37,868 bases of DNA from Oscillospiraceae bacterium (GTDB taxonomy: Bacteria; Bacillota; Clostridia; Oscillospirales; Ruminococcaceae), in the NCBI GenBank assembly GCA_017550285.1, contig JAFZPP010000006.1:1-37868 (forward strand), written 5' to 3'. Positions 1 to 37,868 of this stretch are shown here, piece by piece. Both the position numbers and the translations under genes were made by a program. The notes beneath the pieces were generated by a model. The model did not search any database. It saw only the letters and a program-made list of their open reading frames with translations, and was not told the DNA's origin. Numbering within the stretch: position 1 is the first letter of the stretch; each line of letters opens with the position of its first letter.

Positions 1-281
1 CAATCACATAAAACCATAAAAGCCGCTTCTCCCCACGGAACGGGGGTGACAACCCAAGTGGAAGGAGGAAGTTCGCAAAGCTCACATTCCCCCTTCCCCT
101 TAGGTTTTCGCCCCCGAGCCCCCGCTTTCCTGAACCCTATCCCCCTAAGCGCCGCGATCCTCAGAAACCGCGCCCCAGAGAGGAGAGAATAAGGAAAGAG
201 GGAGCTTTACACCGGCGTAACGGTGTGGTTCTTCCCCTCGCATTCGCGCTCCGCGCCCGGTAAAAATCACGGTAGGATACA
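1..281 (+). repeat. Interspersed repeat R1, copy A (left end probably cut by window edge)
   Basis: The stretch has no convincing gene. It matches, in inverted orientation, the element at 33725-34096: both carry the blocks CTTCTCCCCACGGAACGGGG, a CACATTCCCCCTTCCCC block, a CTTTCCTGAACCCTATCCCC block and the small palindrome ACACCG/CGGTGT. It ends with a CTCGCATTCGCG...CGCGCCC block like the terminus of the copy at 7051-7370. The abundant runs of C and G, absence of a ribosome binding site and several interrupted copies argue for a non-coding mobile-type repeat (MITE-like). Transposition is inferred, not shown. Confidence 0.75.
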
Positions 282-393
282 AAATAAAGAAAGAATGACT
301 GAAACGCTGCGAATCCGATAACACAATCAATCAAGAAAGAACAACGAAATCAAAAATCAAAACCAAACAGCCACTATCCCCTCGCCCATTTTC

Positions 394-422
394 TTGCTTT
401 TTTTCGCAGTCTGTGCTATAAT
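394..422 (+). promoter_or_regulatory. Promoter of hisI-hisE
   Basis: TTGCTT at 394-399 and TATAAT at 417-422 are separated by 17 bases, with a TG extended -10 at 414-415. Transcription would start near 429. This rules out the upstream in-frame start at 394 and supports the ATG at 457. Confidence 0.8.
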
Positions 423-456
423 AAAGAGGAAACTTCCCACGAAAGGAATGCTGCAT

Positions 457-810
457 ATGATCAAAGTCGATCTGAATGACCTCGACCGCTTCTTCAAAAA
501 GGCGGAGCTGATCCCTGCCGTCTGCTATGAGGTCGATACGAAAACCGTGCTGATGCTCGCTTATATGAATAAGGAGAGCCTCCGGCGCACACTCGAAACC
601 GGTTATACATGGTTCTGGAGCCGCTCACGGCAGGAATACTGGAATAAGGGCGCAACCTCCGGACATCTGCAAAAAGTCGTCTCAATCTTCGCGGACTGCG
701 ACGACGATACCCTGCTCGTAAACGTCCGGCAGACCGGCGTCGCCTGTCATACCGGCGCATACAGCTGCTTTTTCAAGGAAATTTATAATGATGAGGAGAA
801 TGAAGCATGA
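457..810 (+). CDS. hisI: Phosphoribosyl-AMP cyclohydrolase
   Basis: This cytoplasmic enzyme opens the purine ring of phosphoribosyl-AMP, the third step of histidine synthesis. The 117-residue product has the family's usual length and its hallmarks: the [15 protein letters not shown] block near residues 52-62, the metal-binding Asp cluster DCDDD at 80-84, and the zinc-binding Cys in [11 protein letters not shown] (C97, C104). The ATG at 457 was chosen because GAAAGG lies 10 bases upstream and the promoter overlaps any earlier start; an ATG at 448 is the alternative. The stop overlaps the hisE start (ATGA), so the two are translationally coupled. In many bacteria hisI and hisE are fused; here they are separate. 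No other his genes are in the window. Confidence 0.95.
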
Positions 811-1145
811 ACGTCTACAGAGAAATTTTTGAGGTCATCAAGGCGCGCAAGGCGGCTTTTGAGGCAGGTCAGGCACAGGAGAATTCCTATACCGCCTACC
901 TCTTTGACAAGGGCGTCGATAAAATCTGCAAAAAAGTCGGCGAGGAAGCAACCGAGACCGTCATTGCCGCGAAAAACAACGATAACGATGAGCTGAAAAA
1001 CGAGATCAACGATCTGCTCTATCATGTCATGGTGCTCGCTGCGAATCAGGGGCTCGACTGGGCAGATGTCGAAAAGGTGCTCGAGGAGCGCAATGAAAAA
1101 ATCGGCAATCTCAAGCAGTTTCATCAGGTAGACAAAAACACCTGA
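807..1145 (+). CDS. hisE: Phosphoribosyl-ATP pyrophosphatase
   Basis: HisE hydrolyses phosphoribosyl-ATP to phosphoribosyl-AMP and pyrophosphate, the step directly before HisI, in the cytoplasm. The product is 112 residues, normal for the family. It belongs to the all-alpha MazG-like NTP pyrophosphatases: the motif [15 protein letters not shown] at 42-56 supplies the acidic metal ligands, and the second helix has NEINDLLYH at about 66-74. The ATG overlaps the hisI stop by four bases, and the pair shares the promoter at 394-422. There is no clear terminator immediately after it. Confidence 0.95.
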
Positions 1146-1239
1146 TTTGTCACATTTCCGCTCCGGTATGAATATATTGCAATAAGGATTCCGATGCACG
1201 CATCCGGAAACCCAATTTCAATACCGGGAGGAAATCATC

Positions 1240-2019
1240 ATGAACGAATTGCCGAATGCCGAACGCATCAGCGCCGTTCCGGTCCGGCTCGACCGCGTAT
1301 TTGACAGTTGCAGCGATAAGGACTGCATCACGAATTTGCAGGTGATGCTGGAAAACGGTGCGGAGCTGCCGCCGCAGTATACATCCGTCAAGACGCGCTG
1401 CGTCTCGATTGACGACATCTGCATGAGCGTGGAGCCGATCCCGTTCAACCGCGGTTATTACACCGTGGACATCACCTATACGTTCGGCGTCGAGCTGCTG
1501 TGCTATGCGCGTAACTGCGAAGCGCCTGCCGTCCTGCGCGGCATGGCAAGCGCCTCCAAAAGCGTGATTCTCTACGGCAGCGAATCCAGCACAAAAACCT
1601 TTTTCAGCACCGGCGCCCGCATCGGCGACACCGACCGCTGCTGCGATACCGTCAATCTGCCGACCGCATGCTGTCAGTGTGTGGACCCGATTGCACTCGA
1701 AACACGGATCAGCGTGCTTCCGCCGGTCATTCCGCCGGACGGTGCACCGCCTGTCCCGCGCAGAGCCGTCGTACTGACACTCGGCGTATTTTCCGTCGTC
1801 GAGCTGACGCGCCCCGTCACGATGTCCGCCGCCGCGTACCCGTATCAGGTGCCGACGAAAACCTGCTCCGGCGATACCGATTCGCCCTGCGAGGTTTTCA
1901 GCCGCCTGAATTTCCCGACCGAGGAATTCGTCCCGACTGCGGACGGCTTTGCTGCGCAGCAATCCGCGGAAGCACTCCGCTATGAGGGCTTCACCGGATA
2001 TCAGCCGCCGGCACAGTAA
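1240..2019 (+). CDS. Conserved clostridial Cys-rich protein of unknown function
   Basis: The 259-residue protein has no signal peptide or membrane segment. It contains many cysteines (for example DSCSDKDC near residues 23-30, and C-containing clusters near 132-147). I recall this RVFDSCSDKDCxxxLxV plus PFNRGxYTVDxxYxF layout from a family of uncharacterised proteins in spore-forming Clostridia. That is memory of a family pattern, not a search result. A spore-coat or spore-surface role is possible but unproven. The ATG at 1240 is preceded by GGGAGG with suitable spacing. A strong terminator follows at 2030-2064. The gene lies 94 bases after hisE and I see no convincing promoter of its own, so it may be read from the his promoter or from a sporulation promoter I cannot resolve. 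Confidence 0.8.
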   Translation: MNELPNAERISAVPVRLDRVFDSCSDKDCITNLQVMLENGAELPPQYTSVKTRCVSIDDICMSVEPIPFNRGYYTVDITYTFGVELLCYARNCEAPAVLRGMASASKSVILYGSESSTKTFFSTGARIGDTDRCCDTVNLPTACCQCVDPIALETRISVLPPVIPPDGAPPVPRRAVVLTLGVFSVVELTRPVTMSAAAYPYQVPTKTCSGDTDSPCEVFSRLNFPTEEFVPTADGFAAQQSAEALRYEGFTGYQPPAQ

Positions 2020-2029
2020 CAGGAAATCC

Positions 2030-2073
2030 GCAGCCGTGTGAGCACAGAAAACTCACGCGGCTGCATGTATTTT
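2030..2073 (+). terminator. Rho-independent terminator after the Cys-rich protein gene
   Basis: A 13-bp stem (2030-2042 with 2052-2064, one G-T pair) encloses a 9-base loop and is followed by a short T-rich run. The ribosome binding site of the next gene starts directly after it at 2074. Confidence 0.75.
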
Positions 2074-2083
2074 GAGGTGAAGT

Positions 2084-2749
2084 ATGAAAATTATTCCGGC
2101 GCAGATTGCAGATTTTGACAATGTTCGGCGGATTACGCAGGAGACAATCCGCACAGTTTATCCGCGGTATTATCCGCAGGGTGCGGTCGATTATTTCCTT
2201 GCGCATCACAGCGATGCCGCAATCGAACGGGATATCAATGAAAACCGCGTATATCTGTGCATTTCAGATGCTGACGAGGTGACAGGAACCGTCACCGTCA
2301 GCGGAAACGAAATCGGCAGACTGTTCGTTCTGCCGCAGTTTCAGGGCAAGGGATACGGCGGAAAGCTGCTCTCGTTTGCAGAGCTGGAAATCGCAAGAAA
2401 CTACGAATTCGCCGTACTGGATGTTTCATTTCCTGCAAAGGCGATCTATCTCAAACGCGGCTATCAAGCCGTCGGCTGGCATGCAGTCGAGACGGAATGC
2501 GGTGATTATCTCTGCTTTGATGAAATGAAAAAGCAGTTGAAACCGGAACATATTGCCGTCAAGATCTATCAGGTTGTCAGGATGAAGAATAACCGCTATG
2601 AATCTGACGGAATCTATACAGGCGATATCGGGACGGTGCTCGAAGTTTATGACGATATTGCATGTGAAGTCGAATTTTCGCGTCCGAACGGGAAAACCTA
2701 TGCCTTGCAGGCGATCCGGATCGAAGATCTGGAAATCATCAGCAAATAA
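2084..2749 (+). CDS. GNAT acetyltransferase with C-terminal DUF4926-like domain
   Basis: Residues 1 to about 150 form a GNAT N-acetyltransferase: the acetyl-CoA pyrophosphate loop is QFQGKGYGGKLL at 85-96, followed by a beta strand and the YLKRGYQAVGW motif typical of the domain's end. Residues about 160-219 (VVRMKNN...GDIGTVLEVY...VEFSRPNGKTYAL) resemble the small beta-barrel domain DUF4926, usually seen as a stand-alone protein of about 60-80 residues. The substrate of the acetyltransferase cannot be told from sequence. GAGGTGA at 2074-2080 precedes the ATG. The ligA start lies 15 bases after the stop, so both are probably in one transcript. Confidence 0.85.
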   Translation: MKIIPAQIADFDNVRRITQETIRTVYPRYYPQGAVDYFLAHHSDAAIERDINENRVYLCISDADEVTGTVTVSGNEIGRLFVLPQFQGKGYGGKLLSFAELEIARNYEFAVLDVSFPAKAIYLKRGYQAVGWHAVETECGDYLCFDEMKKQLKPEHIAVKIYQVVRMKNNRYESDGIYTGDIGTVLEVYDDIACEVEFSRPNGKTYALQAIRIEDLEIISK

Positions 2750-5103
<2,354 letters not shown>

Positions 5104-5115
5104 GGAGCTGATTTG

Positions 5116-5883
5116 ATGAACGATATCCGGTCACGCATCCTCGAAAAGCTGGATGAAGTCGAGCGCACGGAGCATGTGAAGATTCTGCACTGCGTCGAAT
5201 CCGGCAGCCGCGCATGGGGATTCCCCTCGCCCGACAGCGATTACGATGTGCGGTTCATTTATCTGCGCGAACGCGATTTTTATCTTGATCTGTCGCCGCA
5301 GCGCGATGTGATCGAATGGCAGCTCGACGATGTCTTTGATATCAGCGGCTGGGATGTGCAGAAGCTGCTGCGGCTGCTCTATAAATCGAATCCGACCGTA
5401 TTTGAATGGGCAGCGTCGCCGATTGTCTACCGGACGGCGCCGGATTGGGAAACAGTCGCAAAGCTGATTCCTTCGTATTTTCGTGTAAAATCCGGTCTGC
5501 ATCATTATCTCAGCATGGCGGAGGGCACCTGCAAAGCCTATTTGCAGGGCGAGACTGTCAGGCTGAAAAAATATTTCTATGTGCTGCGTCCGCTGCTTGC
5601 CTGCCGCTGGATCATCGACCGGCAGACACCGCCGCCGATGCTGTTTTCGGAGCTGATGCAGGCGGAACTGGAGCCGGATATGCTGCCTGTTGTCAATGAT
5701 CTGCTGGCGCGCAAGCAGGAGACCTCGGAGCTCGGTACGGACAAGCCGATTGCACCGCTGCATGCGTATATTGACCGGCAGATAGCCGAAATCAGACAGA
5801 TTGCAGAGCAGATGCCGAATTTTCCGCATCCGGACTGGGCGCCGCTGAATCAGGCATTTTTTCATTTGCTCAGCGGGCAATAA
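5116..5883 (+). CDS. Predicted nucleotidyltransferase (YcgL/RlaP-like, PF10127 type)
   Basis: The 255-residue protein has the DNA polymerase beta-type nucleotidyltransferase signature: G30-S31-R-A-W-G-F followed by SPDSDYDVRF with the catalytic D42 and D44. The remainder is helical, with KKYFYVLRPLLACRWI at about 155-170, as in the PF10127 family. Relatives encoded by phages and beside RNA-repair ligases have been proposed to act on RNA ends; that role here is only inference. The ATG at 5116 is preferred over the TTG at 5113 because AAGGAG at 5102-5107 is then 8 bases upstream. It lies 12 bases after the ArsC-like gene, so it is probably the last gene of the ligA transcript. Confidence 0.85.
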   Translation: MNDIRSRILEKLDEVERTEHVKILHCVESGSRAWGFPSPDSDYDVRFIYLRERDFYLDLSPQRDVIEWQLDDVFDISGWDVQKLLRLLYKSNPTVFEWAASPIVYRTAPDWETVAKLIPSYFRVKSGLHHYLSMAEGTCKAYLQGETVRLKKYFYVLRPLLACRWIIDRQTPPPMLFSELMQAELEPDMLPVVNDLLARKQETSELGTDKPIAPLHAYIDRQIAEIRQIAEQMPNFPHPDWAPLNQAFFHLLSGQ

Positions 5884-5961
5884 TCGGCAGCGTTCCGGAA
5901 GGATATTGTGCGGAATCGTTCCTGATACTTTCACGCACTTTTTCCTTCCGAAACGCGCATC

Positions 5962-5990
5962 TTGCACTTTTACATAAAATATGATATAAT
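5962..5990 (+). promoter_or_regulatory. Promoter of the barnase-barstar operon
   Basis: TTGCAC at 5962-5967 and TATAAT at 5985-5990 are spaced by exactly 17 bases. Transcription would start near 5997, just before the ribosome binding site (GTGAGG at 6002-6007). Confidence 0.85.
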
Positions 5991-6015
5991 ACAGCAAGAA
6001 AGTGAGGCGATCAGA

Positions 6016-6690
6016 ATGAAACGATTGCTGTCCGGCGTACTGGCAGCGGGCATGCTCCTGAGTCTCGGCGGATGCGGCAGAAAGCCCGTCCCGCAGGCGG
6101 AAAGCAGCACAGAGCCGCAGAGCACGCTCCAAGTCTTTACGCATACCGAGGAGACCGGTCAGCCTGCCACGCAGCCAGCCGATACCGTCCCCGTATACAC
6201 CGAAACTGTCACATCCGTCGTCACGGTAACGTCCGTTGTCACGGTCACATCGCTCATCACAGTGACCGATTCTGCCACGGATTATGATGCCGGTACACTG
6301 ACCGTATCGGACGAGCCGGTCGCCGTTGAAGCGAAAATCGACAAGGACGGCACCTATACCACCAAGGACGACGTCGCGCTCTATATCTACACCTACGGCG
6401 AGCTGCCGAAGAATTTTATCACCAAAAAGGAAGCGCAGAAGCTCGGCTGGGAGGGCGGTTCGCTCGAGCCCTATGCCCCCGGCTGCTGCATCGGCGGCAC
6501 CTATTTCGGCAACTATGAAGGACTGCTGCCCGAGAAGGACGGCAGAGAATACACCGAATGCGATATCGACACGCTCGGCAAGAAATCCCGCGGCGCAAAG
6601 CGCATTGTCTTTTCCAATGACGGACTCATCTACTATACCGGCGATCACTACAAAACATTTGAACTGCTCTACGGGGAGGAATCATCATGA
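6016..6690 (+). CDS. Membrane-anchored (lipoprotein) barnase-type ribonuclease
   Basis: The 224-residue product starts with a lipoprotein signal peptide, MKRLLSGVLAAGMLLSLGGC, with lipidation expected at C20. Residues 21-105 are a Thr/Ser/Val-rich linker with a tandem TSVVTV repeat. Residues about 106-220 are a microbial guanyl-specific ribonuclease domain of the barnase type: YTTKDDVALYIYTYGELPKNFITKKEA, then the catalytic triad E181, R196 and H211, matching barnase Glu73, Arg87 and His102 in context (ECDID, KRIVFSNDGLIYYT, DHYKTF). The enzyme would cut single-stranded RNA outside the cell or on its surface. The stop overlaps the barstar gene (ATGA). The upstream in-frame TTG at 5962 lies in the promoter, so ATG 6016 is the start. 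Lipid anchoring is unusual, since classical barnase is freely secreted. Confidence 0.93.
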   Translation: MKRLLSGVLAAGMLLSLGGCGRKPVPQAESSTEPQSTLQVFTHTEETGQPATQPADTVPVYTETVTSVVTVTSVVTVTSLITVTDSATDYDAGTLTVSDEPVAVEAKIDKDGTYTTKDDVALYIYTYGELPKNFITKKEAQKLGWEGGSLEPYAPGCCIGGTYFGNYEGLLPEKDGREYTECDIDTLGKKSRGAKRIVFSNDGLIYYTGDHYKTFELLYGEESS

Positions 6691-6956
6691 CAGTCACAAT
6701 CGAATGCAGCGATATTCAGACCAAGGAGGATTTTCACCGCAAATTCTCGAAATCGCTTTATCTGCCCGGATTTTACGGCAACAATCTTGATGCGCTTCAC
6801 GACTGCCTGACCTCGCTGCCGCAGAAAACGGTGCTCAATCTGGTGCATACGCAGGCGCTGATTCACAATCTCGGTCCATACGGCAGAGCTGCGATCAATG
6901 CAATCGCGCATGCCGAGCGTGAGAATCCCGACCGTCTGACCGTCAACATGCTCTAA
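6687..6956 (+). CDS. Barstar-family ribonuclease inhibitor
   Basis: Barstar binds barnase in the cytoplasm and blocks its active site before export. This 89-residue protein has the conserved core FYGNNLDALHDCLTSL at about 29-44, containing the equivalents of barstar Tyr29, Asp35 and Asp39; Asp39 mimics the RNA phosphate. Trp38 of barstar is His here. GGGAGG precedes the ATG, which overlaps the ribonuclease stop, so inhibitor and toxin are made together. The length matches barstar (about 90 residues). No terminator is obvious; degenerate R2 and R1 repeats follow at once. Confidence 0.93.
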   Translation: MTVTIECSDIQTKEDFHRKFSKSLYLPGFYGNNLDALHDCLTSLPQKTVLNLVHTQALIHNLGPYGRAAINAIAHAERENPDRLTVNML

Positions 6957-6957
6957 G

Positions 6958-7050
6958 GCGGCGGGCATTATTCCATAACTATCCAGCGGCGTTTTGAGAA
7001 ATTTGACGGTTTTGCTGTCTCTGCTGACATTATATCATTCTTTATCGTTT
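6958..7050 (+). repeat. Degenerate R2 repeat
   Basis: The stretch resembles the 33584-33670 repeat: GGCGGGCA head, then CCAGCGGCGTTTTGAGAAATTT, then GCTGTCTCTG and ACATTAT. It directly adjoins an R1 element on its right, the same order as at 33584-33725. The match is partial. Confidence 0.5.
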
Positions 7051-7370
7051 GTCCGAATGTATCATTTCGCTGGGCGCGGAGCGCGAATGCGAGGGAACAA
7101 CCCAAAGAGGCAAGGGGGATATTCGCGCTGCTCACATTCCCCCTTTCCCCTTTAGTTTTTTCCCTCGCGCGCCTTTTTCCTCATTCCCTTTCCCCCTAAG
7201 CACCGCACATTTCAGAAAACGCGCCCCAGTGAGGAGAGAATAAGGAAAGAGGGAGCGCGAGGGGGAGAACCTTAAGGAGAGGGGAGACCTGAGCTTGCGA
7301 AGACTTCCCTCTCCTTGTGGTTCTTCCCCTCGCATTTGCGCCCCGCGCCCAGCAAAAATCACAATCGGAC
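7051..7370. repeat. Interspersed repeat R1, copy C (complete, with terminal inverted repeats)
   Basis: The 320-bp element begins GTCCGAATGTATCATTTCGC and ends ATCACAATCGGAC. The outer 45 bases of the two ends are imperfect inverted repeats (GTCCGA, then GCTGGGCGCGG, then AATGCGAGGG on the left and their complement on the right). The interior has polypyrimidine and polypurine runs. There is no ORF with a plausible start. No target-site duplication is evident. It fills most of the gene-free stretch between barstar and mntP and ends just before the mntP promoter. Confidence 0.75.
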
Positions 7371-7479
7371 CAAAAATAAAAAGAAAGCGCCTAAAAAACA
7401 CGAAGAAAAAACCGATTTATCATAATAACGTCTGCGAATTTTCACTTTTTTGCGCCGAACTTTCTTCTGCATTTTCTGC

Positions 7480-7508
7480 TTGCATTTTACACGATAATAT
7501 GATATAAT
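7480..7508 (+). promoter_or_regulatory. Promoter of mntP
   Basis: TTGCAT at 7480-7485 and TATAAT at 7503-7508 are 17 bases apart. The leader is only about 28 bases, leaving no room for the yybP-ykoY manganese riboswitch often found before this gene family. Confidence 0.85.
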
Positions 7509-7541
7509 GAAATCCACGCTTTTGATACAGGAAGGGATTTT

Positions 7542-8132
7542 ATGTCATTCAACTTTATCGCAAACAGCCTGCTCCTCGGCGCCGGTCTCGCTATGGACGC
7601 ATTCACGGTTTCACTCGCAAACGGACTCAATGAACCGAACATGCGCCGCCTCAAACAGGCAGGAATTGCCGGTGTATTCGCCGTTTTTCAATGTCTGATG
7701 CCGCTGATCGGCTGGGTCTGTGTCCACACGGTTCTCGAGCATTTCCGTGCATTTGAGAAGCTGATTCCGTGGATCGCACTGCTGCTGCTCTGCTGGATCG
7801 GCGGAAAAATGATCTTTGAGAGCATCTGCAAAAAGGAGCCGGACAGACAGGAAAAATCAGCCGCGCTCGGCATCGGTGCACTCGCCGTACAGGGCATTGC
7901 AACGTCGATTGATGCGCTCTCGGTCGGGTTCACGATTGCGGATTACACCGCGCCGCTCGCGCTCTGTGCCGCGCTGATCATCGGCGCCGTGACGTTTGTG
8001 ATCTGCTATGCGGGACTGAAAATCGGCAGAAAGGCAGGCATGAAGCTCGCCGGAAAAGCGACGCTCTTCGGCGGTCTGCTGCTCATCGGCATCGGTCTGG
8101 AAATCTTCATCACACATATGATTGAAAAATAA
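7542..8132 (+). CDS. mntP: Manganese efflux pump MntP
   Basis: MntP exports Mn2+ across the cytoplasmic membrane. The 196-residue protein is the usual length and is almost entirely hydrophobic, with about six membrane segments arranged as two related halves. Each half carries the conserved acidic motif: LAMDAFTVSLANG at about 16-28 and IATSIDALSVGFT at about 120-132. AGGAAGGGA precedes the ATG at 7542. The gene has its own promoter and ends at a bidirectional terminator shared with pheT. No manganese riboswitch is visible upstream. Confidence 0.93.
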   Translation: MSFNFIANSLLLGAGLAMDAFTVSLANGLNEPNMRRLKQAGIAGVFAVFQCLMPLIGWVCVHTVLEHFRAFEKLIPWIALLLLCWIGGKMIFESICKKEPDRQEKSAALGIGALAVQGIATSIDALSVGFTIADYTAPLALCAALIIGAVTFVICYAGLKIGRKAGMKLAGKATLFGGLLLIGIGLEIFITHMIEK

Positions 8133-8135
8133 GAA

Positions 8136-8167
8136 AAGCCGTACAAGGAATATTCCCTGTACGGCTT
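8136..8167. terminator. Bidirectional terminator between mntP and pheT
   Basis: A perfect 10-bp stem (8136-8145 with 8158-8167) lies between the convergent ends of mntP and pheT. The minus-strand side is followed by TTTTCTTATTTTT, a good terminator tail for pheST; the plus-strand side by TGCTTATTAT, a weaker one for mntP. Confidence 0.8.
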
Positions 8168-8190
8168 GCTTATTATACCGCAGAATCAGA

Positions 8191-10626
8191 TCATCTCTGC
8201 GATGCTTCAAATTCCTTTGCGAGATTCTTGAGAATCTTTGCGACGAACTGATCGACCTCATTATCGGTCAGCGCATGATCGTCGCTCCGGAACCACAGCG
8301 AGAATGCGAGCGACTGCTTGCCCTGCTCGATCTGCTTGCCCTCGTAAACGTCGAAGAGCTGCACCTTGCTGAGCGACTTGCAGGCGCGCTTCATGCAGGC
8401 TTCGAGATCGGCGCAGATGACCTCCTTGCTGACGAGCAGCGCAATATCACGCTGTTCGACGGGGAACTTCGGCAGCGCCGCAAATGCAACCGGCTTATTG
8501 AGATACGGTCTCAGAACGGTCAGATCGAGCTCTGCGAGGAAGACCTGATGCTCCGGAACCTCTGCATCGGTCAGGTCATGCGCGAGCATGCCGAGCCAGC
8601 CGATCTCCTGACCGCCGAGCGAGACAACCGCGCTCATGCCCGGATGCAGGAACGGATACTTCGCTGCATCCTGCGGCTTTGCATAGGTGAATTCGAGGCG
8701 GAATGCGTCCGCGATTGCTTCGATGACAGCCTTGCCCTCGAAGAAATCGAGCTTGCCGCCGTCAAAGAGACCGATCGACAGCGCCTCACGCTCCTCGGGC
8801 TCTGTTGTCGGATGCGCCTCTGCGGAATGATAGGTCTTTGCGATCTCGAACAGACCGCCCGCATCATTGCCGCGGCGCACATTGCGGATCACGGCGTTCA
8901 GCATCGACGGTGCGAGCATCGTGCGCATGATCGAAAGCTCCTCGGAGATCGGATTGAGAATGCGGATTGCCTGACGCTGCGGCGCATCCTGCGGAATCCG
9001 CAGCAGATCGAGGTCCTTCTGCGAATAGAAGGAGTAGTGGATTGCCTCATAGAGACCCTGTGCAGCGAGCGTGCGCTTGAGTTTCAGCGTGCTGCTCTGG
9101 ACAGCATTTCTGCCGCCGTTCGTGACGGACGCTGCCGCAAGGAAGGTCGGCGTAATGTGATCGTAGCCGTACATGCGGATAAGCTCCTCCGCGATATCAG
9201 GAGCATTTTCGATGTCCTCGCGGTAAGGCGGAATCTGTACGGACAGGCTGTCGCCGGAAATCTGCGGTGCAAAATCGAGATTTGTCAGAATGCGCTTGAT
9301 TTCCGCCTCGGGAATCGTGATGCCGAGCAGCGCATTGATCTTTGCAATGGATACTGTCAGCGGACGGGTCGCGGTCGGGTCGGCGGAGACTGCCTCGCAG
9401 AACGCAGCAGATGTGACCGTACCGCAGTTCAGCTCCTCAATCAGATGCAGCGCACGTTTCAGACCGAGCTGCGTTGCGTATTCATCGACGCCCTTTTCAA
9501 AGCGCTGGGAGCTGTCCGAATGCTGACCGAGCGCTCTGCCAGTCTTGCGGACATTGTCGCGCATGAACTTTGCGGATTCAAATACCACATCGGCGGTATC
9601 GTCCTTGATTTCAGAGTTCAGACCGCCCATGATGCCGGCAAGTGCGACCGGCTTCTTTCCGTCGCAGATGACGAGATTATTCGGATTCAGCTTGAATTCC
9701 TTTTCATCGAGCGTGACGATTGTCTCATCCTGCTTTGCTCTGCGGACGATAATCTGTCTGTCCTCGAGCTGACGCAGATCGAATGCATGCATCGGCTGAC
9801 CGATTTCCTTGAGGACATAGTTTGTAATATCAACAATATTGGAGATCGAACGGATGCCGACGAGCGCGAGTCTGCGGCGCATCCACTGCGGCGACTGTCC
9901 GATTCTGACATTCTTGACATAATGTGCCTGATAGCGCGGGCAGAGCTCCGGCGCCTCGACCGTGACCTTGAAGCCCTCAAGACCGGACGCATCCTGTGTA
10001 TAGTCCACAGCGGGCATTTTCAGCGGCTTTCCGAGTGCAGCGGCAACCTCGCGCGCAATGCCGAGGACGCTCATGCAGTCCGGACGGTTCGCGGTGATCG
10101 AGATATCATACATCCAGTCGTCGAGACCGGTGACCTCCTTGATATCCGCACCGACCGGCGCATCCTCGGGCAGCACGAGCAGACCGCAGTAATCCGCACC
10201 CGCACAGAGGTCGTCATTCAGACCGATCTCCACGCCGGAGCAGAGCATGCCCTGCGATTCAAAGCCCTTGAGCTTGCCCTTCTTGATCTTCATGGTGCCG
10301 GTGACGGTGACATGGTCGCGCTCGGTCTCATAGACCTGTGCGCCGACGAGTGCCGCCGGATACTTGCCGCCAACCTGAACATTATCGGCACCGCAGCAAA
10401 TCTGGAATGTGCCGTGCGCACCGCAGTCCACTTTGCAGACATGGAGATGCGTCTCGGGAATCGGCTCGCATTCGGTGACGAGACCGACCACAACGCCGGA
10501 GATATCCGCGCCGAGCTGTGTCAGCGTTTCAACCTCAAAGCCGCAGTCAAAGAGTCTGGTTTCGAGCTCCTGCGGCGTAATATCAATATCAACATATTCC
10601 TTTAACCAACTTAATGGAACGATCAT
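8191..10626 (-). CDS. pheT: Phenylalanine-tRNA ligase beta subunit
   Basis: PheT pairs with PheS in an alpha2-beta2 enzyme that charges tRNA-Phe. The 811-residue product has the full bacterial layout: an N-terminal EMAP-like tRNA-binding domain (about 40-150, VVVGLVTECEPIPETHLHVCKVDCG), the B3/B4 editing domain (about 200-370), the B5 domain (about 400-475), a catalytic-like core, and the C-terminal FDX-ACB anticodon-binding domain (about 717-811, FPVEQRDIALLVSKEV). The start at 10626 follows AAAGGAA on the minus strand. The gene is separated from pheS by 158 bases holding a structured repeat element, unusual since the two genes are commonly adjacent or nearly so. Confidence 0.98.
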   Translation of the reverse strand: MIVPLSWLKEYVDIDITPQELETRLFDCGFEVETLTQLGADISGVVVGLVTECEPIPETHLHVCKVDCGAHGTFQICCGADNVQVGGKYPAALVGAQVYETERDHVTVTGTMKIKKGKLKGFESQGMLCSGVEIGLNDDLCAGADYCGLLVLPEDAPVGADIKEVTGLDDWMYDISITANRPDCMSVLGIAREVAAALGKPLKMPAVDYTQDASGLEGFKVTVEAPELCPRYQAHYVKNVRIGQSPQWMRRRLALVGIRSISNIVDITNYVLKEIGQPMHAFDLRQLEDRQIIVRRAKQDETIVTLDEKEFKLNPNNLVICDGKKPVALAGIMGGLNSEIKDDTADVVFESAKFMRDNVRKTGRALGQHSDSSQRFEKGVDEYATQLGLKRALHLIEELNCGTVTSAAFCEAVSADPTATRPLTVSIAKINALLGITIPEAEIKRILTNLDFAPQISGDSLSVQIPPYREDIENAPDIAEELIRMYGYDHITPTFLAAASVTNGGRNAVQSSTLKLKRTLAAQGLYEAIHYSFYSQKDLDLLRIPQDAPQRQAIRILNPISEELSIMRTMLAPSMLNAVIRNVRRGNDAGGLFEIAKTYHSAEAHPTTEPEEREALSIGLFDGGKLDFFEGKAVIEAIADAFRLEFTYAKPQDAAKYPFLHPGMSAVVSLGGQEIGWLGMLAHDLTDAEVPEHQVFLAELDLTVLRPYLNKPVAFAALPKFPVEQRDIALLVSKEVICADLEACMKRACKSLSKVQLFDVYEGKQIEQGKQSLAFSLWFRSDDHALTDNEVDQFVAKILKNLAKEFEASQR

Positions 10627-10660
10627 TTTCTTTGGTTCCTTTCACTTAAATATATATGGA

Positions 10661-10782
10661 AAAGTGAGGAGTGAGAAACGAGAAGTGAGGAGTTAAGGTG
10701 TCCGCTGCGCGGACGATTTTTAATCAATCATCTGCCGCAGGCAGATACCGCAGCTCCTATCTTCTCACTCCTAACTTCTGGC
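10661..10782. repeat. Structured repeat element (R4-related) between pheS and pheT
   Basis: The spacer has arms that pair over 11 perfect bases (AGGAGTGAGAA on one side, TTCTCACTCCT on the other). It also holds two small palindromes: TCCGC/GCGGA at 10701-10713 and ATCTGCC/GGCAGAT at 10730-10746. The left arm (GAGGAGTTAAGG, then GCTGCGCGG) matches, inverted, the polypyrimidine repeat seen at about 11990, 12146 and 13097. It would be transcribed within the pheST mRNA. Confidence 0.65.
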
Positions 10783-10784
10783 TC

Positions 10785-11810
10785 TTATTCATTAAACTGG
10801 GAGAGAACGCGGACATCCGACTCAAAGAGCATCTTGATATTCGGGATGCCGTATTTGAGCATGGCGATGCGCTCGATGCCCATGCCGAACGCAAAACCGG
10901 TATACACATCCGGATCGACGCCGCAGTTTTCAAGCACCTTGCGGTTGACCATACCGGCGCCGAGCACCTCAATCCAGCCGGTATCCTTGCACAGACGGCA
11001 GCCCTTGCCGCCGCATGCAAAGCAGCTCACATCGACCTCCACAGAAGGCTCCGTGAACGGGAAATAGCTCGGACGCAGGCGCGTCTTGACCTGCTCGCCA
11101 AAGACATTCTGCGCAAAGACATCGAGCATACCCTGCAAATCGCAGAGCGTAATGCCCTTGTCCACGACCAGACCCTCCATCTGCGAGAACATCGGCGAAT
11201 GCGTTGCATCATCGTCGGAACGGAACACCTTGCCCGGCGACAAAATCTTGATCGGCGGCTGGTTCTTCTCCATGACGCGAATCTGACCTGCCGAGGTCTG
11301 CGTTCTGAGCAGCAGCTCGGGGCTGACATAGAATGTATCCTGCATATCACGCGCCGGATGATCCTTCGGGGTATTCAGCGCGGTGAAGTTATAGTAATCG
11401 TTCTCGATTTCCGGTCCCTCAAAAATCGTGAAGCCCATGCCGGCGAAAATGTCGATCAGCTCATTGGCAATCAGCGTATTCGGATGCAGCGCGCCCTGCT
11501 TATGGGGCTTTGCAGGCATCGTGACGTCGATCTGCTCTGCGGCATTTTTCTTTGCAAGCTCGGCGGCTTTCAGGCGCGAATCCTGCGCAGTAAAGAAATC
11601 GAGTGCCCATGTTTTCAGCTCATTGACGATCTTACCGAATGCCGGACGGTCCTCCGGTGCAAGATCGCGCATATTCTTCATCAGCGCGGAAATCTGACCT
11701 GCCTTGTTGTCGAGGTACTGTTTCCGGAGCTGATACATTTCTTTGGAATCGGTAATGGCGGCAGCGGCGGCTTCGATCTTCGCCCGCATCGCTTTGATCT
11801 GCTCTTCCAT
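10785..11810 (-). CDS. pheS: Phenylalanine-tRNA ligase alpha subunit
   Basis: PheS is the catalytic class II synthetase subunit that activates phenylalanine. The 341-residue product has an N-terminal coiled-coil arm (about 1-85) for tRNA binding. The catalytic core carries motif 1 ([20 protein letters not shown]), motif 2 (TSAGQIRVM...[16 protein letters not shown]) and motif 3 ([18 protein letters not shown] near the C terminus). [17 protein letters not shown] segment lies between motifs 2 and 3, as in many clostridial PheS proteins. GAGAGGAAGG precedes the ATG on the minus strand. A strong promoter lies at 11857-11885. The leader is about 40 bases, too short for a T-box. Confidence 0.98.
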
Positions 11811-11856
11811 ATTCGATACCTTCCTCTCTTTGATTTTTCGGAAAACTCCACTCTAT

Positions 11857-11885
11857 AGTATACCGCAAATCCCCGATATTGTCAA
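11857..11885 (-). promoter_or_regulatory. Promoter of pheS-pheT
   Basis: On the minus strand, consensus TTGACA (11880-11885) and TATACT (11857-11862) are 17 bases apart. No tRNA-sensing T-box leader follows. Confidence 0.88.
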
Positions 11886-11890
11886 GTGCA

Positions 11891-12043
11891 GCGGGCAGCG
11901 CCCGCGAGTATTGATCTAAAGCATTCCGGCAGAATCCTGAGAGATTGATACGTCAGACTGTTTCCGTAAACATAATTGTTATAAATCAGAAGCGGGCAGC
12001 GCATACCTCAACTCCTCTCTCCTCGCTCCTCTTTTCGACTCAT
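11891..12043 (+). repeat. Tandem repeat unit 1 (R2 + R4, 153 bp)
   Basis: The unit starts with the palindrome GCGGGCAGCGCCCGC, continues with the R2 core (GTATTGATCTAAAGCATTCC, then CTGAGAGATTGATACGTCAG, CTGTTTCCGTAAAC) and ends with the R4 polypyrimidine block GCGCATACCTCAACTCCTCT. The next unit repeats it with a period of 153 bp and only a few substitutions. It has no ORF with translation signals. It fills the gap before the pheS promoter. Confidence 0.85.
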
Positions 12044-12196
12044 GCGGGCAGCGCCCGCGAGTATTGATCTAAAGCATTCCGGCAGAATCCTGAGAAATTG
12101 ATACGTCAAACTGTTTCCGTGAACGTAATTGTTATAAATCAGAAGCGGGCAGCGCATACCTCAACTCCTCTCTCCTTTCTCCTGCCTCCTCGCTTG
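12044..12196 (+). repeat. Tandem repeat unit 2 (R2 + R4, 153 bp)
   Basis: Second, nearly identical copy of the preceding 153-bp unit. Differences cluster in the R2 core (for example GAGAAATT for GAGAGATT) and in the polypyrimidine tail. The head-to-tail arrangement indicates a recent local duplication. Confidence 0.85.
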
Positions 12197-12230
12197 CAAA
12201 AGCCATAAGCACCGCAGAATATCCCCCGTA

Positions 12231-12629
12231 TCACATCACGCCGTAGGGATTCATAATCTTTTCAATCATCTCATCCGAAATGCTGCTGTTTGTGCGCTCC
12301 CATGCCTCCCTGTGGCTGACGGTTCTGGCAGGCTTTTTCTCGGGCTTTGTGTCCTTCTTCCGCGGCGGCAGAATATCCGGCTGCAATGTAATCCTTGTGC
12401 CTGTCCGCATCCGTTCGCGCGCGGTCACAAGTCCCTCGCGTTCCAGCTCACGCAGCAGCGTGTCGATATTCCGCACCGAGCAGTGAAGCTGTGCGGCAAG
12501 CTCCGTCTGCCGGACACAGACCGTATGGCTGCCGAGGTCGCCGTTGAGCAGCAGCGACAGCAGAATCAATGCGCTCGGCGACAGTTCCCCGATCAGGTGA
12601 ACCGGCATGCGTACCCACGTAAATCCCAT
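12231..12629 (-). CDS. Winged-helix DNA-binding protein of unknown role
   Basis: The 132-residue protein opens with FTWVRMPVHLIGELSPSALILLSLLLNG, the kind of segment seen at the start of replication-initiator and phage-type helix-turn-helix domains. A winged helix follows (VRQTELAAQLHCSVRNIDTLLRELEREGLV, about residues 37-66, wing TGTRITLQ). The C terminus is Lys/Pro-rich, then a short helix. GGAGG on the minus strand is about 8 bases before the ATG at 12629; the longer reading from 12698 lacks such a site. A TATAAT at 12685-12690 could be its -10, with only a weak -35. It stands alone between repeats. It may be a relic of a mobile element or a stand-alone regulator; I cannot name it. Confidence 0.7.
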   Translation of the reverse strand: MGFTWVRMPVHLIGELSPSALILLSLLLNGDLGSHTVCVRQTELAAQLHCSVRNIDTLLRELEREGLVTARERMRTGTRITLQPDILPPRKKDTKPEKKPARTVSHREAWERTNSSISDEMIEKIMNPYGVM

Positions 12630-12698
12630 GATGCATCCTCCTTTTGTGCAGACCGTTTCTTCTGTCTTCTTCTGTCTTTTTCTGATTATATAGTACAT

Positions 12699-13190
12699 CC
12701 GGAAATATTTTTCCGCGCAGACCGGAATCAGATTGCAGATCAGACAGGAACAGGGTGTCAGGTCAGACCGAAAGATTTGTTCCGGTTACTGCCCTTCTGT
12801 AAACGGGTGCCGAAAACGAAAAAAGTTGCACGTTTCCGTACAACAATTCGAGAAATAATTTTGTTTTAACATGGAATGCGCAGAATTATGCATGGCGGAC
12901 ATCAGACGCCGCGGGCTTTTGAAAACACGCATTTCAGAAAACTGTTCCTGCGATAGAACAAAACATGACAGGAAGGAGGGAGAAGGCAGGAAATGAAGTT
13001 AGCAGTTAGCAGAGAGGAGTTGTTCCTTTCCCCTTTCGCTTGTTGTGATGAATTGGCGAAACATCGCAGGGCGAGCGCCGTTCCCGTTTTCAATCTATGC
13101 GCGCAGCGCATACCTCAACTTTTCTCTCCTCTCTCCTACCTCCTCCCTTCTCCTTCCTACTTAATATCGCAGCGCTCCGCTCCATATACG
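12699..13190. other. Gene-free stretch with an R4 repeat copy
   Basis: I see no supported gene here. The ORF that starts at 12993 has a purine-rich upstream run but its sequence spans a repeat. At 13091-13160 lies an R4 copy: palindrome ATGCGCGCAGCGCAT, then ACCTCAAC, then a CTCTCCT polypyrimidine run, as at 11990 and 12146. The remainder (12700-12990) is AT-rich in parts, with no clear signal. Confidence 0.6.
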
Positions 13191-13343
13191 ACAGAAAACC
13201 AAAGCAGCCTTCTCGCGCATGAGAAGGCTGCTTTGGTTACGGGTAAATTTCGAGAGGGCGATTGATTTATCACTTAGAAACGGCGAGCAGGATAAATCAA
13301 AAGCGGAGGAAAGGATGGATGCCGAATTACAAACGCTCACCTT
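13190..13343 (-). ncRNA. Candidate stand-alone small RNA (about 150 nt)
   Basis: A consensus minus-strand promoter (13350-13378) would start a transcript near 13343. About 105 bases later it meets a perfect 18-bp terminator hairpin (13197-13214 with 13221-13238) followed by TTTT. No ORF with a ribosome binding site fits on the minus strand between them. The transcript holds an internal perfect 10-bp stem (13291-13300 with 13262-13271, loop 19). Before it lies a pyrimidine-rich, probably single-stranded segment, AUCCAUCCUUUCCUCCGCUU, complementary to strong Shine-Dalgarno sequences. It does not match 6S, 4.5S/SRP, tmRNA or RNase P as I know them. Function is inferred only. Confidence 0.6.
13197..13238 (-). 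terminator. Perfect 18-bp hairpin terminator
   Basis: The arms 13197-13214 and 13221-13238 are perfectly complementary with a 6-base loop. On the minus strand GGTTTTCTG follows, a T run suiting leftward termination. It would end the candidate small RNA and any read-through from the carboxypeptidase gene. Confidence 0.8.
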
Positions 13344-13349
13344 GCTTAT

Positions 13350-13378
13350 ATTATAGCAAAGTGCTTGATTTTCGTCAA
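13350..13378 (-). promoter_or_regulatory. Promoter of candidate small RNA
   Basis: On the minus strand TTGACG (13373-13378) and TATAAT (13350-13355) are 17 bases apart. It lies downstream of the carboxypeptidase stop and points away from that gene, with no protein gene following for about 700 bases. Confidence 0.75.
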
Positions 13379-13470
13379 GTGTTTTTTGACATATTTGGCA
13401 AAAATCAGCATTGTGCGCAGTTTCACAGCCGCCGGTTTGTAAAACTTGACGGAGAATATACTATGAGTAA

Positions 13471-14610
13471 TCATGTAAACATACATCTGATGCGCGAAAT
13501 TGTACGAACAAGCCGCGATCTGAACGTCGTTTTCTGCGCAACTTGTACATTTTCCGCCGCAAGAACCGGTGTCCGCGCAATCTCAACGGCACCGCATCGC
13601 CAGATCATTTCGCCGATCTGATCGCCGCGCTGTACGGGCGCCGTCAGGAAGGGCTGCAGCACTGCCGTCACGCTGCATTCCGGCGGCTTGCCGTACCATG
13701 CGGTCAGCTTCGGCGCCTCGCGGACATAGCCCGAAACCGCCTGCACATCGCCGCCCTCAACCTGCACCGTCAGCGGCTCCGGCAGCGGCGGCGTATAATC
13801 CTCCGCACCGGCAAAGCCGTAATCATAGAGCGCCTCGTGATCGGACCAGTCATTGCGGTCATTGAGCGTCACGCAAATCAGCGTGCGTTCCTGCCGCCTT
13901 GCCGCACTGACGAGACAGCGCCCCGCGGCATCGGTAAAGCCGGTCTTGACGCCGATCACCGTATCATCCGTGCCGAGCAGCTTATTCGTATTCGTCAGCG
14001 TGCGCGCATAGGGCGGATTCCCGTAGCAGACGGTCATGGTCTGCCGGCAGCAGATCGCCGCAAATTCCGGATTCCTGAGTGCCTCACGCGCCAGCAGCGC
14101 CATATCATACGCCGAAGCGCCGTGTCCCTCTGCATCCAGCCCCGAGGGCGAGGCGAAATAGCTGTGCGTCATGCCGATCTGCTTGGCGCGCGCATTCATC
14201 ATCGCCAGAAACTGCGGGATACTCCCCCCGACGCTGACCGCCGCGGCATTCGCGCCGTCATTGCCCGAGGGCAGCAGCATCCCTGCGCAGAGCGCCCGCC
14301 GCGTGACGGTATCACCTTCCTGCAAGCCCATAGACGAGCCCTCGACGCGGATTGCCTCGCTGTCTGCAAGGAAGGGCGTATCGAGATCGCCGCTTTCGAG
14401 CGTCAGCAGCGTGGTCATGATCTTGGTCGTGCTTGCCATGGGCAGCTTCTCCTGCGCATTCTGCTGAAAGACCGCAAAGCCTGTCTGCGCATCCACGAGG
14501 ACGCAGCCCTTCGCGGAGATATCCGGTGCATCGGCAGCAGCAGGCAGACCGTACAGACAGCCGCACAGCACGGCAGCGCAGCAGATCAGCTTCCGGAACA
14601 TTTGTATCAT
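13471..14610 (-). CDS. D-alanyl-D-alanine carboxypeptidase (S11 family, DacF/PBP5-like)
   Basis: This penicillin-binding protein trims the terminal D-Ala from peptidoglycan stem peptides outside the membrane. The 379-residue product has a signal peptide (about 1-26, MIQMFRKLICCAAVLCGCLY...AAADA). The three active-site motifs are S60-T-T-K63, S115-G-N117 and K222-T-G224. A beta-rich C-terminal domain (about 270-360) follows, then a basic, potentially membrane-binding tail. The ATG at 14610 was chosen because AAAGGGGAA lies just upstream; an ATG at 14601 is possible. In sporulating relatives dacF is often next to the spoIIA operon; that context is absent here, so the symbol is withheld. Confidence 0.93.
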   Translation of the reverse strand: MIQMFRKLICCAAVLCGCLYGLPAAADAPDISAKGCVLVDAQTGFAVFQQNAQEKLPMASTTKIMTTLLTLESGDLDTPFLADSEAIRVEGSSMGLQEGDTVTRRALCAGMLLPSGNDGANAAAVSVGGSIPQFLAMMNARAKQIGMTHSYFASPSGLDAEGHGASAYDMALLAREALRNPEFAAICCRQTMTVCYGNPPYARTLTNTNKLLGTDDTVIGVKTGFTDAAGRCLVSAARRQERTLICVTLNDRNDWSDHEALYDYGFAGAEDYTPPLPEPLTVQVEGGDVQAVSGYVREAPKLTAWYGKPPECSVTAVLQPFLTAPVQRGDQIGEMIWRCGAVEIARTPVLAAENVQVAQKTTFRSRLVRTISRIRCMFT

Positions 14611-14663
14611 ACAGAATTCCCCTTTGTTCGGTTTCTGTTTGATTCTATGCACAGCCCGCGGGA

Positions 14664-14693
14664 ATTATGACATAAAATTCCCCCATGTACCAA
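14664..14693 (-). promoter_or_regulatory. Possible promoter of the carboxypeptidase gene
   Basis: On the minus strand TTGGTA (14688-14693) and CATAAT (14664-14669) are 18 bases apart, about 54 bases before the start codon. The match is moderate. Confidence 0.45.
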
Positions 14694-14751
14694 GTGCCTG
14701 ACAGTACACGGGGGATATCCAGAGGAAGTTATCAGAAGATTTACAGATTCA

Positions 14752-14792
14752 CTTTTCTGTATCATTTCAGCAGATGAAAGGATACAGAAAAG
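14752..14792. other. Strong 12-bp hairpin in an intergenic stretch
   Basis: CTTTTCTGTATC at 14752-14763 pairs perfectly with GATACAGAAAAG at 14781-14792, with further TTTC/GAAA pairing inside the loop. It lacks a clean T run on either side, so it may be an mRNA 3' structure or operator rather than a standard terminator. The stretch 14611-15019 otherwise holds no gene I can support; a weaker hairpin (CCCC-TGTAC with GTACACGGGG) lies at about 14681-14714. Confidence 0.55.
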
Positions 14793-15019
14793 CAAACCTT
14801 CGGTTCATTCAAAAAAATGACACAGCCGCCGAACAATCCGTGCGATGTCACTGCGTACCGGTATACATCATGCAATTTATGCACGGTACCGTCAGCGGCT
14901 GCGCTTGAAAGGTATATTAAGCTGTCATTTGCGGACAAGTTAAATCGTTGTTTACGGAATCAGATAAAGCTGTCGTTTTGTCTGACTGTAAAGCGGTCAT
15001 TTGCCTGAATGTTCCGGCA

Positions 15020-15145
15020 TCACTGTGCGGACGAAGCATCTGCCGCGCCGCTGTCGAAGGATTCCGCCGCCGTTTCGCCGCATGCGCAAAGCGATGCGCA
15101 CATCATCAGTGCAAGCAGTGCTGCTGTGATTCTTCTTCCGGTCAT
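15020..15145 (-). CDS. 41-residue mini-lipoprotein (or remnant of one)
   Basis: On the minus strand AAAGGGGC lies just before an ATG at 15145 that opens a 41-codon frame ending in TGA. The product starts with a basic n-region and a hydrophobic stretch (MTGRRITAALLALMMCASLC) ending in a lipobox-like L-C-A-C, with C22 as the likely lipidated residue. The mature part is only about 20 residues and Ala/Ser/Asp-rich. Its signal peptide resembles that of the larger lipoprotein encoded just upstream (15161-15967), 15 bases away. It could be a true tiny lipoprotein co-transcribed with that gene, or a duplicated gene cut short by a stop. No similar domain is seen after the stop. Confidence 0.55.
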   Translation of the reverse strand: MTGRRITAALLALMMCASLCACGETAAESFDSGAADASSAQ

Positions 15146-15160
15146 TGTTTGTGCCCCTTT

Positions 15161-15967
15161 TCAGTTTTGTGACGGGATGTTGTCCATTGTTTGCAGGACA
15201 GACTGCATAATCGGCAGTGTCGTATCCACCTTCCACTGCCCGTTGATGCGGATGACAGCGATATCCAAGCCGACCGCCGCCTCACCGAGTCCGAAGCTGA
15301 ACTGCATACCGCTGCCTGCCTTGCCGCCTGCCTCTGCCGCAGCCTGATTCTGGATGCGGTAAATATACACACCGTCCACCCGAAAAACATTGGACATACC
15401 GGTCTGATGTCCCATTTGATCCAGCGTTTTCATCGCCTGATTGTATTCGTCAACTTTTTCCGGACAGTATACCGGCTCATTCTGAAACATACCGGCTGTT
15501 CCGGCATCGGATGCTGAGAGGTCCTTTCCTGCGCACATATCCTGCACAAAATTGAGGTAGTCCTCGCGGGTACCCAGTTCATTGTTCTGCATATAATAGA
15601 GCATCTCGATATTGTATGCGTCAATAAAGCCCTCCCAGTCCAGCTCAAGCGAAGACTGTTCATACTGATGCGCAACAAGCTGCACCTCAGCGAGTGCCTC
15701 ATCCGTACCGGGCTCTGCGCCCATGACCGCAGAGGATTCGTCTGCGGATGCAGCAGCCGGTTCGGTTTCCGGTGCAGTTGTCTCGCCCTCGAAGGTCTGT
15801 TCCTTCATTTCCGGCGGGGCAGTGGTTGCGGCGCGTTCTGCTTCGATCTCTGCCGCAAGGCTCGAATCATTTCTGAGGAGTGCCTCGGCAAACGGATCGC
15901 CGCAGCCGCTGAGCGATGCAGCCAGCATCAGCGCCAGCAGTGCGGCAGCCGGTCTCATTTTCTTCAT
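15161..15967 (-). CDS. Lipoprotein of unknown function
   Basis: The product has a lipoprotein signal peptide (KKMRPAAALLALMLAASLSGC) with the lipidated Cys at about residue 22. An Ala/Glu/Thr-rich linker follows (to about residue 95), then a C-terminal domain of about 170 residues. That domain shows EQSSLELDWEGFIDAYNIEMLYYMQN, then VFRVDGVYIYRIQ and a closing AVIRINGQWKVDTTL, the pattern of NTF2-like or lipoprotein-associated alpha+beta domains. I do not recognise the family. The ATG at 15967 places AAAGGGA 6 bases upstream; the ATG at 15973 would sit on top of the ribosome binding site. The protein would face the outside of the membrane. A mini-lipoprotein gene follows. Confidence 0.8.
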   Translation of the reverse strand: MKKMRPAAALLALMLAASLSGCGDPFAEALLRNDSSLAAEIEAERAATTAPPEMKEQTFEGETTAPETEPAAASADESSAVMGAEPGTDEALAEVQLVAHQYEQSSLELDWEGFIDAYNIEMLYYMQNNELGTREDYLNFVQDMCAGKDLSASDAGTAGMFQNEPVYCPEKVDEYNQAMKTLDQMGHQTGMSNVFRVDGVYIYRIQNQAAAEAGGKAGSGMQFSFGLGEAAVGLDIAVIRINGQWKVDTTLPIMQSVLQTMDNIPSQN

Positions 15968-16043
15968 TTTCATTCCCTTTCAGCCTGTCTGCACATCCGG
16001 TGCAGCGCAGTGCGTGATACCTCATAAAAATAACGCGGCGTAT

Positions 16044-16078
16044 CGGGCAGTACGTTTGTAGAGGGTTCGTACTGCCCG
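16044..16078. other. Perfect 11-bp hairpin upstream of the lipoprotein gene
   Basis: CGGGCAGTACG at 16044-16054 pairs with CGTACTGCCCG at 16068-16078 (loop 13). It lies 77 bases before the lipoprotein start on the minus strand. It could be a 5' leader structure or a relative of the GCGGGCA palindromes of repeat R2. Confidence 0.5.
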
Positions 16079-16089
16079 CTGCGGAGCGC

Positions 16090-16760
16090 TTGTGTCAATA
16101 TCCGTTGATGTCCTGTGCTGTCATGTCCTGCGCTGTCATGTGCTTCTGCCGGACGGTGCGGTCATTGCATTGCTGTCGAAACTGTGATGTCGCTTTGCTG
16201 CATTGCCTGTGTCAGACTGTGCTGTCATACTGCGGTGTCTCTGCTGTGCTGTCACTGTGTCGCCTCTGTTCTGTCAGACTGTGATGCCGCCTGTCGCCCG
16301 ATTGCTGTCAAGCTTTGCTGTCTGAACTTCGCTGTCATGCTGTCGCTTCATTCATTGTCTTACACGGTTGTCTTGCTTTGCTGTCTGACTGTGCTGTCAT
16401 TCTGTCGCTTCATTCACTGTCTTACACGGTTGTCTTGCTTTGCTGTCTGACTGTGCTGTCATTCTGTCGCTTCATTCATTGTCTTACACGGTTGTCATGC
16501 TTTGCTGTCTGAACTGTGCTGTCATGCTGTCGCTTCATTCACTGTCTTACACGGTTGTCTTGCTTTGCTGTCTGGACTGTGCTGTCATGCTGTCGCTTCA
16601 TTCATTGTCTTACACGGTTGTCTTGCTTTGCTGTCATGCTGTCGCTTCATTTATTGTCAAAACAAAGTTGTCAGGCTTGCTGTCTTGCTGTGCTGTCATT
16701 TGTGTCAGTTCTGAATTGCCGGTCATGTTGTCAAACTGTGCTGTCCTGCAAAGCTGTCTG
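16090..16760. repeat. TGTC-rich tract with a 62-bp tandem repeat
   Basis: TGTC occurs every 8-15 bases through the tract. From about 16337 to 16660 it forms five head-to-tail copies of a 62-63-bp unit that begins CTGTCGCTTCATTC, contains TTACACGGT and ends GACTGTGCTGTCATT. Inside each unit consecutive TGTC motifs are 13 bases apart. All three plus-strand frames stay open for long runs and give Cys/Leu/Ser-rich nonsense without ribosome binding sites, while the minus strand is full of stops from TGACA. I read it as non-coding. The rest of the gene-free span 15968-17255 holds the hairpin above and, at 16760-17250, nothing I can name. Confidence 0.85.
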
Positions 16761-17164
16761 TACTGAGAGGTCAATCACTTTTGCCGCTGCGGATTTCTCT
16801 GCAAATGCGGCTGTATGATCCGATCGAATCTCTCCGGAGGGCTGTCCGTTTCCGGTCTGTTCCCTCCCGATGTTCCAATGATACCACGTTTGCCATGATT
16901 TTGCAAAGCCTGAGAAAATGCCGTCTGATTTTTAGAATGAATATTTCGGCAGTTTCCTCCGGATTGCTCCTGATTCCTCACTTTTTCATGGTAGGTCACG
17001 GTTTTGGAGGAACCAGTCTATCACATCATAAAATCAACATATCTTCTGAGAAAACTTTTTATATTTTCATCGGATGCTTCTCCGCATCTGCGGATGCTAT
17101 TATATCTTTTGACTATAATACGTATTCCGCGCAGCTTCCGCTAACAGAAAGGACGGAAAAACAG

Positions 17165-17202
17165 GCAGTCCGGTTACACATCCGCTGCAAAAACCGGCAG
17201 TC
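17165..17202 (-). terminator. Possible terminator of the ABC cluster
   Basis: On the minus strand CCGGTT (17192-17197) can pair with AACCGG (17170-17175), followed a few bases later by GTTTTTCC. The loop is long (16 bases) and the stem short, so this is tentative. Confidence 0.3.
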
Positions 17203-17255
17203 TGCACAAAGGCGGACGCACAGTCCCCTGCACATCCGCCCCGTATGATATTCAT

Positions 17256-17939
17256 TCAGGCAGCCGCCTGCCGCTTGCAGACCGCCGCCGATATCCGGTG
17301 TGAGATCAGAAAGAGCAGCGCCGTGCCCAGTGCCGCCGCCAGATAGAGCAGCTCATCCTGCATCAGATAGCTGCCCGAAAGCGCCGCGCCCCGATAGTAG
17401 ATCAGGTACATCAGGCAGAGCGTCAGGCTCAAAAACACCGCACACGCCCCCGCACGCTGCCCGAACCGCAGCAGCACCGGCAGATAGACCGCAGGCATCA
17501 GCAGCGCAGCCGTCCCCATTGTCCAGATCATCTGCGGCTTGGTCATCAGCGTCATGAAGGCAAATTCGCCCTCGGGCATCGTCACGCGGCTGAAATGTAT
17601 CCTGTCTGTATAGATGCTGCGGAAAAAGCCCAGACGGGTCTCCTCCGGAATGCAGCAGACAGAGAGCAGCAGAATGCCCGTCAGCAGCGCCGTCACCAGA
17701 TAATACAGATCGGCACGCGCCGACGCCTTCTGCGGCATTGTCCGGACATATGCATCAAACCGGCTCCGCTCATCCGCACCCGCCGAAAGCAGCGGATACA
17801 GCCCGATTGCAATGGCAAGCGCATAGTAAAAATAAAAGCTCTTGCTCGTGAAAAACGGCGGCAGAATCACCGCAGCCGCGATGCCGGTCAGAAACAGCAG
17901 CCGGAAGGTATACCATTCCTTCAGCAGCAGTCCCTTCAT
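17256..17939 (-). CDS. ABC-2-type permease paralogue E
   Basis: The 227-residue integral membrane protein has about six predicted membrane segments. It shares with four other proteins of this cluster an N-terminal KGLLLKEWYTFR, a central SRFDAYVRTMPQKA motif (about 59-73), and PAVYLPVLLRFG at 149-160. These fit the small ABC-2 permease family in which a pair of half-size subunits works with one ATPase. The start overlaps the preceding gene by four bases (ATGA), with GGAGGTG upstream. It is the last gene of the leftward cluster; a weak terminator may follow. The substrate is unknown; antimicrobial-peptide export or lipid handling are the usual roles of YtrA-linked systems. Confidence 0.75.
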   Translation of the reverse strand: MKGLLLKEWYTFRLLFLTGIAAAVILPPFFTSKSFYFYYALAIAIGLYPLLSAGADERSRFDAYVRTMPQKASARADLYYLVTALLTGILLLSVCCIPEETRLGFFRSIYTDRIHFSRVTMPEGEFAFMTLMTKPQMIWTMGTAALLMPAVYLPVLLRFGQRAGACAVFLSLTLCLMYLIYYRGAALSGSYLMQDELLYLAAALGTALLFLISHRISAAVCKRQAAA

Positions 17940-18619
17940 GTCTGCACCTCCGTTTCCTGCCGGACAGCTTTCTGATTCAGGCAGGATGCAGCCGCTGCAT
18001 TGCAGGAATATACAAACATTCCGACAATCAATATCGCAGGCAGCAGCAAAGTCGCTTTCAGATCAGTCAAAAAACCGCTGCACATATAATCAAACCGGAA
18101 TAACAGATGCATACATACCGCAAGCAGCACACCTGCACCAGCAGCGAAGGAACCTGCTTTCGCGCCCTTCCGCAGCATCACCGGCAGATACACCGCAGGA
18201 ATCAGTATCGCAGTCAGCCCGAGCAGCAGCGCAAAGTGCGTATGTGTCTCCAGCGGACCGAATTCAATATAACCGTGCTCAACTGCTACGGCAATGAGAC
18301 TGATCCGGAACATGGAATCCCGCATCAGATAGATCGTATCCTCACCCGGGATCAGGCATACTGTCAGCATCAGCAGCACCGACATGCCCGCAACCAGCAG
18401 CATATAGACACGGATCTGATCGGTCGTTCCGCAGCCGCTTCTGCAATACGAGAACAGCGGATACAGCCCGATCAGCACAGCGAGCACATGGTACAGATGA
18501 AAACTCAGTCCGCAAAATGTCTGCGACAGCACCACAGCCGCCAGCACAATGATGCACAGCAGCGGCAGGAATTTCCGGCATTCCGCATGCAGCAGCGATT
18601 CCATGTTTTGATTCTTCAT
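17936..18619 (-). CDS. ABC-2-type permease paralogue D (divergent)
   Basis: The 227-residue membrane protein is related to its neighbours through IGLYPLFSYC (about 50-59) and PAVYLPVMLRKG at 141-152. It lacks the SRFxxYxxxMP motif that follows the second membrane segment in the others; instead it reads CRSGCGTTDQIRVYML at about 59-74. The N terminus also departs from the KGLL-WYTxR pattern. It is open and intact at the DNA level, with GAGGGGA upstream of the ATG. This suggests a subunit that has diverged in role, or one losing constraint. Its stop overlaps paralogue E (ATGA). Confidence 0.7.
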   Translation of the reverse strand: MKNQNMESLLHAECRKFLPLLCIIVLAAVVLSQTFCGLSFHLYHVLAVLIGLYPLFSYCRSGCGTTDQIRVYMLLVAGMSVLLMLTVCLIPGEDTIYLMRDSMFRISLIAVAVEHGYIEFGPLETHTHFALLLGLTAILIPAVYLPVMLRKGAKAGSFAAGAGVLLAVCMHLLFRFDYMCSGFLTDLKATLLLPAILIVGMFVYSCNAAAASCLNQKAVRQETEVQT

Positions 18620-18638
18620 AATGTTCCCCTCATTTCTG

Positions 18639-19250
18639 TCAATATTTCTTCGTTTGCAGCGCCCTCGCGCTCAGACACCGCGAGACCGCAAACAGCAGCA
18701 CAGGCGCCGCAACCGGAAGCAGTCCGGCGGTCAGGAACGCTGTCAGCTCCTGCGGCGGAACGACGAGTAAGCCCCAGAGATCAATCACACTGACAATCAG
18801 CAGCACATACGGCAGAATCATTCCGATTGCCGTCAGCCTTCCCGCAGCAATCCCGAAGCGGAAGGTTACAGGCAGATACACCGCCGGCGCAAGCAGACAG
18901 AGCACCGTCAGTATGCCTGCAACAGTCGCCCAGCCCTCATCCAGTCCGACCCAGAACCAGATCACCGTATGCACCGACAGCAGCAGCAGCGTCAGCATTG
19001 CAGTAAACAGATAATATGCATCCGCATAGCGCTGCCGTTTCAGGGGCAGAATCAGATGCCAGCGGTCAAAATGCGAGACCGCGTCATCATTCAGCGCAAC
19101 TATCGGCAGCGTCGCAATCATCAGCGCCGCAAAGGGCTCCATGCACAGATACAGCATCTTATGATAACACATGCACGCGAGCAGCGCCGCAGCCATTGCA
19201 AGCAGCTTGAAACGGTGCGTATACCACAGTCTTTTCAGCAGTCCGCGCAT
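18639..19250 (-). CDS. ABC-2-type permease paralogue C
   Basis: The 203-residue membrane protein has the family marks: MRGLLKRLWYTHR at the N terminus, SHFDRWHLILPLKRQRYADAYY (about 59-80) and PAVYLPVTFRFG at 122-133. About six membrane segments are predicted by hydrophobicity. AGGAGGTG lies 8 bases before the ATG. The DAYYL segment is identical in kind to that of paralogue B (21117-21740), so C and B look like the closest pair. Confidence 0.75.
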   Translation of the reverse strand: MRGLLKRLWYTHRFKLLAMAAALLACMCYHKMLYLCMEPFAALMIATLPIVALNDDAVSHFDRWHLILPLKRQRYADAYYLFTAMLTLLLLSVHTVIWFWVGLDEGWATVAGILTVLCLLAPAVYLPVTFRFGIAAGRLTAIGMILPYVLLIVSVIDLWGLLVVPPQELTAFLTAGLLPVAAPVLLFAVSRCLSARALQTKKY

Positions 19251-19300
19251 GATGCTCCACCTCCTTTTTCTGTATGCAGGCGATTTATGTCATGCGGCAT

Positions 19301-19903
19301 TCACACACCGCTGACACGAATCTCATTCCTGTTTTGATATTCCGGTTCAAGCGGACTGAACGGCTGACCGTTTCCTTCCTGATAGCTGACTGAACCGTTC
19401 CGCGAAAATTCTTCCCTTCCCATTTTCATGGAAAGCTGATAATCAAAGGTTTTGGATGCGGTATCGGCATCCACATTCAGCGCCACATCCGTCATCTCCC
19501 AGCAGCACGGCACAATTACATCGACCGGTATGCACACAGGCTCCGGCATGTTTTCCGTCTGAAAGGTAACTGCAAACGGCTGCGAACCGTATTCCCCGCC
19601 TTCGCAGCGGAATCTGCCGCCGGATTCCAGACTCTGAAAATCCGAGACACTGTTGATCTGTAGATTTGCCAGAACCCCTCCCTGCACATCACTGCTTTGC
19701 AGCCGGCAGGGTTTGCCGTCTACGTGCACGGTTACGCTGCAAGTCATGCGCGGACCGGAATACAAGTGACAGTAAACCGCATGCGCGAACCCCTCATGCA
19801 CGCACCACAAAAACAGCAGCGCTGCTGCGATCAGGAACGCAAATGCTGTCAGAAGGACCGCAGGCTTTATCCTGCGCTTTTTCTTCGTTTCCGTCTGTGT
19901 CAT
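19301..19903 (-). CDS. Membrane-anchored extracytoplasmic protein, copy 2
   Basis: The 200-residue protein has a Lys/Arg-rich start (TETKKKRRIK), one membrane segment (about 14-34) and an outside domain. The domain begins RMTCSVTVHVDGKPCRL, the same pattern as LKCRVTLTVDGEPYRL in the next gene upstream. Both also share a GGxxGxxxYGxxPFxxxxQTExM block, PVCIPV or PLYLPV, and a closing DADTAxxTFxY. They are therefore paralogues. I do not recognise the family; a beta-sandwich accessory domain is a guess. The start was set at 19903, where GGGGGGATCC precedes the ATG, rather than at 19930. The spacing to the permease genes suggests one transcript. Confidence 0.75.
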   Translation of the reverse strand: MTQTETKKKRRIKPAVLLTAFAFLIAAALLFLWCVHEGFAHAVYCHLYSGPRMTCSVTVHVDGKPCRLQSSDVQGGVLANLQINSVSDFQSLESGGRFRCEGGEYGSQPFAVTFQTENMPEPVCIPVDVIVPCCWEMTDVALNVDADTASKTFDYQLSMKMGREEFSRNGSVSYQEGNGQPFSPLEPEYQNRNEIRVSGV

Positions 19904-19942
19904 AAGGATCCCCCCTTTGCTGTATCTCATTCTGCTGACGGA

Positions 19943-20572
19943 TCAGGCGCCGCTTGCATATACCCATTCGATGTCCCAGTATCTTTTATTCATGCAGCTT
20001 TCGCTTTGCAGAGCACCTGCTCCTTTATAGTAATCCACGCCGTTGCTGCTGTCAGCATAGCCATAGCTGGTTTCGTGAAAATCCGGCTCGCCGATCGGCA
20101 CGTTTCTTCTTTTTCCTTCTCTCCGCGTCGCGGTATAGGAAAAAGTTCCCTTTGCGGTGTCCGCTTCAATGTCCATGGTATAATTTGCCTGCTCGACTAT
20201 GTTGCATCTGCCGGGCGCAACAGGGAGATATAACGGTTTCTGCATATCCTCCGTCTGAATACGGATCTCAAACGGATGGTTGCCGTATCCAATGCCCCAG
20301 AGACCGACGGTTCCGCCCTGTTTTGTCGGTAAGACATATGCGGTCGAAGTCGGGCTGACGTCGTTCCCGATCGCCAGACCGGACACATTTTTGCCGGTAA
20401 GCCGGTACGGTTCCCCGTCAACAGTCAGCGTTACGCGGCATTTCAACCGCGGCAGCGGATAAAATGCCGCATAGAGATCGTATGCAAATGTCCCGATGAT
20501 CAAACGCCAGAACAGCAGAAATCCGATCAGGAAAGCGGCGGCTTTTTTCAGCTTTTTCTTATTTTTGAACAT
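19943..20572 (-). CDS. Membrane-anchored extracytoplasmic protein, copy 1
   Basis: The 209-residue protein starts MFKNKKKLKK, has one membrane segment (about 11-31, AAAFLIGFLLFWRLIIGTFAY) and an outside domain with the motifs shared with copy 2: CRVTLTVDGEPYRL (about 45-58), the YGNHPFEIRIQTEDM block (about 96-110), PLYLPV and IEADTAKGTFSYT. The C-terminal part is Tyr/Ser-rich and not shared. AAGGAG lies 10 bases before the ATG. Placed among permease genes, it may act as a surface accessory or sensing subunit; that is inference. Confidence 0.75.
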   Translation of the reverse strand: MFKNKKKLKKAAAFLIGFLLFWRLIIGTFAYDLYAAFYPLPRLKCRVTLTVDGEPYRLTGKNVSGLAIGNDVSPTSTAYVLPTKQGGTVGLWGIGYGNHPFEIRIQTEDMQKPLYLPVAPGRCNIVEQANYTMDIEADTAKGTFSYTATRREGKRRNVPIGEPDFHETSYGYADSSNGVDYYKGAGALQSESCMNKRYWDIEWVYASGA

Positions 20573-20593
20573 ATACAGTCAACTCCTTTCCGT

Positions 20594-21088
20594 TCACCGG
20601 ATATCTGTATTTTCCGATGCAGATGCAGTTTCATCCGGTTCCGAAGACGCTTTCCGGCGGCGTTCCGCACCACACCGGATAATACCGGCTGCCAGATAGA
20701 TCAGTGCAGCCGCAGCCAGCGGCGGCACAAGATAAAACAGGAATTCAGAAGAATGACCGGCGCATAATTCGCAGGAGCATCCGGCAGCTGAAAGTCTGCG
20801 CAGCGAAGCCGCAGCAATGCAGGCAGCGGCTACCCCGCAGATCGCAAACATGATCGTTTCGCGGCTGATGCGCTGTGAAAATCGACGGAGCAGGTTCGCG
20901 ATCATGCTGATGACTGCCGCAGCAGCGCAGCCGATCGTCAGCCAGATCAGAACAGCCGTCAGCATCGAAATCGAATCCAGATCGTTGAACGCAAACAGCA
21001 AAAGCAGCATCACAAGCGATGCGAAAACGAGCCGGACAGTCTTTGCGCTTTCCGTTTCCGGCGAATACGTTTGAGCAGTATATTTCAT
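20594..21088 (-). CDS. Small integral membrane protein
   Basis: The 164-residue protein has about four hydrophobic segments (about 18-34, 40-64, 78-98, 118-138), a short Cys pair (CSCELC near 108-113) in the loop before the last one, and an Arg-rich, acidic cytoplasmic tail. It does not show the PAVYLP motif of the permeases. AAGGAGG lies 7 bases before the ATG. Its place in the middle of the ABC cluster suggests an accessory role. I do not recognise it. Confidence 0.7.
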   Translation of the reverse strand: MKYTAQTYSPETESAKTVRLVFASLVMLLLLFAFNDLDSISMLTAVLIWLTIGCAAAAVISMIANLLRRFSQRISRETIMFAICGVAAACIAAASLRRLSAAGCSCELCAGHSSEFLFYLVPPLAAAALIYLAAGIIRCGAERRRKASSEPDETASASENTDIR

Positions 21089-21116
21089 AATCTGTCCTCC
21101 TTATCACTTTGTCAAG

Positions 21117-21740
21117 TCAGAATTCCCGTTTTTCGATGATGCGGACGGAAATCATCCGCGAAATGCCGAACAGCAGCAGTGCGGCAATGCCGGGCAGCAG
21201 TGCATCCGCCCCGTAGTGCACCGTGACAGTGCCGAGCTCGCCGCCCTCCGGAGACGTATAGAATAACATCGTCATCAAGAGTATCATGGATACTGCCGGA
21301 AACATCATAAGCACCAGCACCAGACCGACCGCAGCCGCCTTGGTGCCGAACCGGAACGCAAACGGCAGGACAATCGCAGGCACCGCCAGACAGATCGCCG
21401 ACAGTTGAAATATCCGGAGAACAGCCTCCGCCTTGTTATAGTGCAGCATAATCAGTGCAGCCCAGAGCACCGCGCCGGCGGTCAGAAGCAGCGTCAGCAG
21501 ATAATACGCATCTGCAATCCGTCCGCGCGGAACCGGCAGGAGCGTCTGCCAGCGTGCAAAGCGCGATTGTTCATCGAGCAGCAGAAGCAGGAACGGCAGC
21601 GCGGCTATGCAGAGAGACAGCATTGTGATGATCGAACATGCAAGAATCGGGTTGATCAGCGTCAGAATCAACAGTGCGGCTGCTGCGACAATCACCGGAA
21701 TCCGGATCGTATACCACATACGGAGCAATATACTTTTCAT
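21117..21740 (-). CDS. ABC-2-type permease paralogue B
   Basis: The 207-residue membrane protein has MKSILLRMWYTIR at the start, DEQSRFARWQTLLPVPRGRIADAYYLL (about 56-82) and PAIVLPFAFRFG at 121-132. About six membrane segments are expected. The protein ends RIIEKREF; paralogue A ends RRREF. AGAGGTAA precedes the ATG. It follows paralogue A by 21 bases, the classic position for the partner half-permease of an ATPase-permease-permease unit. Confidence 0.8.
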   Translation of the reverse strand: MKSILLRMWYTIRIPVIVAAAALLILTLINPILACSIITMLSLCIAALPFLLLLLDEQSRFARWQTLLPVPRGRIADAYYLLTLLLTAGAVLWAALIMLHYNKAEAVLRIFQLSAICLAVPAIVLPFAFRFGTKAAAVGLVLVLMMFPAVSMILLMTMLFYTSPEGGELGTVTVHYGADALLPGIAALLLFGISRMISVRIIEKREF

Positions 21741-21761
21741 TGTTTGTTACCTCTTGAATTG

Positions 21762-22457
21762 TCAGAATTCTCTGCGGCGGAATCCCCATAAAGAGAGCAG
21801 CCACGAGAGCAGTGTCAGAATCAGCGCGCCGGAAACGGAAACTGCAATAATCTGCGAGCTGTCGGCATCGAGCAGCATGCACAGCAGCCGCGAAACTGCT
21901 GTATTGCCTGCCAGAAGCGGAAAGCATCCGTGCAGAACCTTTGCGGAAAGCAAGCCGTGTGCTTCTGCCGCTTCCGTGACGGCAAGCTCGCCGGTAATCA
22001 GAACGGCAAAGCTGACAATCAGCAGAATATAGACCGCCTTCCCCTTGCCGTATCCGAAACGAAAGCAAACCGGAAAGTAAACCGCCGGAATCAGAATGCC
22101 GCCCATGCAGGCACGCACAATCCAGAGCGTATAATCCGAGACAGACATCTCACCTTGCAGCAGAAACCGCAGCATGCCGATACTCAGCAGCACTGCCGAA
22201 ACAGCGGTGCAGAACAGCATCAGCAGATATTTTTCCGTGACGATTCCAAAGCGCGACACCGGCATCGTCAGCTGATAGCTTTCCCAGCGGCTGACAGCAT
22301 CCTTCGGCATACCGTCAATCGGCAGCATTCCGATCATCAGCGCAGAAAATGCAAGAAAATACGGAATTTTCAGTGCAGTGCCCGCAAGGAGCATTGCCGT
22401 AAATACCAGCAGCGGAACGAAGATGCCGGAGAGGTCTTTGCAGAGCAAGCCCTTCAC
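21762..22457 (-). CDS. ABC-2-type permease paralogue A
   Basis: The 231-residue membrane protein has MKGLLCKDL at the start, AVSRWESYQLTMPVSRFGIVTEKYLL (about 54-79, the coupling segment typical of the ABC2_membrane_5-like family) and PAVYFPVCFRFG at 124-135. A GTG at 22457 is preferred: it gives the MKGLL start seen in the paralogues and lies 7 bases after AGGAGG. The GTG at 22463 would overlap the ribosome binding site. The gene directly follows the ATPase, so A is probably its primary partner. Confidence 0.82.
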   Translation of the reverse strand: MKGLLCKDLSGIFVPLLVFTAMLLAGTALKIPYFLAFSALMIGMLPIDGMPKDAVSRWESYQLTMPVSRFGIVTEKYLLMLFCTAVSAVLLSIGMLRFLLQGEMSVSDYTLWIVRACMGGILIPAVYFPVCFRFGYGKGKAVYILLIVSFAVLITGELAVTEAAEAHGLLSAKVLHGCFPLLAGNTAVSRLLCMLLDADSSQIIAVSVSGALILTLLSWLLSLWGFRRREF

Positions 22458-22459
22458 AG

Positions 22460-23290
22460 TCACCCCTCCTTTGCCATGTAGACAAAGAGTTCCTCGATTG
22501 TGACGGGGCGGATATCGAAGGTCTGCGGCACGAGTTTCCGGTCTACGAGCGCCTCTGCGCCGTACTGCGTGACACGTTTGCCCCTGATTGCGGCAGGCTC
22601 GAGTGCATCGAGGTTTTCGGCGGTTGTTTGCAGGAATCCGTACTGCTCGAGCAGACGGTCCTTTTCCTCGCAGAGCATGAGCTGTCCCTTATGCAGAAAC
22701 GCAATATAATCACAAACTTTTTCGAGATCGCTGACAATATGCGAGGAGATCAGCACTGCATGCCCCTCGTCCCGCGTGAACTCATTGAGGATATCGAGCA
22801 GCTCCTCACGGACAAGCGGATCAAGTCCCGCGGTCGGCTCATCCAGAATCAGCAGCTTTGCATCGTGTGACAGTGCAATCGCCAGCCCGAGCTTCATTTT
22901 CATGCCCTTGGAGAAGGTCCGGAAGCGCTTGTTCTCCGGCAGATTGAACTTCTTGATATATTCAGCAAATACGTCACTTTTCCAATTCCGAAACGAGTAT
23001 TTCATGATCTTTTCAATCTGCGGGATACGGAGATTTTCCGGCAGCCCGACCTCATCGAGCACCACGCCGGTCTCATTGCGCAGATCGGCGGAGAGCGGCT
23101 GACCGAGCAGTCTGATCTCGCCGCTGTCGGGATGGTTCATGCCGAGCAGCGCCTTGATGGTTGTCGTCTTGCCGGCACCGTTTTCGCCGATCAGACCGAG
23201 GATGCAGCCCGCCGGAAGCGTCAGAGAGAGCGGACCGAGCGAGAAGCCTTTGTATTTTTTTGCGATGTTGCTGATTTCGATTGCGTTCAT
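22460..23290 (-). CDS. ABC transporter ATP-binding protein
   Basis: The 276-residue ATPase powers the cluster's permeases from the cytoplasmic side. It has Walker A GENGAGKTT (35-43), a signature loop FSKGM (126-130) in place of LSGGQ, Walker B LLILDEP (146-152) and the switch His in ISSH (H184). The FSKGM variant is common in ABC-2 exporters of the YtrB/BcrA type. The C-terminal extension of about 60 residues fits the same group. AAAGGAG precedes the ATG. It is the only ATPase in a cluster that encodes five permease-like subunits. It lies 18 bases after the GntR gene. Confidence 0.95.
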   Translation of the reverse strand: MNAIEISNIAKKYKGFSLGPLSLTLPAGCILGLIGENGAGKTTTIKALLGMNHPDSGEIRLLGQPLSADLRNETGVVLDEVGLPENLRIPQIEKIMKYSFRNWKSDVFAEYIKKFNLPENKRFRTFSKGMKMKLGLAIALSHDAKLLILDEPTAGLDPLVREELLDILNEFTRDEGHAVLISSHIVSDLEKVCDYIAFLHKGQLMLCEEKDRLLEQYGFLQTTAENLDALEPAAIRGKRVTQYGAEALVDRKLVPQTFDIRPVTIEELFVYMAKEG

Positions 23291-23308
23291 GATGAAGCTC
23301 CTTTCGTG

Positions 23309-23677
23309 TCAGGTATCCAGCAGGTCAAGCATTTGGATGATATCCTGCTTTGACATGCCGCAGGCGGCGGCGAGCTGCCGGATCTCGAGCAGATGATTTT
23401 CGATTTGTTTCAAGTGTTCCTCGCGGAGAAGCTCGGTATTTTTCGGTGCGACGAAGCATCCCTTCGCAGGGACGGTATAGAGAAAGCCCTCGCGTTCGAG
23501 CTCATCATAGGCGCGCTTGGTCGTGACGACGCTGATGCGCAAATCCTTTGCGAGGCTGCGGATCGACGGCAGCGGGTCATTTTCGCTGAGTGCGCCGCTG
23601 ATGATGAGTGCCTTGATCTGCGAATAAATCTGATCGTAGATCGGCGCACCGCTTTTGTTGTCGATAAACAGGTTCAT
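23309..23677 (-). CDS. GntR-family transcriptional regulator (YtrA subfamily)
   Basis: The 122-residue protein has the N-terminal winged helix of GntR proteins (PIYDQIYSQIKALIISGAL...LPSIRSLAKDLRISVVTTKRAYDELEREGFL) and only a short helical C-terminal part (about 45 residues) instead of a large effector domain, which defines the YtrA subfamily. Such proteins typically repress their own ABC operon and are relieved by cell-wall antibiotics. The ATG at 23677 follows GAGGTGAG; the longer frame from 23707 would start at the transcription start site. It is the first gene of the leftward ABC cluster and has a consensus promoter. Confidence 0.92.
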   Translation of the reverse strand: MNLFIDNKSGAPIYDQIYSQIKALIISGALSENDPLPSIRSLAKDLRISVVTTKRAYDELEREGFLYTVPAKGCFVAPKNTELLREEHLKQIENHLLEIRQLAAACGMSKQDIIQMLDLLDT

Positions 23678-23700
23678 GCTCTCACCTCGTTCTGTTTCAC

Positions 23701-23740
23701 TGTTCATATACAGTATACACAGTTAGCACAGTTTTGTCAA
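23701..23740 (-). promoter_or_regulatory. Promoter and likely operator of the GntR-ABC cluster
   Basis: On the minus strand TTGACA (23735-23740) and TATACT (23712-23717) are 17 bases apart. The spacer and downstream flank contain repeated ACTGTG/ACTGTA with an opposed AACAGT, an arrangement suited to a dimeric GntR regulator and so to autoregulation. The operator reading is inference. Confidence 0.7.
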
Positions 23741-23895
23741 GAGGTTCCGCATAATATTTTTATTTTAACATGAAAATATGCCGCCGCGTTTCACGATTCC
23801 CCGTTCACGCTTCACGGATTTTCAGAGCGCCGCCGCAATTTCACATTTCGCCGTAAGTCTTCATGAAAAAATCATATTTGGCGGATGAAAACCGC

Positions 23896-23924
23896 TTGCT
23901 TTTTCGTATGATTTCTGGTATAAT
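23896..23924 (+). promoter_or_regulatory. Promoter of the M42 peptidase operon
   Basis: TTGCTT (23896-23901) and TATAAT (23919-23924) are 17 bases apart, with a TG extended -10 at 23916-23917. Confidence 0.8.
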
Positions 23925-23973
23925 ATAATCTGTATAGATTTCGCAATATGAACGCAAAAAGGAGGACTCCGCT

Positions 23974-24999
23974 TTGGATTCTTCATATGATATCATCTCG
24001 GCGCTCAGCAGCCTGCACGGCGTATCCGGCAGAGAGGCTGCCGTCGGGCAAGCCGTCGCGGAGCGCATCCGTCCCTATGCACCGGATGTCCGCTGCGATG
24101 ACGGCAATGTCATTGCGCATATCGGGCAGGATGCCGGCAAACCGACTTTGCTGCTCTGTGCGCATCTCGATCAGGTCGGCTTTCTCGTCACCGATATCAC
24201 GCCGGACGGCTTTCTCCGGATCGGCGCAGTCGGCGGCATAGATCACCGGCTGCTGCTCGGTCAGCCCGTCACGGTCGAAGGCAGTTTGCCGCTCTCCGGC
24301 GTCATTTCGATTCTGCCGCCGCATCTGCTGAAAGGCGAACAGGCGGTGCCGGAGGATGCACAGCTCTGCGTCGATCTCGGATTTGATTCCGCAGAAGCGC
24401 TCGTCGGCAAGGTATCGCGCGGCGATGCGGTATATTTTGCGGTCGCCTGCCGGAAGATGCAGGGTTCCCGCATGACCGGTCCGGCGCTGGATGACCGCTG
24501 CGGCGCAGCAGCATTGATTCTCGCGGCGGAACAGATCAGCCGCATGCACGATCTGCCCTGCAATGTCACATTCGCATTCGTCGGGCAGGAGGAGCGCAGC
24601 GGACACAGAGGCGCAAAGCGCGCCGCATTCGCAGAAACACCGGATTATGCGATTGCCGTGGACGTCACCTTCGGGCTGGCACACGGCGAGGACCCGCAGG
24701 AAACCTTCCCGCTCGGCGGCGGTCCTGCAATCGGCATCTCGGCGGTGCTGGATGCAGCACTTTCCGATGCGCTGACCGATGCTGCAAAGGCGCTGCATAT
24801 CCCCTATCAGCTTGAAATCATGCCCGAATCGACCGGCACGGACGCGGATGCGCTGGCACTCGCGCCGCAGGGTACACGGGCTGGCACGGTCTCGATCCCG
24901 CTGCGCTATATGCACACGCCGGTCGAGGTCATTGATACAAAGGATGTCGAACTGACCGCGCAGCTTCTCGCGGCATTTGCAGGGAGGTGCGGCGCATGA
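23974..24999 (+). CDS. M42-family metalloaminopeptidase, copy 1
   Basis: M42 enzymes are cytoplasmic, self-compartmentalised dodecameric aminopeptidases with two metal ions that degrade peptides. The 341-residue protein shows all expected ligands and catalytic residues: H64 and D66 (AHLDQ), D174 (LDDRCG), E206-E207 (QEER), D230 and H314 (RYMHTP). The start is TTG: AAAAGGAGG lies 8 bases before it and no in-frame ATG is near. The stop overlaps the start of a second M42 gene (ATGA). Cellulase-linked or glutamyl aminopeptidase labels are often applied to this family; the specificity here is unknown. Confidence 0.92.
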   Translation: MDSSYDIISALSSLHGVSGREAAVGQAVAERIRPYAPDVRCDDGNVIAHIGQDAGKPTLLLCAHLDQVGFLVTDITPDGFLRIGAVGGIDHRLLLGQPVTVEGSLPLSGVISILPPHLLKGEQAVPEDAQLCVDLGFDSAEALVGKVSRGDAVYFAVACRKMQGSRMTGPALDDRCGAAALILAAEQISRMHDLPCNVTFAFVGQEERSGHRGAKRAAFAETPDYAIAVDVTFGLAHGEDPQETFPLGGGPAIGISAVLDAALSDALTDAAKALHIPYQLEIMPESTGTDADALALAPQGTRAGTVSIPLRYMHTPVEVIDTKDVELTAQLLAAFAGRCGA

Positions 25000-26036
25000 A
25001 CCGGCAGGAACTGAATACCCTCTGCGAACTCTGCGGCACATCCGGCAGAGAACACGCGGTCCGCGCATATATTCTCGATGAAATTGCAAAGCTCCGTCTG
25101 CCGGAGGATGCCGTCACGGTTGACCGGCTCGGCAATGTGCTTGTGCATAAAAAGGGCGCATCTGCTGCAAAACGAAAGGTGATGCTCTCCGCGCATACGG
25201 ACGAGGTCGCGCTCATGGTCACATATATCCACGAGGACGGCACGCTCGCCTTTGACACAGTCGGCGGCATCAGTGCGGCGGCGGTGATCGGACGGCAGGT
25301 ACAGGTCGGAAAAGACCGCATCTGCGGCGTCATCGGCTGCAAGCCCGTGCATCTGCTCTCGAAGGATGCGCGCACAAAGCCTGCGGATATGCACAGCCTG
25401 TTCTGCGATATCGGCACCGGCTCGAAGGCGGAGACCGAACAGCTTGTCCGTCTCGGCGACATCATTTATTTCTGCGGCGATGCGCAGGATTTCGGCAATG
25501 ATTCGCTGAAAGCAAAGGCAATCGACGACCGCTTCGGCTGTGAGATTCTGCTGGAGCTGCTCCGCAGTGATCTGCCGTATGATACGGATTTTGCATTTGT
25601 GGTGCAGGAGGAGGTCGGGCTGCGCGGCGCGGGTGTTGCGGCAGCACAGCTTGATCCGGAGATTGCTGTCATTTTCGAGGCGACGACTGCGGCGGATATT
25701 GCCGGTTCCTCCGGCTCCGACCGCTGCTGCGAGCTCGGCAGAGGCGCCGTCATTTCCTATATGGACGGCAGAACCGTCTACGACAAGGCGCTCTATGATC
25801 TTGCGGTACGCATCTGCGAAGAAAACAGCATCCCGTGGCAGACAAAGACCAAAATCGCAGGCGGAAATGATGCCGGTTCGATTCAGTCTGCCGGACGCGG
25901 CGCAAGAGTGCTTGCCGTCAGCGTGCCTTGCAGATATCTGCACAGTCCGCTGTCGGTGATTCGCCGTGCAGATGCCGATGCCTGCGAAAAGCTCGCATTT
26001 GCTCTGATCTCCGCATTACAGGAGGAAGCGCTTTGA
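24996..26036 (+). CDS. M42-family metalloaminopeptidase, copy 2
   Basis: The 346-residue protein is a second M42 peptidase, with H67 and D69 (AHTDE), D178 (IDDRFG), E205-E206 (QEEVGLRG), E228 (IFEATT) and H316 (RYLHSP). The fourth ligand is Glu, where copy 1 has Asp (D230), so the two probably differ in specificity. GGGAGGTG precedes the ATG at 24996, which overlaps the copy 1 stop. The two may form mixed or separate dodecamers, as reported for archaeal M42 (TET) peptidases; that is inference. Its own stop overlaps the next gene's TTG start. Confidence 0.92.
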   Translation: MNRQELNTLCELCGTSGREHAVRAYILDEIAKLRLPEDAVTVDRLGNVLVHKKGASAAKRKVMLSAHTDEVALMVTYIHEDGTLAFDTVGGISAAAVIGRQVQVGKDRICGVIGCKPVHLLSKDARTKPADMHSLFCDIGTGSKAETEQLVRLGDIIYFCGDAQDFGNDSLKAKAIDDRFGCEILLELLRSDLPYDTDFAFVVQEEVGLRGAGVAAAQLDPEIAVIFEATTAADIAGSSGSDRCCELGRGAVISYMDGRTVYDKALYDLAVRICEENSIPWQTKTKIAGGNDAGSIQSAGRGARVLAVSVPCRYLHSPLSVIRRADADACEKLAFALISALQEEAL

Positions 26037-26830
26037 TTACCGAAGTGAAACGTCAGACCGATCTCGACCGGCGCTCGCTTGCCGTCTGTCATTACGGGCG
26101 CAAGATTCTCTGCAATCTGGTCGCATACGGTACAAAATACAGCTTTTGCAGATTTTTCCGCATCCGCTCGCATGATAAAACGGCGTGGATGATGCTGCAA
26201 AACAGCACGCTGCTCATCAGCTCGCAGGCGGATTTTACGAATGATGCAGAGGCGGCGGAGGAGCTTTCGGTCTTCATCCGGATGCATCAGCCGTTCCGCG
26301 TGGAGGGTGCGCAGTCGCTGCTCTCTGGTCTGAAGCTGCAAGGCTATCAGACGCTCAACCGCTCCGTCTTCCGCCTGGAGCCCGGCGGCATTTCGCCGCT
26401 CTTTGATCCGGAGCAGGTCAACCGTGCCCCGAAGCTCGACGATGTCTATGAAATTCTTGCGGAGGGCTTCCCGAATCTCATTGCTTATGATATCTGGCTG
26501 ACCGACACCTCGCATATGGTGCGGCGCGGTCTGCGGCAGTGCTATACGTATTTCAATGTCACCGCAGCAACAGCGATTTATGATTACGGCGATCAGGTAC
26601 TGATCGGGCAGGTCGCAACGAAGGTCGCGGCACGCGGCAAGGGCTATGCGCGCGATTTTCTGCACTGGATCGCCAATGACCTCGAAGCACGCGGCAAGAC
26701 CGGCATCCTCTATGCGCTGGATATCCGCAAGAGCTTTTATGAGGAGATCGGGTTTACGCTGCTCGAATCGGAATTCGTCTGGGAGCGTCTGCACGAAGCA
26801 GAGCCGGACGGCGGAAAGGGCATTCTGTAA
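26033..26830 (+). CDS. GNAT-family N-acetyltransferase
   Basis: The 265-residue protein has a divergent N-terminal half (to about residue 130) and a C-terminal GNAT domain with the acetyl-CoA loop VAARGKGYARDFL at about 197-209 and the closing RKSFYEEIGFTLLESEFVWERL. The start is TTG at 26033, overlapping the M42 stop (TTGA), with AGGAGG 7 bases upstream; no ATG fits. Translational coupling to two aminopeptidases suggests a linked role, for example on peptides or amino acids, but the substrate is unknown. Confidence 0.85.
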   Translation: MITEVKRQTDLDRRSLAVCHYGRKILCNLVAYGTKYSFCRFFRIRSHDKTAWMMLQNSTLLISSQADFTNDAEAAEELSVFIRMHQPFRVEGAQSLLSGLKLQGYQTLNRSVFRLEPGGISPLFDPEQVNRAPKLDDVYEILAEGFPNLIAYDIWLTDTSHMVRRGLRQCYTYFNVTAATAIYDYGDQVLIGQVATKVAARGKGYARDFLHWIANDLEARGKTGILYALDIRKSFYEEIGFTLLESEFVWERLHEAEPDGGKGIL

Positions 26831-26971
26831 GGCGAAGACAGCTTCATTACGGGTGTCGCGGTGCGCCTCTCCTGTATCAAAGCAGGACGCTTGCCTGCGT
26901 GCAAAAGACGAGACAAAGGCGAATTCCCGTATAAGAAACGAATTTCGGTGTTAAAATAAAAAGGAGAAATA

Positions 26972-28237
26972 ATGCATTCGGTGTTTGATTTTGACAAGCG
27001 GCTGCTCGATGCTGCAAGGGCTGCCGAGGAAGCCGCAAAGCCGCAGTTTGCGGAGATCGACAATATCTCCCAGCACGGCAGCGCAAAGGTACTGCGCGCA
27101 TTTCAGCAGCATAAGGTCTCTGCCGCCTGCTTTGCCGGCGCAAACGGCTACGGCTATGACGATGTCGGGCGCGATACGCTCGACAAGGTCTGGGCGGAGG
27201 TCTTTCATACGGAGGATGCGCTCGTCCGGCATCATTTTGTCTCCGGCACGCATGCGCTTTCGACGGCGCTCTTCGGCGTCCTGCGCACCGGCGATCTGAT
27301 GGTCTCCGTCACCGGCGGTCCCTATGACACGCTCGAGGAGGTTATCGGCATCCGCGGGCAGGGCAACGGCTCGCTGAAGGATTACGGCATCCGCTACGGG
27401 CAGCTCGATCTGAAAGCGGACGGCACACCCGATTACGATGCGATTCCGGAAGCCGTCAAAGGCGCAAAGGTTGTCTATTTGCAGCGTTCGCGCGGCTATT
27501 CGCTGCGTCCGGCGCTGACGGTCGCCGATATCCGCAGAATCGCGGAGCTGACGCGGCAGACGAATCCCGATGCGGTGATTATGGTCGATAACTGCTACGG
27601 CGAATTTGTCGATTATGATGAACCGACCGATGCAGGCGCCGATCTCATCATCGGCTCGCTGATTAAGAATGCGGGCGGCGGCATCGCGGAGACCGGCGGC
27701 TATATTGCCGGAAAAGCGAAGCTCGTCGAGCAGTGTGCCTACCGCCTGACCTGCGTCGGCATGGGCAAGGAGGTCGGCTGCTCGCTGAATCAGTGCCGCT
27801 CGATGTATCTGGGATTGTTCATGGCGCCCGAGGTTGTTGCAAATGCACGCAAAACCGGTGTTTTTGCGGCATCGCTGTTCCGGTCGCTCGGCTTTGAATG
27901 CCTCCCCGCAGCCGGTCAGACCGCAGGCGATATCATTACGGTGCTGGCGCTGCGCTCCCCTGCCGCAATGGAAGCCTTCTGTGCAGGCATTCAGGCAGGC
28001 TCTCCGGTCGATTCCTATGTCACGCCGGAAGCATGGGACATGCCCGGCTACGAAAGCAAGGTTATCATGGCAGCCGGAACCTTCACAGGCGGCGCCTCGA
28101 TCGAGCTCTCCGCAGACGGTCCGATGCGTGAGCCCTACGCAGTTTATTTGCAGGGCGGCATCACCTACGGCAGCGGCAAGCTCGGCATTCTGACCGCAGC
28201 ACAGTCCATGCTGGACCGCGGTCTGATTACATTCTGA
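26972..28237 (+). CDS. Methionine gamma-lyase-like PLP enzyme (YnbB/aluminium-resistance family)
   Basis: The 421-residue protein belongs to the fold-type I PLP enzymes related to Cys/Met metabolism enzymes (the family labelled Met_gamma_lyase or aluminium resistance protein, YnbB in Bacillus). Marks are GxHALSTALFGVLRTGD for the cofactor phosphate, VDNCYGEF with the Asp that contacts the PLP ring nitrogen, and the Schiff-base lysine in GSLIKNAGGG (K232). The length fits (about 420). AAAGGAGA precedes the ATG. The biological substrate is not established for the family. The next gene starts 28 bases after the stop and is probably co-transcribed. Confidence 0.93.
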   Translation: MHSVFDFDKRLLDAARAAEEAAKPQFAEIDNISQHGSAKVLRAFQQHKVSAACFAGANGYGYDDVGRDTLDKVWAEVFHTEDALVRHHFVSGTHALSTALFGVLRTGDLMVSVTGGPYDTLEEVIGIRGQGNGSLKDYGIRYGQLDLKADGTPDYDAIPEAVKGAKVVYLQRSRGYSLRPALTVADIRRIAELTRQTNPDAVIMVDNCYGEFVDYDEPTDAGADLIIGSLIKNAGGGIAETGGYIAGKAKLVEQCAYRLTCVGMGKEVGCSLNQCRSMYLGLFMAPEVVANARKTGVFAASLFRSLGFECLPAAGQTAGDIITVLALRSPAAMEAFCAGIQAGSPVDSYVTPEAWDMPGYESKVIMAAGTFTGGASIELSADGPMREPYAVYLQGGITYGSGKLGILTAAQSMLDRGLITF

Positions 28238-28265
28238 ATCTCAATACGGAAAGGAAGTTTTGAAT

Positions 28266-29057
28266 ATGGCAGATAAGGAACATACCGGCGAGCTCTCGAT
28301 CAACAGCTATTTTGACGAAGGTCTTGCAGACGGCACCGAGCCGAATAATCCCTTTGAGGTTCTGGAACCGGAACAGCCGAAGAAAAAGAAGAAGAAGGTT
28401 GTCCGCCGCAATACGGTCAAGCGCAAGCGGATTCTTGTGATCTTCTGCATTTTGCTCGTGCTTGTGCTGGCAGCGGTGATCTTCATTTTCATCCAGCGCC
28501 GCCGCAATAACGGACAGCGCTATGCAAAGCTGTATTCCAAGAATATCAACGAGAAGATTTCGACGGCGCAGAAAGCCGCAGGCATTGCCCCGAAGGACCG
28601 CTCGTCATTCTCCACGCTCAATAATATCTATTCCTCGTATCAGGGCATCGCGGAAAGCAGCAAGACCTGCCGCGTACAGGGCATCAAGCTGCCGGAATGG
28701 GCAATCTTCCTCAATACCGATGCCGACGAGCTGACGAATGTCACCTACTATAACTATGAGCTGCTCGAGAAAAACATCTTCGGCACCGAGCGCAAGGCAT
28801 ATATCGACCCCAAGCAGGTACCGGACGGCTCCGCACCCGATGCCGTGGAGCTTGTGCTCGACCTCGAGCCCTACCGCATCCAGTATTTGCAGGGCAAGAC
28901 CGAGCTGCGCGAATACCGCTACTGCTATGAGGACGGTGATACGGACGAGGTCGTCGCCTATGTGATCACCGCGGTCTGGGATGAAAACGGCAAAATGTCC
29001 ATTTTCGATACCAGAAGAAACTATATCGGTACGCTGCTTGCAAGCCCCGAGGTTTAA
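28266..29057 (+). CDS. Single-pass membrane protein with a basic cytoplasmic segment
   Basis: The 263-residue protein has an acidic start, a strongly basic block (KKKKKKVVRRNTVKRKR, about 40-56), one membrane helix (about 57-76) and an outside domain of about 185 residues. Its hydrophobic profile suggests a compact beta-rich fold (GIKLPEWAIFLNTD...AVELVLDLEPYRIQYL...VVAYVITAVWDENGKMSIFDTRR). I do not recognise the family. The ATG at 28266 is preferred to the TTG at 28260 because AAAGGAAG is then about 8 bases away. It precedes the pseudokinase gene, which has its own promoter; both are membrane proteins with outside domains and may work together. Confidence 0.75.
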   Translation: MADKEHTGELSINSYFDEGLADGTEPNNPFEVLEPEQPKKKKKKVVRRNTVKRKRILVIFCILLVLVLAAVIFIFIQRRRNNGQRYAKLYSKNINEKISTAQKAAGIAPKDRSSFSTLNNIYSSYQGIAESSKTCRVQGIKLPEWAIFLNTDADELTNVTYYNYELLEKNIFGTERKAYIDPKQVPDGSAPDAVELVLDLEPYRIQYLQGKTELREYRYCYEDGDTDEVVAYVITAVWDENGKMSIFDTRRNYIGTLLASPEV

Positions 29058-29172
29058 TAAATTATCGTCTGAAATCTGCGTGATTCTCCTGTCCTGTTTT
29101 GTCGAAACCGCCGAAAACAGTTACAATAATGCTACAATTTGAAAGCAAATCGGTGCAATCATCCGAAAAACA

Positions 29173-29201
29173 TTGACAGAACGCCGGATTCCTGATAAAA
29201 T
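29173..29201 (+). promoter_or_regulatory. Promoter of the pseudokinase gene
   Basis: Consensus TTGACA (29173-29178) and TAAAAT (29196-29201) are 17 bases apart. Confidence 0.8.
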
Positions 29202-29227
29202 GTATGTTGGATTGTCAGAATAGTTTT

Positions 29228-29270
29228 CTGCGCATGACATCCCGTGTGACATCACAGCAAGGATGCGCAG
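29228..29270 (+). promoter_or_regulatory. Leader stem-loop before the pseudokinase gene
   Basis: CTGCGCAT at 29228-29235 pairs with ATGCGCAG at 29263-29270, with an inner TGTGA/TCACA stem, 6 bases before the ribosome binding site (GGGAAGGAG). ATTTT follows. It could tune translation or act as a weak attenuator; no known riboswitch is recognised. Confidence 0.45.
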
Positions 29271-29292
29271 ATTTTGGGAAGGAGTTTATGCA

Positions 29293-31740
29293 ATGAGCGA
29301 TCTCAAGCTCTGCTTTGGCTGCATGGAGCCGCTGGGCGACGGCGAGAGCGTTTGCAAGCGCTGCGGATACGATCAGCACACAACGTCTCTCGCAAATTAC
29401 CTCAAGCCCGGCACTCTGCTGCATGAGCGCTTTCTGGTCGGAAAAATGCTCGCCGCAAACGGCGAAGGCGTCACCTATATCGGCTTTGATACCTCTGTAG
29501 AATGTAAAATTCTCATCCGCGAATATTTTCCGGAGCGGCTGTGCAGCCGTGTGCCCGGCAGTGTCACCATTGATGTCAAATATGAGCATCTGGCACAGTA
29601 TAAGGCACTCATGGCGGAATATACCGAGCTCAATAAGGCGCTCGCACGCCTGCGGAATCTCAGCCACCTCAATCCCGCGATTGATATGTTCGCGGAGAAT
29701 AATACCACCTATGCAGTCTATGAATATCTCGAGGGCAGCACGCTCCTTGATTATCTCAGGGAGAATGCCGGCGAGCTGAGCTGGAATACTGTCCGCAGAA
29801 TTTTCCCGCCGCTCTTTACGACCCTCAGCCTGCTCCATAATGCAGGCGTCCTGCACCGCGGTCTGAGTCCCGAAACAATCTTTGTCACCGATAAGGGCGA
29901 GATCAAGCTGACGGGCTTCTGCATCTCCGCAGTCCGCACGAATGATACCGAGCTCGACGCAGAGCTCTTTGACGGCTACGCTGCCCCCGAGCAGTATTTT
30001 GCAGACCGGCAGCAGGGCACATGGACGGATGTCTACGGCATCTGTGCCGTGCTCTACCGCATCCTCACCGGATGCAGAGCAAGCGATGCGATGTCGCGGC
30101 AGGATTATGACAGCCTCGTTCCGCCGAGTGAGCTGAACCCGAAGATTCCGGAGAATGTCTCCGAGGGCATCATGAAGGGTCTGCTGCTGGACGGCGCCGC
30201 AAGAGTCCGCACGATCACCGACCTTGTGACGCTGCTCTTCCAGACGGAAGCGTCCGCAGAGCAGGATGCACCGGCAGACGCAGAATTCAGCGATCCGCTG
30301 CCTGCATCCAAGAGCTCGACCGCCGTTTTCCACCCGCAGACGCATCATACCGGCGAGCATCAGAATGCCGGTCATACGGCACATCCGCAGAGCGGCGCAC
30401 CGAACCGCAGCGGGAATCCGCAGCAGCGCCGCCCCGCAGGGCAGAACGGACAGCATCCGCAGCGCAGACCGGCAGGTCAGGGCGGACAGCATCCGCAGCA
30501 GCGCCGTCCCGCGGGACAGAACGGGCAGCACAGACCGCCCCAGCGCACCGCCGATGCCGTCGCAAGAGCCAAGCAGTCTGCAAACCGCAGCGGCAGTCCG
30601 CATCCGCAGCAGCGCCGTCCGGCAGCCGCAGCAGCAACCGCCGCACGCAATCGCAAGGCGGAGGAATATACGCTCTTTGAACGCATCCGCGCACCGCTCT
30701 TCATTGCGATTCTGTTCTTTGCCATTGCAACGCTCGTTGTCTGGGCGATTGTCAAGCTGCTGAGCGGACTCGGCAATGACAGGGATTCGCTCTTCCGCGA
30801 TAAGAACAGCTCCGTGACGGATAATCTTGTCTCGGGCGAAGACAATGAAGACGAATTCGGTGAGCATCTGGACTTCATCGTCCCCGATCTCGTCGGCAAG
30901 AGCTTCGCAATCCAGAACGAAGAAATGCAGGAGTATCATTATCTCGTGCTGGAGCCGGAGTATGTTTTCCGCGAGGATCATCCGAAGGATTATATTTTCG
31001 AGCAGGATATCGAACCGAATACGCTCGTCGCAACCGGCAGCACGCTGAAGGTCAAGGTCAGCCTCGGTACGCCGAATCTCGTGATTCCGGACTTCAAGGG
31101 ACTCAAGCTGAACAGCTATCTCAAGAAGCTCGAGGATATGGGTCTTGAGAAGGCAATCGACGGCGGCGGCAATAACAACATGTCGCCGGGTACGCAGAGT
31201 CAGTATTACTGGGGCTATCAGGCAAAGATGACCACCTCGCCCAATCAGACGACCGCGCCGACCACCTCAACCACCACGAAGGACGGCAAGACGCATATCG
31301 TCAAGTATATTTCCAAGGTTGACTGGAACTACCAGAACAGCTATGTCTGTGCAGTAGAGCCGGAACCCGGCACGCCGTTCAACGCGAACGAAAGCTACGA
31401 AATCACCGTATATTATGCGTATAATCCGGTTTATATCAATGTCACGCAGACCGGCACCTCGACGACCCGTACCGGCACCGGAACGAAGAATACCAAGCTG
31501 ACGGGCACTTCGGGTCTCACCACAAAGACGACGGCAAAGCTGCCGCCGGATGAGCCGGAAGTGACCACAAAGCAGCAGCAGGAGCAGACGCAGGCACCGG
31601 CAACCGCAGCGACCAATCCGCCGCCGGTTGAAACCGATCCGCCTCCGGTTGTGACAAATCCGCCTGCCACGGATCCGCCGCCTCCGCCGCCTCCGTCCAC
31701 GGATCCGCCGGCAGAGACGCCGAACGAAGAAAACGGATAA
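29293..31740 (+). CDS. Zinc-ribbon pseudokinase with PASTA domains (membrane-spanning)
   Basis: The 815-residue protein has, in order: a zinc ribbon (C7, C10, C21, C24); a protein-kinase fold (about 40-320); a Gln/Arg/Pro-rich linker with repeats of QQRRPAGQNGQHP (about 350-450); one membrane helix (about 467-490); two to three PASTA-like outside domains (VPDLVGKSF near 529, IPDFKGLKL near 597, ending near 715); and a Thr/Pro-rich tail. The kinase part lines up with clostridial Ser/Thr kinases (REYFP, APE, TDVYGI) but the glycine loop is LAANGEG, the ATP-binding Lys is R76, HRD is H188-R-G190, the Asn is T195 and DFG is G208-F-C. All catalytic positions are lost, so it is probably a signalling scaffold that senses cell-wall fragments. 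The ATG at 29293 has AAGGAG 9 bases upstream. Confidence 0.9.
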   Translation: MSDLKLCFGCMEPLGDGESVCKRCGYDQHTTSLANYLKPGTLLHERFLVGKMLAANGEGVTYIGFDTSVECKILIREYFPERLCSRVPGSVTIDVKYEHLAQYKALMAEYTELNKALARLRNLSHLNPAIDMFAENNTTYAVYEYLEGSTLLDYLRENAGELSWNTVRRIFPPLFTTLSLLHNAGVLHRGLSPETIFVTDKGEIKLTGFCISAVRTNDTELDAELFDGYAAPEQYFADRQQGTWTDVYGICAVLYRILTGCRASDAMSRQDYDSLVPPSELNPKIPENVSEGIMKGLLLDGAARVRTITDLVTLLFQTEASAEQDAPADAEFSDPLPASKSSTAVFHPQTHHTGEHQNAGHTAHPQSGAPNRSGNPQQRRPAGQNGQHPQRRPAGQGGQHPQQRRPAGQNGQHRPPQRTADAVARAKQSANRSGSPHPQQRRPAAAAATAARNRKAEEYTLFERIRAPLFIAILFFAIATLVVWAIVKLLSGLGNDRDSLFRDKNSSVTDNLVSGEDNEDEFGEHLDFIVPDLVGKSFAIQNEEMQEYHYLVLEPEYVFREDHPKDYIFEQDIEPNTLVATGSTLKVKVSLGTPNLVIPDFKGLKLNSYLKKLEDMGLEKAIDGGGNNNMSPGTQSQYYWGYQAKMTTSPNQTTAPTTSTTTKDGKTHIVKYISKVDWNYQNSYVCAVEPEPGTPFNANESYEITVYYAYNPVYINVTQTGTSTTRTGTGTKNTKLTGTSGLTTKTTAKLPPDEPEVTTKQQQEQTQAPATAATNPPPVETDPPPVVTNPPATDPPPPPPPSTDPPAETPNEENG

Positions 31741-31756
31741 GCACATATAAAAATGT

Positions 31757-31808
31757 AAGCCATAGTATTTCTGATCTTAGATCAGAGATACTGTGGCTTT
31801 TTTATTTA
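31757..31808 (+). terminator. Strong terminator of the pseudokinase gene
   Basis: A 20-bp stem with a few wobble or mismatched pairs (31757-31776 with 31780-31799), 3-base loop, followed by TTTTTATTT. Confidence 0.9.
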
Positions 31809-31840
31809 AGATAAATCAGACTTTTCGGCACAACGCTCCA

Positions 31841-32039
31841 AATCAATCATATAAAATCATAATCGTCACTTCTCCCCTTGGAACGGGGGTGACAACCCAA
31901 GGGGACATGGGGAAACTCGCTGTGCTCGCATCCCCCTATCCCCTTAGGTTTTCGCCCCCGAGCCCCCGCTTTCCTGAACCCTTAACCCCCTAAGCTCCGC
32001 GCACCTCAGAAACCGCGCCCCGCGAAAAGACCGCCGGAC
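31841..32039 (+). repeat. Interspersed repeat R1, copy D (internally deleted)
   Basis: The stretch starts AATCAATCATATAAAATCAT and shares with copy A the CTTCTCCCC...GGAACGGGGGTGACAACCC block, the TTAGGTTTTCGCCCCCGAGC block, CTTTCCTGAACCC, CCCCTAAGC and AACCGCGCCCC. It then jumps to CCGCCGGAC, a probable terminus, so the second half of the element is missing. It lies between the pseudokinase terminator and the spoVAD promoter, where spoVAC would be expected. Confidence 0.7.
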
Positions 32040-32137
32040 AAAAGATGAAGATAAAAAGACGAAAACAATACAAATCAAAATAATAACAGAATCAAGTCTG
32101 CCACCTCAACCACCTCCCGCAGTATATCATATATTGT

Positions 32138-32167
32138 GTATAAAATGCAAATCATCCGGAAATACTA
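32138..32167 (+). promoter_or_regulatory. Forespore sigma-F/sigma-G promoter of spoVAD-spoVAE
   Basis: GTATA at 32138-32142, 15 bases, then GGAAATACTA at 32158-32167, which fits the sigma-F pattern GGnnAnAnTA at every fixed position and is close to sigma-G (AATACTA for CATACTA). It sits about 35 bases before the chosen spoVAD start. No sigma-A promoter is seen. Confidence 0.7.
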
Positions 32168-32201
32168 TACTCAAAATATGAAACGAGAGGTGTTTCCGAA
32201 A

Positions 32202-33227
32202 ATGAACGAAGCACGGAGCCTGATCCGGCTGCCGAATCCGCCATCCGTTACCGCATGGAGCAGTACCGTCGGGCAGAAGGAAGCCGAAGGACCGCTCAGC
32301 GGCTGCTTTGATCTCACCGAGCCCGACAGCCGCTTCGGTCAAGCCACATGGGAGCAGGCAGAGAGCGAATTGCAGCGCCGCACGCTCAACCTCCTCCTCC
32401 GCAAGGCGGACGTCACCGCAGAGGACATCAGCTGCCTGTTTGCAGGCGACCTCATCAACCAGTGCACCAGCTCAACCTATGCCCTGCGTCACCTCGATAT
32501 CCCCTACTACGGCATTTTCGGCGCATGTTCAACCTTCGCCGAGGGCATGCAGCTCGCCGCCGCTATGGTTTGCGGCATGGAGCTTCCCCGCTGTGCCGTC
32601 CTGACCTCGTCGCATTTCTCGAGCGCGGAGCGGCAGTTCCGTTTTCCCCTTGCATACGGCGGGCAGCGTACCCCGAATGCTCAGTGGACCTGTACGGCAG
32701 CGGGCGCGGTGCTGCTCGGTCCGACCGGTGCGCCGCCCTATATCCGCGGCATCCTCGCAGGACGCATCCGCGATCTCGGCATCACCGACGCAAGCAATAT
32801 GGGCGCGGCTATGGCGCCTGCCGCGGCGGATACCATTGCACGCTATCTCTCGGCAACGCGCACCCGTCCGGCGGATTATGACGTGATTCTGACAGGCGAT
32901 CTCGGGCTTGTCGGCAGCCGTCTGCTGATGCAGCTCATGGAGCAGAACGGCTATGATCTCCGCGGCATCCACAGAGACTGCGGCGTGATGATGTTCGATC
33001 AGAACCGGCAGGATACCCATGCAGGCGGCTCGGGCTGCGGCTGCTCGGCAAGCATCGTCTGCGGCTGTTATCTGCCGAAGCTGCAAAGCGGCGAGCTGCA
33101 CAATGTCCTCTATGCGGCGACAGGCGCCCTGCTTTCCCCGATGCTCTGTCAGCAGGGCGAAAGCATCCCCGGCATCTGCCATGCGGTGCATCTCTCACAC
33201 GAAAGCGGAAAGGAGCAGGCTTCATGA
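32202..33227 (+). CDS. spoVAD: Stage V sporulation protein AD
   Basis: SpoVAD has a thiolase-like fold and binds dipicolinic acid, helping to load it into the developing spore across the inner forespore membrane. The 341-residue protein matches the family length and layout: SLIRLPNPPSV at the start, YGIFGACSTFAEGMQLAAAMV (about 107-127), TSSHFSSAERQFRFPLAYG, and a Cys/Gly-rich AGGSGCGCSASIVCGCYLPKL near 289-309. ATG 32202 is chosen over 32136, 32145 and 32178 because the promoter and transcription start lie at 32138-32173 and GAGAGGTG is 10 bases upstream. The stop overlaps spoVAE (ATGA). The usual upstream partner spoVAC is missing. Confidence 0.96.
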   Translation: MNEARSLIRLPNPPSVTAWSSTVGQKEAEGPLSGCFDLTEPDSRFGQATWEQAESELQRRTLNLLLRKADVTAEDISCLFAGDLINQCTSSTYALRHLDIPYYGIFGACSTFAEGMQLAAAMVCGMELPRCAVLTSSHFSSAERQFRFPLAYGGQRTPNAQWTCTAAGAVLLGPTGAPPYIRGILAGRIRDLGITDASNMGAAMAPAAADTIARYLSATRTRPADYDVILTGDLGLVGSRLLMQLMEQNGYDLRGIHRDCGVMMFDQNRQDTHAGGSGCGCSASIVCGCYLPKLQSGELHNVLYAATGALLSPMLCQQGESIPGICHAVHLSHESGKEQAS

Positions 33228-33580
33228 ATTATCTTTTGGCATTTCTTGTCGGCGGCGTCCTCTGCGTGATCGGACAGCTCCTGATCGACGACACCAAGCT
33301 GACACCGGCGCGCATTCTCGTCGGATATGTGGTTGCGGGCGTCATTCTCGGCGGATTGGGCATCTATCCGCATCTGGTTGATCTGGCAGGCGCAGGCGCA
33401 ACCGTCCCGCTCTCGGGTTTCGGAAATCTGCTTGCACAGGGCATCCGCAGGGATGTCGATGCAAACGGACTCCTCGGCGTCCTCACGGGCGGTCTGACAT
33501 CGGCGGCAGGCGGTATCTCGGCAGCGCTGCTGTTCGGACTCCTCGCCGCGGTCTTCTTCCAAACCAAAGCACGCGAATGA
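33224..33580 (+). CDS. spoVAE: Stage V sporulation protein AE
   Basis: The 118-residue membrane protein has three to four hydrophobic segments and the family sequence (MNYLLAFLVGGVLCVIGQLLIDDTKLTPARILVGYVVAGV...LLGVLTGGLTSAAGGISAALLFGLLAAVFF). SpoVAE acts with SpoVAC and SpoVAD in the channel for dipicolinic acid uptake during sporulation and release at germination. AAAGGAG lies in the end of spoVAD. No terminator is evident; repeat R2 begins a few bases after the stop. Confidence 0.95.
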   Translation: MNYLLAFLVGGVLCVIGQLLIDDTKLTPARILVGYVVAGVILGGLGIYPHLVDLAGAGATVPLSGFGNLLAQGIRRDVDANGLLGVLTGGLTSAAGGISAALLFGLLAAVFFQTKARE

Positions 33581-33583
33581 TGG

Positions 33584-33670
33584 TCGGCAGTGCCGACAGC
33601 CGTTGATCTAAAGTTCGCCGGCGGCGTTCTGAGAGATTGATAAGTCAGGCTGTTTCCATGAACGCAATTA
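33584..33670 (+). repeat. R2 repeat, left arm of composite element
   Basis: The palindrome GTCGGCA/TGCCGAC heads the R2 core (GTTGATCTAAAG, GGCGGCGTTCTGAGAGATTG, CAGGCTGTTTCCATGAACGC). The same order is seen at 11891 and 12044, and inverted at 34104-34216. Confidence 0.75.
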
Positions 33671-33724
33671 TAATAAAACAAAATTTAGATTCGTATTATT
33701 TTAGTAATTCTCTCTTTATCATAT

Positions 33725-34096
33725 GTCCGAATGTATCATTTTGCTGGGCGCGCATGTTTCGCAAAGCGAAACTGCGGGGCACGCGAATGCGAGGGCAGGA
33801 ACCCAAGGCGAGAAGGGAAACTCGCTTCGCTCGCATTCCCCTCTCTCCTTAGGTTCCCTCCCACACCGTTACGCCGGTGTAAAGCTCCCTCCTTCCTGAT
33901 CCTCTTACCCCTAAAGGTCGCGGTTTCTGAAAATCGCGGAGCTTAGGGGGATAGGGTTCAGGAAAGCGGGGGTTCGGGGGCGAAAACCTAAGGGGAAGGG
34001 GGAATGTGAGCCTTGCGAACTTCCTCCTTCCACTTGGGTTGTCACCCCCGTTCCGTGGGGAGAAGTGACACTTATGGTTTTATGTGATTGATTGGG
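33725..34096 (-). repeat. Interspersed repeat R1, copy B
   Basis: The element is the inverted counterpart of copy A at 1-281: on the minus strand it reads from CACATAAAACCAT through GGAACGGGGGTGACAACCCA and the shared polypyrimidine blocks. Its left end (GTCCGAATGTATCATTTTGC, then TGGGCGCG) matches the left end of copy C. It contains extra bases (TTTCGCAAAGCGAAA, itself a palindrome) within that terminal block. No ORF is supported. Confidence 0.75.
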
Positions 34097-34103
34097 AGCG
34101 TTA

Positions 34104-34216
34104 AGCCGCCAAATTCTGTTATGAGATTACGTCTACGGAAACAGCTAAACTTTCAAATCGCTCGGAACGCCGCCGGAAATCTTTAGATCATTAGAGGCGG
34201 GCAGTGCCCGCAGGAC
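34104..34216 (-). repeat. R2 repeat, right arm of composite element (inverted)
   Basis: On the minus strand it reads GCGGGCACTGCCCGC, then AATGATCTAAAGATTTCCGG, CGGCGTTCCGAG, then TAGCTGTTTCCGTAGACGTA. It is thus an inverted copy of the R2 unit at 33584-33670, so R1 copy B is framed by opposed R2 units. Confidence 0.7.
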
Positions 34217-34286
34217 AAGAATCTGATATAAACGCTCAGTTTATACAAGGATTGTAAATAATCTGCGAAAAAGCGGAAAATACCCC

Positions 34287-34315
34287 TTGCATTTTATTCT
34301 GATATATGTTAGAAT
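34287..34315 (+). promoter_or_regulatory. Promoter of the GH94 phosphorylase gene
   Basis: TTGCAT (34287-34292) and TAGAAT (34310-34315) are 17 bases apart. A short inverted repeat, TGTCTGGGTATACAGACA (34321-34338), follows directly and could be an operator for a sugar-responsive regulator. Confidence 0.75.
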
Positions 34316-34369
34316 AAACATGTCTGGGTATACAGACAAACGGTTACACTGATTTTAGGAGGAAAGAGT

Positions 34370-36763
34370 ATGAAATACGGCTTTTTTGATCTCGCAAACA
34401 AAGAATACGTGATCACCCGTCCGGACACGCCTTCCGCGTGGTCGAATTATCTGGGCGATCCGGAATACGGTGCAATTATCACGAACAACGCTGCCGGATA
34501 CAGCTTCGTCAAATCCGGTGCAAACGGCAGAATCGGCAGATTCCGCTTCAATTCCATGATGGCACTCCCCGGCAGATACATCTATCTCACCGATAAGGAA
34601 AATATGGATTTCTGGTCTGCATCGTGGCAGCCGGTCGGCAAGCCGCTCGATCAGTACAAATCCGTCTGCCGCCACGGCACGGCGTATACCGTCCTGACCG
34701 CGGAATATGCAGGCATCAAGACCGAAACGACCTATTACGTGCCGGATACCTACGAGGTCTGGCAGTGCAAGATCACAAACAACTCCGACCGTCCGCGCAA
34801 GCTCGCCGTGACCGGTTTTATCGAGTTTACCAACGAGAGCAATTATCAGCAGGATCAGGTCAATCTCCAGTATACGCTGTTTATTTCGCGTACCAGCTTC
34901 GACGGCGGCAACCGCATCATCGAGCATATCAACGAAAACAGCGGCAGAGATGCCTCCGGCTCGAATCATAAGGAGCGCTTCTTCGGCGTGGCAGGCGCAC
35001 CGGTTGCATCCGCAAACGGCGACCTCAGTTCCTTCATCGGACCCTACCGCACCTACTCCAACCCGATTGCAGTCGAGAAGGGTCAGTGCGACGGCACGAT
35101 GAACTACAACAGCAATGCCTGCGGCGCGCTGCAATCCGATATCGAGCTCGCACCGGGCGAGACAAAGGTGCTGATCTATGTCTTCGGTCAGCGCAATTCC
35201 GCCGAGGCAGCCGAGATTCTCAAGAAATATGAGAATACCGCAATCGCTGACAAGGAAATCGCAGACCTTCGCGCATACTGGCATGAGCAGCTCTCGCACT
35301 TCGAGGTCAAGACGCCTTCCGACGAGTTCAATAACATGATCAATGTCTGGAACGCATACCAGTGCTTCATTACGTCGATCTGGAGCCGCGCGGCATCGCT
35401 GATCTACTGCGGCGAGCGCAACGGCTACGGCTACCGCGATACCGTACAGGATATTCAGGGCATCATTCACCTGAATCCGGAAATGGCACTCGAAAAGATT
35501 CGCTTCATGCTCTCCGCACAGGTCGATAACGGCGGCGGTCTCCCGCTGGTCAAGTTCAACCACAATGCCGGTCACGAGAATACGCCGGATGATCCGGAGT
35601 ATGTGAAGGAAACCGGTCACCCGTCCTACCGCGCAGACGATGCGCTCTGGCTGTTCCCGACGATTGTCAAGTACATCGGCGAATCGGGCAATCAGGCGTT
35701 CCTCGATGAGGTCATCGTCTATGCAAACGGCGGCGAGGACAGCGTCTACAATCACCTGAAACGCGCAATCAACTTCTCTATGGAGCGTCTCGGTGCGCAT
35801 CATATGCCTGCCGGTCTGCACGCAGACTGGAATGACTGCCTGCGTCTCGGCGCAAAGGGCGAATCGACCTTCGTCGCATTCCAGCTCTATTACGCAATCC
35901 GCGAGATGATGGAAATGGCAAAGGCAAAGAACGATACCGAGTATCTTGCATACCTCGAAAAGACGCAGGCAGCACTGACCGAGACCCTCGAGAAGTGCTG
36001 GGACGAGGATCGCTTCATCCGCGGCATCCGCGAGGACGGTACAATCGTCGGCGCAAAGAAAGATCCCGAAGCGAATATGTGGCTGAATCCGCAGAGCTGG
36101 TCGGTTATTTCGCGCTTTGCATCGCCGGAGCAGGCGGACAAGGCAATGGAGAGCGTCCACAGCATCCTTAATACGCCCTACGGCGCAAAGCTGCTTGAGC
36201 CGCCCTATGTCGATCATTATTTTGACGGTGCGCTCATGCACATCTTCAATCCGGACACGAAGGAAAACGGCGGTATCTTCTCGCAGTCGCAGGGCTGGCT
36301 GATTCTGGCGGAATCGCTGCTCGGGCACGGCGACAGAGCGTTTGAATACTTCATGGAGAGCTCCCCTGCCACAATGAACGACAAGGCAGAGATTCGCGTC
36401 ATGGAGCCGTATATCCACGGTCAGTTCACCGAGAGCAAGCGCTCGCCGTTCGCAGGACGTTCGCACGTTCACTGGCTGACCGGTACCGCATCGACCGTTA
36501 TGGTCGGCTGTGTCGAGGGCATCTGCGGCATGCGCACCGAGCTGAACGGTCTGCGCATTGATCCGTCGATTCCGGCAGCGTGGGACGGCTTCAAGATTCA
36601 CAAGGCATTCCGCGGCAAGAAGCTGAATATCAATATTCAGAATCCGAAGCATGTGCAGTGCGGCGTGAAGGCAATGACCGTCAACGGCAAGCAGATCGAG
36701 GGCAACTTTCTGCCGGCAGATCAGCTCGCAGACGTCAACGAAATCGAAATCACTTTGGGATAA
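34370..36763 (+). CDS. GH94 disaccharide phosphorylase (cellobiose/chitobiose phosphorylase type)
   Basis: GH94 enzymes split beta-linked disaccharides with phosphate, yielding a sugar-1-phosphate and a free sugar, which saves ATP. The 797-residue cytoplasmic protein is full length and starts MKYGFFDLANKEYVITRPDTP, as in the family. It has an N-terminal beta-sandwich (about 1-270), a linker helix region, an (alpha/alpha)6 barrel (about 310-720) with the catalytic acid D489 in HADWNDCL, and a C-terminal beta segment. Compared with cellobiose phosphorylases it lacks the insert after DWNDCL, so cellobiose, chitobiose or another disaccharide remain possible. AGGAGG lies 7 bases before the ATG. 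It has its own promoter and terminator and no sugar transporter nearby. Confidence 0.93.
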   Translation: MKYGFFDLANKEYVITRPDTPSAWSNYLGDPEYGAIITNNAAGYSFVKSGANGRIGRFRFNSMMALPGRYIYLTDKENMDFWSASWQPVGKPLDQYKSVCRHGTAYTVLTAEYAGIKTETTYYVPDTYEVWQCKITNNSDRPRKLAVTGFIEFTNESNYQQDQVNLQYTLFISRTSFDGGNRIIEHINENSGRDASGSNHKERFFGVAGAPVASANGDLSSFIGPYRTYSNPIAVEKGQCDGTMNYNSNACGALQSDIELAPGETKVLIYVFGQRNSAEAAEILKKYENTAIADKEIADLRAYWHEQLSHFEVKTPSDEFNNMINVWNAYQCFITSIWSRAASLIYCGERNGYGYRDTVQDIQGIIHLNPEMALEKIRFMLSAQVDNGGGLPLVKFNHNAGHENTPDDPEYVKETGHPSYRADDALWLFPTIVKYIGESGNQAFLDEVIVYANGGEDSVYNHLKRAINFSMERLGAHHMPAGLHADWNDCLRLGAKGESTFVAFQLYYAIREMMEMAKAKNDTEYLAYLEKTQAALTETLEKCWDEDRFIRGIREDGTIVGAKKDPEANMWLNPQSWSVISRFASPEQADKAMESVHSILNTPYGAKLLEPPYVDHYFDGALMHIFNPDTKENGGIFSQSQGWLILAESLLGHGDRAFEYFMESSPATMNDKAEIRVMEPYIHGQFTESKRSPFAGRSHVHWLTGTASTVMVGCVEGICGMRTELNGLRIDPSIPAAWDGFKIHKAFRGKKLNINIQNPKHVQCGVKAMTVNGKQIEGNFLPADQLADVNEIEITLG

Positions 36764-36779
36764 ACGCAAAGAACTATGC

Positions 36780-36825
36780 AAGCGTGATTCGCTCCCTTCT
36801 CATCGGAGCGGATCACGCTTTTTTC
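36780..36825 (+). terminator. Terminator of the GH94 gene
   Basis: A 16-bp stem (36780-36795 with 36805-36820, one mismatch) with a 9-base loop, followed by TTTTCAT. Confidence 0.9.
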
Positions 36826-36828
36826 ATA

Positions 36829-36857
36829 TTAACATTTACAGGGGAATATGCTACAAT
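36829..36857 (+). promoter_or_regulatory. Promoter of the SUKH gene
   Basis: TTAACA (36829-36834) and TACAAT (36852-36857) are 17 bases apart; transcription would start near 36864. Confidence 0.65.
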
Positions 36858-36900
36858 GAAAATTGATAGCGCAGGCAGCATGAGTGAAAGGAGCGAGAAT

Positions 36901-37332
36901 ATGTCTGATCTCATCGAAATAATCAATGCAATCCCGCATCTGTACCGCGGAAAGGGATGCACGGATGAACAGCTTGCAGCGGCACAGGAAGCGCTCGGAA
37001 TGACATTTCCGCCGGAATACATTGCATATGTCCGTGCATTCGGCTGCATCGAGTGCAATGCACATGAATGGGCAGGACTTGGTTTTTCCCAGCACACCGG
37101 CAATGAAATCAGCGGCGCATTCAATGTAGTCAACTTGACACAGCGCGAACGGGAAATCAATGATGACTTTCCGACGAAGATGCTTGTATTGGAAAACGCC
37201 TGTATCGACGGCATTTTAATCACTGTGGACGAGGCAGGCGCAGTCTATCAGGTGCAGTATGAGACATGCAGGAAGCTGTTTGATTCGATTTCCGCGTATT
37301 TGGACTGGTGTATGCTCCCCGACGAAGAATAA
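36901..37332 (+). CDS. SMI1/KNR4 (SUKH) family protein
   Basis: The 143-residue protein has the SUKH fold pattern: a helix followed by CTDEQLAAAQEALGMTFPPEYIAYVRAFGCIE (about 20-52), the WAGLGF strand, and a closing DGILITVDEAGAVYQV with a C-terminal SISAYLDW helix. SUKH proteins are widely used as immunity proteins against nuclease-type polymorphic toxins, and some have other roles. No toxin gene lies beside it, so it is an orphan. The ATG at 36901 has AAAGGAG 6-7 bases upstream and lies well after the predicted transcription start; the ATG at 36856 overlaps the -10. Confidence 0.85.
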   Translation: MSDLIEIINAIPHLYRGKGCTDEQLAAAQEALGMTFPPEYIAYVRAFGCIECNAHEWAGLGFSQHTGNEISGAFNVVNLTQREREINDDFPTKMLVLENACIDGILITVDEAGAVYQVQYETCRKLFDSISAYLDWCMLPDEE

Positions 37333-37336
37333 ACAC

Positions 37337-37370
37337 AGCAGCGTTCTGACGGCGATCAGGACGCTGCTTT
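37337..37370 (+). terminator. Terminator of the SUKH gene
   Basis: A 13-bp stem with one wobble pair (37337-37349 with 37356-37368), 6-base loop, then TTTCATATTT. Confidence 0.8.
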
Positions 37371-37385
37371 CATATTTCGTCACAA

Positions 37386-37641
37386 TGGGAGAAAAAGCAA
37401 AACTCCCAAGCAAGACTGCCTGAGAGTTAAATGGAAGCGGGCACTGCCCCAAACGATAAATTTACAGTCTGGCTGATTGGGAGAGCAAAGCAAAACTCCC
37501 ACACATCACTGCATGGGAGTGAAATGGATGCGGGCACTGCCCGCATAAATCGAAGCAACAGTTTCACTCATTTGGGAGCGTAAAGCAAAACTCCCAAGCA
37601 AGACTGCCTGGGAGTTAAAACGGATGCGGGCACTGCCCGTA
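37386..37641 (-). repeat. Three tandem terminator-like units below the rRNA/tRNA genes
   Basis: Three units starting at 37386, 37478 and 37573 (period 92-95 bp) each contain TGGGAG...CTCCCA...TGGGAG and a GCGGGCACTGCCCGC-like palindrome. On the minus strand each unit reads as an ACTCCCA/TGGGAGT stem with a 12-base loop followed by TTTTGCTTT (for copy 3, stem 37589-37596 with 37609-37616). TGGGAG/CTCCCA can also pair the other way, giving alternative hairpins. The array lies just downstream of tRNA-Met in its reading direction, so it likely ends the rRNA operon. Confidence 0.75.
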
Positions 37642-37715
37642 TGGGCCATCAGGGACTCGAACCCGGGACCAACCGGTTATGAGCCGGGAGCTCTAACCAA
37701 CTGAGCTAATGGCCC
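37642..37715 (-). tRNA. tRNA-Met (anticodon CAT)
   Basis: The minus strand folds as a full cloverleaf: acceptor GGGCCAT with ATGGCCC, D arm AGCTCAGTTGGTTAGAGCT, anticodon stem CCGGCT...ACCGG with loop CTCATAA (anticodon CAT), and T arm CCCGGGTTCGAGTCCCTG. The length is 74 bases with discriminator A. CCA is not encoded. CAT could also mark tRNA-Ile read with lysidine; elongator Met is favoured by the overall pattern. It lacks the C1-A72 mismatch of initiator tRNA. Confidence 0.92.
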
Positions 37716-37717
37716 TC

Positions 37718-37754
37718 TAAAAAACATAAACCCAGAGCAAAAAACTCTGGGTTT
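37718..37754 (-). terminator. Terminator-like hairpin between 5S rRNA and tRNA-Met
   Basis: A perfect 10-bp stem (37728-37737 with 37745-37754) with a 7-base loop is followed on the minus strand by ATGTTTTTTAG. It would end much of the rRNA transcript, leaving the tRNA to read-through or processing. Confidence 0.75.

Positions 37755-37868
<114 letters not shown>

Follow-up and report, generated by a model that had tools for sequence, protein, structure and literature searches.

Organization of the gene cluster

All ten genes of the cluster lie on the minus strand between positions 17256 and 23740 of the window, the whole 37,868-nucleotide stretch of Oscillospiraceae DNA that was analysed (Table 1). 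The gaps between them range from -4 to +50 nt, and a purine-rich stretch, judged by eye, lies upstream of every start codon. One promoter/operator is followed by a GntR regulator gene, a single ABC ATPase gene, eight membrane-protein genes and a strong hairpin. The membrane proteins are five diverged ABC-2 permeases (P1 to P5), two paralogous single-pass proteins (S1 and S2) and M1, which is a member of neither group. This composition, established with Pfam, BLASTP and an iterated HMM, is the one given in the original prediction, whose eight closely spaced leftward genes behind one ATPase are likewise borne out by the coordinates and gaps. The motifs quoted in the original prediction are present but not uniform, P2 reading PAIVLPFAFRFG and P4 PAVYLPVMLRKG. 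A defence-system reading was rejected: PADLOC matches the ATPase alone, which has a generic fold, and the other eight proteins scanned gave no match.

Table 1. Features of the ten-gene cluster, in order of transcription (window coordinates).
Feature	Position	Strand	Basis
Promoter, TTGACA, 17 nt, TATACT	23712..23740	-	11/12 consensus matches, best site of region
Putative GntR operator, imperfect palindrome over -10 box	23699..23723	-	Upstream-region comparison
GntR regulator, YtrA/PmtR type, 122 aa	23309..23677	-	Pfam GntR 55.5 bits; NCBIfam PmtR 108 bits
ABC ATPase, PmtA-like, operon's only ATPase	22460..23290	-	Pfam ABC_tran 96.4 bits; NCBIfam PmtA 247 bits
P1, ABC-2 permease	21762..22457	-	PF13346 72.7 bits; counterparts in G012, G001, G002
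P2, ABC-2 permease	21117..21740	-	PF13346 43.4 bits; counterparts in G012, G001, G002
M1, small 4-TM protein with CxCxxCxGH	20594..21088	-	Relatives in same gap of G001 and G002 arrays
S1, single-pass protein, predicted outside domain	19943..20572	-	Family alignment; window-specific in array
S2, paralogue of S1	19301..19903	-	BLASTP with S1, E 1e-22
P3, ABC-2 permease	18639..19250	-	PF13346 45.0 bits; counterparts in G012, G001, G002
P4, permease paralogue without TM2-TM3 docking segment	17936..18619	-	Alignments, predicted model
P5, ABC-2 permease, sister of P4	17256..17939	-	PF13346 33.8 bits; tree
Hairpin directly behind P5, likely terminator	17190..17258	-	-28.2 kcal/mol, z -3.1 vs shuffles

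The promoter scan found 13 sites where 6.2 were expected. The only other site with 10/12 matches (21115-21087) runs into the start codon of M1, lacks an operator and was judged to be a chance occurrence. The promoter-operator block is recognisable by eye in 14 of the 15 upstream regions compared, which were taken from 27 loci, and at up to three mismatches the window, and likewise its genome, has a single copy of the operator. The longest regulator frame begins within the operator, so that 23677 is most likely the start codon in preference to 23707; P1 and S2 probably start at 22457 and 19903, respectively. The hairpin behind P5 has a short T run and is absent from the list returned by the consensus terminator scan. 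A terminator-like site inside S2 (19808-19832), the one in-gene site tried, folds no better than shuffled sequences (z -0.62). One regulator, one ATPase, one promoter/operator and a hairpin after the last gene agree with the original interpretation, and neither independent promoters nor separate ATPases were found for the distal permeases.

The regulator and the ATPase

The models that best match the regulator and the ATPase are those of PmtR and PmtA, although both proteins fall below the NCBIfam equivalog cut-offs (108 against 200 bits and 247 against 350 bits). The YtrA-type label originally given to the regulator is therefore fair. Lantibiotic immunity systems of the LanFEG type combine one ATPase with two permeases; the ATPase of the cluster scores 143 bits against the lantibiotic-protection model TIGR03740 and does not reach its cut-off of 310.

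The description of the cluster as a YtrA-type operon holds for the type of regulator, but among described layouts ClnRAB and Pmt come nearest, ahead of YtrBCDEF. In Clostridioides difficile, ClnRAB is reported to be one self-regulated operon for a YtrA-subfamily GntR protein, an ATPase and an ABC-2-like permease (PMC6117091). The same order recurs in the window and its relatives, a likeness of layout, with five permeases in the cluster instead of one. The Staphylococcus pmt operon also begins with the regulator gene and is reported to have an operator that overlaps the transcript start (PMC5080381); it differs in having two ATPases, including PmtC, and two permeases. The Bacillus YtrBCDEF system, whose operon includes the GntR gene ytrA and encodes two transmembrane proteins, is reported to have YtrF besides two ATPases and two permeases (PMC7828314), whereas the cluster has one ATPase and none of its ten genes is recognised by Pfam as YtrF-like.

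The permeases

P1, P2, P3 and P5 pass the 25-bit cut-off of ABC2_membrane_5 (PF13346), but P4 does not; no Pfam family exceeds its cut-off for P4, M1, S1 or S2. P4 is paralogous to P5 (BLASTP E 5e-23 among the ten proteins) and is counted as a permease because of its kinship to this sister; the iterated permease HMM that found it was seeded with P4 itself. A search by sequence for a solved relative of P1 found none.

Between the window and G012, the ATPase is under strong constraint (dN/dS about 0.09). Constraint on the permeases is weaker but still present in P5 (0.23), P2 (0.36), P1 (0.50) and P3 (0.65). The value for P4 is about 1, resting on few changes, and P4 may be decaying. The same analysis also compared G001 with G002, over the genes other than the regulator of G001, which has no partner on the G002 contig, and G002_4, an additional permease.

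Between TM2 and TM3 lies a putative ATPase-docking segment, which in all 12 arrays is more similar among the permeases than their remaining sequence. P1, P2, P3 and P5 each retain it, and in the alignment P4 lacks it; when P4 is counted in, 16% of other stretches in the window array exceed the docking segment in similarity. Single permeases from 14 different genomes favour the segment equally (0.49 vs 0.30), so its conservation is a mark of working with this type of ATPase and not, in itself, of sharing one.

Multi-permease arrays in related genomes

The ordinary unit, found in 64 of 80 named loci, consists of a regulator, an ATPase and a single permease; the named loci as a whole have 1 to 5 permeases. 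Of 30 genomes of the genus to which the window belongs, nine carry 3-6 permeases behind one ATPase. The search of related genomes proposed with the original prediction thus finds multi-permease arrays kept in sister species. Not one of the 42 permease genes in these nine genomes' arrays is broken, one being cut by a contig end, and the frameshifts that were to be looked for in sister strains are accordingly absent from this set. No second ATPase of the same family (E 1e-30) occurs on the array stretches of those genomes. A genus-wide ATPase search took in 25 of the 30 genomes, with the remaining five entering through the permease search alone.

P1, P2, P3 and P4/P5 have positional counterparts across G000, G012, G001 and G002. 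The window lacks a counterpart of the permease type nearest to the single ones, which stands second in the arrays of G001 and G002; the work in the window is therefore probably done by the derived permeases. Two other lineages form separate permease groups in a tree of 73 permeases (62 from 20 of 27 loci and 11 from single-permease loci, with RUG14529_2 reduced to its final 240 residues). By this tree the arrays more probably arose in three or more separate expansions, but old gene conversion may have produced the same picture. On this view a common three-gene unit of gut bacteria (regulator, motor and one channel subunit) has been repeatedly expanded, giving one motor gene followed by three to six channel-subunit genes. 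Permease identity is 0.49-0.96 between the window and G012 and 0.42-0.71 between G001 and G002. For comparison, control pairs of single-permease loci were drawn from 54 of the 80 named loci; 3 of 137 have ATPases at least 85% alike, with permease identities of 0.61-0.90. With so few pairs, neither diversifying selection nor unusually fast permease evolution is claimed.

M1, S1 and S2

M1 has relatives in the same gap of other arrays, three in G001 and one in G002. Relatives also occur outside arrays; one in G001, for example, lies between a PF00860 permease and a gene that reads as Upp-like by sequence. These outside relatives gave no functional lead.

S1 and S2 are indeed paralogues (33% identity over 128 aa), and the single hydrophobic helix that follows a Lys-rich stretch at each N terminus suggests a surface location. 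The idea that they are conserved accessory subunits of the system is not supported, since neither was found in the arrays of the other genomes judged, G012 being set aside because of a contig gap. They are recruits from a nearly genus-restricted family and lie outside the conserved core; the survey of this family's neighbours covered loci other than those of G003, G004 and G044. Searches of PDB sequences (best E 0.78) and of Pfam with the family profile gave no convincing match, and the predicted fold was too poor (pLDDT 47) to suggest a function.

Discussion

The best reading of these sequences is that one motor serves several permeases, and I judge it somewhat more probable than its opposite that the cluster is a self-regulated export operon in which one ATPase drives several permease dimers, with P4 as a silent half. 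The GntR protein would act at the operator and respond to a membrane-active peptide or amphiphile, a behaviour reported for PmtR and ClnR. A homodimer of the ATPase would dock on P1, P2, P3 or P5 at their conserved cytoplasmic segment, and the resulting permease dimers would probably differ in specificity. As the original prediction suggests, alternative permease pairs may serve several substrates. Since the docking segment is missing, P4 could not take the ATPase normally; if functional, it would most likely pair with P5 as the silent partner in a heterodimer. M1, S1 and S2 would be lineage-specific additions that perhaps bind the compound on the outer side of the membrane. The window's genome has three further related ATPases, which could serve the array permeases in trans and to that extent count against motor sharing.

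One alternative is that the array makes just one machine, handling one kind of substrate: either a large hetero-oligomeric transporter or a fixed permease pair accompanied by regulatory or stabilising paralogues. P1, P2, P3 and P5 do recur jointly and in fixed order in G012, G001 and G002, P4 without its docking segment resembles a heteromer subunit, and one ATPase with two permeases is known from LanFEG; the variable number of permeases, within the genus and in the named loci, and the retention of the docking segment in each of P1, P2, P3 and P5 nevertheless make this explanation unlikely. I consider it more doubtful still that the ATPase has P1, perhaps together with P2, as its sole partner while the others are outgoing duplicates or are powered in trans. 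The rise of dN/dS through P3 to P4 and the presence of the other ATPases fit such a view, but the array permeases are intact, P2, P3 and P5 are deeply conserved, and each of the three other ATPases has its own permease pair. That the complex is a sensor and not a pump, reporting membrane-active compounds to the regulator and altering the wall or metabolism, is highly improbable: a role of this kind has been proposed for ClnRAB, where ClnAB is reported to contribute to the response of ClnR to LL-37 (PMC6117091), and overexpressed YtrBCDEF is reported to thicken the wall (PMC7828314), but a growing permease set would fit a wider substrate range better than signalling, and the operator, found once in the genome, reveals no wider regulon of that site.

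ATPase sharing is established for sugar importers, in which the multitask ATPases MsmX and MsmK are reported to power permeases from distinct transport systems (PMC7658222). The motor sharing proposed here is alike in assigning one ATPase to many permeases but differs in that those are type I importers of separate systems and these are ABC-2 exporters in one operon. A limited search of the open-licence literature found no description of an ABC-2 exporter with one ATPase and at least three permeases. As a tentative generalisation, which I hold possible but would not bet on, the arrays may represent a modular ABC exporter: one inducible motor common to an expandable cassette of interchangeable permease halves, combining as homo- or heterodimers that include the non-docking P4, with tandem duplication supplying new specificities, which would pass between species without the need for a further motor. 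Should the permeases indeed have the motor in common, the natural series of one to six permeases behind one ATPase would allow a direct test of how an exporter changes specificity, and of how it tolerates a half-transporter that has no docking segment.

Organization and control of the operon

The ten-gene cluster of the original prediction was borne out: a GntR regulator of the YtrA/PmtR type and an ABC ATPase are followed, all leftward, by P1, P2, M1, S1, S2, P3, P4 and P5, with intergenic spacings of -4 to +50 nt. Among the ABC-2 permease paralogues, P1, P2, P3 and P5 pass the cut-off of Pfam ABC2_membrane_5; P4 falls below it and is the sister of P5 by sequence comparison and in the permease tree. 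Since the window paralogues are just about 19-36% identical in pairs, their copy number is not a recent rise.

The top-scoring promoter-like sequence in the region directly precedes the regulator gene, and an imperfect palindrome overlaps its -10 box. This promoter-operator block is visible by eye in 14 of the 15 upstream regions compared, within and beyond the genus, and absent in the remaining one, RUG14906; the putative operator occurs once in the window's genome (96% complete) at up to 3 mismatches. A strong hairpin (z -3.1) with a short T run lies 3' of P5; a consensus terminator scan did not list this hairpin. The single block in front and the hairpin behind P5 make it likely that the whole operon forms one transcript.

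Two adjacent M42 aminopeptidase genes diverge from the operon, and a sequence reading places such a pair also beside the operon in the sister species G012 and near it in the relative G003. The gap behind the operon holds 5.2 copies of a tandemly repeated 63-bp unit that are 94% alike, and a D-alanyl-D-alanine carboxypeptidase gene lies downstream.

Coordinates of features in and around the operon and of S-family loci
Feature	Position	Remark
Putative operator palindrome	23699-23723	imperfect
M42 aminopeptidase pair	23974-26036	Pfam
M1	20594-21088	small 4-TM protein
P4 tract	17904-18663	resembles G012
Tandem repeat	16312-16635	
D-alanyl-D-alanine carboxypeptidase	13471-14652	Peptidase_S11
S-family locus L058	7929-8498	numbered within L058; nearly genus-restricted single-pass family
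S-family locus L063		as L058
S-family locus L166		as L058
S-family locus L068		as L058

Recurrence of multi-permease arrays

The single-permease unit is the rule. Among the best 80 named loci listed, one permease lies behind the related ATPase at 64 (3 of them at a contig edge), two at 11, three at 3, four at 1 and five at 1; the locus with five (L082) and one of those with three (L083) were judged, from equal permease scores, to be the contigs of G004 and G042 in the window's genus. The permease search matched 110 of 197 genomes sampled from the family at an E value no worse than 1e-12, and matches stand at least three in a row, judged by eye in a search that would miss weaker copies, in three of the 197: the window's, G467 and G349. 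By gene calling, both G467 and G349 have a regulator and an ATPase, with three permeases in the former and two permease frames in the latter, where the permease search had three matches.

Within the genus, 9 of 30 genomes have a single ATPase followed by three to six permeases. Permease search and gene calls gave five in the window and in G012, G001, G021, G004 and G041, six in G002, and three in G003 and G042; the G012 array is split over two contigs, whose linkage I infer. In G008 the contig stops after one permease, and the other 20 genomes showed no run of at least three in a permease search read by eye, with a model that P4-like members escape. None of 42 array permease genes (198-267 aa), sister species included, contains a stop or frameshift, G012 P3 being truncated by the contig end, and no second ATPase of the array family (E 1e-30) was found on the array stretches of these genomes. 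The operon is real, recurs in relatives and is conserved, and it varies a known exporter unit. As published, clnRAB has the same layout (PMC6117091) and pmtR-pmtABCD a close one (PMC5080381); the window regulator and ATPase score under both NCBIfam cut-offs, those of PmtR and PmtA.

History of the permeases and selection

A permease tree of 73 rows groups P1, P2, P3 and P4/P5 with counterparts in the sister species G012, G001 and G002. In a second lineage (G021, G041, G004, G003, G042) the derived permeases form a group of their own (support 100/99); a third group (100/100) holds those of Ruminococcus SIG541 and SIG543. Forcing seven second-lineage rows (positions 2 and 3) into the P2 group was rejected (p-AU 1.8e-5), as was forcing eight (positions 2 to 5) into the P3-P5 group (p-AU 0.002), the forced groups having been picked after the tree was seen and several rows having long branches. 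Separate expansion could also be mimicked by old gene conversion.

In G001 and G002 the second permease clusters, with modest support (85/82), with the other lineage's first-position permeases; no counterpart was found in the window or on the first contig of G012. Despite this missing counterpart the ATPase is strongly constrained (dN/dS about 0.09, window versus G012, Nei-Gojobori), so the derived permeases are probably the working ones. By the same comparison, dN/dS is 0.23 for P5, 0.36 for P2, 0.50 for P1 and 0.65 for P3; for P4 it is about 1, from few changes.

From about 18663 to 18084, P4 and the very end of P3 are 98-100% identical to G012 DNA in 100-nt steps; identity drops to 93-96% by about 17904, and is 68-92% in the flanking regions. 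The simplest reading of this tract is that a single permease gene was likely exchanged between species recently.

Accessory genes

M1 belongs to a family of small 4-TM proteins with CxCxxCxGH ahead of the last helix, with genus relatives also outside arrays. G001 has three relatives and G002 one in the same gap of their arrays; CxxCxGH is common to four of the five M1-family array proteins, three of the four with an extra Cys before it, and the family is possibly metal-binding.

The single-pass S1/S2 family has matches in 11 of 61 relatives, every one of them in the genus; among 295 genomes of the order 3 gave a match, counting the window's own. Of eight S loci outside the window that were compared for their neighbours, four (in the window's own genome, G012, G001 and G021) have uvrB, identified by reading the sequence, on one side and an SF0329/HAD-type gene on the other, the latter a Pfam assignment made in the window's genome only; the G041 gene is followed by the SF0329/HAD-type gene, and those of G007, G008 and G013 lie elsewhere, each as two adjacent copies. 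S proteins were not found in other genomes' arrays, one contig gap in G012 being unread, and the G002 array holds an unrelated single-pass protein. That the surface proteins form a conserved accessory part was not supported; S1 and S2 are recruits, not core subunits.

Proposed sharing of the ATPase

The stretch between TM2 and TM3, putatively the ATPase-docking segment, lies in a loop that in type V ABC exporters carries the coupling helix. Over 28 columns it is more alike than the rest among one genome's paralogues in 12 of 12 arrays; with P4 left out, at most 8.4% of other stretches exceed it, and with P4 included the share is 15.9% for the window and 14.6% for G012, where the PAVYLPV region is more alike. 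Relative to its paralogues, P4 is missing twelve aligned residues within the part of this segment given by SRFDAYVRTMPQKASARADLYYL in P5, and in a model of P4 alone (pLDDT 78.6) the turn from TM2 (39-61) to TM3 (66-89) is four residues. Because single permeases from 14 different genomes favour the segment too (0.49 versus 0.30), its likeness marks permeases that work with this type of ATPase, and is no more than consistent with sharing of the ATPase.

In type I importers one ATPase is known to be shared by several permeases (PMC7658222; PMC4519317); the open-licence papers searched gave no ABC-2 exporter in which a single ATPase goes with three or more permeases. The best reading is that one motor would serve several permeases, which may form alternative pairs for different substrates, as originally proposed.
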